Source: Neoarius graeffei (Eukaryota; Chordata; Actinopteri; Siluriformes; Ariidae). Taken from it: a stretch of 64,000 bases of DNA. Position numbers and translations under genes: made by a program. Shown in pieces: positions 1-64,000 of the stretch; position 1 is the stretch's first letter, and every line of letters starts with the position of its first letter. The stretch lies in NCBI RefSeq assembly GCF_027579695.1, contig NC_083587.1, forward strand, positions 44,135,732-44,199,731, given 5' to 3'. Under the pieces are notes generated by a model. That model was not told the origin of the DNA. It saw only the letters and a list, made by a program, of their open reading frames with translations, and searched no databases.

Positions 1-36
1 GCAGTGACAATAAAGGCACTCTATTCAAATAAAACA
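1..36 (+). repeat. LINE 3' tail (L2-like)
   Basis: The window opens in AGTGACAATAAAGGCACTC followed by TATTC, the kind of 3' end seen on fish L2/CR1-type LINE copies. Only the tail is inside the window, so the body cannot be judged. Confidence 0.4.
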
Positions 37-1203
37 TTTTGTCGTGCTTAAGCCTTACATCTTTTATTGACTTTTAAATGGTTTCAATAGCTGTATGATT
101 CCATAAGTGTCTTTATAATATTATAATACGTACAGTTGCGGAGAGAAGTTTACATACAGTGACATGAATGTCATCTAGGAAATTAATGTCATGGCAGTAT
201 TTGGGCTTTCAATGATTTCTCTGAAGTGTTCTTTTTCTGTAGCAGAATGATTGTACAGCATACATCTTTTGAAAAAACAAAACAAACAAGCAACAACAAA
301 AAAAAAACCTAGAATTCAGTGCACAATTTTCTGTGGTTTTTCTGAAATCAACACAGGGTCAAAAGTATACATACAGCACACCTAATATTTGGGTATAATG
401 TCTCTTTGCAAGATTCACCTTGACCAAACATTTTTTGTTTCCCATGAACAAACTTCTGGCAGAATTCTGGTTGGATATTTCACGACTCTTCATGGTAGAA
501 TTCAATTCAATTTTTTTGTTTTTGTTTTCTTGGTATGGACTCGGCTTATAAGCACGGTCCATATTTTCAATAGGGTTGAAGTCAGGGCTTGTTTTAAGCT
601 TAATGTTAGCTTGCTTTATCCTCCACAACCAGCTCTGATGCGTGTTTGGGTTCATTGTCCTGTTGTAACTCCCAATCATGTTAAAGTTTTCAATGGTTTG
701 AGGTTATGCTGAAGAATTCTGAGGTAGTCCTCCTTCTTCATTATTCCATCCACTTTGTGCAATGGACCAGATCCACTGGCAGTAAAACAGCCCCAGAGCA
801 TGATGAACCTACCACCACCACCAGCCTGTACAGTGTCCACATGGTGGTCATTGTGGCCAAACAACTCAATCTTTGTCTCATCTGACCATACAGCTATCCT
901 CCAGAAGGCTTTTTCTTTGTCTGTGTGGTCAGCTGCAAACTTTAGTTAAGCGTGAAGGTGTCAATTTTGGAGCAGGGGGTTATTTCTTGGATAGCAGTCT
1001 CTTAATCCATGGTGATATAAAACTCACTGAACTGTAGACGGTGATCCATCAGCTTCCAGTTCACGGCAGGGCTGTGCCATGGTGGTTCCTGGGTTGTTCC
1101 TGACCATCCAAACCAATTTCCTTTCAGCCAAGGGTGACCGTTTAGGTTTTCTTGAAGCAAAGTGGCTTGGCAAAGTGACTACACCTCACAATAACTTGCA
1201 TAC

Positions 1204-1376
1204 GGGGGCGTTGTGGCTCAGTTGGATAAGGCGCCATACCATAAATCTGGGGACCTGGGTTTGATTCCGACCTGCGGTCATTTCCTGATCCCTCCCTCCC
1301 TGTCTCTCTCTCTCCCGCTCATTTCCTGTCTCTACATTGTCCTATCCAGTGAAAAAAGCCCCAAAAAATTTAAAAA
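1204..1376 (+). repeat. tRNA-derived SINE inside the Tc1 element
   Basis: The head looks like a tRNA gene, with an A-box-like TGGCTCAGTTGGATAAGG and a B-box-like GGGTTTGATTCC, followed by a C/T-rich body (CTCCCGCTCATTTCCTGTC) and an A-rich tail. It is flanked by a 16-bp direct repeat, ACAATAACTTGCATAC (1188-1203 and 1377-1392), the mark of LINE-driven insertion. This family differs from the DANA-like SINE found elsewhere in the window. Confidence 0.85.
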
Positions 1377-1928
1377 ACAATAACTTGCATACAATTGTTT
1401 GAACTGATCTTGGGATCTGCAGTTGTTTAGAAATGGCTCTAAGAGACATTCTTGAGTTGTGTACATCTGTGATCCTCTTTCTCAGATCTGCACTGAGCTC
1501 CTTGGACTTTTCCATTTTACTGTGTTGGTCAATCCAATGAGGGCTGTAAGCAAACCCTTTTTATGAAGGCACAGAGAAGCTACCAGCTGTAGTCAATCAT
1601 GATCACTAACAGGAAGTTAAGAGGCTTTGGCAAGATGATAGACATTTTTGGAACTCTCAGCACCTCTGAATTAATAATCTAAGTGAGTCTATGTACATAT
1701 TTGACCCTGTATGTATAATTTTGACCCTGTTTTGTTTTCAGAAAACCCAAAATAAATTAAAACTTCTGCACCAAATTCATGTTTTTTTCTATTAAAGAAA
1801 CATGTTGTACAATCATTTCACCACAGAAAACGAACAGTTCAGAGAAATCATCGAAAGCCCAATATTGCCGTGACATTCATATCCAACATGACATTCGTGT
1901 CACTGTATGTAAACTTCTGATCACAACT

Positions 1929-2060
1929 CATCTCATCTCATCTCATTATCTCTAGCCGCTTTATCCTTCTACAGGGTCGCAGGCAAGCTGGAGCCTATCC
2001 CAGCTGACTACGGGCGAAAGGCGGGGTACACCCTGGACAAGTCGCCAGGTCATCACAGGG
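1929..2060 (-). repeat. 5'-truncated DANA-like SINE in a Tc1 TIR
   Basis: Only the 3' portion is present on the minus strand, from about GCCCTGTGATGACCTGGCG to the ATGAG repeats. A 15-bp direct repeat CTTCTGATCACAACT (1914-1928, 2061-2075) flanks it. The duplicated bases are the outer end of the family-A TIR, so the SINE is younger than the Tc1 copy. Confidence 0.85.
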
Positions 2061-2078
2061 CTTCTGATCACAACTGTA

Positions 2079-2412
2079 TATAATAATTTGCAAATTCTGC
2101 TGTGTGCATGTCTTGTGCAGCCTGTGCTCTTTATTTGCCTATACCCAATGAAAGACACAACCAAATTAAATTGAACTTCAGGTTATGAAGAGTCTTGAAA
2201 TTAATACGGTGTTTACCAGGGAACCAATGAAGTTGCTGGAGGACAGGAGTAATATATTCTATAGAAGGGATTCTTGTAATGAGACAAGCAACTGAATTCT
2301 GAACCAGTTTAAGTTTATAAGGAATACCAGAGAGGATAGAGTTGCAATAACAATATGAGTATAGGAGAGTGCTGTTAGAGCTAAGAGATCGGTGTAGACA
2401 ACTGATATTGCA
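2079..2412. other. no gene seen
   Basis: No coding potential or RNA gene is seen. The stretch at about 2180-2400 (CCAATGAAGTTGCTGGAGGA, then a series of short ACC/AGAG runs) resembles dispersed fish repeat DNA, but I cannot name the family. Confidence 0.3.
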
Positions 2413-2996
2413 TACAGTGGTGCTTGAAAGTTTGTGAACCCTTTAGAATTTTCTATATGCAGAAATATGACCTAAAACATTATCAGATTTTCACACAACT
2501 CCTAAAAGTAGATAAAGAGAACCCAGTTAAACAAATGGAACAAAAATATTATACTTGGTCATTTATTTATTGAGGAAAATGATCCAATATTACATATCTG
2601 TGAGTGGCAAAAGTATGTGAGCCTCTAGGATTAGCAGTTAATTTGAAGGTGAAATTAAGTCAGGTGTTTTCAATCAATGGGATGACAATCAGGTGTGAGT
2701 GGGCACCCTGTTTTATTTAAAGAACAGGGATCTATCAAAGTCTGATCTTCACAACACATGTTTGTGGAAGTGTATCATGGCATGAACAAAGGAGATTTCT
2801 GTGGACCTCTTGATGCTCATCAGGCTGGAAAAGGTTACAAAACCATCTCTAAAGAGTTTGGACTCCACCAATCCACAGTCAGACAGATTGTGTACAAATG
2901 GAGGAAATTCAAGGCCATTGTTACCCTCCCCAGAAGTGGTCGACCAACAAATATCACTCCAAGAGCATGGCATGTAATAGTCGGCGAGGTCACAAG
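2413..2996 (+). mobile_element. Tc1-like element, family B, 3'-truncated
   Basis: It starts at TA (2413) with CAGTGGTGCTTGAAAGTTTG, the same terminus as the full copy at 28239-29842. The first part of the transposase follows on the plus strand: a paired-like helix-turn-helix containing HQAGKGYKTISKEFGL and TVRQIVYKWRKF. Homology to the full copy stops near 2996, in the codons after VIVGEV. The region beyond (unknown exon at 3351) is unrelated, so the 3' two thirds were lost or replaced. Confidence 0.85.
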
Positions 2997-3350
2997 GTGA
3001 CTCATTTTAGATTTTTTGGATCACGGATGGCAGTTAAATACTACCGCTAGAAAAATAAAAAGTCTGTGCGTATTTTTATTTTTATTTTAACTGCTGAAAC
3101 ATACAAAAAGAAATGTAAAAAAAAATAGTCACATATTTTTCTGGTAACAGCACTGTATCCCTGGTACTACGGTACATCATATTTCTTTAAGTAAACAGTA
3201 TTAGAATCGCAAATACAAACGACAATGTGTGTTGTATATATCCACTTCAGCCGAGTCCGAAAATGAAACTATTTATGACATTGAGTATTCACTTGAATGT
3301 TTTTATGGTATTTACGACCGCTTTATGACAGTGTCAACCTCGTGCTGACC

Positions 3351-3729
3351 ATGGCTGACGCTGATAGCATGGATTCCGAGCTATCGCCTCAACTGTACGT
3401 AAACATAAAGTGTGGTAAAGAAAAGTCTTTTCACTGTCTCACTAACCAAAACGTGGGCGATTTCGTCTCTCGAGCATTGAAAGTAAACAATGAAAAGATC
3501 AAAACAATCTTTGGTTCTCAGAAAGAAGGTGGTGATGTAACGAGCGCGATGCCGAATATGCCTGCCATAACGTTAGTTCGTGATTTTGGCTGCAGGTATC
3601 TGACTGTGGAATTAGAAGAGGATGGTGCCGCAGAGAGTCCTATCGAATCAAGTAACACGAACGTATCAGCCTTCGATGTGCTCATGAGAGCTCAACGGTC
3701 ATATGACCACATACTGTACCTTCAGAGAA
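3351..3729 (+). CDS. unknown protein, first coding exon
   Basis: An open frame starts at ATG 3351 (MADADSMDSELSP) and runs 126 codons to AGAGAA|GTAAGTAC, a strong splice donor. The protein is acidic at its N terminus, has two cysteines around a KEKSFHCLTNQNVGDFVSRA segment, a region ending TLVRDFGCRYLTVELEEDG, and ends AFDVLMRAQRSYDHILYLQR. I do not recognise the family. It sits between a truncated Tc1 and a TTAA-type MITE and no second exon is visible nearby. It could be the first exon of a host gene or of an unidentified transposon; splice donors at the end of short N-terminal exons occur in several other transposons in this window. Codon use shows no premature stop. Confidence 0.5.
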
Positions 3730-3829
3730 GTAAGTACTGGAATGCTAGTCCGTGTTATAAACTTATACACAAGAACACACACACACAATGTGCGTGTGTA
3801 TGTATGTAAAGTGTGTCTCTTGAATTTAA

Positions 3830-4691
3830 AGGTGGGGTATGAGATTTTTTTCAGGAGTATTTTTTACCATATTGCTTGAAAAGCTCCTCACACCCATGTT
3901 GCAAGCAGTACAATAGAAAGTTTGACCCAAAAACGAAATATTTTAATCCAGTCTACAGTGTAAAATAAAGGAAAAACGCCATCCAATCATATCGAGGTAC
4001 CACCTCAAAATGATTGGATACTGACACGTCAATCAGACTGAAGCCCGCGAGCAGCCCGTCCCTTCTGTGTGTGTGTGAGAGAGAGCGAGCAAAGTGTCAC
4101 ACAGAGCGCAGGATTTTCTCAGTGCGCTCCCTCCAAACAACGGGGATTTACATGAAAACGGAAGGAGATATTCACAAAATTCTTTCACAGTGAGCGCCAC
4201 AAGGATCTCCTGAACACACTGATGCAATTTTTTTGTCTGTAGTATAAAAAATGAGGTCACTAGAGCGAGTTAAAAATGAGTGACTTTTCTGCCAAGTTTT
4301 ATAATGGAAGTCTATGGGGCTGGGCGGCTGTGCTCTCCTGACTTTCAGACTTCTCATTCAAAAACTGCAAGTCCTATCGCTCAGGGAGACACATTGTGTG
4401 AATCAGGACGAGTGTGGCTACTACTTTTGAGAAAATTGTGTGTGTGGAGTGAAAATTGGGGCTGAAAACACAGTTTAAATGAGAAAGTTTGAGCTATTTT
4501 TCCAAGTTCTCTACACTCTGCTCCACTGGTGTGTAACGCAATAGACACCCATTATAAAGGCTGATTTTCTCAGGCTTTATAAGGGGGAGGAGGGGTGGAG
4601 ACGCAGGGGGTGGGAGCATGGTGAGGGCGGGCATGTTCTTTTCAAATTATGGCTTGCGGGAACCATTATTCCAAAATCTCATACCCCACCT
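3830..4691. mobile_element. non-autonomous TTAA-type DNA element (MITE), 862 bp
   Basis: The termini are AGGTGGGGTATGAGATTT at the left and its exact reverse complement at 4674-4691. TTAA is present directly outside both ends (3826-3829, 4692-4695). No long open frame exists inside; short GA-rich and GTGT-rich runs lie at 4065-4095. TTAA duplication is used by piggyBac and Kolobok elements; which one supplied the transposase cannot be told from this copy. Confidence 0.75.
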
Positions 4692-5131
4692 TTAATCCGA
4701 CATTGAAATTTTGCCATGCAGAAAAAAAAAACTGGACAAGGACACTTTTATTTTTATTTCGACCGACATCATCAAAAATATGTTGAAAAAATCCGTGAAC
4801 CTATGTTTTTGCTCCCTGGAAGTGAATAGTGATGAGCATTAGCGGATATTTGTGAACATCCCCGTGTACACACCTCACCTTCACCAATAGTGCATTCCCT
4901 TCCCTTCACCTTCACCAATAGTGCCTTTCTGCTGCACCAACAGACCTGCCCGGACTTTCTCCCGATTTTTGTGGGCACAGACAGGTTCACTTGAGAGAGA
5001 GGGGGAGTTAGCGGCAGCACAGACATGGAAGGAAAAAGGGGTGATGAGACACAAGGTCAGACATGAGCATGTGGAGCGGGTATTGTGGGAATTGGCCCCC
5101 ATCTCCATGAGGCTGGGGTACTGGAGGGGCA

Positions 5132-5132
<1 letters not shown>

Positions 5133-5162
<30 letters not shown>
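5133..5162. repeat. (GA)n microsatellite
   Basis: About 15 uninterrupted GA units. Confidence 0.9.
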
Positions 5163-5165
<3 letters not shown>

Positions 5166-5194
5166 GAGAAGCTTCATGGTCAAGGTAAGCCTGT

Positions 5195-5245
5195 AGATGG
5201 CAGTAATGCAACACTGTGGATGCCAGCTGCTGTAAAACCCAAAAG
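5195..5245 (+). repeat. short dispersed repeat (GTAGATGGCAGTAATGCAAC type)
   Basis: GTAGATGGCAGTAATGCAAC followed by AAAACCCAAAAGAAGAAGAAG is a short fish repeat ending. Related pieces occur inverted at about 53448-53530 and 62550-62590 (ACCGCCACCTACTGGACTGG). Confidence 0.5.
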
Positions 5246-5327
5246 AAGAAGAAGGTAAACCTGTGCATGTGCACACAGACTTCCTCTGTCTGCTTGACTG
5301 TGTGAAGCGAGCGATTTCATGCATATT

Positions 5328-5634
5328 TGTGGCAGTGGGGTCGTGGCCGAGTGTCAGTCTGTGAATGGAGGGCGGAGTCAGGGAAGGTGAGTGGTCGTGT
5401 CACTACACCTGTTGTCAATTAACATGTGTTTGTGTGTGTCCTCCAGTGACCGCGCCCTATAAAAGGAGAGTGAGAAGGGGAGGTCAGCGCTGAGTGCTTG
5501 CTAGTAGCCTGTGTGTGTATGTCTGTGAGAGAGTCTGAGTTGTGTGCTGAAAAGCAGCAATAAAGAAAATAATTAAGTCGCAAACAACCGCCTGCCATGC
5601 TTCTGTGCTCCACCCACATCAGGGTCTTTCTACA
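5328..5634 (+). mobile_element. solo LTR fossil, short LTR family, 307 bp
   Basis: It begins TGTGGCAG and ends TACA, with a TATA-like CTATAAAAGG and a downstream AATAAA, and is flanked by an exact 5-bp direct repeat ATATT (5323-5327, 5635-5639). The same LTR family recurs at 26420-26725, 55911-57268 (interrupted) and 59999-60306. No internal viral or polyprotein sequence accompanies any copy here. The identical flanks suggest moderate youth. Confidence 0.85.
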
Positions 5635-6012
5635 ATATTATTTGCTAAGGAATCCCCTCAAATTAAATAACTTCCCAGCCACAGAATGGCCTGGCATTTT
5701 GTGAGATATAGATATAGAATAACCATACATCACAATGACCTACATACATAGATCACATACATAGAGATATAGAAATAACCATACATCACAATGACCAAAT
5801 TTCAACAGGAACTAAATTTCACAGATTTTATGAAATCGAAAGGCTGTCTAGCTTTAAGCTTTATTATATAAGCATGAACTGAAATATAAGAAAGCTGCAT
5901 TACACTGATTTGAAATAAGCTTCATGATTAAAAAAAGCAATAGAATTATATGTATGTATTCATTGTAGCATAATTTTACAGTAAGGTATCCAGGTAGCAA
6001 GAAGACTTAAAA

Positions 6013-6348
6013 TCACACTTGAATAACTACTGGAGTCTTAGGCACTGAAATGGATGTACTGGCAGAACACACTTGACCGACATAACACTGACAGGTAAAT
6101 CTGTTTACAAAGACATTAAGATCACTTTGGGAAGGCACACCAACAGCCACATATTTGCCATCACGCTGTTGAATGCTGAAGTTATTTGGGTTCAGGTACA
6201 GGTAGTCAGCTGAATCGGGGTTCTGGCGAACACAGCGACCGTTGCTTTGGCACAGGGTCTGACTGCAGAGTTTTGCAGCTGCAGTTACGTTGGCCACATA
6301 AGGGTTCAGCGTAGAGGGCAGATAAGCAGCCAGTGCTTCGCATGAGGA
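6013..6348 (-). CDS. spam1: hyaluronidase (SPAM1/HYAL4 type) copy 1, coding exon 3, C-terminal
   Basis: On the minus strand, CTCCCTTTCAG|TCC opens this 336-nt exon and it ends in TGA at 6015-6013. It encodes the 111-residue C-terminal region: SSCEALAAYLPSTLNPYVANVT, then an EGF-like Cys-rich module with AAKLCSQTLCQSNGRCVRQ and LNPNNFSIQQRDGKY, ending PKTPVVIQV. In human SPAM1 the matching segment reads LNPYIINVTLAAKMCSQVLCQ, which fixes the family. The tail is not hydrophobic, so I see no GPI-anchor signal and infer a soluble secreted enzyme. The protein sequence of this exon is identical to copy 2 (30565-30900), with only a handful of silent nucleotide differences. The symbol could equally be hyal4; the subfamily cannot be settled by eye. 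Confidence 0.9.
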   Translation of the reverse strand, partial: SSCEALAAYLPSTLNPYVANVTAAAKLCSQTLCQSNGRCVRQNPDSADYLYLNPNNFSIQQRDGKYVAVGVPSQSDLNVFVNRFTCQCYVGQVCSASTSISVPKTPVVIQV

Positions 6349-6426
6349 CTGAAAGGGAGAGGAGAAACAATAAATCAAATATAGCAACTGTCTAATGGGA
6401 ACATTTTTAGTTTAAGCTGCTCCTGG

Positions 6427-6427
6427 C

Positions 6428-6508
<81 letters not shown>
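6427..6508. repeat. (ATTG)n microsatellite
   Basis: About 20 units of TTGA/ATTG in the second coding intron of hyaluronidase copy 1. The matching place in copy 2 (near 30975) lacks it, so it expanded after the duplication. Confidence 0.95.
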
Positions 6509-6509
<1 letters not shown>

Positions 6510-6829
6510 TTTTGGGGGGGGTTGTTTTGTTTTTTACAATGTCACAAAATTGTGCAATGGTAAGGGCATAGGATTAAATTGTAAGAGTCCCATTACATGA
6601 AAAAAATAACTGAAAACTTCATGGTATACATGTTAAATTTAAAAATGTCCATGCCACTTAACTACACAAAGCAGAATGTATGGTTTTCATTATAAATACA
6701 AATAAAAACAAACAAAGAAACAAATAAATAACTCTTGCATTAGACTGATTCATTTTTTTTTTACATAGGAATCTACTCATCTGATGAAAACCACTCAGAT
6801 ATAAAAGAGTATCACGTCTTTTCCAGAAT

Positions 6830-7250
6830 CCCCGCTGAATTCTGCTTCCCAGAACACACTGCAGCCTACAAACATGGCCACCACAGACTACAACTCCCAG
6901 CAAACACACTGACTTTCATGTTCACAGTCACCTATTTACTGACTGCATTCACCTGGACTCAATCACCACCACAACTTATACAAGAACACTCGCAACACAA
7001 GGACATTTAGGAAGTAACGCTCAGTGTATCATTCATTGACCTTACCAAAGCTTATTCCTGTCTTTGCCGTCTTTTTTATTTTTATTTATTTATTTATTCT
7101 GGTTCCTGGGTTTCCTGATTTCTGATACTGCCCACTTTTTGTTGCTTGCTGATCGCATAACTCTCTGACTGTTTTTTGCATCATGTTTTTGGATCTTTTT
7201 GCCAGTGTATTTTAATAAACATCCCAACTGCATTTGACGGTCACCATGAA
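6830..7250 (+). mobile_element. LTR-like relic (Gypsy type), solo
   Basis: It contains ACAAACATGGCCACCACAGA and CTACAACTCCCAGCA, a segment shared with the LTR at about 24720-24760 of the Gypsy fossil, and later TTTTAATAAACATCCCAACT as a polyadenylation-like end. No internal region is attached. The borders are approximate. It is old and diverged, and lies in the second coding intron of hyaluronidase copy 1. Confidence 0.45.
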
Positions 7251-7882
7251 TTTTATTATCTTAGTAAGTTTAATTTTTATTGGTGTCCCTAAAAAATTCT
7301 CATTAAAATCAGAATAAAATAGAAGCAATTTAAAAATAAAATTCAAAATTATTTTTCTGACTTCAAGCAAATATACTTCTGAAATATTTGAAATGATATT
7401 TGACTCTTACCTTAAACAGAAAGCTCAAAACCAAGCATTTTATTTTAGCATTGAATCAATTTACATTTGATTGATTCATTCATACTTTCTTTTAATAATT
7501 TAATGATGTGTACTCTTTTGTTATTTGCCTTTTGTTTATTAATAGTAAAAAAAAAACTTGATACTGTACTCGTTCCTTGTGATATTTGGGTGGAAAAAAT
7601 AGGTAATCAGATCCCAAAAGAAATAATTTTGGGATCTAATCTCAGGAAAGCACCTATAGAATTGTTATTTTTTATCATGTTTTCACTTTTGAACATACCT
7701 GAAATAAATTTGAGCTGGACTTGAAACGAATGACGTATTCCATAACAGTAACAGATTAATATAAATATAATGAATATTTAAAAAAAAAAATTCAGTTGAA
7801 ATTTGCCCAGAAGATCAGATATTGGTCAGACATAAATTAGAATAGATATAGTGCATTTTAAACATATTTGATATTTGCATAC

Positions 7883-7972
7883 ATTGCTGTTGTAGTCAGC
7901 ACTTGCACCCCAGAGCACTGCACCTGATGCACCTAAAGCTGCGCTCTCTCCAATAGTATGGACTAGATCTGC
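7883..7972 (-). CDS. spam1: hyaluronidase copy 1, coding exon 2
   Basis: This 90-nt, phase-0 exon lies on the minus strand between CTTCTCAG| and AAT|GTATGC. It encodes 30 residues, ADLVHTIGESAALGASGAVL followed by WGASADYNSN, matching the conserved hyaluronidase segment after the core barrel (human SPAM1 has ESVALGASGIVIWG). It joins exon 1 (ending at 9751) to exon 3 (starting at 6348) in frame. The donor changes from AAG|GTATGC in copy 2 to AAT|GTATGC here, giving Asn instead of Lys and a slightly weaker donor. Confidence 0.9.
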
Positions 7973-8142
7973 CTGAGAAGAAGCAAACATATAAAGAGAT
8001 CAATAATAAACCAGATTCTAATGTCTTCAGCAGAACTTTTCAATATTTCACGTATTTACACTAAAGGTAACAAAATCTCCAAAGTGAAAAATCTATTTGG
8101 CTGTATGTACAGTACCAGTCAAAAGTCTAGACACACCTTTTA

Positions 8143-9707
8143 CAACCCCAATTCCAAAAAAGTTGGGACACTGTATAAAACATAAATAAAAACAGAATGT
8201 AAAGATTTGCAATACTGGAAACCCTATATTTCATTGAAAATAGTACAAAGACAACAGATCAAATTTTGAAACTGAGAAATTTTATTGTGTTTTAAAAAAT
8301 ATATATGCTCATTTTGAATTTGATGTCAGCAACATGTTTCAGAAAAGTTGGGACGGGGCAACAAAAGACTGAAAAAGTTGTGTTGTGCTAAAAAAAACAA
8401 ACAAACCCTAATTTGGTTAATTGGCAACAGGTCAGTAAGATAATTGGGTATAAAAAGAGCATCCCAGGGAGGTGGAGTCTCTCAGAAGTAAAGATGGGGA
8501 GGGGTTCACCGGTCTGTGAAAAACTGAGTGGCCAAACAGTGCAACAATTTAAGAATAACGTTCCTCAAAGTAAAACTGCAAAGAATTTGGGGATCACATC
8601 ATCTATGGTCCATAATACCATTAAAAGATTCAGAGAATCTGGAGAAATCTCTGTATGCAAGAGACAAGGCTGAAAACTGACATTGGATGCCTACAGTATG
8701 ATCTTCAGGCCCTCAAGAGACACTGCTTTAAAAGCAGACACATCTCTGTAGTGGAAATCACTGTATGGGCTCAGAAACACTTCAGAAAACCATTGTCTGT
8801 GAAAACCGTTCATTACTGCATCCACAAATGCAAGTTAAAGCCAGATATAAACAATATCCAGAAACACTGCCATCTTCTCTGGGCCCGAGCTCTTTTACGA
8901 TGGACTGAGATGAAGTGGAAAACTGTCCCGAGGTCTGAAGAATCAAAAGTAAAAATTCTTTTTAGAAATCCTGGACAGCACGCCCTCCAGGCTAAAGAGG
9001 AGAGGGACCATCCGGCTTGTTATCAGTGCACAGTTCAAAAGCCAGCATCTGTGATGGTATGAGGGTGCATTAGTGCACATGACATGGGTAGCTTGTACAT
9101 CTGGGAAGGCATCATTAATGCTGAATGATATAAACACGTTTCAGAGCAATATGCTGCCATCCAGACAAAATCTTTTTCAGGGAAGGCCTTCCTTCTTTCA
9201 GCAAGACAATGCCGAACTGCTTTGTGCACATATTAAAACTGCATGGCTCTGTAGTAAGAGTCCAGGGGTTAAACTGGCCTGCCTGCAGTCCAGACCTGTC
9301 CCATTTAAAACATTTGGCGCATTATGAAGCACAAAATATGACAAAGGAGACCCCAAACTGTTGAGCAACTGAAATTGTATATCAGGCAAGAATGGGACAA
9401 CATTTCTCTTTCAAAACTACAGCAACTGGTCTCTTCAGTTCCCCAATGTTTACAGAGTGTTGTTAAAAGTAGAGGTGATGCAACACAGCGGTAAACACGC
9501 CCCTGTCCCAGCTTTTTTGAAACATGTTGCTGACATCAAATTAAAAATTAGCATATATTTTTCAAAAAACAATAAAATTGCTCAGTATCAAAATTTGATA
9601 TTTTGCCTTTGTACTACTTTCAATGATATATAGGGTTTCCATGTTTTGCAAATTATCACATTGTTTTTATTTACAGTTTACACAGTGTCCCAACTTTTTT
9701 GGAATTA
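8143..9707 (+). mobile_element. Tc1-like element, family C, in hyaluronidase copy 1 intron
   Basis: The left terminus CAACCCCAATTCCAAAAAAG follows TA (8141-8142); the right end reads CCCAACTTTTTTGGAATTA. A plus-strand transposase starts at ATG 8494 (MGRGSPVCEKLSG, then a helix-turn-helix with TAKNLGITSSMVHNTIKRF) and continues in a shifted frame through HCHLLWARALLRW to EQLKLYIRQEWDNI near 9400. Many stops and at least one frameshift show it is dead. The paralogous intron of copy 2 (34087-34276) lacks it, so it inserted after the gene duplication. Confidence 0.9.
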
Positions 9708-9750
9708 TCTGCCATAATGAACACTGGCTTATTTGTTGCAAAGATCTCAC

Positions 9751-10683
9751 CTCACTCAGAAATATTTTGTTCTGATCACGGAAGACAGGACGTAAGTAAA
9801 CATAAATTGGTGCAGTGTAGAGAGACTTTGGAAGAGCAGACACCCTCACAGCTTCATTTACAATACCCCGGACAAACAGAGCTGCTTCAGGTTGTTCCCT
9901 CAAGCCAACCTTCAAATATGCTGAGGGATATAAAGCTGTACTGGACTCCCACAGCCAAAGGAGCTCGTTGTTGCGGCTTTTCTCAATCGCCGGGCAATCA
10001 CCTGTGTAGCCTGGTTCATCCCAACCATAGTTGTAGCAATCTGGAAATAGGTAGAAGCCCCAGAGGTAATTTGGACGCAGTTTGATTCCCAGCTGCATGG
10101 TTTTCTCCATGTACGCCTGAGCTGCATTCTGAAATTGCTGCATAGCAACAGAAGCAGCCTCACTGGAGGACAGAAGTGGATTAGTTTCCTCTGCATACTG
10201 AATGGAAAGCTTCCGATAAATATTTTTGGAATCCCAATTCCTGGCCCACAGTGGCCGCCATTGCTCCCAGTCAATCACAGACAATCCTGGGGTGATATCA
10301 GGAATATCCTGGATGATATCATAATAGGCTTTCACAAGACTGGCTGTCAGGTTTCCTTTTTGTGGAATGCCACCATTAAACTGCCTCCCTGAACTAGGCT
10401 CTGTGTATGGATATAGTCCAAGCCGATTGGAATAGAAGAGGAAAAGAAACTGATTAGGTTTATTGGCTGGTGTGGTCACTGCTTGAAAACTAGAAAAGTC
10501 CAATGGAATCTCGAGGTTTTGGCACACATGCGTAGGTGCATTCCATATGACTGCAAAAGGTGTATCCTTAAAGATTGGAGCAGCTGTGAAGGGAAGCGAC
10601 AAGGCAGTGCCGAGGTAGAGGTTGACAGAAAGTGTTAAAATAAGCAGGTAAGAGCGATGTCCTCTCTCATTGGGATGACACAT
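9751..10683 (-). CDS. spam1: hyaluronidase copy 1, coding exon 1 with signal peptide and catalytic domain
   Basis: The exon starts at ATG 10683 (MCHPNERGHR), six codons after a TTTTAG|GG acceptor, and ends GAG|GTGAGATC at 9751: 933 nt, 311 aa. Residues about 11-30 are hydrophobic (LLILTLSVNLYLGTA), a signal peptide. The hyaluronidase (glycoside hydrolase 56) barrel follows: FAVIWNAPTHVC, FYSNRLGLYPY, GGIPQKGNL, then the catalytic motif VIDWEQWRPLWARNW with Asp138 and Glu140, GFYLFPDCYNY (~209-219), and LLWLWESSTALYPSAYL (~241-257). Enzymes of this family cut beta-1,4 bonds of hyaluronan outside cells or on sperm. A GTG two codons upstream is in frame but ATG 10683 is the better start. It has three coding exons, 452 aa in all, against 509 for human SPAM1, the difference being the missing GPI tail. 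Confidence 0.93.
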
Positions 10684-10769
10684 TGTCACACCCTAAAACC
10701 AATGAATAGCAACATACAATACATAGGGATTAAAACAACAAAAATTCAAAATTAGTGTCAATTTTATTC

Positions 10770-10770
<1 letters not shown>

Positions 10771-10814
<44 letters not shown>
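10771..10814. repeat. (AAT)n microsatellite
   Basis: About 15 AAT units just upstream of hyaluronidase copy 1, absent from the matching place in copy 2. Confidence 0.9.
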
Positions 10815-10815
<1 letters not shown>

Positions 10816-10952
10816 GCATACCACTGAATATTTTCTAAGCTGAATAAGGCTGAATAAAGCTGTGAGCCATTTCAGTGCAAGACTTGCGGCATTATATATA
10901 CATTCCAACATCTTATCAAAGATTGTTAAATTTGTTTTTATGATAATACTTT

Positions 10953-11026
<74 letters not shown>
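10953..11026. repeat. (GT)n-(GA)n microsatellite
   Basis: A long GT run with one interruption passes into GAGAGAGAGAG. It marks the edge of the duplicated hyaluronidase unit; copy 2 also ends near a dinucleotide run (35474-35537), but of AC. Confidence 0.9.
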
Positions 11027-11028
<2 letters not shown>

Positions 11029-11119
11029 TCGAGATCATGTGATCATGAATATGTTTGCTTTACATTGATTTACATACTTTTTAATATTTAACATTTAGTA
11101 ATGAACACAATTAACATTC

Positions 11120-11740
11120 ATCTTTAGTAGCCACTTTATCCTGGTTAAAGCAATAACACTGGCTGAAAGACAGCAATACACCCTGGATGGGACACCAGTG
11201 CATTGCAGGGCATCATGTACAGTATACTGTACATATTCACACACTCATTTACACCACTTAAACTGAAAGAAAAGAAAAGAATATGTGTATGGTCACATTA
11301 AGAGAACATGTTTATGTATGGTTTACAAAAAACCTTACATTTCTCATTAAAATGTGATTTCATGTGTATACTAAATTTAATTGACATGAGTATCCAATCT
11401 ACTAATTTGAATTATGCAGAGTGAGTATGATCAATTCAGGTAATAATAACATGAACCATTTACATTAAAAAAAATCTTGTGAGGATGTTGGTGCTGACAG
11501 GAAAAAATGACTATAGTATTAAATTCATGTGATTAACTCATGTGTGGCAAAAGAGTGCATGTTTTTGGGATGTGAGAGGAAACCAGATAACCCAGAATGA
11601 AACTCACTTGGACTCTAGAATAACATGAAAAATTCCACACAGACAGCAACCTGAACTCAGGATTAAATCAGAGACCTTGGCAGTATGATGCAGCAATGCT
11701 ACCCACTGCATCACCATGCTCCCCACAGCTAATTTACTTG
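11120..11740 (-). repeat. old SINE-like repeat, split by a later insertion
   Basis: Two parts, about 11120-11260 (ACACCCTGGATGGGACACCA) and 11545-11740 (ATGTTTTTGGGATGTGAGAGG, CAGAGACCTTGGCAGTATGA, ACCATGCTCCC), look like one diverged fish SINE with about 280 bp of unrelated sequence between them. It is far more diverged than the DANA-like copies. Confidence 0.5.
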
Positions 11741-13065
11741 TTCCATATTCTGAAGTTTCCATTGGGCTTAACTTCTTATCATCAAGCTGACCTTCATTCT
11801 CCATTAGTACAAAGGGAAACACGGAAAACTTGCAATCTTGATGAATGACTTTATTCTCTAAAACACATTACCCAGACTGTAATCTGTGTTTTGTTTAATG
11901 ATTAAAAGCTTTAAAGTTGCACCTTCAGAAATCAGTGCTGTGAACCAAAAGTAGCAAAGGAGCTGGATAACCTGGAAGGTTGTTATGTGGGTGGATATGT
12001 AGATGCTCCAAGCAAGGCTGACCTTCCTTATGATGGCTATGTATGATGTCTTTCCCAGTCTCTGGACCCTGCACCTCTGGTATGGCTCAGAGGAGACCTG
12101 GCAACTCTGTGACTCCCAGAACCTGAGCTTGCAGCTCATCCTTTTTGGCTACAAGACAGCAAAGACACAGGGCCGGTACAGATGGTGCCATGACCGGACA
12201 CAGCTTAAGCTAGCCAAAATCCTGGACGCATGCAAGCTGAACGCAAACAGGGTCAGCCTGGTTATCACATCACATCACAGTGGCTGATCCAGTTTGCCAG
12301 GCAAGGGGGCAAGGTTCAGAGCAACAGCACAAAGAAGTGATCCCTGCTGTCACTCAGAGGTGAGTGGAACATGAGCGCTAACCTCGACCACCAGCTGAAG
12401 TTCTCACAAGAGATCATGACAACATCCCTATGACCAGATATCATGCTCTGGTCCACTTCTACTAGGATGGTTATTATAGGGTGACCAGATTTCCCTAGTC
12501 TGAAACCGGGACACTTTTGCGCGTGACCATGCTCGTGCACGCACACCTTTTTTTACATAAACGTGACACTCAGAGAGGTGCTCTTATCATTTTGTTGAAG
12601 CTCACATTTATCAACATCTCACATGAAATAAAACAAACAGGCATTTTGTTATCTAGTAGCATAGTGGTATACAGATCAGTTAAATTATGGTCAGACAACA
12701 GATTTTGTAATGGCTGAGAACAGGCCAGGCTATGTCCATAGGCCAAATTTAAACTGATTTATTTCACCTGTTTGTGAGAAAACCAAGAAGATGCATATGC
12801 ACATGTAGGCTATATCTCTAAAATTGTATGCACTATAGCATGAACTTAAAAAGTAGATATGTGACCTCAACATAGCCTAGGTCAGAATCAACCTTACTAA
12901 CCATTCCCCACAACTGAATGAATAAAGCAAGAAGATGTGTACAAAAGTGAACACTTTAATGGAAGGTGCAACAACAAGCTGTTCAACACAGCAATATGGC
13001 CAAACTGTCAGAATGGTATGTTAAACAGAAATAAAAAAAGAGACAAGTGATTTGAGAATATATAC

Positions 13066-13662
13066 GGAAGCCGAGAGAGGCCCTTCATATAATCCTTTTT
13101 TTTTATTCACCTTGTTATCCCGAGATAACGACATAATTAATTCAGGATCTCGAGAAAACAACACAACTAATTTGAGATCTCGAGAAAACAAAACCATTAT
13201 TCCGAGATCTCGAGTAAACAGCTGAGAAATGGTTCATTCAGGTGCGCCAAGAGACTTGTGATATGCTGACTTTGGGGCTATTTCTCATTCTGTATAGACG
13301 CAACTTTGGTCATTAGAATTTCTGGAATAATCGATCACCTAATAAGGCAATATTTTGATCAGGGGTTGACACAGGGAGAGATTGCATTAAGTCTTTTAAT
13401 AAGGGATAATTTCAAAATTAGTCCGTGCCACCTCCGTAGAAGACTGGCCCGGCTTCGTCTCTACCGACGGAGATACAGTGATCCAGCTGAGATCATGAAA
13501 TAATTGTTTTGTTTTCTCGAGATCTCGGAATAACGGTTTTGTTTTCTCGAGATCTCGGAATAACGGTTTTGTTTTCTCGAGATCCTGAATTAATTATGTC
13601 GTTATCTCGGGATAACAAGGTGAATAAAAAAAAAATTATATGAAGGGCCTCTCGCGGCTTCC
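13066..13662. mobile_element. TIR element with ~100-bp inverted ends and GAGATCTCGAG arrays
   Basis: The left end begins GGAAGCCGAGAGAGGCCCTT and the right end is its near-exact inverse. Both arms continue through TTGTTATCCCGAGATAACGA and two or three tandem units of GATCTCGAGAAAACAA. The middle (13306-13500) encodes a short open frame with LIRQYFDQGLTQGEIALSLL and LRRRLARLRLYRRR, an N-terminal helix-turn-helix of the type at the head of fish integrase-like transposon proteins. It ends without a catalytic core, so it is a non-autonomous derivative. Nested in the hAT element. Confidence 0.7.
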
Positions 13663-13790
13663 ATAAATATACACTCAAACAAAACAGCAATAAAGGAGGA
13701 GAGGGGCGACAGCCCGAGGAAAGCCCCCAGAGGAGCGCACAGCATTTGCAGCATAGGCTACCCAACTCAGTACAAGAACAAAACACTTAC

Positions 13791-13890
13791 AGTGTGTGCA
13801 GTAGGCTTCGTGCGCATTGTTCTGCACCTCTCGGAGGAAGGGGTAGGTGCCCTGTAAATCTTTGGAAAAGGTACATTTTCTTTTCGGCAT
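13791..13890 (-). pseudogene. hAT transposase N-terminal exon (zinc-finger type)
   Basis: From ATG 13890 the frame reads MPKRKCTFSKDLQGTYPFLR then NNAHEAYCTHC, ending at C|GTAAGTG, a clear donor. This is the usual start of hAT-Zaphod proteins, with an N-terminal Cys finger after a KF..L..YPFL segment. No further exons remain in the element. Confidence 0.55.
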
Positions 13891-15261
13891 AATTGCTGCG
13901 GCATTACTGCTGCTAGCTGCTAGACAAAGAACATTCGAGCCAGTTAATGTTTATTTTATTGTTGCATGGCAACACGTTCTGTTGTCTGGAATAATGTGGC
14001 TAAATACACACCCATGCCACAGAGCCAGGGGGCAGTAACCAGGAAAGTTTGCGATTCCTGTCAATTCATCAAAATAGTAAATGCAGACATTTCTCCGCTA
14101 ATGATTCCCACGCTGCTCAGTCGCAAACGTCGCGAGTGGCGAAAACCGGGACATATCCGTGTCCCGACAGACTTTTGTCGGGACTCGGGACACACAACCC
14201 CAAATCGGGACTGTCCCGGTAAAACCGGGACGTCTGGTCACCCTAGGTTATTATGATGGAATTGACTGTTCCCTGGGAAAAGGAAATGGAGGCTGTCATC
14301 AAGAGAAAAGGAATGGTACACAGAACTGTCAGTTGTATGCTCACAAGCAGGGCATTCACTTATCCAGTGGAAAAGATATGCAGAGGCTACACTGCAACAT
14401 CCACACAGCAGTTCCTGAAGTCTTTTAGGATCACAGGGTCCAAGTTGAGGAATGCTCTCAAAGACCTGGCAGAGGAAGCAGAACAAGGGAGTTTTTGGCT
14501 CTGGCTCTGAAGAGAGGACAAGGAGTGGAGAAAGCAAGGATCCTAGAGTTGGCTGCAGGGGATGGTAGGAAGACATCCCTACTAGTGCTCCACAACCTCA
14601 AGGGGTTTGATGTTGAAAGAGCCAAAACATCTGATGACCTCAGGAAACATTACTGACTATGTGGCCCAGCAGATCTTAGGATGTAGCTCCGAATCTGTAG
14701 TGTGGCAAATCCATATGGAACCAGTAGTTTGTAACAGCCTTCATCACTGGGTTGGCCTGTATGGCTCCAGAAACACCACTGATTAAGTGTACCAGCGCAT
14801 CTTAGGATGTATGTAGGTGTACATCAAGTCTAGTCATCCTGCTTCTGGCTCTGAAGAAAGGAGAAGGCATGGGGAAAGCAAAAACCCTATGGCTAGCTGC
14901 AATTGGGTAGTAGGAAGACATCCTCACCACTGTTCCACCACCTCAAGATGTTCCATGATTAAAGGAACAAAACATCAGTGATGGATGGTTCCCTGCTAAA
15001 GACCCTGCAGCAGGCACAATGGCATCTTCAGAGGTGCATCAAGCAGAAATGCCCAGCAACTGGACACAACTGTGCTCACATTCTCAGATGGTTCTATAGG
15101 CCTTAACTTTATATTAATTTGATAGAAATCCCGACCAAATTCACTTTTCATTTCTAGATATGCATAATGACTGCTGTGCAAAACACAGCATTTACACTGC
15201 AATTTGTTCTGTTTCCTATTATTTGTTCATGTTCAATTACACACTTCCCCTCCTGCTGCAG

Positions 15262-15330
15262 AAAACAAAGACCTGGCTGATGACCTGAATACCTTCTACT
15301 GTAGGTTTGAAGAGAACACATTAACACACC
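15262..15330 (+). repeat. L2-type LINE coding fragment
   Basis: A 66-nt stretch reads ENKDLADDLNTFYCRFEENT, the linker between endonuclease and reverse transcriptase in L2-like LINEs. The 3' tail of a LINE of this type (CCAAATTCCTTGTGTGTGTC, ATTCTGATTCTGA) is found at 15768-15838. A SINE lies between the two parts. Confidence 0.55.
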
Positions 15331-15359
15331 TCACCTATATGTAAATATCTTACATACAC

Positions 15360-15712
15360 ATGGACAGCACAGTGAATCAGTGGTTAGCACTGTCGCCTTA
15401 CAGCAAGAAGGTTCTGGGTTCGAACCTAGACGGGGGCCTTTCTGTGTGGAGTTTGCATGTTCTTCCTGTGTCTGCATGGGTTTCCTCCGGGTGCTCCAGT
15501 TTCCCCCACAGTTCAAGTACACGCAGATTAGGTAAAATATCCAGCCACTGGGGTAGCACAAGCCAGTGCATACTTAGTGCTGGTCCCAAGCCTGGAGTGA
15601 TTGGGGAGGGTTGTGTCAGGAAGGGCATCCGGTGTAAAACCTGTGCCAAATCAAATATGCGGAACAGATCCACTCTGGTGACCCCTAATGGGAGCAGCTG
15701 AAAGAAAAAGAT
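15360..15712 (+). repeat. chimeric SINE: DANA-like head, RTE-like LINE tail
   Basis: The head (GTCGCCTTACAGCAAGAAGG, GTTCGAACCT B box, GTGGAGTTTGCATGTTCTTC) is shared with the DANA-like SINE, but the tail differs: GGGAGGGTTGTGTCAGGAAG followed by GGCATCCGGTGTAAAACCTG and CCAAATCAAATATGCGGA, which is typical of fish RTE-type LINE 3' ends. So one SINE head is joined to another LINE's 3' end. Confidence 0.65.
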
Positions 15713-15767
15713 CTTATATATAGTCACACTTTTTTTTCCCTCCCTTGTATCGTGAGAGAGAGACACC

Positions 15768-15838
15768 AACTGCTGGAACCAAATTCCTTGTGTGTGTCAA
15801 CATACTTGGCCAAAAAACATGATTCTGATTCTGACTTC
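15768..15838 (+). repeat. L2-type LINE 3' tail
   Basis: CCAACTGCTGGAACCAAATT then CATACTTGGCCAAAAAACAT and a GATTCTGATTCTGA end, as in fish L2-type LINE 3' ends. Confidence 0.55.
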
Positions 15839-16012
15839 ATATAATTGAGTTCATACTTTTGTTATGTACAGGGAGAAAATAGTGTATAATTTGTTCAAAT
15901 TAATAACAACCATTTTTCCTGCCTTATATACCCCTCAACACAAAGATCATCCTTGCAGCAATAGTTATTTCCTAACGTAAGCTAAGTTGCACTTGTCAGA
16001 AGTTTACATACA

Positions 16013-16250
16013 ACCCCAATTCCAAAAAAGTTGGGATATTGTGTAAACTGTAAATAAAAACAGAATGTGATAATTTGCAAATCATGGAAACCCTATATTT
16101 GATTGAAAATAGTACAAAGACAACATATCAAATGTTGAAACTGAGAAATTTTCTTTTTTTGAAAAATATATGCTCATTTTGAATTTGATGTTAGCAACAT
16201 ATTTCAAAAAGTTGGGACAGGAGCAACAAAAGACTGAAAAAGCTTTAAGT
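16013..16250 (+). mobile_element. Tc1 family C terminal fragment
   Basis: AACCCCAATTCCAAAAAAGT and the next ~230 bp match the left end of the element at 8143. It interrupts the family-A TIR directly after GTTTACATAC, but has no right terminus of its own. Confidence 0.6.
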
Positions 16251-16529
16251 TGTCAAGGCCTCTTAACTTCCTGTTAGTGATCATGATTGACTATAGCTGG
16301 TAGTTTCTCTGTGCCAACATAAAAAAGGGCTTGTTTGACAGCACTCATTGGATTGACCAACACACAATACAATGGGAAAGTCCAAGGAGCCCAGTATAGC
16401 TCTGAGAAAAAGGATCATAGATTTACACTCAGGAATGGCTCTTGGAGCCATTTCTAAATAACTGCAGATTCTCAATTATCAGTTCAAACAATTGTTTATA
16501 AGTCCAAGTTATTGGTGGGTTGTGGATGT

Positions 16530-16860
16530 ATGTAAATACAGGAAGGTGTTTATTTACAGGCATGCTATTACAATGCAATATGTGATGCAAATTGAGAGTA
16601 ACAAAAACAAACGAAACAGAAAGCAGGGTCATTAAACCAGAGTAACATAAACAAGGCTAGGAAACTTGGAAAACTAAATAGTATACTTCACTCTTTGCAA
16701 AGCTTTGGGTATTTGCAGAGTCCTTTTATGAGCACTCTGATTGTGCTCTAAACAGCAACGGGTGAAAACCAGTGATAATTTGCCTTAATGGTGCATGCAA
16801 TATGCTCCATGCGCATGAACGAGAGCAGCCACTCGAGCTGCGCCAGGCTCAAGCATGCGA
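16530..16860 (-). mobile_element. LTR-like relic (Gypsy type), solo
   Basis: On the minus strand it begins TGTCACTCCC, has CATAAAAGGA as a TATA-like site and CTGTAAATAAACACC as a polyadenylation-like end. It sits within the family-A Tc1 relic and shows weak similarity to the Gypsy LTR at 24460-24790. No internal region accompanies it. Old. Confidence 0.45.
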
Positions 16861-17195
16861 GGGAGTGACAGTTGGGAGGTGCAACCAATTCACCAAGCCA
16901 CTTTGCTGGAAGAAGACCCAAACTGTCACTCTCAGCTGAGAGGAAACTGAGAGGAAATATTGTGTTGTGTGTATATTTTTGGCCATGTATATATAATTTT
17001 GTCCCTCTGTTGATTTCAGAAAACCCAAAATAACTTCAAACTTGTGCACCAGATTCTTGTTTTTTTTTTCATTAAAGATGTTTGTTGTACAATCATTCTG
17101 CCAGAAAAAAAGAACATCTCAAGGAAAATCACTGAAAGCCCAATATTACCATGACCTTTATGTCCCTGATGATATTCTTGTATGTGTATGTACTA

Positions 17196-18419
17196 ACCCC
17201 ATTTCCAAAAAAGTTGGAATAATTTCCAAAATGCAATAAAAACAAAAACGTGATTTGTTAATTCACGTGAACCTTTATTTAACTGACAAAAGTATAAAGA
17301 TTTTCAAATGGCTTTACTGACCGAATTAATTGTATTTTGTAAAAATAAACAAAGTTAGAATCTGATGCCTGTAACACACTCAAAAAAGTTGGGACAGAGG
17401 CATTATTACCATTGTATTACATCACCTTTCCTTTAATAATACTTTTTCATCATATGGGATCTGAGAATACGAGTTGTTGCAGTTTTGCAATTAGAATTTT
17501 TGTCCGTTCTTGATTGATACAAGACTTCAGCTGCTCAACAGCTCGTGGTCACCATTGTCTGATTCCCCTCTTCATGATGCCACATACATTCTCAATAGGA
17601 AACTGATCTGGACTGGCAGCAGGCCAGTCAAGCACATGCACTCTGTGTTTATGAAGCCACTCTGTTGTAGCCTATGCAGAATGAGGCCTGACATTGTCCT
17701 GCTGAAATAAACATGGACTTCCTGGGAAGAGACGTTGCCTTGATGAATATACCTCTCTCAAATCCCAATATATCAATGGTCACTTCACACACATGCAACT
17801 CATCCATGCCATGGGCACTGATGCACCCCATACCATCACAGATGCTGGCTTTTGCACCTTTCTCTGCTAACAAACTGGATGGTCATGTTAAGCTTTGGCA
17901 CTGAGATCTCAACGTTCAGTTTTCCTGAAAACAAGCTGAAATGTGGACTCATCTGACCACAGCACAGGTTTCCACTGTCTTTCAGTCCATCTGAGATGAG
18001 TTTGGGCCCAGAGAAATTGACAGTGTTTCTGCTTAGAATTGATGAATGGCTTCCACCTTGCGTAATACAGTTTCATGTTGCATTTCTGGATGCAGTGGTG
18101 AACTGTTAAATGACAATGGTTTACCGAAGTACTCCTGAGCCCATGTGGCTATATTCGTCACATTAGCACGACGGTTTTTCAGGCAGTGTCGTCTGAGGGC
18201 TCGAAGGTCACGCACATTCAACAGTGGTTTCTGACCTCTGTTCCCAACTTAGAGTGTGTTTCAGGCATCAAATTCTAACTTTGTTTTGAAAATATTTTCT
18301 TTGTTTCTTTTGTCAGTTAAACAACGGTTTAACTGACAGGTTCACACATATTAGCAAATCACATGTTTTTTGCTTTTATTGCATTTTGGAAAATATACCA
18401 CCTTTTCTGGAAATGGGGT
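17196..18419 (-). mobile_element. Tc1-like element, family D, nested in family A
   Basis: The termini ACCCCATTTCCAAAAAAGTT and CTTTTCTGGAAATGGGGT are inverted and flanked by TA (17194-17195, 18420-18421). Transposase relics run on the minus strand: LRALRRHCLKNRR (~18200), WAQEYFGKPLSF (~18130) and a segment with CISAHGMDELHV (~17800). It is short for a Tc1 (1.22 kb) and full of stops. Confidence 0.85.
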
Positions 18420-18474
18420 TAGTACACTTCTGACCACAACAGTATTTTAAACCACTGTACACAGCAGAATTATC

Positions 18475-18591
18475 ATATCAGAAATGCTGTCAAATATTAT
18501 TTGTTAATAATCAACATTCAGACTATGAATCTGAAGCTGAATATGTTCTGCTGAATAAAGCAGTCCATTTCAGTGCAAACTTGCATATATG
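18475..18591 (-). repeat. relic of the hyaluronidase upstream flank (third copy)
   Basis: The sequence CTGAATAAAGCAGTCCATTT followed by CAGTGCAAACTTGCATATAT matches the flanks just upstream of hyaluronidase copy 1 (10850-10905) and copy 2 (35320-35372). It stops at the truncated LTR of the Gypsy fossil. It could mark a third duplicate unit whose gene part is lost. Confidence 0.5.
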
Positions 18592-20096
18592 GTTAGCGCT
18601 GTTGGTTTCAGTGATCCTACTGACAGAACCACTCCTCACTCCTCCTACTGTCGCCACTCCTCAAGTGCAAGTTTGATGGCTAAGAATTCACGGTTACCTA
18701 CATCATAATTGCGTTGTGCAGACGTGAGCTTCTTAGAGAAGTAAGCCACGGGGTGAAGTTTGTGCTTCTCTCCACAACATTGGGACAAGATTCCTTCAAC
18801 AACTGTGTCAGATGCATCGACTTCCACGATGAAAGGTTTGGTTGGGTCAGGATGCTGCAGAACTGGGACTGAGGTGAACATTTTCTTTAGCTGGTTAAAG
18901 GCTTCCTCCACAGAGGGATTCCACTGCAGCCATTTGGGTCCCTTCTTAAGCAAGGCCGTCAGCAGTGCTACAATGGAGCTAAAACCTTGAAAGAAGTGTC
19001 AATAGAAATTTGCGAACCCCAAGAAATGCTGAAGTTCTTTGATTGAGGTGGGTACTTGCCAAGACATAACTATGGCTACTTTGGAGGAGTCCATGCTGAC
19101 TCCTTTAGTACTAATGATGTAGCCTAGGAATGAGATTTGCTTCTTATGGAACTCACACTTTTCGACTTTAACATAGAGGTGGTTCTCCAATAAACGTTGG
19201 AGAACTGCTCTGACATGTTCTCAATGGCTTTCTTCATTGGGGGAATATATCAAAATATCATCTATGTATGCTATCATGTAGCGGTCTAGTATGTCCCTCA
19301 GCACATCATTGATCAGACATTGGAATACACTGGGAGTTAAAGAAAGGCCATATGGCATTACCCGGTATTCAAAGTGATCAGTGGCGGTGGTAAATGCAGT
19401 TTTCCATTCGTCACCCTTCTTGATTCTTATCAAGTTGTATGCGCTGCGCAGGTTGAGCTTGGAGAACACCTTTGCTAAGCGGAGCTGTTCTAGTGCAGAC
19501 AGAACCAGAGGCAAGGGATACGGATATTTAACTGTGACTTGATTAAGCCCTCTATAATCAATACATGGCCTAAGGCCACCACCTTGCTTCTCAACAAAAA
19601 AGAAGCCTGCCGAGGCTGGCAACTTGGAGGGATGGATGTATCCCTGATTGAGGGCCTCCTGAATGTATTCTTCCATAGCTGCATGTTCCTTCTGGGAGAG
19701 AGGGTAAATACACCCACGGGGAGGTGACATACCTGGTATAAGGTCGATGGCACAGTCATATGGTCTGTGAGGAGGTAACCCACAAGCTTTCCCCTTGCTA
19801 AAAACTTCTTGCAGGTCGAGGTAGCACTCAGGGATGTTCTTGATGGAGTCTGGTTGGGGGCTCTCCACCGATGTGGAAGTGACCCTGAGTTGTGGGTGCA
19901 CAAGTAGGTGACCATTGCAGAATTTCCTTGCTATGCCAGGAGATCAGAGGATCATAGATGATGGGGAGCAGGTCTTCAGTAGGGTTGCCAGATTGGGATT
20001 AATAATTCCAAATAAATGGAGTTATAAAATCTTTCGTGTTTCAATAAATTTGAGTAAACAAATATCTTTTGAATATCTCTTCATACTTAGTCAATA

Positions 20097-20453
20097 GGTG
20101 GCATGGTGGTGTAGTGGTTAGTGCTGTCGCCTCACAGCAAGAAGGTCCGGGTTCGAGCCCCGCGGCCGATGAGGGCCTTTCTGTGTGGAGTTTGCATGTT
20201 CTCCCCATGTCCGCATGGGTTTCCTCCGGGTGCTCCGGTTTCCCCCACAGTCCAAAGACATGCAAGTTAGGCTAACTGGTGACTCTAAATTGACCGTAGG
20301 TGTGAATGGTTGTTTGTCTACGTGTCAGTCCTGTGATGACCTGGCGACTTGTTCAGGGTGCACCCCGCCTTTCACCTGTAGTCAGCTGGGATAGGCTCCA
20401 GCTTGCCTGCGACCCTGTAGAACAGGGTAAAGCGGCTAGAGATAATGAATGAG
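20097..20453 (+). repeat. DANA-like SINE, full length
   Basis: GGTGGCATGGTGGTGTAGTG head, B box GGTTCGAGCCC, body GTGGAGTTTGCATGTTCTCC, 3' end CTAGAGATAATGAATGAG. It is flanked by the 12-bp direct repeat ACTTAGTCAATA (20085-20096, 20454-20465). It inserted into the Gypsy fossil. Confidence 0.93.
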
Positions 20454-21410
20454 ACTTAGTCAATATGTGCATATCTACTGTTTTGTTTTTAATCATGAAA
20501 TTGTAGTCAAGGATACCCCAGAATGATATCATGATGTTCAGTAGAGGTTACATAGAGAGAGATTCGTTCAGAATGGAGGTTATCCTGCCTTCACCTATGG
20601 GTCCTCTGTCAATAGTTCGGATGCTGATGGGGCTTTGCAAAGGGATGGTGGGTAGGTTGTATGTCTGGATGATCATGTTTTTGATGAAATTTCCCTCTGC
20701 CCCTGAGTCTATGAATACAGACAAGACTTGTGTGGAAGATACCAACTTTAACAAAACCAGCACTTTAAATTACTGTGTATTAAATTTTCAATCAGGACTC
20801 GCCACCTGGGTGGTGGGTTCCATGGGCTTGGAGCATGCAGGACAGCTGGGACATTGCGTTATGTGATGAGCAGTACTTTTGCAGTAGAAACAGAGACTCT
20901 CTTTCTTTCTCCTTTCTCGTGCCGATCTCTTCAGGTGAGTGTGAGAAACTTCCATGGGTGCACCATCCTCAGTGCATAGAGCAGACTCAGAGGTTTCTTT
21001 GATAGAGGGTTGGCTGGCAAGCAGATGGTCCAGCCAGATGGTGAGGTCTATCAGGGAGTCCAGTGTCAGGTTGACATCCTGACATGCCATTTCGCTCAGA
21101 ATTTCAGGATGGAGACCCTGACGAAAAGCAGCTTTCAATGCTGGTTCATTCCATCCACTGGCTGCAGCAAGTATCCGAAAGTCTAGGGCGTACTCCACAA
21201 CTTTTCTAGAGCGTTGTTTCATGTTGAGGAGACTCTCTCCAATTTATATGCTCTAGGGTTCATGATCAAATACTCGCTTGAAATACTTAAGAAAATTTTG
21301 ATACAAAGTTGTATGTTCACCTCCTTTACTCCATATAATGCTGGCTCACTGTGGTGCCTTACGAGTGAGAAAGGACAAAAACTTGGCAATCTTGTGTTCA
21401 TCCGAGAGAC

Positions 21411-22700
21411 GGCGCCAGGGCCGGAGTGGGCCCTGTTTTCAGTCCGGGAGTTTAATTCACATTCACGGGGCTCCACTTAAAATTGGATGGTGTGTGGCCG
21501 CGTGTCTAATCCGCATATACATTTATCTGTGTCACCAACATGTCCCAAAGTTCCTTAGTGAAAATATTTGAAAACACATCCAAAGGACATGCATCTTCAG
21601 AAATCGGCATCTTCGGCCTGGGTGTGGGAATGAACTTTTACGTCGGGGGCGAAATCCAGCTGACTGCCACTCCAAATAGCAAAGCAGCAAGTATGGCTGA
21701 TTGTTTCGCGTTATTTAAGACGAATTACACAACACATTTTTAGTCACATAGTCTTAAAATAACGAAAGCACTCATCTCGCGTGCATTTGAACCAATGCTT
21801 GTGCATTACAGGCCGCATACGCCTCGAAAATAATGGCAAATCAACAATGCTGGGTACTCAGCAACCGGCAGATAAAGCGTGAGGGTGCATTAGGCAACTC
21901 AAAAATGGTTAAATGAAATGTAGGCTAAAGCAAGTGTTCGATTCTGCTTAGAATATTGGCATACGCATACACCTCTTCTAAGTTATATATTTAACAACAA
22001 TTATTTAACATCAAATATGACTTCTAGGCCTATGTGTTCATAACCACAATGTGCGCACGCCTGTGGAAATGCACGGTGTGACAGCGAGATGAAATAGGCT
22101 GGATGAGGAAATAACGCGCAACAGTACATTTGGGACCTGTTCATCTAAAATTGTTAATAACTGGGATGTAAAGCAATGTCCGGTTCTTCTTAGAATTAAG
22201 ACATACACCACATCTATACCGTGTAAATTGCGAGATTTCACATGACATCAAAAAGCTGAATTGACATCGCAAACTATCGACACATTATAGGCCTAGCATA
22301 GACTGATAAAATCGACAAACAGGGTTATCATACTCCATATCTTTTGTAACCTACCAGCTGGTCTTGAGAACATATCTGTCAATTTGGCACATTTTGCTGC
22401 CACCTCCTTCCTTTTTTTAAGCTTCGCCCTTTCGGTTCCACCTGGCCTCTTTCTGCCCTCCATCACTGACGCGCGCTGTTTCGCGCCAATGTTGTTTAAG
22501 TTCCCCGCAATACAGAGGAGGAGTCTTGGACCAAACCAACTGCAATAGAGGGGAGGGGAGAATTTCCTTATTTGGTAGCGCCTATTTAATCTGCTGCGAT
22601 GCTGTCGGCGTCTGGGCTGCCATGTGAAAATGCAGAGTGCAGTTGAATTGATGATTAATGCAAGAATAAGATCAGTGACCAAAATTACTGAAAATTATTT
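21411..22700 (-). mobile_element. hAT-type insertion in the Gypsy gag region (borders uncertain)
   Basis: The gag reading is lost between about 21410 and 22700. The insert begins near CAGGGCCGGAGTGGGCCC (21417), a hAT-like terminus. The matching right terminus is not found, so that end is decayed or deleted. It contains one transposase-type exon on the minus strand (22355-22463). Confidence 0.45.
22355..22463 (-). pseudogene. hAT/ZMYM-like transposon first exon
   Basis: From ATG 22463: MEGRKRPGGTERAKLKKRKE then AAKCAKLTDMFSRP, ending CAGCTG|GTAGGTTA, a good donor. The R-K-rich start followed by CxKLTDMF is the usual head of fish zinc-finger MYM/hAT-like transposon proteins. No later exon is seen. 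Confidence 0.55.
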
Positions 22701-23336
22701 TCCCCATGCTCCAAGCAGGCCACCATTGATGGTTTGGGCCAGGGATGGTCCCGGCTAAATATAGGGCCACCCCGGCATTGGACGGCGCATAGTGGAGAAG
22801 TACAGTGAGCACTGAACCAGAAACCCTTTACAGGCGGTGGTGTCTCCGGCATGCTTCTCGGGAACAGGAAGTTGTAGCATGGCATTCAGAGCTGTCTCAG
22901 GGTGTGGAAGGACGGCCTGCAACATCACAGTTGCAAGTTGTGTCATCCGCGTGTTGAGATCAGCGAGCATCTGTTGATGTTCTCCTAACAATCTTCCCTG
23001 AGTGTTCAGAGCAGTCTGTTTGGCTTCTTCCGCTACATCCATTCTATGGCAAAGTATCCTGTCAGAGTGCAGGCACTTACAGACGTAATCACAGGAAGAA
23101 GCAACGAACAAACAGCATAACAGCCAAATCGTAGTCAGTAACAGAGATGCCTACTAGTACGGATTGGCCGTATTTTGTACGGAAAAGTTACGTAAATACG
23201 ATGTTACGGCAAACAGTGTTATTCTGTACGGAATTATTATAAAGTCTTAAAAAATTCCAGTGAGTTGTTTTTAAATGTCCAAGCGACTTTTTCAATCCAT
23301 GCGCAATTCACGGCTAGGCTATTTATTTTTACGACA

Positions 23337-23434
23337 ACCGCACATGCTGTGTGTGACATGCGCAGATTCTGCACATGCTGTGTGTGACATGCGCAGATAC
23401 CACACATGCTGTGTGTGACATGCGCAGATTCCGC
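23337..23434. repeat. 31-bp minisatellite, three units
   Basis: Three near-identical units of CACATGCTGTGTGTGACATG followed by CGCAGATTC lie head to tail inside the hAT element. Confidence 0.9.
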
Positions 23435-23439
23435 ACATT

Positions 23440-23755
23440 TGTTCGCGCTATTTTCGATACGGTAGAATGGCCGTGCATTACACCCAGTCAAAAGGGCAAT
23501 GGATACGCGCACTGCAAACTGTGTAGAACTGACATTAACATCACTCATGGTGGTCGCGATGACTGCACGCGGCATGTCAACTCAAAAAAAAACATATGGA
23601 GTATGCTGAAATGGCGAGTCAGGCGGAAAGTAAATCTGGGGGTATCCAGCAGTTTTTTACGAAATCTGTGGATGAAAAGACATGGAACGTGACACGTGCT
23701 GAAGCGGTGATGGTTGACCTATGCTTGGAGTTGAACTTGCCAATTAGTGCCATGA
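23440..23755 (+). pseudogene. BED zinc finger and hAT N-terminal exon
   Basis: It reads NGYAHCKLCRTDINITHGGR and CTRHVNSKK, a C2H-type BED finger, then after a one-base slip in the A-run at about 23585 continues with SGGIQQFFTKSVDEK and TRAEAVMVDLCLELNLPISA, the usual hAT linker. The slip disables it. Confidence 0.65.
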
Positions 23756-25033
23756 AATGGGTTAAACTTATTCAGTTTCTTTTTACATGTATGATTTTTA
23801 TTCACTGAAATATCAAACACTGGCTGTACTTCTTTAATTCAAAGTCTTTTCAGTGTTGCAAGTACAAATGTACATGTAGTATGATCAAAAACAGAATTTT
23901 ATGATTAGTGCTGTTGGGATTGTGGCAAAAAAATTGATCATTCCAGTTTTAAATACAATTATAAATGTCATTTTATTCAATGTCTCTTCTGAAGCATTAT
24001 GCTGAATTATTTATATATTGGGACATTAAGATAACAACGTCGGACTCTCTTTGGCATGAAATAAGAATTTTTTTTTATTTTATTAGAATCTGTTAACAGG
24101 TAGAACATTTTGCCAGGCAATATAATATAATACTTTTGAGGAGTTACATTCAATACCAATGATTGGTAGTCAACCATAATGTCTGCAAATAGGGAACACT
24201 ATTGTATTTATAAAAATGTGATATATTGTATGCTCTAGAAATTTGTTGAGTGGAAATTCAGTTGAGATGGCTGCTCGCGTTTTGTTCATTCAATTCACAC
24301 AAAACAGTTCTTTTTAATAATTTAAATGTTAAACATATTGGTATATACACCTCTTTATAATGGAAATGCACATAAATTAATGTTACTGAAAGTCATTCCA
24401 AAATACTGAAAAATGTTTTCAAGAATACTGAAATTCAAAATTTGGGGTAGGCATCTCTGCAGTAAGCAGGCGAGGGTCAGTTGATCAGCAAACAGAGTAA
24501 CATAGACAAAACCAGGAAGAAGAAATGTGATAAGGATAGCGAGAGTCAAAATAACGTGAGATCAGGCAGAGAATACAAAGGCTCAGTATGGATTGGGAAA
24601 GCAGAACGATACTTCGCACTGAGGCAGAGTTAGAGAGGGGCTTAAGTAGTGTGGTGGTAATTGACCTAATGACAGACTGCTGAGTTCAGTACTCTGGTGA
24701 CGGGGGGGATGTGGATCTTGGTCATTGTAGTCTTCGGTGGCCATGTTTGTAGTTTGGCTAGCGCTATTGGTTTCAGCGCTCCTACTTACAGTTATCCCAA
24801 GATAATTACAAGCCCGATTCCAAAAAAGTTGGGACAAAGTACAAATTGTAAATGAAAACGGAATGCAATGATGTGGAAGTTTCAAAATTCCATATTTTAT
24901 TCAGAATAGAACATAGATGACATATCAAATGTTTAAACTGAGAAAATGTATCATTTAAAGAGAAAAATTAGGTGATTTTACTGTAAATTTCATGACAACA
25001 ACACATCTCAAAAAAGTTGGGACAAGGCCATGT

Positions 25034-26061
25034 TTACCACTGTGAGACATCCCCTTTTCTCTTTACAACAGTCTGTAAACGTCTGGGGACTGAGGAGACA
25101 AGTTGCTCAAGTTTAGGGATAGGAATGTTAACCCATTCTTGTCTAATATAGGATTCTAGTTGCTCAACTGTCTTAGGTCTTTCTTGTCGTATCTTCCGTT
25201 TTATGATGCGCCAAATGTTTTCTATGGGTGAAAGATCTGGACTGCAGGCTGGCCAGTTCAGTACCCGGACCCTTCTTCTACACAGCCATGATGCTGTAAT
25301 TGATGCAGAATGTGGTTTGGCATTGTCATGTTGGAAAATGCAAGGTCTTCCCTGAAAGAGACGTCGTCTGGATGGGAGCATATGTTGCTCTAGAACCTGG
25401 ATATACCTTTCAGCGTTGATGGTGTCTTTCCAGATGTGTAAGCTGCCCATGCCACACGCACTAATGCAACCCCATACCATCAGAGATGCAGGCTTCTGAA
25501 CTGAGCGCTGATAACAACTTGGGTCGTCCTTCTCCTCTTTAGTCCAAATGACACGGCGTCCCTGATTACCATAAAGAACTTCAAATTTTGATTCGTCTGA
25601 CCACAGAACAGTCTTCCACTTTGCCACAATCCATTTTAAATGAGCCTTGGCCCAGAGAAGACGTCTGCGCTTCTGGATCATGTTTAGATACGGCGGCTTC
25701 TTTGAACTATAGAGTTTTAGCTGGCAACGGCGGATGGCATGGTGAATTGTGTTCACAGATAATGTTCTCTGGAAATATTCCTGAGCCCATTTTGTGATTT
25801 CCAATACAGAAGCATGCCTGTACAGTATGTGATGCAGTGCCGTCTAAGGGCCCGAAGATCACGGGCACCCAGTATGGTTTTCCGGCCTTGACCCTTACGC
25901 ACAGAGATTCTTCCAGATTCTCTGAATCTTTTGATGATATTATGCACTGTAGATGATGATATGTTCAAACTCTTTGCAATTTTACACTGTCAAACTCCTT
26001 TCTGATATTGCGCCACTATTTGTCGGCGCAGAATTAGGGGAATTGGTGATCCTCTTCCCAT
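25034..26061 (-). pseudogene. Tc1-family transposase with intact DDE region
   Basis: It starts at ATG 26061 (MGRGSPIPLILRRQIVAQYQ). The N-terminal helix-turn-helix reads NISSSTVHNIIKRFRESG and the GARDLRALRRH segment follows. One in-frame stop lies after KGV (~25993), and a frameshift near 25840 separates the N-terminal half from a fully open 256-residue C-terminal half (25804-25034). That half keeps WSDESKFEV (first D), FQHDNAKPH (second D) and SPDLSPIENIW (final acidic residue). It is the best-preserved transposase in the window; two lesions disable it. Confidence 0.88.
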
Positions 26062-26419
26062 CTTTACTTCTGAGAGCCACTGCCACTCCAAGATGCTCTT
26101 TTTATACCCAGTCATGTTAATGACCTATTGCCAATTGACCTAATGAGTTGCAGTTTGGTCCTCCAGCTGTTCCTTTTTTGTACCTTTAACTTTTCCAGCC
26201 TCTTAGTGCCCCGTCCCAACTTTTTTGAGATGTGTTGCTGTCATGAAATTTCAAATGAGCCAACATTTGGCATGAAATTTCAAAATGTCCCACTTTCGAC
26301 ATTTGATATGTTGTCTATGTTCTATTGTGAATACAATATCAGTTTTTGAGATTTGTAAATTATTGCATTCCATTTTTATTCACAAATTGTACTTTGTCTC
26401 AACTTTTTTGGAATCGGGG

Positions 26420-26725
26420 TGTGGCAGCAGGGTCGTGGTCAAGCGTCGGTCTGTGAATGGAGGGCGGAGTCAGGGAAGGTAAGTGGCGGAATCACTGCAC
26501 CTGACAGGAATTAACCTGTGTTTGTGTGTCTTCCCCAGTGACCGCGCCCTATAAGAGGAGAGGGGGAGCGGACGAAGGGAGCTACTCCCCAACCTGGATA
26601 CTTGTGTGCATGCGTGTGTGTATGTGTGTAGTTAAAAGCTGAAAAGCTACAATAAATGAGTTTTTGAGAACTCAGTTCTGGCCTGCCGTGCTTCTGTGCT
26701 CCACCCACCTAGAACACTTGCTACA
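26420..26725 (+). mobile_element. solo LTR fossil, short LTR family, 306 bp
   Basis: It runs from TGTGGCAG to CTACA with CTATAAGAGG and AATAAA, and has an exact 5-bp duplication CGGGG (26415-26419, 26726-26730). It sits inside the Tc1 TIR, so the site before insertion is known from the Tc1 consensus (GGAATCGGGGTTGTA). Confidence 0.93.
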
Positions 26726-26879
26726 CGGGGTTGTAAATAGTTTTCTTCTTATCACAAGAAAATGTCCTTTGTTATCTTGAGATAACAAAATAATTTTCTT
26801 ATCACAAGAAAACAGTCGGAAAAAAATTACTGTAAACACAGCTAGGCTTCCAAACTAACATGTAAAACTGAATATTCAT

Positions 26880-28238
26880 GTATTTATTCAATCAGACAAT
26901 CATGTGGCAACAGCACAATTCATAAAATCATGCAGATACAGGTCAAGCACTTCAATTAATGTTCATATCGAACATCAGATTTAATGACTGACCATGGCAT
27001 GTTTGTTGGTGCCAGATGGACTGGTTTGAGTATTTCAGAAACGCTTGATCCCCTGGGATTTTTATGCACCACAGTCTCTATAGTTTACACAAAATTGTTT
27101 GACCCCCCCCCCCCAAAAAAAAAAAAAAACAACGAGTAAGTGACTTCTGTGGGTAGAAATGGCTTGTTGATTAGGGAAGTCAGAGGAACATGGCCAGACT
27201 GCTCTGAGCTGACAGGATGTCAATAGTAACTCAAAACTTATTCTCTTATTTCTTAACACACTGTAATACAGCTCTCTTATATTTCAGTTCTCGCTTATAT
27301 AACAAAGCTTAATTCATACTGAGGGCAAAACTACTGTATTTATAGGAGCTCTGATAAATAAATATTACATGTAAACTACGAGGTGCTTAACATCAAAAAT
27401 GTACAACAATATATATTTTCTATAACAATCCTTGAGTCTCAAGTAAGCAATCTTTACAACCATGGTGAGCAGAAAAGCATCTCAGCATACACCAAACATC
27501 GAACCTTGAGGTGGATGAGCTACAACAGCAAAAGACCATATCAGGTTCCACTCCTGTCAGTCAAGAACAAGACTCTGCAGCGAGTATCATGAGCACGGAC
27601 TCACCCAAACTGGACATTTGACGATTAGAGGGGGAAAAAAAATCACCTGGTCTTTTTCCAGTCTTCAGCTGTTGAGTTTGAGTGAGTCCGGGCCCATGAT
27701 AGACTCAGATTCTTGTTCTTGGCTGACAGGAGTGGAACCTGATATGATCTTCTACTGTTGTAGCTCATCCACCTCAAGCTTTGATGTGTTGCACACTCTG
27801 AGATGCTTTTCTTCTTACCACGGTTGAGTGCTTATTATTTGGGTTACTATCGACTTCCTGTCAGCTCAAACCTTCTGGTCATTTTCCTCTGATCTCTCTC
27901 ATCAAAACATGCTTTAGCCTGCAGACCCTTTGCACACAAGATGTTTTTTTTCTTCCTTCACCAGCTAGAGACTGCTGTGTGTGAAAAGCACAGGAGATCG
28001 GCAGTTTTTGAAATATTCAAACCAGCTCATCTGGCAACAGTAACCATGTCATGGTTAAAGTCACAGAGATCAAACTTGTTCCCCTATTCTTATGTTTGAT
28101 GTGAACATTAACTGAAGCTCATGCGCTTGTTTGAATGTACTTTTTTTCCATTATGCTGCTACCAGATGATTGCCTGATTAGATAACTAATCTTGAAAACA
28201 ATGTGCAGGTGTTCCTAATAAAGTGAGTGGTGAGTGTA
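26880..28238. mobile_element. foldback element made of two inverted Tc1-like 5' halves
   Basis: The left arm (26940-27625) contains, in plus orientation, a Tc1-like transposase start: GGCATGTTTGTTGGTGCCAG, GGTTTGAGTATTTCAGAAAC, and CAACCATGGTGAGCAGAAAA at 27458. The right arm (27655-28175) is an inverted copy. The right end GTGTTCCTAATAAAGTGAGT is the known terminus of this Tc1 family. The left terminus is lost. A ~190-bp sequence (27241-27430) interrupts the left arm, and its inverse is seen at 29863-30020. No full transposase is possible from this structure. Confidence 0.75.
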
Positions 28239-29842
28239 CAGTGGTGCTTGAAAGTTTGTGAACCCTTTATAATTTTCTCTATTTCTGCATAAATATGACC
28301 TAAAACAACATCAGATTTTCACACAAATCCTAAAAGTAGAGAAAGAGAACCCAGTTAAACAAATGAGACAAAAATATTATGCTTGGTCATTTATTCATTG
28401 AGGAAAATGATCCAATATTACATATCTGTGAGTGGCAAAAGTATGTGAACCTCGAGGATGAACCATTGATTTCAAGGTGAAAATAGAGTCAGGTGTTTTC
28501 AATCAATGGGATGACAATCAGGTGTGAGTGGGCACCCTGTTTTATTTAAAGAACAGGGATCTATCAAAGTCTGATCTTCACAACACATGTTTGTGGAAGT
28601 TTATCATGGGACGAACAAAGGAGATTTCTGAGGACCTCAGAAAAAGTTTTGCTGATGCTCATCAGGCTGGAAAAGGTTACAAAACCATCTCTAAAGAGTT
28701 TGGACTCCACCAATCCACAGTCAGACAGATTGTGTACAAATGGAGGAAATTCAAGACCATTGTTACCCTCCCCAGGAGTGGTCGATGAACAAAGATCACT
28801 CCGAGAGCAAGGCGTGTAATAGTCGGCGAGGTCATAAAGGACCCCAGGGCGACTTCCAAGCAACTGAAGGCCTCTCTCACATTGGTTAATGTTCATGAGT
28901 CCACCATCAGGAGAATACTGAACAACAATGGTGTGTATGGCAGGGTTGCAAAGAGAAAGCCACTGCTCTCCAAAAAGAACATTGCTGCTTGTCTGCAGTT
29001 TGCTAAAGATCACATGGACAAGCCAGAAGGCTATTGGAAAAATGTTTTGTGGACAGATGAGACCAAAATAGAACTTTTTGGTTTAAATGAGAAGTGTTAT
29101 GTTTGCAGAAAGTAAAACACTGCATTCCAGAATAAGAACCTTATCCCATCTGTGAAACATGGTGGTGGTAGTATCATGGTTTGGGCCTATTTTGTTGCAT
29201 CTGGGCCAGGACGGCTTGCCATCATTGATGGAACAATGAATTCTGAAATATACCAGCGAATTCGAAAGGAAAATGTCAGGACATCTGTCCATGAACTGAA
29301 TCTCAAGAGAAGGTGGGTCATGCAGCAAGACAACAACCCTAAACACACAAGTCGTTCTACCAAAGAATGGTTAAAGAAGAATAAAGTTAATGTTTTGGCA
29401 TGGCCAAGTCAAAGTCCTGACCTTAATCTAATCGAAATGTTGTGGAAGGACCTGAAGTGAGCAGTTCATGTGAGGAAACCCACCAACATCCCAGAGTTGA
29501 AGCTGTTCTGTATGGAGGAATGGGCTAAAATTCCTCCAAGCCGGTGTGCAGGACTGATCAACAGTTACCGGAAATGTTTAGTTGCAGTTATTGCTGCACA
29601 AGGGGGTCACACCAGATACTGAAGTCAAAGGTTCACATACTTTTGCCACTCACAGATATGTAATATTGGATCATTTTCCTCAATAAATAAATGACCAAGT
29701 ATAATATTTTTGTCTCATTTGTTTAACTGGGTTCTCTTTATCTACTTTTAGGACTTGTGTGAAAATCTGATGATGTTTTAGGTCATATTTATGCAGAAAT
29801 TTAGAAAATTCTAAAGGGTTCACAAACTTTCAAGCACCACTG
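28239..29842 (+). mobile_element. Tc1-like element, family B, full length 1.60 kb
   Basis: Both ends read CAGTGGTGCTTGAAAGTTTG in inverse orientation and are flanked by TA (28237-28238, 29843-29844). Transposase at 28606-29622. It lies directly against the foldback element on its left. Confidence 0.95.
28606..29622 (+). pseudogene. Tc1-family transposase, family B, three in-frame stops
   Basis: It starts at ATG 28606 (MGRTKEISEDLRKSFADAHQ) and ends AAQGGHTRY at 29619. One frame runs the whole length with stops at 28786 (TGA), 29113 (TAA) and 29458 (TGA). Catalytic blocks: LWTDETKIELF, MQQDNNPKHTSRS and SPDLNLIEMLWKDLK. The family usually has NPIE; here it reads NLIE. About 338 codons, the normal Tc1 length. 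Recently dead. Confidence 0.92.
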
Positions 29843-29862
29843 TATATTGTTATATGTTTTAG

Positions 29863-30020
29863 ATGTTAAGCACCTTGTGGTTTACATGTAATACAGTATT
29901 TATCAGATCTCTCTTATAAATACAGTAGTTTTGCCCTCAGTATGAATTTAGCTTTATTATATGAGCATGAACTTAAATATAAGAGAGCCACATTACACTG
30001 TTTTAAGAAATGAGAGAACT
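29863..30020 (+). repeat. short dispersed repeat, three copies in the window
   Basis: CACCTTGTGGTTTACATGTA, TTGCCCTCAGTATGAATTTA and TATGAGCATGAACTTAAATA recur inverted at 27241-27430 and in part at 5850-5925 (plus). It lies at the left edge of the duplicated hyaluronidase unit. Confidence 0.6.
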
Positions 30021-30564
30021 GCACTACAATGTTTTACAAGAAAAGAGATATCTCTGCATGGTAGACCAAGGCCATATAGTGCAACTGCCAGTATTAGAAT
30101 GAGCTCTGTTTAGCCTACTCTACATCTTTTTTTTTTTTTTTTTACTTTAGTGGTATCCAAAAATAAAAAATAAAAAAAAAATAAAAAACACACAGAAAAG
30201 TTTCCTGTCACAGTTCTGCCAGGTTTATTTTGTAGAAATACACCACATAATTTATTATTAAAAACAGAATTAAAATTCATGACCATAAACGTGATTTTAA
30301 GCAAATACATTGCAGAAAATTTGCTGTTTAACTTCTCTTTGTATCTCTTCCTCTGACATTAATGCTGAAACAGCTCTGAAGAAGTCTGATTTAGAAGCAG
30401 TATTTACTGAATCCATTTCCATATTATTTTAAACAGTTTATGGTTTTTCAAAAAAAAAATTCACTTCATGATTTTTTTAAAAATAAAAGCAATAGAATTA
30501 TATGTATGTATTCATTGTAGCATAATTTTACAGTAAGGTATCCAGGTAGCAAGAAGACTTAAAA

Positions 30565-30900
30565 TCACACTTGAATAACTACTGGAGTCTTAGGCACTGA
30601 AATGGATGTACTGGCAGAACACACTTGACCCACATAACACTGACAGGTAAATCTGTTTACAAAGACATTAAGATCACTTTGGGAAGGCACACCAACAGCC
30701 ACATATTTGCCATCACGCTGTTGAATACTGAAGTTATTTGGGTTCAGGTACAGGTAGTCAGCTGAATCGGGGTTCTGGCGGACACAGCGACCGTTGCTTT
30801 GGCACAGGGTCTGACTGCAGAGTTTTGCAGCTGCAGTTACGTTGGCCACATAAGGGTTCAGCGTAGAGGGCAGATAAGCAGCCAGTGCTTCACATGAGGA
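30565..30900 (-). CDS. spam1: hyaluronidase copy 2, coding exon 3
   Basis: Same 336-nt exon as 6013-6348, with TGA at 30567-30565 and the acceptor CCCTTTCAG before 30900. The 111 residues are identical to copy 1, with only about four silent base differences. This includes the Cys-rich module CSQTLCQSNGRCVRQ and the short non-hydrophobic end. The flanking 80-100 bp on each side are also almost identical. Confidence 0.9.
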   Translation of the reverse strand, partial: SSCEALAAYLPSTLNPYVANVTAAAKLCSQTLCQSNGRCVRQNPDSADYLYLNPNNFSIQQRDGKYVAVGVPSQSDLNVFVNRFTCQCYVGQVCSASTSISVPKTPVVIQV

Positions 30901-31184
30901 CTGAAAGGGAGAGGAGAAACAATAAATCAAATATAGCAACTGTCTAATGGGAACATTTTTAGTTTAATCTGTTCCTGTCGTTTTTTTGTTTTTGTTTTTT
31001 TTAACATGTCACAAAAGCGTGCAATTATTAAGGCCATAGGATTAAACTCTAAGTGTCCCATTACGTGAAAAAGGAGAACTAAGAACCTCAAAAGATGAAT
31101 ACATGTCATATTTAAGAATTCCATGTCTCTTAACGACAAACTGCAGAGTTTATGGTTTTCATTATAAATACAAATAAAAACTAG

Positions 31185-31440
31185 AAAAGCACTCGGAGAG
31201 CGCAGACCTCCGCCAAGAATCCTTTAAAAAAATCCGGGATCCAGAAGGTGATCCGGATCACCGCCAAAATTTAATGGATTGTTACTTGTGCCCAGTCACA
31301 CCTATGGAAAAAATTTCAGAGCAATCCGTTCATTACTTTTTCCATAATGTTGCTAACAGACAAACCAACCAACAAACAAACAAACAAACCAACGCTACCG
31401 AAGACATAACCTCCTTGGCAGAGGTAATAATAATAACTAG
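31185..31440. repeat. dispersed fish repeat (GAGAGCGCAGACCTCCGCCA type)
   Basis: Starts AAAAGCACTCGGAGAGCGCA and ends CATAACCTCCTTGGCAGAGG with an (AACA)n run inside. The CTCCGCCAAG and CTTGGCAGAG motifs are inverted. Copy 1 lacks it at the matching intron place (6715). Its class is uncertain. Confidence 0.5.
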
Positions 31441-31744
31441 AATGCATTTCCGGAGAAAATGCGAAAGTGTGCTTGCTCAAGTGTGCCGCCATGGCGACCC
31501 GGCAAGAGAGGCGACCGTACACCCACACGACAAGTTTTGTGTCAACACGCGAAAGTTTGGCCAAGACACAAGGCGGATTCTCATACGGAGATGACAGGCT
31601 GGCAAGGTTCTTTACAGGGACATCCCAGAATATCACTAACATGAAAATGTAGATGTAATTCTAAATCCGTAAAGAGATATGACCCAAAACACGTTTTTGC
31701 TCATTGTGGCACCCCCTAGTGGCCAAATGACACCAAATGGCAGA

Positions 31745-33530
31745 TGGTTCCTGTTGCACCACACAGCAAAGTCTGTCACCAGGCTCCTATACTCCTCCTA
31801 TCTGTCGTCACTGATACACCCAACGATGGCTGTGTCATCGGCAAACTTCTGAATGTGACACAGCTCCGAGTTGTAGCAGAAGTCCGCGGTGTACAGGGTG
31901 AAGAGAAGAGTGCAGCACCATGCCCTGGGGTGCTCCGGTGCTGCTAATCACAGTGTCAGACGTGATGTCATTCAGCCTGACGTACTGCGGCCTGTCAGTG
32001 AGGTATCTGGAGATCCAGGTGACCAGGCAAGGGTCCACTCACATCCTGTTCAGTTTGTCCTGAAGCAGTAGGGGCTGGATGGTGTTGAAGGCACTCGAGA
32101 AGTCCAAGAAGAGGATCCTCACTGTGCCATTTCCCTTATCCAGATGTGAGTGGGCTCGGTGTAACAGGTAGAGGATAGTGTCTTCCACACCGACACCTGC
32201 CCGGTACACAAACTGCAGACAGTCCTGGGCATGTTGTACCTGGGGTCTGAGGAGGCTGAGGAAGAGCCACTCCAATGTCTTCATCAGAAGTGAAGTGAGT
32301 GCCACCGGTCGGAAGTCGTTCAGCTCGCTGGGCCGATTCTTTTTGGGAACTGGAACGATACATGATGTCTTCCAGAGGGTGGGCACTCTCCCCAGCTGCA
32401 GGCTGAGGTAGAAGATGCGTCGGAGTGGTTCACCCAGTTCAGCAGCACAGGTCTTCAGTAGTCGGGGACACACCTTGTCCAGGCCTGCTGCTTTCCTGGG
32501 GTGAAGCTTCCTCAGGCCAAGTTTACATTAGACCGTATCTGTCTCGTTTTCTTCGCGGATGCACTGTCCGTTTACATTAAAACGCCTGGAAACGCTGGGA
32601 AACGGGAATCCGCCAGGGTCCACGTATTCGATCCAGATCGTGTCTGGTCCGGTGCTGTGTAAACATTGAGAATACGCGGATACGCTGTGCTGAGCGCTAG
32701 CTGGCGTCGTCATTGGACAACGTCACTGTGACATCCACCTTCCTGATTCGCTGGCGTTGGTCATGTGACGCGACTGCTGAAAAACGGCGCGGACTTCCAC
32801 CTTGTATCACCTTTCATTAAAGAGTATAAAAGTATGAAAATACTGCAAATACTGATGCAAATACTGCCCATTGTGTAGTTATGATTGTCTTTAGGCTTGC
32901 CATCCTTCCACTTGCAAGTGGTAAGTGACGCGCATGCCCGACATGCACTGAGATCACACACACAGCGGCTCAGTCCCAAATCACTGCTCGTGCGCTTCAC
33001 TCGTGCGCTCTGTGAGCTGTGCAGGGCCGGAGTGCGCACCCTCCAGAGGGCACTCGCTGTTCAGGGCGGAGTGATTTGGAGCGCAGGATGCCTGCGGAGC
33101 CGAGCGTATCCATGTATTGGCGTTGCTGTGTGCAAGCTAATCGTTTTAAAAACGTTAATCTGATGATCCGCTGATACGGTCTAATGTAAACACCACCTCA
33201 GTTGACCTCTGACCTGGTCTGCAGTAATGCATAGAGGAGTCTGTGTTGAGGTGGGGGAGGAGGGGGCTGCTGTGATGACTGGGGGGAGGTGTGTTGAGGG
33301 AAGAAGGAGAGATGGCTGCAGTGAGGGAGAGGGTGGGGGGGACATGGGCTGATTGAACCGATTGAAAAAGTCATTCACCCTCTCCACTGTCCCCTCAACG
33401 ACTCTGGTCTTTGTATTGTGGCCTATGATGGTTTTCACACCTTCCCAGAACTCCCTCATGCTGTTCTCCTTCAGCTTCTGCTCCACCTTTCTCCTGTAGC
33501 TGTCCTTAGCTTCCCTCACGCAGCGTTGTA
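31745..33530 (-). mobile_element. L2-type LINE fragment (reverse transcriptase), split by a MITE
   Basis: On the minus strand 33519-33196 carries the linker upstream of the reverse transcriptase (REAKDSYRRKVEQKLKENSM, VNDFFNRF). After the MITE, 32515-31835 gives the reverse transcriptase itself: CPRLLKTCAAELGEPLRRIF, LNDFRPVALTSLLMKTLE, LFLDFSSAFNTIQP, STGAPQGMVL. These blocks are typical of L2-like LINEs. At least one frameshift near 32040 and the missing ends make it dead. It lies in the second coding intron of hyaluronidase copy 2. Confidence 0.85.
32516..33195. mobile_element. MITE, 680 bp, inside the LINE
   Basis: Inverted ends share GTTTACATTAGACCGTATC (32521-32539; 33174-33192 inverse). 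The direct repeat CCTCAG (32510-32515, 33196-33201) flanks it, and removing it restores the LINE sequence. No coding region found. Superfamily uncertain; possibly hAT. Confidence 0.8.
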
Positions 33531-33996
33531 CCTCCTGCTGTTGGATTTAATCATTTATACTCGTTTGTTATTAATCTTTTGTCTTTTCTTACTTTTAACC
33601 ATGTGCTTTACATTAAATGCTGTTTAATAATAGTGAAAACACCTTGTTATTGTATTTGTTCCTCATGATATTTGGGTGGAAAAAGTAGGTAATTAGATCC
33701 CAAAAGAAGTAACTAAATCAGATCTGATCTGAAGACAGCAGATGTAGAATTGTTACATTTATCATGTTTTTGTTTTTGAACATACCTTGAATAAATTTGA
33801 GCTGGATTTGAAAATTATGTTCCATAACAGTTCCATAACAGAAAAGTTCCATAAAAGTAACATATTAATATAAATATAATGCATAATTTTAAAAATATAT
33901 GTATTTCAGTTGAAATTTGCCCAGAAGATCAGATGTTGGTCAGACATAAATTAGATTAGATATAGTGCATTTTAAACATATTTGATATTTGCATAC

Positions 33997-34086
33997 CTTG
34001 CTGTTGTAGTCAGCACTTGCACCCCAGAGCACTGCACCTGATGCACCTAAAGCTGCGCTCTCTCCAATAGTATGGACTAGATCTGC
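33997..34086 (-). CDS. spam1: hyaluronidase copy 2, coding exon 2
   Basis: 90 nt, phase 0, AG acceptor at 34088-34087 and donor AAG|GTATGC. Thirty residues, identical to copy 1 except the last (Lys for Asn). The flanking intron for ~150 bp upstream is also the same as copy 1. Confidence 0.9.
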
Positions 34087-34276
34087 CTGAGAAGAAGCAA
34101 ACATATAAAGAGATCAATAATAAACCAGATTCTAATGTCTTCAGCAGAAACGTTCATTTTTACAGTGAAGTTAACTGTAACTAGAAAGTAAATAATCTAT
34201 TTGGCTGTATATATGTATCCTAGTACTGTGTGCTCTGTCATAATGAACATTGGCTTATTTGTCAAAAACATCTCAC

Positions 34277-35209
34277 CTCCGTCAGAAATATTTTGTTCTG
34301 ATCACTGAAGACAGGACGTAAGTAAACATAAATTGGTGTAGTGTAGCAGGACTTTGGAAGAGCAGACACCCTCACAGCTTCCTTTACAATACCCCGGACA
34401 AACAGAGCTGCTTCAGGTTGTTCCCTCAGACTGACCTTCAAATATGCTGAGGGATATAAAGCTGTACTGGACTCCCACAGCCAAAGGAGCGCATTGTTGC
34501 GGCATTTCTCAATCACTGGACATTCACCTGTGTAGCCTGGTTCATCCCAACTATAGTTGTAGCAATCTGGAAACAGGTAGAAGCCCCAGAGGTAATTTGG
34601 ACGCAGTTTGATTCCCAGCTGCATGGTTTTCTCCATGTACGCCTTAGCTGCATTCTGAAATTGCTGCATAGCAACAGAAGTAGTCTCACTGGATGACAGA
34701 AGTGGATTAATTTCCTTTGCATACTGAAAGGAAAGCTTCCGATAAATGTTTTTGGAGGCCCAATTCCTGGCCCACAGTGGACACCATTGCTCCCAGTCAA
34801 TCACAGCCAATCCTGGGGTGACCTTAGGAACATACTGGATGATATCATTATAGGCTTTCACAAGACTGGCTGTCAGGTTTCCTTTATGTGGAATGCCGCC
34901 ATTAAACTGCCTCCCTGAACTAGGCTCTGTGTATGGATATAGTCCAAGCCGATTGGAGTAGAAGAGGAAAAGAAACTGATTAGGTTCACTGGCTGGTGTG
35001 GTTGCTGCTTGAAAACTAGAAAAGTCCAATGGAATCTTGAGGTTTCGGCACACATGCGTAGGTGCATTCCATATGACTGCAAAAGGTATATCCTTAAAGA
35101 TTGGAGCAGCTGTGAAAGGAAGAGACAAGGCAGTGCCGAGGTAGATGTTTACAGAAAGTGTTAAAATGAGCAGGCAAAAACGATGTCCTCTCTCAATGGG
35201 ATGACACAT
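34277..35209 (-). CDS. spam1: hyaluronidase copy 2, coding exon 1
   Basis: ATG 35209 (MCHPIERGHR) to GAG|GTGAGATG at 34277: 933 nt, 311 aa, same length as copy 1. Signal peptide at about residues 11-30. Catalytic Asp138 and Glu140 are kept in VIDWEQWCPLW, but the Arg143 of copy 1 (WRPLW, as in most family members) is Cys here. GFYLFPDCYNY and LLWLWESSTALYPSAYL are kept. I count about 35 residue differences from copy 1 in this exon (near 89% identity), whereas exons 2 and 3 hardly differ. The open frame is intact. Catalytic strength may be altered by R143C; that is an inference from conservation. Confidence 0.93.
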
Positions 35210-35472
35210 TGTCACACCCTAAAACCAATGAACAGCAACATACAATACATAGGGATTAAAATAACAAAAATATTGTCAATGTATAAAATAATCATGCAAA
35301 CATACCATCTAATCTGCTCGAAGCTGAATAAAGCAGCCCATGTCAGTGCAAGTCTTCTAGCATTATATATAATACACACACACACACATACACACATTCC
35401 AGCATCTTATCAAGTATTGTTATATTTGTGATAATACATTTTATGATGATACAGTATTGTTATTGTGTAATT

Positions 35473-35473
<1 letters not shown>

Positions 35474-35537
<64 letters not shown>
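35474..35537. repeat. (AC)n microsatellite
   Basis: About 31 AC units upstream of hyaluronidase copy 2. Confidence 0.95.
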
Positions 35538-35539
35538 AC

Positions 35540-36635
35540 TGTCTAGGCAGGTTCCAGTTGGTCTAATAAATTTTGTTTGTAAAAGGCTATGCAGAGGACT
35601 GTTTAGAATGAGGAGAAGTAAAGGCCTTGATAGATTAACAAGCAAAACTCTATGTGCTCAAATATTGATAAGGAGAGAAGTTGAAATATTTCTAGGGTCA
35701 GCTTGATCTGGTTGCTTTAGATAACCTAGAAGGCAAATGGGTGTTCTAAAGGGATGGGAAGACATCTAATGTTCATAAAGAGAGTTAACGTGAGTAAGAC
35801 CAAGGAGAAATATAACTGCAAGCATCCCAGCAGGGCATAGTTGCAATGAAAACTTCAAGTCATTTGGTCAACAGCATGGCTGTATACACTTACAACAAGT
35901 TTCATGTCAGTTGACCGAAGCTCAGCCGAGATATGAGCTCACTGCCTGTTTGGTGGCTTTGCTGCCAAATTCAATAGGCTGTGACTGACAAATAGTTTTG
36001 AAAATAAAAAATGTGTCTGATCACTTTTGTGAGGGTTTGTCTGAAGATTATCTGTGCCAATTTGTTGAAGCTTGGGTAAAATTTGTGGCCTGTGAAAATT
36101 TTGAATCTCTGGGATAAAGTCCAATATGGAAGCTGAATTGATTACATTAACTTTACAAATTACCATGTGTTGGTCTTGAGACCTCCCATGGCCAAAACAC
36201 ATTTTTGATTATTGTAGCAACACCCCCTCGTGATCAAATGAAGTAAAATCTTTTGCCCTCCCTGGCAGTGGGGTCCTGAGTCCAAGTTTGGTTTTGATAC
36301 ATCAAAGTGTTGCTGAGATATGACCTCACTTCCTGTTTATCAGCTTCATGCTAAATGTGATTGGCTGTGATGGATGGCTACTTCTGCAAATTGAAAAGTC
36401 AACATACCGTATAACTTTTGTGAGGCTTGAGCCAAAGCTTGGTGAAGATTGGACAAAATTTGTGGACTGTGAAAACTTGCAAGTGTTTCTGATAAAAATC
36501 CAAAATTGTGGAAAATCCAATATGGTGTCTTTTGGGTACATTGAACTGAACTTGAGCCAAGAAATCCAATGGTACCTTATTTTTGCAAATCAGGTGTACA
36601 GTTCAAAACTTACATGCATAGGTATGAGCAAACAC
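35540..36635. repeat. dispersed repeat, class unknown, no gene
   Basis: Internally repetitive: GAGATATGAGCTCACTGCCT / GAGATATGACCTCACTTCCT (35931, 36313), GAAGCTTGGGTAAAATTTGT / AAGCTTGGTGAAGATTGGAC, and CAACACCCCCTCGTGATCAA at 36219. A related piece is CTTTTGCTCATTGTGGCACC at 31700. It looks like a repeat with two diverged internal units. No coding signal. Confidence 0.45.
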
Positions 36636-36639
36636 ATAC

Positions 36640-37130
36640 ACTGATTAGCTATAACATTAAAACCACTGACAGGTGAAGTGAATAACATTGATTATCTCTT
36701 TAGAATGGCACCTGTCAAGGGGTGGGATATATTAGGCAGCAAGAGAACAGTCAGTTCTTGAAATTGATGTGTTTGAAGCAGGAAAAATGGGCAAGCGTAA
36801 GGATCTGAGCAACTTTGACAAGGGCTAAATTATGATGGCGAGGTGACTGGGTCTGAGCATCTCCAAAATGGCACATCTTGTGGGGTGTTCCTGGTATGCA
36901 GTGGTTAGTACCTACCAAAAGTGGTCCAAGGAAGGACAACTGGTGAACCGGTGACAAGATCATGGGTGTCGAAGTCTCAGTGATTTGCATGGGGCACGAA
37001 GGCTAGCCCATATGGTCCAATCCCACAGAAGAGCTACTGTGGCACAAACTACTGAAAAAGTTAATGCTGGCTAAAACAGAAAGGTGGCAGCATTAACTTT
37101 TTCAGCAGTTTGTGCTACAGTAGCTCAGTA
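36640..37130 (+). mobile_element. Tc1-like relic with a terminal hairpin
   Basis: The start ATAACATTAAAACCACTGAC and the transposase beginning MGKRKDLSNFDKG (from ATG 36787; one stop follows) mark another Tc1 family. The stretch ACTGAAAAAGTTAATGCTGG (37051) is followed 30 bp later by its inverse, so the copy ends in a small foldback. The rest of the element is missing. Confidence 0.65.
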
Positions 37131-37504
37131 TGCAGAGATAATTACAATTTTCTGAACTCTCTCTTTGTTCAGGAACCTATACACCAAGTTTGGTGCCTGT
37201 AGCTTATAGTTTTTGCTGCCCAGATATGTTTACAAAAGAAAACAATAGTAATCTTTACTAAAGCAGTAGGGTTCCAGCAGCTTCCTTGTTTCGACCCCAA
37301 ATATCCTTTTTCATAGGTTTTGATTACTTTGAGGACTCTTTTATACCCAGAGACCTGCACTACAGCTCAAATTAGTCAGTGCATCACCCTACCAGAAAGA
37401 ATTACTTCTGGTCAATCTTTGGTAATTGTACTCAGGAATTTTTTACATGGAGATGTTTATGTAACATTTAGCAAGAAGTCTCCAATGTCAGCACTGTGTA
37501 ACAG

Positions 37505-37982
37505 TCGGGGGTAAAGCTGTAACTTTCCTGTCAAATGTGCGAGAGAGACGGACGTATGTGCAGAAGTGTTTATTTGAATGAAGTGCAGATACACAAAAAC
37601 ACAAAGGCAAACAGTCCAAATCAGCAGGCAAGGTCATAAACGGGAAAACAGGCAAAGGGTCGGTCGAGGCACAAACAGGATGTCGGAGGCAAGACAAGAA
37701 CTAGAAACGGGAACAGGAGTCGAGAAATCGGGAAAACCACAAACACAGGAAAAAAGGCTCAGTAATGCGCACTGAACATGGCGCAATACTTCGCAATGCC
37801 TTAGCATCAGCGCAGTCCTTAAATAGCCCAACCCTTAGTTCTCTAATAGAGAACAGGTGCGCCTTGTTCACGGCACGTGTGCTGGAGCTCACTCGGCGCG
37901 TGCACAGCCCGAGGCACGCCTTTTGGTGCACGTGAGTGGGGAGTCAAACTCTTGCTGTTACCAGAGGACCCCCCCCCCACTG
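37505..37982 (-). mobile_element. LTR-like relic (Gypsy type), solo
   Basis: On the minus strand it has a G-run start with TCCTCTGGTAACAGC, GGGCTATTTAAGGACTGCGC as promoter-like, and an A/T-rich downstream part. The ends share an inverted GTAACAGT/ACTGTAAC. No internal region. Borders approximate. Confidence 0.5.
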
Positions 37983-38103
37983 TAACCCTAGCTATGTAAT
38001 AGGCGAGAGGCTGAGGGCTACAGAAACGGAGATCAGCGCCGCCCTATGCACCTCATGGCATGGGAAGGACTTTAGACATTGACAAACGCATTGCAAAAGA
38101 TGT

Positions 38104-38478
38104 CATCTCATCTCATTATCTCTAGCCGCTTTATCCTTCTACAGGGTCGCAGGCAAGCTGGAGCCTATCCCAGCTGACTACGGGCGAAAGGCGGGGTACA
38201 CCCTGGACAAGTCGCCAGGTCATCACAGGGCTGACACATAGACACAGACAACCATTCACACTCACATTCACACCTACGGTCAATTTAGAGTCACCAGTTA
38301 ACCTAACCTGCATGTCTTTGGACTGTGGGGGAAACCGGAGCACCCGGAGGAAACCCACGCGGACACGGGGAGAACATGCAAACTCCGCACAGAAGGGCCC
38401 TCGCCGGCCCCGGGGCTCGAACCCAGGACCTTCTTGCTGTGAGGCGACAGCGCTAACCACTACACCACCGTGCCGCCC
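38104..38478 (-). repeat. DANA-like SINE, full length
   Basis: Minus-strand copy with head GGCGGCACGGTGGTGTAGTG and tail repeats ATGAG. Direct repeat TGCAAAAGATGT at both sides (38092-38103, 38479-38490). Confidence 0.93.
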
Positions 38479-38553
38479 TGCAAAAGATGTGTTGATGTAT
38501 AATAATAATAATAATAATAAGAAGAAGTAGTAGAATATTGACTGGCTTTTATC

Positions 38554-38653
38554 ATGGTATATCAGATGTATTCCATTCAGCTAGAATGATAATGAACTCA
38601 TGTTCAACTCGTTCAGTGTCATGCTAGTTGAATGGAAAATATCTGATATACCA
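38554..38653. repeat. hairpin (inverted repeat) 100 bp
   Basis: TGGTATATCAGATGTATTCC and its inverse GGAAAATATCTGATATACCA enclose AGCTAGAATGA / TCATGCTAGTT. The preceding TATTGACTGGCTTTT (38535) is seen again at 40608, next to another hairpin, so both may belong to one MITE family. Confidence 0.75.
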
Positions 38654-38896
38654 CTCAACGCCAGGCAAAATTATTTAATTGTGTCACTCAGATTTTGGAT
38701 GAAAAATACAAGTTTTTCAGCAGAAGATAAACTTCATATCTTCAAGCCTTGTGACTTTTTTATTATATAGACACATTCACAAACAAAACATACCCAAATT
38801 TATTAAAACAATTCATCGATATCTTATATCACGGTTGTAAGTTGTGTGAAAAATACAAGTGGTATATTTCCCAGTAAAAACACTCGTGTCCATATA

Positions 38897-38898
<2 letters not shown>

Positions 38899-38944
<46 letters not shown>
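38899..38944. repeat. (GT)n microsatellite
   Basis: About 22 GT units directly before a hAT element. Confidence 0.95.
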
Positions 38945-38948
<4 letters not shown>

Positions 38949-38950
38949 AT

Positions 38951-40095
38951 CAGAGGTGGACAAAGTACCCAACTTCATTACTTAAGTCAAAGTACAGATC
39001 CCACTGGTCAAATATTACTCCGATACAAGTGAAAGTTGTACAGTCAAATTTTTACTTAAGTTATAGTACTTGCTTTTAAAAATATTTAAGTATTAAAAAT
39101 ACATTTTCTGTCAATGCATTGTTGTATTATTGCCACGACACTTACAAAACCTAATGCCTCTGAAGCAACTGACTGGATTTACTGACTAACTTGTAGAACC
39201 TGTAGTGCTGAAGCTCCACCTGACATGCTAGCAAACTCTTTTCAAACTCGAAATCATATTGGGTAGCTAACGTTACTAGAAAAAAAAGATTTCTACATTG
39301 TTTATTTGGCAAGATTATGCTAAAGTTAATGTTATTCATGTTAGCGTAACTCCATTTTTACATGCTAACTAAGTGTCCAAGTTAACTAGCTGTGTGTTAA
39401 AGTTAGCTGTGGACAAGGCGATGGCAACTTGACGGGCAAATCCATAGAAAGTCATTTGACAAACCAGACTGCATAGCTATTGCAACGTTATCGCTAGCTC
39501 TAAAAGCACAGACAACTTCACTACAAGCTTTCTCTTTGAATAAAAAGTTTATATACCTCAATATGCTTCTGCAGGTTGGATGGCGAGTTTTTGTAGGCCG
39601 TGATGTGGTTCGTTTTCAGCAAACATTTGAAACAAATCTTTGATCCTTTCTGAAAACTGAAACGTGGGTTCTAGGTATGGCCATGGGTGCGTGCATTCTC
39701 CAGAAAAAGCACCTCCTTACATTCTGCCATCAACTGATCGTGTTCAAATAATACTGCTGAGAAATCATTGAACTTGAGTTTATACAGTCTATGGATGTGA
39801 CATGACCCTAGTGATTACTGATAGACTGTCTCAGTGTCACTTGCGAAAAAAAACCAATCGTGTTTTATAAAAGAAAACAAAAAACATCTACTTTCAAAGC
39901 TGCTTCATAGTAACGAGTAACAAGGAGCTTGACAGAAATGTAGTGGAGTGAAAAGTATGATATTTGCCTTTCAAATGTAGTGAAGTTAAAGTCATAAGTT
40001 AAAAAAAACCCAATACTCAAGTAAAGTACAGATACTCAAAAAGTGTACTTAAGTACAGTACTCAAGTAAATGTACATCGTTACTGTCCACCTCTG
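38951..40095. mobile_element. non-autonomous hAT element, 1145 bp
   Basis: Ends CAGAGGTGGACAAAGTACCC and ACTGTCCACCTCTG are inverted; the 8-bp direct repeat GTAATAAT (38943-38950, 40096-40103) is exact. Subterminal ACTTAAGT motifs (38980, 39055 and inversely 40049) are typical of this fish hAT family. No long frame inside. Confidence 0.95.
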
Positions 40096-40114
40096 GTAAT
40101 AATAATTATAATAC

Positions 40115-40452
40115 ATAGGGCCAAATTACTCAATTCTGATTGGTCAATCAAGGAGGGCTTTTTTCCTTAACACAGGGCCGTATTTCTGAAATGCTATTGG
40201 CTAGTTCGTTGCTTGGTTACGGTTACAAAAATTAGCAAATTTTGTCAATAAAATGGCTTTTGTAAAGAAGTTCCAATAAAATTTTGTAAACCACTTTCAA
40301 AATCCTAGTGTCGTGTCGCTGTGTCATGATGAAAGACGCTTTAGAAACTGATTCAAACGTGCAAGATAGTCTTGCGCCCTGGTTGGTTCAGAAAACGTGA
40401 ATGACAAGTGTTGTGAACTCGAATGGCTTCCGAAGTATGAATTTGGCCCTAT
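40115..40452. mobile_element. small TIR element (MITE)
   Basis: ATAGGGCCAAATT and AATTTGGCCCTAT are exact inverse ends 338 bp apart. No coding region. Confidence 0.6.
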
Positions 40453-40466
40453 ATATTATAAACAAG

Positions 40467-40594
40467 TAATCGTATGATTCCTCGTAAAATTAAGGATCAA
40501 TTTCACTCGTGATTTCAAAGTTTTTCGCAATTTTCAAAACTTCGAAATCACTCGTGAAATTAATCCTTAATTTTACTCGGCCCCATACAATTAT
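40467..40594. repeat. hairpin of 128 bp
   Basis: CGTAAAATTAAGGATCAATTTCAC and the inverse at 40546-40580 (quoted parts: ATCACTCGTGAAATTAATCC) give two ~55-bp arms around a short loop. Confidence 0.75.
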
Positions 40595-40734
40595 CTATAC
40601 TAATGATATTGACTGGCTTTTTTCATGTACTACGTTTACCTTTATTTTGTACTATACCGGGTGTTTTTGCACTATATTGCCTTTACCTTGTATTACTTCT
40701 TTCACCTATTTATTTATTTGTAATTGGCATGCAT

Positions 40735-41180
40735 GGTGAAAGAAAGCACAACTTTATTCATCACACATTTGTGAAATTCCTTTCTGCATTTAACCCATCT
40801 GAAGCAGTGAACACACACATGAGCAATAAGCGCACACACATATCCAGAGCAGTGGGCAGCCATGCTAACAGTGCCCGGGGAGCAGTTAGGAGTTAGGTGC
40901 CTCGCTCAAGGGCACCTCAGCCCAAGGCCGTCCCATATTAATCTAACCGCATGTCTTTGGACTGTGGGGGAAACCGGAGCACCTGGAGGAAACCCACGCG
41001 GACACGGGGAGAACATGCAAACTCCACACAGAAAGGCCCCTGTCGGCCACTGGGCTCGAACCCAGAACCTTCTTGCTGTGAGGCGACCATGTGAACCATA
41101 CACCACCTAAGAAACTAAGAATTTCATTGTGCAAGTGGACATGTCCTTACTGTGCATATGACAGTAAACACTTTGAACTT
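40735..41180 (-). repeat. SINE with LINE-like tail, diverged DANA relative
   Basis: Minus-strand head GGTTCTGGGTTCGAGCCC and body GTGGAGTTTGCATGTTCTCC are shared with DANA-like SINEs, but the 3' part (AGGTGCCCTTGAGCGAGGCA, then CTGCTCCCCGGGCACTGTTA) is its own. At 41107-41180 a LINE-like end (TTTCATTGTGCAAGTGGACA, TTTGAACTTGAAC) follows on the plus strand. Confidence 0.7.
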
Positions 41181-42130
41181 GAACACGTGTATGTGTGTGT
41201 GAGAGAGAGACAGAGAGATCTGAGATTAGATCTATATTTGAGTTTGGCGTTACTGAGTCACATGACCCGGAAGCTATTGAAAAAACAAAGTGGGCTCAGA
41301 GGTGAGCTAACCCTCCTCTCACTGCTGACAATCGGTGAAGCTGAGGAGGAAGACGCCGCTGGAGCTCGGTTGAATGTCTGTGGAATGTCCAACTTCAAAC
41401 TTTCTTTATCTCGGTATTTACTGGGCCATTTTTTAAGACCGACCCCCCACGCGTGTGCACAATTTGGGCTGCGGTTAATATGTTTAACACGAGATGTGAA
41501 AAAGTTTATTCCATATCATGCTTATTCAAATAGCGTCATGGATATGTGGGCGTGGTTAAATGACGTTGCTGCAGAACGGTGGAGTTAAAGCTTATTGATA
41601 TTCATCATGCTCTGTTTGTATGTTTTACCGTTTAACTTTGTTTTTTTTTAATTTAACTTATTTATATTAATTATAAGGTAGTTTTCTTACAGCCAAGGGG
41701 GGGGGGGGGAAGCTAAAACAAGAATCACGCCTCGTATTGTTTTGAAGACGTTTGCAAAAGTATATCTTCCCGTGATGCACTGCGGCACTGAGCCGTTGCA
41801 ATAAAGGTCTAATTCTGAAAGTACTAAACGTGAAAGATGACAGTTTTGTGAGAAATGAGATGCTTTAGATTTGTTTATTATTATAAGGCCTAAATTTACC
41901 GTGCCATTAATCTACCATCATTCAGTCACCTGTCAAGATTTCTCGGTTTATATACCGTGCGGGTGAACAGAACTCCCGGCTGGTCCGAAGGCAGTAAGTA
42001 TTTTCAATTGATTGTGATGGTCAGTTTCAGAATCCTCGTTTCTTCTCTCCCCCTCCCTCTGCCGAACTTGACCAGCTTTTGATTCCTAAGTCTTTTTATT
42101 TAACGCTCGTCATATAACCAGATTTAAATA
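41181..42130. other. no gene seen
   Basis: A 165-codon open frame crosses 41091-41588 but shows no domain and starts inside the SINE. A G-run lies at 41697-41710. Nothing else is recognised. Confidence 0.4.
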
Positions 42131-42134
42131 TATA

Positions 42135-43741
42135 CACAGTGCTGAGCGTAAATGAGTACACCCCCTTTGAAAAGTAACATTTTAAACAATATCTCAATGA
42201 ACACAATTTCCAAAATGTTGACAAGAAAAAGTTTAATATAACATCTGTTTAACTTATAACGTGAAAGTAAGGTTAATAATATAACTTAGATTACACATTT
42301 TTCAGTTTTACTCAAATTAGGGTGGTGCAAAAATGAGTACACCCCACAACAAAAACTACTACATCTAGTACTTTGTATGGCCTCCATGATTTTTAATGAC
42401 AGCACCAAGTCTTCTAGGCATGGAATGAACAAGTTGGTGACATTTTGCAACATCAATCTTTTTCCATTCTTCAACAATGACCTCTTTTAGTGACTGGATG
42501 CTGGATGGAGAGTGATGCTCAACTTGTCTCTTCAGAATTCCCCAAAGAAAATAATTTATTTCCACCACAAAGGTGAAGGCTACAAGAAAATCAGCAAAGC
42601 TTTACTTATCAGTCAGAATACTGTAGCAAAAGTGGTACAAAAATTTAAGAAAGATGGAACTGCAACCATCTCACAGAGACGTCCAGGTCGTCCACGGAAG
42701 TTAACACCTCGACAGGAGCGTCTTCTGATTTGAAGGGTTGAAGAAAATCGGCATGCAAGTTCACTGCAGTTATCTAAAGAAGTAGAAAACCAAACTGGGA
42801 TGACTATTTCCCATGACACAATATGGCGTACACTGCAGAGGAATGGCATGCATGGATGCCGTCCACAAAAGAAGCCTCTCCTAAAGCCCAGGCACAAAAA
42901 AGCCCGCCTAGAGTTTGCCAGGGCCCATGCTGACAAAGATGAAGACTACTGGGACTCTATACTCTGGAGTGATGAGACCAAGATAAATGTTTTTGGAACT
43001 GATGGTTTCAAAACTGTATGGTGTTGCAAAGGTGAGGAATACAAAGAAAAATGCCTGGTGCCTTCAGTGAAACATGGTGGTGGCAGTGTCCTTATGTGGG
43101 GCTGCGTGAGTGCTGCATTTCATTGATGGCATCATGAATTCGCAGATGTATTGCTCTATACTGAAAGAGAAGATGCTACCATCACTCCGTGCCCTTGGTC
43201 ATCGTGCACTTTTCCAAAATGATAATGATCCTAAACACACATCTAAGGCCACTGTTGGATTTCTGAAGAACAGGGTGCAAGTGATTCAGTGGCCAAGTAT
43301 GTCTCCTGATCTGAACCCAATTGAACACCTATGGGGAATTCTGAAGAGACAAGTTGAGCATCACTCTCCATCCAGCATCCAGTCACTAAAAGAGGACATT
43401 GTTGAAGAATGGAAAAAGATTGATGTTGCAAAATGTCGCCAACTTGTTCATTCCATGCCTAGAAGACTTGGTGCAGTCATTAAAAATCATGGAGGCCATA
43501 CAAAGTACTAGATGTAGTAGTTTTTGTTGTGGGGTGTACTCATTTTTGCACCACCCTAATGTGAGTAAAACTGAAAAATGTGTAATCTAAGTTTATATTA
43601 TTAACCTTACTTTCACAGTATAAGTTAAACAGATGTTATATTAAACTTTGTCTTTTCAACATTTTGGAAATTGTGTTCATTGAGATATTGTTTAAAATGT
43701 TACTTTTCAAAAGGGGGTGTACTCCTTTACGCTGAGTACTG
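42135..43741 (+). mobile_element. Tc1-like element, family E, with 3' end inverted onto its 5' end
   Basis: Bounded by TA (42133-42134, 43742-43743). The left ~410 bp (42135-42545) are an inverted copy of the right ~410 bp (43335-43741), including the last 60 or so transposase codons (LKRQVEHHSPSSIQSLKE), which therefore occur on both strands. The original 5' end and first codons are missing. The plus-strand transposase starts abruptly at about 42563 (HHKGEGYKKISKALLISQNT), has a TGA at 42731 and a frameshift near 43113. DDE blocks are LWSDETKINVF, FQNDNDPKHTSK and SPDLNPIEHLWG. Confidence 0.92.
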
Positions 43742-43744
43742 TAA

Positions 43745-44597
43745 ATATACATGGTTGTTGGTTTAAACAATTATCTGATTGGTCAGATGTTTTAGCAGAT
43801 CAGGTCCAGGCCTGGAAAAATCACTCCAGAAGCAATCTCATCAATACTGATAAACCCAAGCCTGAGCTATAGGTATCGTTGTCGGTCTGGTGTGACCACC
43901 ACCAACAAACTGCAGGGGACCAATTTATTCATAGTTATCGGTATTGTGGGACGACTAGGACTTAAAGGACATTACATGGACTTGGGAACACTTCGGAACT
44001 TATCGTGTCGGAGGAAGAACTACTATATTGAATTGCATGACATTCTTTTGCATTGCATCATATCGTATCATATTTAATCACATTGTGTTGAATCAAATCG
44101 TGACAAATTCCACTGCATCACCTCGGGGTGAATCGTATCATATCGTATTAGTAGTTTCTTTAGAAGACTCTAATTTATTGGATCATTAGCAATGCATTGA
44201 GATGTGGACTGCGTTGGCATGACGGAGATGCTGCACTGATGGTGTGTGACTATCAGTATGAAAGTGGAACGATATTCTTTAATCGTTTATTCAGCACAGG
44301 CAATTTGTGACATAACTGATTCCCATGCCAGCTCTGTGTGGGTACCAGTAGCCTGCTGTACTAGACTGTTGCATAATGGCTGATCACTGCCAATTGTGCA
44401 GGTTACGGTATGCGACGGCCGACCAATGCTGCAGTTGCAATCACGTTTTCTCAGGGAAATGCATTTCTAGCTGATGTAACTCCTGAGGATAGCAGCAGAA
44501 TAAATTCAGACGACTACAGAAACATTCTGCCTGCCAACTTCTAGAGAAATGCATCCAATCTAGTTGGGAGGAACTTCATCATGCAGCCAGTCAATGA
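43745..44597. other. no gene seen
   Basis: It includes a run of related ATCGTATCATAT motifs (44055-44150). No feature recognised. Confidence 0.4.
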
Positions 44598-47222
44598 TAG
44601 TACAGCAGATAACTATAAAAATCGTTCAGATGGTGAAACAAGCATGAAATTTGGCACAGATTGTCTCCAGGACCTGCTCTTTTCAAAAAAGGCGTTGGCC
44701 ACATGAAAATCCAAGATGGTGACCATTTTTCAAGATGGCCGACATCTGTGGTTGAAAGTGATTGGATGAGGTTACATAATGGACAAAGTATGCAGAATTT
44801 TTGAGCTCAACTCCATGGATTTAGGTGATAAGTTGCTGCATACAGGTAATTTTAGTTACAGAAAGTGTTGCTTGGGAAATATCCAAGATGGCGTCCAAAA
44901 TGGCGGCCACAAATGGTAAACTTAATACCTCAGCAACTAATTCAGATAGAGACACGATTTTTTGATCCAATGATGTGTTTTAATCAAGGAAGTTTATTAA
45001 TATGTTATTCAAGCCAAACTGGCCATGACATGGGTCAAGACAGCATCGAAGTTGGCCACCAAAAATACCATAGGGTAAAATATTTTGGTCATACAAACAG
45101 TAACCATAGGAAAGATATCATGTATACCTGGATTCAAGACACTGAACATGGGCATGTTACTGTGCTTGTTTTGGCTATATAATATATAAACACAAAAAAT
45201 TGTACCATAATATTTAAAAAATACAAAAATAAAGAAAAAAATTGAGATATAAAAAAAAAAGAGATTTAAACTTCACACTTGCAACTGCACAAAGCTGTGC
45301 AGGTAAGACCCAGCTTGTAGCATTTGCACCTGCCACGACAGCCTGCTTTGCAGCCACACTTGGTTAGCTGTTGGCAACTCTTGGCTATGGGAGAGTTGGC
45401 TGTCCAGAAAACCTGCCATGCTTCACCTGACTTCTGCCATCCCCAGTCAGCAGGACTCTCTGGTTCTGGCTGACATTGGGTTGCTTGGCCCCACACACAA
45501 CCAGCCTGGTAAGCAGCACACTTTGTATGTTGAAGCAGAGCTGCTTTGGTTGGTGGAATGGCCTCATAGGGCCTTTGTTTCCTTGCAAACATGTAAAACC
45601 TGGCCTCATCCACAGTGGCAGCAGTGCTGGACCTGTTATACATGAGTATGACAAACTTCTCCAGGATCTGCAGGTCACCCTCTTCTACTGTGAGAGGGTA
45701 CTGACTCAGTTTGGAGAATACAGGGGAGGCCTCAGGACAGATGTCCCACGTTTGCCAAGCCGTCTTCTTGCCCTTGTTCCTGAAGGCTGAGACGGTGTCA
45801 CAGCCTGTGAAGGCATGAAAGAACAAGATGCCAGAGATCTTTTCCTGGCTCATATGTTTACACGTCATGGATGCTGATCCATCGCAAGCTCTGGCCTTGG
45901 CCAAATGCCACCCAAAGGTACTCCAACCCCAGACTCTGAAGTATGTGGAAGACACTCAGTGCAATGATGACAATATCTGTGTCATTTGCCTTGATCACAA
46001 TGGCTTTGCTCCCATGTACCACAAGTGGTATTTTGCCATGTTTTGTCTGAGTGTGGCTTCTATGCCACCACCTTCATCCAGCCTTGCTGGGTCCATGATC
46101 AATGGCATTTCATGGAGCTCACTGAACACAGGCATGTTCCTCGCCAGCATACTGTAGCCATCATGTTCTGGGACATGGTGACTTGGAGATGTCAAGTTCT
46201 CACCTCTTTTGACAAAGGCAACATAAATTCCAGTTTGTTTTTCTGTTTGCAGTAATAGAATTGGAATCTGCCATGATTTCACTTTCTGATTAAGGCCGAG
46301 GGGCTATCCTTTTACCACCTTAACCAAATTGTGCACACATTACTGTATGGGATTCAACTTGGTTCGGTCACCCCACACCTAGTCCGATCATTCATCCAGT
46401 GCCATTTAAGTCCTGTGTGATCTGTACACCATCCGGGTAAGTACATGACTAATCATGTACAGCCCCCTTACCCTTGGCTCGGCTCTCCTGCGCTGGCACA
46501 TCTTGTCAATTCAGGTGCGGCTATCTAACTAGTATCTAATAGCTATAAAACTAATGTTTACTAACTAATTGATATGGGGCTGTTAGAAAGCATTTGGGAC
46601 ACTAAGCTATACTACAACTACTAGTCTAATACTATAGGATTAGTAAAGCTAGATCAGCAGACACTGAACCCCATGCTGAGTTACACAGCAGTGACTGTCA
46701 CCAGTGTGCCCTGGTTGTGTGCCGACATTCACTCTTTTTAAAATTGATTTTCCCCCACCATTCTTTATTGATTTTTTTTTTCTATTATCTTATTGTCACT
46801 AAGATATGTTTTACGGGATATGAAATCATGCAAGCCAAGATCCACTCCCTAATTTTTTTTTTTGCTTGATTTGGCTTTATTTGTCAAAGAAATATCATTG
46901 TTTTCATTGTGCGGCAGCCATTTTGGCTACCATATTTGATGCTATATTACACTGTGATGGTAACAGAAAATATGTTTCACAAAATGAGCTTATAAGGGCA
47001 AAAAAATACTAAAAGAGCAAATACATGGAAAAATATTACACGAAGAACCTAAACTTGTCACTCACCAGCAGCCATCTTGAAAAATGGCCGCCATTTTGAA
47101 TTTTTTGTGTGGCCAATGCCCTATTTAGAAAGACAGGACTCTGAAGAGTATCTGTGCCAAATTTGATGTTTGTTTCACCATCTGAATGATTTTAATGAAA
47201 TATGCAGTTATCCGCTGCACTA
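44598..47222 (-). mobile_element. TIR element with a HAFTGCDT/CXC protein relic, internally deleted, 2.6 kb
   Basis: The two ends, about 150 bp each, are inverted copies. TAGTRCAGCRGATAACT is followed by ATCGTTCAGATGGTGAAACA (left) or its ATCATTCAGATGGTGAAACA counterpart (right), then AAATTTGGCACAGAT, GGCCACA and TTTTTCAAGATGGC. TGA occurs just outside both ends (44595-44597, 47223-47225), a possible 3-bp duplication; TA is an alternative reading. Subterminal AAGATGGCGGCC-type motifs are clustered at both sides. The protein relic on the minus strand is listed separately. The middle of the gene is missing. Confidence 0.7.
45266..46282 (-). pseudogene. HAFTGCDT-motif protein with C-terminal CXC Cys cluster, deleted in the middle
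   Basis: An N-terminal piece (46282-45999) reads ARNMPVFSELHEMPLIMDPA then RLDEGGGIEATLRQNMAKYH. A C-terminal piece (45955-45266, 229 codons, open) contains FFHAFTGCDTVSAFRNKGKK at about residues 45-64, RPYEAIPPTKAALLQHTKCA, and ends in a Cys-rich module (CGCKAGCRGRCKCYKLGLTC, CTALCSCKCEV) like the CXC repeat of tesmin/TSO1 proteins. Proteins with this order are widespread as uncharacterised, multi-copy genes in fish, corals and other animals; I recall no assigned catalytic activity. The GCDT..G.GK block resembles the GCD stretch of FEN/XPG-type nucleases (inference). The region between the pieces is deleted. Confidence 0.6.
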
Positions 47223-48005
47223 TGACCCAAAACACACTGCTAACACAACAAAAGGCTTCATCAGGGGGGAAAAACTGGAAGGTTTTAGACCAAAGCTGTG
47301 TTCACATATATACCGGTACAGTTTAGTGCATCTGTCCACACTAGCGAGAAATGTTTGCGGTTTTCTTTCACGGTAGTTGAAATGCGCGTGCGCGAAATGT
47401 TTCCGTGGTTACCGAGTAACTTCCTTCCGAGAATATGGCGGATGAAACGCGTGTGTGCTTTTTGTTGTCAATGTAGAGTCTGTATTTCTGGTGGTCATTT
47501 ATTCAGTCAAATCGTATAAAACGCACGAGGCAGTTGAGAAAGAAACAAACGAATCTCCGTTCTTCAGTATTTTATTCAGCAAAGACATCGATTGAGGTGC
47601 GAGACTTTGCGCATTATATTTGCATCGATACAGAACCGCTTCATCTGTCCACACTACAGTGAAGCACTACAGTACCGATACTGTACCGGTACGAAACCCA
47701 TACGTTTGTGGGTTTCGTACTGATAGTTATACCGCTACAGTACCGGTATAGTTGCTAGTGTGGACAGGTGTTGCGGTACGAAAGTAGTACCGTATCGGTA
47801 CAAAATCCCTAGTGTGGACAGGGTACTAGGACAGTCACCAGACCTTCAATAAACTAAGCATGCTTTTCACCTCCTGAGGAGGAAACACTTGGAAAAGCAT
47901 AAAGAATAATGCAACAGTTTGATGTCAGTGGGTTACTGGCTCGATGCAAGAAAGAGCCTTGAAGAGTTCATACCTCAAGGGGTTTGAGCTGTTTTGGTGG
48001 CACAC
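47215..48005 (+). mobile_element. Tc1-like relic, split by a MITE
   Basis: Before the MITE the translation gives DPKHTANTTKGFIRG (second catalytic D region), and after it GQSPDL (third) and a tail with CNSL and SVGYWLDARKS. No termini are seen. Confidence 0.6.
47282..47826. mobile_element. MITE of the CTGTCCACACTAG type
   Basis: Inverted ends share GTCCACACTAG (47333 and inverse near 47810), and repeats of TACCGGTACAGT and its inverse (47312, 47683, 47740) fill the subterminal parts. Its removal joins the two halves of the Tc1 relic. Confidence 0.6.
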
Positions 48006-48290
48006 AGGATCAACACTGTGTTTACAAGACAATAAAATATCCAGCACAAAAGGTAACAAGACTCACAAATCAGTAAGATTATTGGATACATTTATTCAGT
48101 TAAATTTCTTACTATAAAGTTTGAAAGATGATAAATAAATAGGCATGACGTATCCAAACCTTTCTACAAAAGAAAAGAAGGCTGTATCTTCATGCTGTAG
48201 ATGAAGGCGCAAGTCTCAAAGTAAATCAGTCTCTCCCACACCAAACAAAAAAATGTTAGACAAAACAGTGTAATATGATAAATGAATAAC

Positions 48291-48551
48291 CTATGAGTCC
48301 GTAATTTTTGTACTCAGTTGGGCTCTCTCTTCTCTGTACCCTTTTAGAAGTTGGTTAACCAGGTTCAGTTCACTGTTACGTTTCACAGGATACAAGGGGG
48401 GGAATGGATTGCCCTTATACTCCAGAACAGCCATAGCAGCACGGTCCAGGTTCTCCCTGTTTGGAAGACGGGCCATGAGTGTATATCCATGGGACTGGTG
48501 TTCGAACCTCGGAGCAAGTACTTTGAAAAGCTTAGGAATCAGATCTTTCTC
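48291..48551 (-). CDS. mrpl17: mitochondrial ribosomal protein L17, exon 3
   Basis: After TTTTTCCAG| at 48552, the exon encodes [20 protein letters not shown] then [20 protein letters not shown] and [12 protein letters not shown], and ends TKITDS with TAG at 48293-48291. It closely tracks human MRPL17 ([30 protein letters not shown]). The protein is part of the large subunit of the mitochondrial ribosome (bL17m), near the peptide exit tunnel. A minus-strand AATAAA lies about 195 bp downstream (48097-48092), a likely poly(A) signal. The last ~30 residues diverge most, as in other species. Confidence 0.95.
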
Positions 48552-48726
48552 CTGGAAAAATAAATGTATTAAATCCATTAAAACTTATTGTATACTTTTC
48601 AAGTAACATTTCTACGCTCTACAATGCAGCAGTTCCCCAAAGGCAAGATTCTCCCATGTGTGCAAAAAAAAAAAAAGCATGCAAATATGGGGTTTTCAGT
48701 CTCTGCATATTCTCCCATTCACTTAA

Positions 48727-49570
48727 AGTGCACGAGCTTTGTACGGTTTCAGTGCACAGCCTGTGTAGACCAAGCGTTCCCATTTCTCTCTCATTGTCCG
48801 GTCTTTTGGGAAACGATGAGTACTAATCCCATCAAGACTGGTGTTGCTACACCCTCCTACAATACATCTCATATCATCTCTAGATACTTTATCCTGTTCT
48901 ACAGGGTCGCAGGCAAGCTGGAGCCTATCCCAGCTGACTACGGGCGAAAGGCGGGGTACACCCTGGACAAGTCGCCAGGTCATCACAGGGCTGACACATA
49001 GACACAGACAACCGTTCACACCTACGGTCAATTTAGAGTCACCAGTTAACCTAACCTGCATATCTTTGGACTGTGGGGGCAAACTGGAGGAAACCCACGC
49101 GGACATGGGGAGAACATGCAAACGCCACACAGAAAGGCCCTCGTCAGCCACGGGGCTCGAACCCGGACCTTCTTGCTGTGAGGCGACAGCGCTAACCACT
49201 ACACCACCGTGCCACCCATGATACATCTGTTAACCATTTTAATAATTAGGCGATAACGAAGAAATTTGCAGGAAACCACCAGGTCGTTTTCTCATAAACA
49301 AACCAGCGCTGACATAGGATTCAGAGGGAGGTATCCTGCACGTGACGTCACGCAAATCAACGTTTGCCAGAAAATCCAAATGCCAAGTTTTTTCAGAGGC
49401 GGACCAATTCACCTCAAATGGCTTGATTTCAACTGAATTTTTCTGGTATTGCGCAAGGTAAAAAAAAAATTGCAAAAAATGCAAAAATGTGACAGATATT
49501 TGACCAAAGTTTAATACAAGATAGGTGAATTACATTGATCTTGCTCCTGAATTTACTTGTGATATGCACT
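48727..49570 (+). mobile_element. Kolobok-like element (THAP, TTAA), with nested SINE
   Basis: TTAA borders both ends (48723-48726, 49571-49574); the ends are AGTGCACGAGC and GTGATATGCACT. On the minus strand a THAP finger start is readable: NRCIVGGCSNTSLDGISTHR (its first codons cut off by the SINE), then FPKDRTMREKWERLVYTG. THAP plus TTAA is the signature of Kolobok elements. The SINE at 48870-49220 splits the exon. No catalytic domain, so non-autonomous. Confidence 0.75.
48870..49220 (-). repeat. DANA-like SINE in the Kolobok element
   Basis: Minus-strand SINE, flanked by ATACATCT (48862-48869, 49221-49228). It lacks ~15 bp in the GCTCCGGTTT region compared with other copies. Confidence 0.9.
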
Positions 49571-49574
49571 TTAA

Positions 49575-50320
49575 GTCAGTGATTTACAGTACACACCATG
49601 AAGGCAGTTAGATATAGCAGGTGGAACAAACCCAAAATCTGAGCATTAACACCATTTATGCACATTTTGCCCTTGACTTGACTTTTTTTTTCCATGTATG
49701 TGCTTCTGAGGGCTGCAGTAAATCAAGCACCACCACATGGCGAAAAACCATACTGCCTTTTAAGTCAGTGGTAGGCCTACTTTTAACATTACTGTACAAA
49801 GCTTACAAATGCCAGCATTTTAAACTACAATAACCTATTATGTTAAACAGGGAAAAATAAAAAATTAAAATCCACATCACATGGTGTTGTACACAAACCT
49901 GGTAAATAATTAGAATACTTAGAATAGAATAAAACATGTATTAAGAGGAGTAGAGAACCAACCTTTTGGTATGCCTTAACAATCCTAAATCAAAATGCCT
50001 GCTATATGTTTGTGCTCCTGAGAAAGGGGGGGGAACGGACAAGAGCTCGTCAAGCGCAAAGAAGATGGTCACGAGTATTCTAGCCTCGTCTGGATAAACT
50101 GGGGCACGATGATGCGCAGCGCGTCCAGCCATCATCCACCTGTACAGACTCCTGAACGAACAGCTTTCCAACCACATTAAATCATTCGCACAGGGCCAGA
50201 ATGTGTCATGTGATGTATTTACTTTACTGTTGGGTTTATGTCATACATAGAAACTAACGCCTTCCTTCGATGCAATTCGCAACCCAGCTAAGCTCTCCCT
50301 TTGCATTTATTTTCAAAATC
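49575..50320. other. no gene seen (mrpl17 intron 2)
   Basis: Intronic sequence with no recognisable repeat or gene. Confidence 0.4.
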
Positions 50321-50333
50321 AGAGTCTGGCCCG

Positions 50334-50700
50334 GGCGGCACGGTGGTGTAGTGGTTAGCGCTGTCGCCTCACAGCAAGAAGGTCCGGGTTCGAGCCCCGT
50401 GGCCGGCGAAGGCCTTTCTGTGTGGAGTTTGCATGTTCTCCCCGTGTCCGCGTGGGTTTCCTCCGGGTGCTCCGGTTTCCCCCACAGTCCAAAGACATGC
50501 AGGTTAGGTTAACTGGTGACTCTAAATTGACCGTAGGTGTGAATGTGAGTGTGAATGGTTGTCTATGTGTCAGCCCTGTGATGACCTGGCGACTTGTCCA
50601 GGGTGTACCCCGCCTTTCGCCCGTAGTCAGCTGGGATAGGCTCCAGCTTGCCTGCGACCCTGTAGAAGGATAAAGCGGCTACAGATAATGAGATGAGATG
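50334..50700 (+). repeat. DANA-like SINE, full length
   Basis: GGCGGCACGGTGGTGTAGTG to the GATGAGATG tail; flanked by the 13-bp direct repeat AGAGTCTGGCCCG (50321-50333, 50701-50713). Intron 2 of mrpl17. Confidence 0.95.
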
Positions 50701-51026
50701 AGAGTCTGGCCCGTGGTTTGAACGGATTTCAATGACATCCACATGGTAAATGCAGAAGTCTACGTTCCCGTTTCCCCAACAGCCAAAATACATGAGGTTG
50801 CGACTCAGTCTACTGCTATTTTAAATAAATCACGCCTTTCATGAGGCCACCTTCATTCTGAAGTTAAGTGTTGAGGGGTTGATTGGCACGTTACTGAAAG
50901 TATGCAAAAAAAAAAATGTGAATGGGAGAATGGCGCCCAAATTTATTATGTTTAAGTTCCACTTTGTGCAAGCGTCAAATGCTTTGTGCAAGCAGATAAA
51001 GTGAACAATAAATAAGCAGTACTTAC

Positions 51027-51095
51027 CGTAAGCCAAAAATCTGCCATTTCCATTGACTTTTTATTAGTATCTCCTTTTTTGGCATAGTCAATTAA
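51027..51095 (-). CDS. mrpl17: mitochondrial ribosomal protein L17, exon 2
   Basis: 69 nt between TGTTGCCAG| and ACG|GTAAGTAC, coding for LIDYAKKGDTNKKSMEMADF then WLT. Human MRPL17 has [23 protein letters not shown] at the same place. Both junctions are phase 0 and join exon 1 (ends AEK) to exon 3 (starts EKD). Confidence 0.95.
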
Positions 51096-51326
51096 CTGGC
51101 AACACAGAGAGAGAGAGAGAGAGAAAAGCAACATTTAACCCACAACAATCAAAGATTTCAAATTTTACTATACAATAGTTTGTTTCAGTCCACAATTTAG
51201 ATTTTTTTTTGTCAAGTCCTGTTCCAAGTGTGTTAACATTTAGTATAACAGCACTGGGACATTTCACTGTTTCGATCACTCCATTTGTCTGTGTTCGTGA
51301 CATAAAATTACAATTCTTGTAATAGT

Positions 51327-51614
51327 TCGAGCCCCGTGGCCGACGAGGGCCTTTCTGTGTGGAGTTTGCATGTTCTCCCTGTGTCCGCGTGGGTTTCCTC
51401 CGGGTGCTCCGGTTTCCCCCACAGTCCAAAGACATGCAGGTTAGGTTAACTGGTGACTCTAAATTGACCGTAGGTGCGAGTGTGAATGGTTGCAATAACC
51501 TGGCGACTTGTCCAGGGTGTACCCCGACTCTCGCCCATAGTCAGCTGGGATAGGCTCCAGCTTGTCCACAGCCCTGTAGTTCAGGATAAGCTGCTATAGA
51601 TAATGGATGGATGT
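51327..51614 (+). repeat. DANA-like SINE, 5'-truncated
   Basis: Begins inside the B box (TTCGAGCCCCGTGG) and ends GATAATGGATGGATG. It has a deletion in the middle and a different tail unit (GGAT), so it is an older or divergent subfamily. Confidence 0.85.
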
Positions 51615-51761
51615 TTCAACATAAAAATATACTATAATAAAAATATACTTTAAAAAAAAAAAAAGTATCTCCGGTACAATGAGTGCAGTTTTATAGGAAA
51701 TGAGCTGTAGGTTTTACTGAGCATCTTACAGAACCAGCCACAGTTCTTCTGGACACTTTGG

Positions 51762-52788
51762 CTACGTTCACACTGCAGGCTGAAGTGACTCAAATCCGAT
51801 CTTTTCGCCCATATGTGACCTGTATCCGATCTTTTATTGACAATATGAACGACACAGATCCGATTTTTTCAAATCCGACCCAGGCCGTTTGGATATGTGG
51901 TGCTAATTCCGATTCCTATCCGCTCTTTTCATATGCGACTTCAGTCTGAACCGCCAGGTCGCATTCATCCGACTTACACGTCATCAACAAGCCACAAACG
52001 TCACTATTCTGCGCTGAAGTAGGCGGCGGGTCTCTCAAAAAAAGTTACAACAACATGGCGCATAATCACGGGCGCAGATAGAGGGTGGGACGAGTCATAT
52101 TTAAATTCACCTCGTTCGGTCCCCCCCACTTATAGGGAGGAAAAAACGTCTATGCTGTCTTTCTTTGCATAAGGCAAACCTCACGGAAAAATCAAAAGAC
52201 TAATTACCATTCGGTTTATTGAGGTGCACAGCAGTGTATACATATAGTTGCAACAATTCACATAAAACAAAACAAAGACTGATATTCGGTTGGTTGAGCT
52301 GCGCAGACTGCACAGGTTGCGAGCTCGAGCTTGGTTGCTATGGTTACTAACAACAAGTTTGACAGGCATGTTGGGGTTGGTTTGCTGGCAGCTTTGTCCC
52401 CCCCCAGTTCAAAAAACGTATCTGCGCCCCTGCGCATGACATCAATGCGAGGGACGCTTCGGGCTGTGAAGGTTCTGAATCTTCTCAATGGAAGGACGCA
52501 GAGGTTAGGGAGCTGATTTCCATTTGGGGGGATACAGCTATTCAAGCTAGATTGGATGAGTCATACCGCAACCGGGCGGTTTTACTTCCGTAAACACTGG
52601 CCATGCTCACTGCGTGTGACGTCGTCGTATCCTGCAATGCGCATGCGGAACACTTTTAGGTCGCTTTTCGTTCATACTGAGGATCACATACAAGTCGCAT
52701 ATATTTGTTAATGTGAACGACCTCACAAAAAAATCGGATTTCACAAAAAAATCGGAATTGAGCATTAAGCCTTGCAGTGTGAACGTAT
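51762..52788. mobile_element. MITE of the ACGTTCACACTGCAGG type, interrupted
   Basis: Left CTACGTTCACACTGCAGGC and right GCCTTGCAGTGTGAACGTA are inverse. Subterminal AAATCCGAT motifs (51790, 51858) are mirrored by ATCGGATTT (52733). A hAT-like element lies inside (52067-52432). Confidence 0.75.
52067..52432. mobile_element. hAT-like MITE, 366 bp, nested
   Basis: Ends CACGGGCGCAGATA and TATCTGCGCCCCTG are inverse; the flanks CGCATAAT and CGCATGAC are an 8-bp duplication with two differences. Confidence 0.65.
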
Positions 52789-54318
52789 CTTTTGTCACAC
52801 TCGCTTCTTCATTTTGCACCAAAACCCAATAGCCTTCACTGTGTTTTTTTTTTTAATCTGAAAAGCATATTCCTTATGGAATATGCTGCTCAGATACAAA
52901 AAATTTTTCTGGAACATTTTAATTTTGTGCTGGAAAACGAACTCGAAAATGTTTTTGTACTGACTCGATAATGCAGAAGTCATAAAATAGAAAATCTATA
53001 ACAAAGTTTGTAAGAATAAAATAGGGGGCCTAAGACTTTTGCACAGTACTCAAGCCTTTCAATTACATGAAACCTGTGACAGATGACGTTGTAGGCGCCC
53101 AAATTAAAAAGGCGCCCTATTTAAGGTGAAGCGCCCAAAATATGCTACCAAAAGTAAAAAAAAATAAATAAACTTGGCTGTATAAAACCCAATGTCTTGA
53201 CTTTCTTCTTTAAAAACACTGAAATTAGCATGCATTTCTCATAATTGATGTGAAATCGGCACCATTCCCCCATTCCCATGCTGTTCCGGGTTCGTCGAGC
53301 TAGCCGTAAGCCTCGCGCAGAGCACGAATTCTCCATCAACGGCGATCGGCACGACACGATTTCGTGGAGGAGCGAGACTCGCGTACCAATGACCAGAGCG
53401 GGATTTTCACATTAGGTAAAGCTTCTTTCTTCTTCTTTTATATTGTTTTATGGCGGTTGGCAAACAGCTTTTAGGTGCATTACCGCCACCTTCTGGACTG
53501 GAGTGTGAACCAGAATGTTTACTCCCTTATTGCGCTAAATTCTCCTAACAATTCCTGTATCATTTAAAAACCTAAAAATAGCCCGATATCCCACATTAAC
53601 TGACCTCAACTGCAATATCTCTCTGATACCTACTGTCATATGATTTAACTCAGGTAAAAGACCAAATAAAAGAGCTATTCAGGGCACAACTGTGTGTATT
53701 TAAGATACAGCTTGCATCTTAAATCCACACAGTTGTGTAAGCGCGGGTGGAATCAGTGACTTGGAGCTTGGTCCTCTTGTTGACGATAGTCTTAGACACT
53801 GGCCTTTCATTTAAACTAAGATCTTTTACCCGACTACATACTGTAAATTGCGCTGCCGATTCTTGTGATGTGACTGAAAAACCTTTTGTGTCGCAGGTCT
53901 GCTACAGGTTCGTCTCTTTGATGGCAACAACGCAGAACTTGCTTTTTCATTCCCAGGCTCCTCTCCTCCAGGCTCTCCTCAGGCCCCAACACATCTTTTA
54001 AATACTAACTAACTGTATTCTAATTATTTTTGTCATGTACATCAAGAGGGATTAATGCTGTAAACATTTTGCAATAAAGGTAAAAATAACATTCATAGAT
54101 TTCTTTATTTATTCATAACTTTGTAGCTAAAAAGGCAGCAGGTTTAAAGATCATAGGCAAAGGTTTTCAGTTTATGCACATTTGAAACTTTATATGTTAA
54201 AAAACCCTCTGTAATTTTCTTCAGGTCCCAAGAAGTATTGTTAATAAGTAATAATTAAAATAAGTTAGTGTGGATCACGGCGAATTTCTGCTTGGCAATT
54301 TTCGTGACCACTCGGCGC
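52789..54318. other. no gene seen (mrpl17 intron 1)
   Basis: Includes a short dispersed repeat at about 53448-53530 (GGTGCATTACCGCCACCTTC) and a weak palindrome CACAGTTGTGT / ACACAGTTGTG (53685-53735). No frame here is convincing. Confidence 0.4.
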
Positions 54319-54423
54319 GTGACGTCATTCAAGACAAACAAATCGTCTGAGTTGAGTCCGTTTATTTGCGTTGCCGTTCGGCTTGAGTGCAGACGTGCAT
54401 TCGGGAGTTTCCAAAGAAAAACC

Positions 54424-54750
54424 ATGCCTTATTGTGCAGTGAACTGTAACAACAGGACCAGTTCAGGAAGAAGTTTTTATCTTTTTCCGAAAGAGGAGAA
54501 GAGGCGGAGAGAGTGGATTGTATGCGTGAAGTGAGAGGGTTGGCAGCCGGGTAAATGCACCACTCTGTGCTCCGATCACTTCGACGATGATTCATTTTTG
54601 AAGAATCCCCATCTGTTGGAGAGTTTAGGTGTCAGTGTCGGACAGAGAAGGCTCAAACCTGACGCTGTTCCGACAAAATTCGAACACAAAATCAAGCAGT
54701 CAAAGAATAAACGGTGCAGCAACGCTCAAGCAAAAAGGAGAAGATTGGAG
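54424..54750 (+). pseudogene. THAP-domain exon with one in-frame stop
   Basis: ATG 54424 gives MPYCAVNCNNRTSSGRSFYL with Cys4 and Cys8, then WIVCVK, a TGA, and after it WQPGKCTTLCSDHFDDDSFL with the C-x2-H pair, then RRLKPDAVPTKFEHK, the AVPT motif that ends THAP fingers. It stops at TTGGAG|GTAAAC, a donor. The stop at 54532 sits where the family usually has Arg (CGA to TGA), a CpG decay. THAP fingers occur in P and Kolobok transposases and in host regulators. Confidence 0.75.
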
Positions 54751-54998
54751 GTAAACATCTTTACCTTTTTCATTTAAATGCTCAGTAGCTGAAGAAAAAA
54801 AAAATCATTGATAGACGAGATGAGATGTCAGGCCCGATATATTGACACTGGGAAATGCCACGGATGGCAGGCTAATGTGGCCTACCGGCACACTGTCCAG
54901 TAATCGTTACCTATATCCACTAGGGAGGGCGGTTTAATTATTTTTCAAAAGGGCTCTTAGTTAGTATTACGACGAAAGTAAGAATTTATCATAATTAC

Positions 54999-55147
54999 CA
55001 GGATAAATCGTTTGGGCGCAAGTCTTGTTGAGGTCCGGCGTCACCGCGATCAGAGTCGGCAGAGTCGCTGTCCGATTCCGAGGCTGCACGGTCAAACCAG
55101 TGAGCCACATTCACCGACTGCTTCGCAAGGGCCATAGGTTCATACAT
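54999..55147 (-). pseudogene. P2X7-like N-terminal exon of a mobile-element gene
   Basis: From ATG 55147: MYEPMALAKQSVNVAHWFDR, an acidic Ser-rich run (ASESDSDSADSD), and LRPNDLSW, ending at TCCTG|GTAATT. Fish genomes hold many multi-copy proteins with an YxFEP start, an acidic middle and a WCxC-type cysteine domain related to the P2X7 intracellular tail. This exon would end just before that domain. The match is by pattern only. Confidence 0.4.
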
Positions 55148-55312
55148 ATGGTTTCACCTCTCGATATTTAATTTGGAGAGTTCCTACTTCAAAAGTCGCT
55201 ATCGCTTTCAGACATTTTACACAACCTCTCACGACCAGAGTCCGTACACGTGTGCTCGGTTTGCAAGTAAACACAGAATTGCTCCCAGTCTGTTTGGCTT
55301 GAATGACGTCAC

Positions 55313-55910
55313 AACAACGGTCCCCTGGCGGTGAAAGTGCGCATAAGTGAGATGTAAGGCCAAACAAAAAAGATACCCTGTTTCCGGTTACCCGACAGAC
55401 CCCCCCTGGGCCTTTCCGACCCCCTCTCAGTCTACAAAATGTTCATGCGATGCACATAGCATGATTGTCCCTGATCATAGACCAACGTCCGTATGTTATG
55501 CATAGCGTGAGTGTCTCTCGCATCATAAACGGCCGATTGTACGCACACGCGTGATTACCTCTAACAGGAAGCAACGAAAGTGGCGGTGGTTTGTGTGCTG
55601 AAAGACGCGTGTCTTGCACATCGCAAGCCCAGTCTTAAACAAATTGTCGTTAGAAAGAGAGACATTTAAAAGACATTAAAGATTTGTTAGCTTGTACCAG
55701 TAGTTCTAGAGTAAATATAGAAATAATCTACACGAAGCATCGGCTGACACACCGACAACAAACAGCACTCACTGTGTTGCTGTCAGAGTTTGAGTACTCT
55801 TGCGGGGGCACCAGTAATACCCCCCGAACACTTTCTTGCCTCAGTTTGTGGTGTCAGAATGTCTCTCTGTCTGTGTTAAACCAGGTCTGAGAAAAAGATT
55901 TAAAACAGTC
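55313..55910. other. no gene seen (mrpl17 intron 1)
   Basis: Nothing recognised. Two related segments (TTCATGCGATGCACATAGCA at 55442, ATGTTATGCATAGCGTGAGT at 55493) suggest an old local duplication. Confidence 0.35.
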
Positions 55911-55936
55911 TGTGGCAGCAGGGGCGTGGCCAAACA

Positions 55937-57018
55937 CAGGGCTGTGAAAAATCCGCGGAATTCCGCGAATCTGGCCGCCAAAAATATCATTTTAGTAAAT
56001 CATCTAATTTTACACAATGCTAACACTCCTGTTAGCAATGTAGCTAGGCTCAGTATGGCCAATGGTATTTTTTGGGGCTGTAGTTAGATGCGACCAAACT
56101 CTTCCGCGTTTTTCCTGTTTACATAGGTTTATATGACCAGTGACATGAAACAAGTTCAGTTACACAAATTGAAACGTAGCGATTTTCTATGCTATGGAAA
56201 GTCCGCACTATAATGACAGGCGTACTAACACCTTCTGCGCGCTTCGGCAGCGCATTGATACGGAGCTCAGTATCAATGTGCTGTTTATCGGAATTCCGCG
56301 AATTTGGCCGCCAAAAATATCATTTTAGTAAATCATCTAATTTTGCAATAAAAATGGGGGGGGGGGGGGGGGTTTCCTTTGCGACAATGACAGACCGGTT
56401 TACGGCATTTGCGCCATGCTTACAAACCACGGCGCGAATCTTGTGCTCTTTAAACACGCTTTCGATATCAACGGTTTTGAAAAGGAGAATTTCGCGGTAT
56501 GTCCGTGTCACGGAGGGACATCGTTCAGAGGGAGAACAGTGAGACCGACGATGTCAAAAACATTTGACAAGGAAAATGGCATCAAAAATCCATGGAACTG
56601 GCGATGGCTGGAGTTTAAAGTCGGTAGTGAATGAGCACATACGGAAGATAAAAGAACCGGGGAAAGCTTACTGCATCTTGTGCCATCAGGATGTGAAGTA
56701 CGGTTCTGGTGGAAGAACGCGTTTGGTTGACCATGTTAAAGGAAAAAAACATGCGGAATTGGTGAAATTGAAGCTGTCAAACTATAGATTACCAGGTAGA
56801 CCATCTTGTTCACATTTAAATATTCAATTTATTATTATAATAATAATAATAATAATAATAAACAGTTCAAATTAAATGGCATGGTTGAGAAAATATTTGC
56901 TTTCAGGAGATGCTTCAAATCTATCAATATACACAAAATCTGTTCAGCTTCTGGGGCCCTGCGGGGCCCAGGCTAAAACTGTTTCCTCGGATTTTGTAAT
57001 TTCTATTCCACAGCCCTG
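55937..57018 (+). mobile_element. hAT-like element with BED-finger exon, inside the LTR
   Basis: The ends CAGGGCTGTG and CCACAGCCCTG are inverse; CAAACA/CAAGCA is duplicated outside (one difference), shorter than the usual 8 bp. An internal segment (GGAATTCCGCGAAT, TGGCCGCCAAAAATATCATT) occurs twice (55957-56015, 56289-56346), a tandem duplication. A long G-run lies at 56357-56372 and (AAT)n at 56834-56862. Confidence 0.7.
56576..56795 (+). pseudogene. BED zinc-finger exon of the hAT element
   Basis: ATG 56576 opens MASKIHGTGDGWSLKSVVNE, then IKEPGKAYCILCHQDVKYGS and RLVDHVKGKKHAELVK, a textbook C-x2-C...H-x4-H BED finger, and ends TACCAG|GTAGAC. The catalytic part of the hAT is absent, so this is an orphan exon. 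Confidence 0.7.
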
Positions 57019-57268
57019 CAAGCAGCAGTCTGTGAAATGGAGGGCGGGGTTGGGGAAGGTAAGTGGCCAAGTCATTCCACCTGCTGTCAATTAGTGTGTG
57101 TGTGTTGGTTACAGGGATAGAGCAGAGAAAAGGGGCTCTCTCCCCGACCACAACACATGTGAGTGAAAGAAAGAAAGAAAGCTGAAAAGCTCAATAAAGT
57201 GTTTGTGTGTAAACATCAACTCTCGCTTGCGGTGCTTCTGTGCTCCACCCACATCAGGAACCATTACA

Positions 57269-57361
57269 GTCCGACAGCAGGTGGAATGACTTCGCCACTC
57301 ACCTTCCCCGACCCCGCCCTCCATTCACAGACTGCTGCTTGGCCACGCCCCCGCTGCCACA
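57269..57361 (-). mobile_element. inverted partial LTR, tail to tail with the previous one
   Basis: On the minus strand it begins TGTGGCAGCGGGGGCGTGGC and runs for 93 bp through GGAGGGCGGGGTCGGGGAAG to the CACCTGCTGTCGGAC junction, the same LTR start as at 55911. It meets the forward LTR end directly. Confidence 0.8.
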
Positions 57362-57857
57362 CGGTTATTAAAGTATGTGACAAGTGCCTTCAAAAAGGCA
57401 TAAAAGACCGTACAGGCCGTATGGGAAATAGACATTGAACAGCTGATCTTTACAGTTCAACACACATGTTCAGTGTGAGAAGTTTGTGTATGGGTCGAAA
57501 TACATCTTTGAAAAGTGTTCTTTAGTGTTTATTTCTGAAAACAGAATACCTGCAAACATGCATTCAAACAGAGTGCTGGGTGGGTGGGTATTTTATTGTG
57601 AATATGGGGGAAAAGAGAGTGGTGATAGCCATGGGAACATTTTTTAAAAAAAAAAAATCCCTACCCTAATTTTTCAAGGCATGTACAGTGCCATTACCTG
57701 TTTTTGTGGTATACCTGTTTTCGTGGAATTTCCGTTTCACGTTTTTTTTCTCGCGCATGCGCGTTCAGTCAACCAACATCAGGGGTCATTTTGACAGCTG
57801 TGGTCTGGCAGACGTCATTTTTGGAAAAATGTTCCACATTGTGTCAAGTCAGGTATT
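57362..57857. other. no gene seen (mrpl17 intron 1)
   Basis: Nothing recognised. Confidence 0.4.
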
Positions 57858-57870
57858 AAAATACAATGGT

Positions 57871-58235
57871 CTCATCTCATTATCTCTAGCTGCTTTATCC
57901 TGTTCTACAGGGTCGCAGGCAAGCTGGAGCCTATCCCAGCTGACTACGGGCGAAAGGCGGGGTACACCCTGGACAAGTCGCCAGGTCATCACAGGGCTGA
58001 CACATAGACACAGACAACCATTCACACTCACATTCACACCTACGCTCAATTTAGAGTCACCAGTTAACCTAACCTGCATGTCTTTGGACTGTGGGGGAAA
58101 CCGGAGCACCCGGAGGAAACCCACGCGGACAACATGCAAACTCCGCACAGAAAGGCCCTCGCCGGCCACGGGGCTCGAACCCGGACCTTCTTGCTGTGAG
58201 GCGACAGCGCTAACCACTACACCACCGTGCCGCCC
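57871..58235 (-). repeat. DANA-like SINE, full length
   Basis: Flanked by the 13-bp direct repeat AAAATACAATGGT (57858-57870, 58236-58248). Missing ~8 bp after CCACGCGGAC. Confidence 0.95.
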
Positions 58236-58306
58236 AAAATACAATGGTATTTAATATAATTTTGCCTATAGGTCAATTTGTTATAACTTTTCACAAAAAA
58301 AGATGT

Positions 58307-58672
58307 CTCATCTCATTATCTCTAGCCGCTTTATCCTTCTACAGGGTCGCAGGCAAGCTGGAGCCTATCCCAGCTGACTACGGGCGAAAGGCGGGGTACA
58401 CCCTGGACAAGTCGCCAGGTCATCACAGGGCTGACACATAGACACAGACAACCATTCACACTCACACCTACGGTCAATTTAGAGTCACCAGTTAACCTAA
58501 CCTGCATGTCTTTGGACTGTGGGGGAAACCGGCGCACCCGGAGGAAACCCACGCGGACACGGGGAGAACATGCAAACTCCGCACAGAAAGGCCCTCGCCG
58601 ACCCCGGGGCTCGAACCCAGACCTTCTTGCTGTGAGGCAACAGCGCTAACCACTACACCACCGTGCCGCCCC
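58307..58672 (-). repeat. DANA-like SINE, full length
   Basis: Flanked by AAAAAAAGATGT (58295-58306, 58673-58684). Only 71 bp from the previous copy and in the same orientation. Confidence 0.95.
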
Positions 58673-59647
58673 AAAAAAAGATGTAATCCTATTAATATTT
58701 GACAACTTGGAACAGAGCAGCTCAAATGTCATCTGCTTCCATTGAGAAAGTCCATAACAACAAAAGCACGTGGTCCACAGGAAGTGCCCAGGCATTTTTT
58801 TTCTTTCTACGGATGCCCAGATAGGACGTGTCCATTATATCACTAACACCATTTGCTGTCAACGTCCTTCTTTCATGTTGAATTTTTATTTTCAAAGAAG
58901 CCCTAACCCTTATCTACTTATCGTTGCAGGACTGTCCTGCCTTGAAAAGACACAAGTACAGATCCTACTGCACTGATAAGAGTGTCAGTTTGCAAAGCAG
59001 CCCGCAAGCACAATGTCCCTGAACAAATGACATGCAGTCATTCAGTGTCAACCTGTAAAGGCACTTGCCAGACGATATCCAGTTGTATTTTCATGTGATT
59101 TGCACGTGATTTTATTTTCTGAATAAACAGTTTTTGATGTTCATTTGTTCGTGATTGTTAAACATGTTTTAGGAACAGAAGAAACAGTGACAAGCCCACC
59201 AGATACACCATAGATGACTGAACTTTAAAGTGCATATTCTGGACCAATTTTTTTTTTTAATATGAAAGTATGTCCCTTTACACACTCATCCAGAAGGGTA
59301 ATTTTGCACAAGACCATCTGTCTACAGCAGAAAAAAATAAAATAAAACGCATCTGGAAAAATCCCAAGGGAGTCTGGAGCCAGATTCGTGACGTGACCTG
59401 TGGAAGCGCCAGCAGGCTGCGTGAGCTTTGCACAGTTTAAAGTGCATATCATGGGTAAATTCAGGAGCAAGATCAATGTAATTCTCCAATTTTATATTAA
59501 ACTTTAATCAAATGTCTAACATTCTGCATTCTCTGCAATTTTTTTACCTTGCACAATATCAGAAAAATTCAGTTGAAATCAAGCCATTTGAGGCGAATTG
59601 GTCCGCCTCTGAAAAAACTTTGCATTTGGATTTCCCGGGAAACACTG

Positions 59648-60636
59648 ACTACGTTTACATGCACATCCAAATCGAGCTGCTGTCGGTAATTGAGCGGAAG
59701 GTCCCAGCAGAGTGCCAGAGAAATCCAATCCTACATGCACACAATGAAATCGGGCTATTGTGTGAGGTGCATTGTGCACCCGAGCCACAGGTGGCGCAAC
59801 ACGCCCCATCGTGTTGGTACACTTCCGGTTGTCGTCATGAAGAAGAGCTATTCAAGAGTGTAAACAAAGTTATCAGTTCCGTGTTCTCCATTGCGCGTTT
59901 TTCTCCCGTCCATGAATTTTAATATATTCAACTCCTTAAGCTGAATGAGCATGAACTCTGTCTCCTCATTGCTCCAAAAGTGCACGTTTCTGCTTGCCTG
60001 TGGCAGTGGGGGCGTGGTCAAGCGCCGGTCTGACAGGAGGGCAGAGCCAGGGAAGGTGAGTGGCAGAATCACTTCACCTGACGGTAATTAACCTGTGTTT
60101 GTGTGTCTTCCCAGTAACCGCACCCTATTTAAGGAGGCAGAGGGGAGAGCTCATCCTGGGACTAGAACACAGCACGCGCGTGTGTTTTTCTCTCAAGAAT
60201 AAAAGTAGCTGTTAAACTGAAAAGTCTGACAATAAAAAGCCTATTAGTACCAGAAGCTTTGTCCTGCCGTCCTCTGTGCTCCACCCACACTTCAGAGAGC
60301 TCTACATCGCCATTTTCTCTTCTTCGTTTGTTCCTCCTGACCTCTTCTGCTGCTCGCTACTACTGTTGTCATGCCGACCAAGGCTGTTGTGTTTCCCGCT
60401 TGTGGTCTCGTCACTCGTCACTTCCGGAAGTAGCTCGACAACTAGCTCGATAGGGTATACATGCACAAAGTAGCTCGGCAGAAATCGCATAAACTAGGTC
60501 GTGTAGCTCGATTCCGAGAAATCAAGTTCGGTTCAATTTCAGCCGAATTAAGGTGTATACATGGCATTTTGAACTTCGATTTCAGTCGAGCAACGGCAGA
60601 AATTCGATTCTCTCTATGTGCATGTAAACGTAGTGA
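59648..60636. mobile_element. MITE of the ACTACGTTTACATGCACA type, in the Kolobok element
   Basis: Ends ACTACGTTTACATGCACAT and ATGTGCATGTAAACGTAGT are inverse. Its removal joins the Kolobok sequence (GGATTTCCCGGGAAACA to TTTTCGTGACGTC), as seen in the sister copy at 61340-61385. The subterminal AATCGAGCTGC / AAATCGAATTTC parts are partly mirrored. Contains a solo LTR. Confidence 0.8.
59999..60306 (+). mobile_element. solo LTR fossil, short LTR family, 308 bp
   Basis: TGTGGCAGTGGGGGCGTGGT to CTCTACA with CCTATTTAAGG as promoter-like and AATAAAA. The flanks TTGCC and TCGCC are a 5-bp duplication with one change. It is the innermost of three nested insertions. Confidence 0.85.
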
Positions 60637-62174
60637 CTGATTTTCGTGACGTCGCGTGCGGGACGCCTCCCTCTGAATCCTACGTCAGCGCTGGTTTGTT
60701 TATGAGAAAACGACCTGGTGTTTTTCTGAAAATTTCTTCAACGTTATCACATAATTATTAAAATGGTTAACAGATGTATCGTAGGAGGGTGTAGCAACAC
60801 CAATCTTGATGGGATTAGTACTCATCGTTTCCCAAAAGACCGAACAATGAGGGAGAAATGGGAGCGCTTGGTCTACACAGGCTGTGCACTGAAACTGTGC
60901 AAAGCTCTCGCAGCCTGCTGGCGCTTCCGCAGGTGACGTCACGAATCTGGCTCCAGACTCCCTTGGGATTTTTCCAGACGCGTTTTGTTATTTTATTTTT
61001 TTCTGCTGTAGACAGATGGCCTTGTGCAAAATTACCCTTCTGGATGAGTGTGTAAAGGGACATACTTTCATATAAAAAAAAAAAAATTGGTCCAGAATAT
61101 GCACTTTAAGTGCACAGCCTGTGTAGACCAAGCGCTCCCATTTCTCCCTCATTGTCCAGTCTTTTGGGAAACGATGAGTACTAATCCCATCAAGATTGGT
61201 GTTGCTACACCCTCCTACGATACATCTGTTAACCATTTAATAATCACGCGATAACGTTGAAGAAATTTGCAGAAAACCACCAGGTCGTTTTCTCATAAAC
61301 AAACCAGCGCTGACGTAGGATTCAGAGGGAGGCGTCCCGCACGTGACGTCACGAAAATCAATGTTTGCTGGGAAATCCAAATGGCAAGTTTTTTCAGAGG
61401 CGGACCAATTCGCCTCAAATGGCTCGATTTCAACTGAATTTTTCTGGTATTGTGCAAGGTAAAAAATTGCACAAAATGTGACAGATATTTGACCAAAGTT
61501 TAATATAAAATAGAAGAATTACACTGATCTTGCTCCTGAATTTACCCGTGATATGCACTTTAAAGAATGACGTGATTCTACGAAAACCGGTGACGACATG
61601 CCCACGTGATTCCACAATTTACATATTTAGAAAATGGCTGCCCCCAGCTGTAGAGTGTTTTTGTTGTTTTATGCACAAGTTGAGAACTAATTGGTGTTTC
61701 GCTTGGTGCATGATTATCAACATCTCTACGTTTCTTTTAACTGCTACATTTATCTGAACCCTTATATACACGAAAACCGGTAACGCGCCGATAATCGGAA
61801 ACTATTTTTTTTTGGCCTAAACAAACCTTCGGAACTTGTGCAAACCAGTATATTTTAACCGTTTTATTGAATTTTAGGGTGCAAATTAGACACCAGGAAG
61901 ATTGAATTCGCTTTTTTGGGTCGTTCTTCTAGACAATAAAGTTGATATTCTACGTTCCGCCTCCGACCCTTGCTTATGACCTTTAAACACAGCACAGAAA
62001 TACCGGGTGTAGCCCAAATTATGTAGTTAAAAGGCCTGGTACTGTATTTTGATCAAATTATGACACCGGATAAATATCAAACCGTAACACCCTTTTTGCC
62101 TGACAGGACACTGGTCAGTGTTGGGATATTTATCTTAAGCAGTTAGCAGGCTGGCTGGAGTCATGAGTTCTTAC

Positions 62175-62348
62175 CTTTTCAGCGTAAAATCTAACCTCGT
62201 CGGCTCGGGCTCGTGTAGTCTCGATCCTCTCATGTCGAACCAAACCCGTCAGGATGTTCCGAAGCATGTTTATTCGGGACTCAGGACCGAGGCCCATCCG
62301 CCGAGCCACGCGCCCGTGAGAAATCAGCACTCGTGCAGTCAGACGCAT
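62175..62348 (-). CDS. mrpl17: mitochondrial ribosomal protein L17, exon 1
   Basis: ATG 62348 starts [20 protein letters not shown], then [20 protein letters not shown] and [11 protein letters not shown], ending AAG|GTAAGAAC: 174 nt, 58 aa. Human MRPL17 reads [24 protein letters not shown], so this Met is the family start; an in-frame Met nine codons upstream (MFPSDYLRE) is not conserved. The Arg/His-rich N terminus fits mitochondrial import and rRNA binding. The gene totals 167 aa against 175 in human. The first intron (51096-62174, 11.1 kb) is unusually long for this small gene because of the insertions listed. Confidence 0.95.
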
Positions 62349-62544
62349 TTCGCGAAGATAGTCTGAAGGAAACACCTTCTAGATTTGGATATATCTATAT
62401 GTGGCAAATATCAAACTAACGTATTTGATATCCAAAATTAACTTGGGTCTGTCTTAAAACGGTTTACACTAAAAACCTAATGGTAAACACACATTCAGCA
62501 TGCGCAAAACAGTATCGTTTTCTTCGACTTGAGGCAGTTGTCAT

Positions 62545-62592
62545 CGAACCGTTTGGTATATTACCGCCACCTACTGGACTGGAGTGTAGGTA
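62545..62592. repeat. short dispersed repeat (ACCGCCACCTACTGGACTGG)
   Basis: Same short repeat as at 53490 and, inverted, 5200. It lies ~200 bp upstream of mrpl17. Confidence 0.5.
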
Positions 62593-62627
62593 CGACTGTC
62601 AAGACGTTCATTTTTCTATTTGCTTAA

Positions 62628-63268
62628 AGTGCCATTCCACCATTGGATGTATTTTTTTGGCATAAAATACAATATATTTTATGAAAACATGACTAGACAG
62701 AGAAATCTTTTAGCTTCAAAATGATATATCAAACATAATTTTTTGACAACGACAAGTATATTAATTTTGCGACCAAAGTCACCTACCCTTTTAATTTCCG
62801 TGCGGTAGTGAAACGTGATGTCATCGGCAGGTTCCCCTTCTTGTGTACCACGTCACGTGTGACGTGGCACAGATTATCAGCAATGGCAGATAGAATGCGA
62901 TTGTCAGCTTCGGAAAAGAAGCGAAGGAAAATAGCAAGTGATGCCTAAAGGAGACGGTCGATGGTGAATATCGGCACAGCAATCGACAAGTGGAAATCGC
63001 GTTCTATCCGCCATTGCTGATAATCTGTGCCACGTCACACGTGACGTGGTACACAAGAAGGGGAACCTGCCAATGACATCACGTTTCACTACCGCGCGGA
63101 AATTAAAAGGGTAGGTGACTTTGGTCGCAAAATTAATATACTTGTCGTTGTCAAAAAATTATGTTTGATATATCATTTTGAAGCTAAAAGATTTCTCTGT
63201 CTAGTCATGTTGTCATAAAATATATTGTATTTTATGCCAAAGAATACATCCAATGGTGGAATGGCACT
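62628..63268. mobile_element. palindromic TTAA element, 641 bp, with coding loop
   Basis: TTAA lies outside both ends (62624-62627, 63269-63272). The arms, about 265 bp each, are near-perfect inverse copies from AGTGCCATTCCACC inward to GTGACGTGGCACAGATTATC, with a few single differences. The ~115-bp loop (62890-63005) starts a reading frame at ATG 62883: MADRMRLSASEKKRRKIASD, a TAA, then RRRSMVNIGTAIDKWKS. Many fish transposon proteins start with a basic run followed by RVNIGxAFxRW, so this is a coding remnant. Confidence 0.8.
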
Positions 63269-63272
63269 TTAA

Positions 63273-64000
63273 AGCTAGACGGCCTTTCCATACTTGCCAA
63301 CTTCTCAAAATTCTCATGGGGAGAAAAGTGCATGAACGACATTTTCAATTGGACGAGGGTATGATGCACGGTTGAAATGATAAAAACAGTGGATCCCAAT
63401 TAATTGCAAACCATTTGAAATTCGTACAATTAAGAGTTTTTGAATTGTTGATATTGTTCCATCAGCTCCTATAGGTTATGGGATTCATGTATCAGGCATG
63501 AGAGAGCTCAGAGTGAACGTTTAATATAATAACAATGAAAGGGAAGTCTTAAATCAGATTTTGAGCTGAAAAATCTCCTGCCTGAATATTGTATACATAC
63601 AGAGACCCACAGAAAATAACACAAGTGATGCTTTAGAAGAATGCTTATAATTTCTTAAAATAGTCACAGTGAATGAAAGTATTATTGGATTGCATCAAAT
63701 GTGTTTTCCTTCTGTAAGCTCATGTAAAAATACAAAGAACTATATCATATTAAATTTATATAAGATTTAACCAAAATAGTAACAACTCAATTAAATAAAT
63801 ACTGCACTGTCTTCGTACTACTAAAATGCATCTCTTTCACTAAACACTTTCCAACAGATTTTTTAAAAAGCAATAGAAATACCATCCAAATCCTATCGGA
63901 ATGCATCAGAGGAATTTGCTCATTTGCAAACTTTGACTGAAAGTTTTCAAACAAAATTTAAAAATGGCACTATAAATACTACCATACTATCAAAATATAC
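63273..64000. other. no gene seen
   Basis: A/T-rich sequence without recognisable gene or repeat. Confidence 0.4.

Follow-up and report, generated by a model that had tools for sequence, protein, structure and literature searches.

A probable AcademX-type DNA transposon copy, internally deleted and inserted in a Tc1-like relic of Neoarius graeffei

A transposon with terminal inverted repeats (TIRs) occupies positions 44598-47222 of the window, by which we mean the whole 64-kb stretch of Neoarius graeffei DNA that was analyzed (64,000 nucleotides), and it sits inside a Tc1-like relic. The features of the locus, with their positions in the window and the evidence for each, are as follows.

44498-44597, plus strand: left flank, part of the Tc1-like transposase relic that served as target (joined-flank frame, empty sites)
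44595-44597, no strand: left target-site duplication (TSD), TGA (sequence and a TSD test on 25 copies)
44598-44750, plus strand: left TIR, first letters TAGTACAGCAGATAAC (inverted-repeat search, genome search, BLAST, comparison of termini)
44731-44739, plus strand: CAAGATGGC, YY1-type 9-mer (reverse complement of GCCATCTTG), inward-reading (motif scan)
44884-44892, plus strand: CAAGATGGC, second YY1-type 9-mer near the left end (motif scan)
45266-45955, minus strand: C-terminal protein piece with the HAFTGCDT block and the CXC cysteine cluster, a 229-aa open frame carrying FFHAFTGCDTVSAF (open reading frame list, alignment to relatives)
45858-46073, minus strand: 71-aa open frame with the nuclease ANDTDIVI stretch in another frame (comparison with the long copy L038)
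45995-46303, minus strand: open frame with an N-terminal protein piece, …MPLIMDPARLDEGGGIEATLRQNMAKYHL (open reading frame list, comparison with L038)
46022-46023, no strand: junction of the internal deletion, a 2-bp overlap (alignment to L038)
47071-47079, minus strand: GCCATCTTG, YY1-type 9-mer in the right end, inward-reading (motif scan)
47071-47222, minus strand: right TIR, last letters GCTGCACTA (inverted-repeat search, BLAST, comparison of termini)
47223-47225, no strand: right TSD, TGA (sequence and TSD test)
47226-47290, plus strand: right flank, the same Tc1-like relic continued (joined-flank frame, empty sites)

The inverted-repeat search returned terminal arms at 44615-44709 and 47102-47196 (95 nt, 79% complementary) and a second pair at 44706-44739 and 47071-47104 (34 nt, 88% complementary), and BLAST merged both pairs into about 154 columns at 78.6% that reach out to the element termini. 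The original prediction had described inverted ends of about 150 bp enclosing N- and C-terminal pieces of a HAFTGCDT/CXC protein, with a possible TGA duplication. The observation of a TIR-bounded element carrying these pieces is confirmed: the frames at 45995-46303 and 45266-45955 lie between the ends, and TGA stands at both borders. The TSD was counted over 26 copies, namely the window copy, eight close copies (L031-L037 and L039) and 17 of a subfamily at 82%. Both ends were located in 25 of the 26 (L019 was the exception), and an exact 3-bp TSD was present in 21 of these 25 and a 4-bp TSD in one (L031); L035 agreed at 2 bp, and L036 and L024 agreed at two of three bases. Random pairing of left and right flanks across copies produced a mean of 1.56 exact 3-bp matches and a maximum of six in 2000 shuffles, so that the count over many sites bears out the duplication. 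Left outside this count were L038, which is without its first 28 bases, and L040-L042, which show no right end within 9.9 kb. The left ends begin with TAGT in all 25 copies.

When the window flanks were fused with a single TGA, the resulting frame read IMQPVNDPKHTANTTKGFIRG, which we take to be Tc1-transposase-like. The fused 174 nt spans the junction in at least 39 other loci of the host genome at 84-88% identity, as seen in the best 40 rows of 1092 candidates, and the match to the window itself is split at position 99 of the fused sequence. These uninterrupted matches indicate that the empty site is present in many copies and that the borders of the element are exact.

The left end, searched against the host genome (G000, 2.34 Gb, 38 contigs), gave, in the best 40 of 434 first-look candidates, the window, 12 copies at 95-99% (for one of them, L013, the match covers positions 29-153 only) and 27 copies at 81-82%. 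Genome searches with the ends had been proposed as a way to full-length copies, and the search with the left end did yield a long copy, L038, of 6578 bases from left end to right end, but its left end is damaged and its gene is broken by an insertion and a stop. The open frames of L038 on the gene strand measure 838, 265 and 423 aa. The stop parts the last two, and the first two are parted by a 484-bp foreign insertion (L038:6156-6639) with ends TTGTTAGG and CCTAACAA and CCG on either side, on which account an intron at this position was rejected. Aligned with L038, the window copy falls into two blocks, 44598-46023 and 46022-47222, whose counterparts in L038 lie 3.96 kb apart, 484 bp of this being the foreign insertion, and the predicted internal deletion is thus located; it has brought the N- and C-terminal pieces together. 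The nuclease domain is only partly kept in the window copy. The stretch before CKHMSQEK is in another frame, an arrangement common to the window copy and L039, so the window copy is dead as a gene. One other deletion is common to L031, L032 and L035 and another to L034, L036 and L037, with target-site flanks that differ. Because the same deletion forms occur at differing sites, the deleted forms themselves must have transposed, and movement in trans is implied by this. Among the copies examined, none from the window's own subfamily was intact.

Ten further nuclease loci (L043-L052) were picked by hand from the genome matches to span the range of identity, nine of them at 44-96% to the L038 nuclease and L052 at 53% to the window piece. 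A TIR homologous to that of the window lies 5′ of the gene in nine of the ten, and in L051 no homologous TIR occurs in the stretch read. The HAFTGCDT gene therefore travels with these ends, which contradicts the notion that the ends never flank it. Taken together, the TIRs, the 3-bp TSD, the internal deletion and the gene beside homologous ends identify a DNA element of the cut-and-paste type, as had been proposed.

The protein is more complete in several relatives. L079 has a single 1252-aa frame that runs from N-terminal Cys/His segments into the nuclease, and its family shares 41% identity with L038 in the transposase part, while L043 carries the nuclease and the CXC tail in 571 stop-free aa. 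When L038 and L079 are aligned with L078, a distant relative at 25-30% identity in the transposase, the three share two Cys/His segments, then DNxD, VITxD and E..N followed by K..GG..G.T. We infer that the conserved Cys/His segments bind zinc and that DNxD, VITxD and E..N form the DDE triad, supplying the catalytic residues of a DDD/E core. As judged from the alignments, the relatives encode a single protein that combines two Cys/His segments, a DDE-like core, a FEN/XPG-like domain and a CXC tail. L078, with L080 downstream of it (G000:C7, about 61.81 Mb), belongs to a distant sister lineage that has the motifs of the nuclease along with a Cys-rich tail, and in which GAE replaces GCD. Nuclease sequences of the HAFTGCDT type are abundant in the host: the window piece has at least 151 matches there and 1140 first-look candidates, and the sequences fall into several families, with identities of 50-100%.

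The GCD block had been likened to FEN/XPG nucleases, and it does fall within a set of seven acidic residues in FEN1 order. The nuclease alignment holds 15 rows from 14 loci, and because column coverage varies by row the acidic columns are given with their own denominators: D57 in 8/8, D100 in 9/9, E188, E189 and D191 each in 13/13, D215 in 11/14, D217 in 14/14 and D277 in 11/12. The exceptions are L076, with a gap over the EEAD stretch (E188-D191), the loss of D215 in L047, L076 and L077, and the loss of D277 in L072. For the seven columns other than E188, the counterparts in human FEN1 are D34, D86, E158, E160, D179, D181 and D233, all of them catalytic. The order of the residues agrees and the spacing is comparable (52/72/2/19/2/52 in FEN1 and 43/89/2/24/2/60 in the nuclease family), and the E-A-E/D and D-x-D pairs also occur in four XPG_I exons of host genes, of which XPG and FEN1 were identified by search and GEN1 and EXO1 were named by eye.

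In contrast to the agreement of the acidic residues, all profile searches were negative. Pfam searches with two pieces from the window, three from L038 and 12 members of the family gave no significant match; PF05061, with an E-value of 0.0024 in three of the 12 members and 17.1 bits in L038 against a cut-off of 25, was taken as chance. PDB searches, by sequence and with two profiles, brought up no solved structure significantly similar to the nuclease. When the family was compared by hhalign with the four host XPG_I segments, the real score was reached by 29/100, 57/60 and 179/200 column shuffles. No relatives turned up in the viral contigs, prokaryote genomes and phages searched. A search for the pattern FHAFTGCDT gave no viral match and one prokaryote match, L053, whose frame is without other family likeness and which was taken as chance, and tblastn with the host XPG segment, aimed at further FEN references, had no match in plasmids or phages. 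The link of the nuclease domain to FEN/XPG therefore stands at motif level only, where it draws on the acidic motifs together with the published account of a nuclease encoded by AcademX (PMC10045372, in the part available to us). Unlike FEN1/XPG nucleases, the domain forms one protein with a transposase and has a CXC tail behind it. Conservation of the acidic residues is an argument for a FEN/XPG-like part that is kept for a working role in transposition.

We conclude that the element in the window is, very probably, an AcademX-type DNA transposon copy, non-autonomous and with an internal deletion, that had inserted into a Tc1/mariner-type relic. The nuclease of AcademX is of the XPG type. In the part of the published account available, AcademX is a lineage of DDD/E transposons said only to encode a nuclease, and its TSDs of 3 or 4 bp, as against 9 or 10 bp in AcademH, are tied to the encoded nuclease or helicase (PMC10045372). 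The elements described here agree with AcademX in TSD length (3 bp, once 4 bp) and, both at motif level, in a DDD/E-type transposase and in an added nuclease with XPG/FEN-type residues, and the long copy of about 6.6 kb, its 484-bp insertion included, is near the mean of 5565 bp given for curated bivalve Academ elements in the excerpt at hand (PMC10294476). The filing as AcademX follows from this fit of architecture, TSD and size to Academ as published, the comparison being by description and not by sequence and showing no difference; the CXC tail and the YY1-type TIR sites go unmentioned in the parts of those descriptions available. It was a 2010 report that brought Academ into Repbase, and the Repbase rule for non-autonomous copies is similarity at end positions 1-11 (PMC4455052, in extract). 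AcademH shares the superfamily name and the DDD/E transposase (PMC10045372, PMC9587614, both in extract) but has a helicase and 9- or 10-bp TSDs (PMC10045372), which were found in 0/25 copies, and it was rejected, as was a RAG-like or ProtoRAG identity, with a 5-bp TSD in 0/25.

The original prediction had suggested an undescribed transposon superfamily, which would require that the TSD and the nuclease are alike by convergence and that the DDE core is unrelated to Academ. We consider this unlikely, since a nuclease, a DDD/E transposase and a 3- or 4-bp TSD make up the combination already published as AcademX (PMC10045372) and since Academ is known from several fishes (zebrafish, medaka and stickleback, and not tetraodon, according to the text available of PMC4746887). 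Speaking for a new superfamily are the lack of any Pfam model covering the protein, the absence of the string HAFTGCDT from every paper in the literature searched and the reliance on description in the comparison with Academ. Of the earlier interpretation, the cut-and-paste element with its TIRs, 3-bp TSD, deletion and FEN/XPG-like residues holds, and the undescribed superfamily is not supported.

Harbinger, EnSpm/CACTA and Zator make 3-bp TSDs, and by TSD length alone the element could belong to one of these superfamilies after acquiring a nuclease. Harbinger TSDs are TWA and EnSpm/CACTA termini start with CAC; here TAA accounts for 4/21 and TTA for 0/21 of the exact TSDs and the left termini are TAGT without exception, and both were rejected on these grounds. 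Pfam includes models for several transposases of the Harbinger/EnSpm/Zator group, and the transposase parts of L038 matched none. We consider such an origin very unlikely. That the locus belongs to a host gene family with nearby repeats and is not mobile can be dismissed: in many animals the annotation lists HAFTGCDT proteins as uncharacterised genes, but the TSD statistics already contradict this view, as do the empty sites, the shared deletion forms and the TIR homologues at the further nuclease loci. With the AcademX assignment preferred, the anonymous HAFTGCDT/CXC genes gain a likely identity as the nuclease half of AcademX-type transposases and not as host genes. The window element is real and well delimited, a rather ordinary deletion derivative within a transposon lineage already known, if little studied.

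We propose that the Cys/His segments together with the CXC tail bind the TIRs, and that the DDE core would excise the element and join its ends to a target opened with a stagger of 3 nt, where filling of the gaps would generate the 3-bp TSD. At the ends of transposon or target, the FEN/XPG-like domain may cut either a flap or the second strand. In this scheme the CXC cluster is a candidate DNA binder and the nuclease is putatively active, and the window copy, unable to make protein, could move only in trans. The scheme raises a testable question: what a transposase gains from a flap-nuclease-like domain, and whether the 3-bp stagger is shaped by it.

The ends also carry YY1-type sites. AANATGGC occurs seven times in the terminal 2 × 350 bases, compared with a mean of 0.24 and a maximum of 4 in 2000 Markov null sequences, and the 64-kb window contains three copies of CAAGATGGC, every one near an end of the element, compared with a naive expectation of 0.49. 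The 9-mer is present within 300 bases of both ends, inward-reading, in 13/13 two-ended copies from both subfamilies, these 13 being related copies and not independent events. Among the divergent loci L043-L052, the TIR match includes the exact 9-mer in 6/10, L049 having a recognisable TIR without it, and in the stretches L071-L081, most of which fall short of the ends, it was found in 0/11. Conservation was scored across eight aligned right ends, each from a different family or subfamily, after the near-duplicates L043, L044 and L052 and the two left ends were dropped. The 9-base stretch of the site at TIR position 125 ranked first of 152 such stretches (conservation 0.84, mean 0.58), with two others also printing as 0.84, and the site at position 144 was ordinary (rank 65 of 152).

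GCCATCTTG is the YY1 consensus and the TR5 element in the TIRs of lancelet ProtoRAG, where its mutation lowered reporter transcription and recombination (PMC7481187, in the part available). ProtoRAG thus shares the YY1 9-mer in its TIRs with the elements described here, but it differs in having 5-bp TSDs, a CACTATG end element and RAG1-like and RAG2-like genes (PMC7481187), and we do not claim common descent of the two kinds of ends. The literature searched held no paper treating YY1, Academ and DNA transposons together. We offer as a tentative possibility that AcademX ends use host YY1, in that the conserved CAARATGGC at position 125 of the TIR, in many cases joined by another at 144, may be part of the recognised end, and that YY1 might control both transcription and end recognition, as reported for TR5 of ProtoRAG, which is unrelated. 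YY1 and the transposase are alike candidate readers of the 9-mer. If the YY1 reading is true, dependence on YY1 would have arisen repeatedly among animal DDE transposons, by convergence; the sites, likelier than any other part of this analysis to surprise a specialist, suggest a second, independent DNA transposon built around YY1.

Two further features lie beside the element. Just to its left, the open frame 43110-43511 (NDNDPKHT..., SPDLNPIEHLWGILK) is presumably a fragment of a Tc1/mariner transposase. To its right, a close inverted repeat at 47635-47656 and 47756-47777 (22 nt, 86%), whose left arm overlaps a repeat of 47329-47350, is possibly a small MITE.
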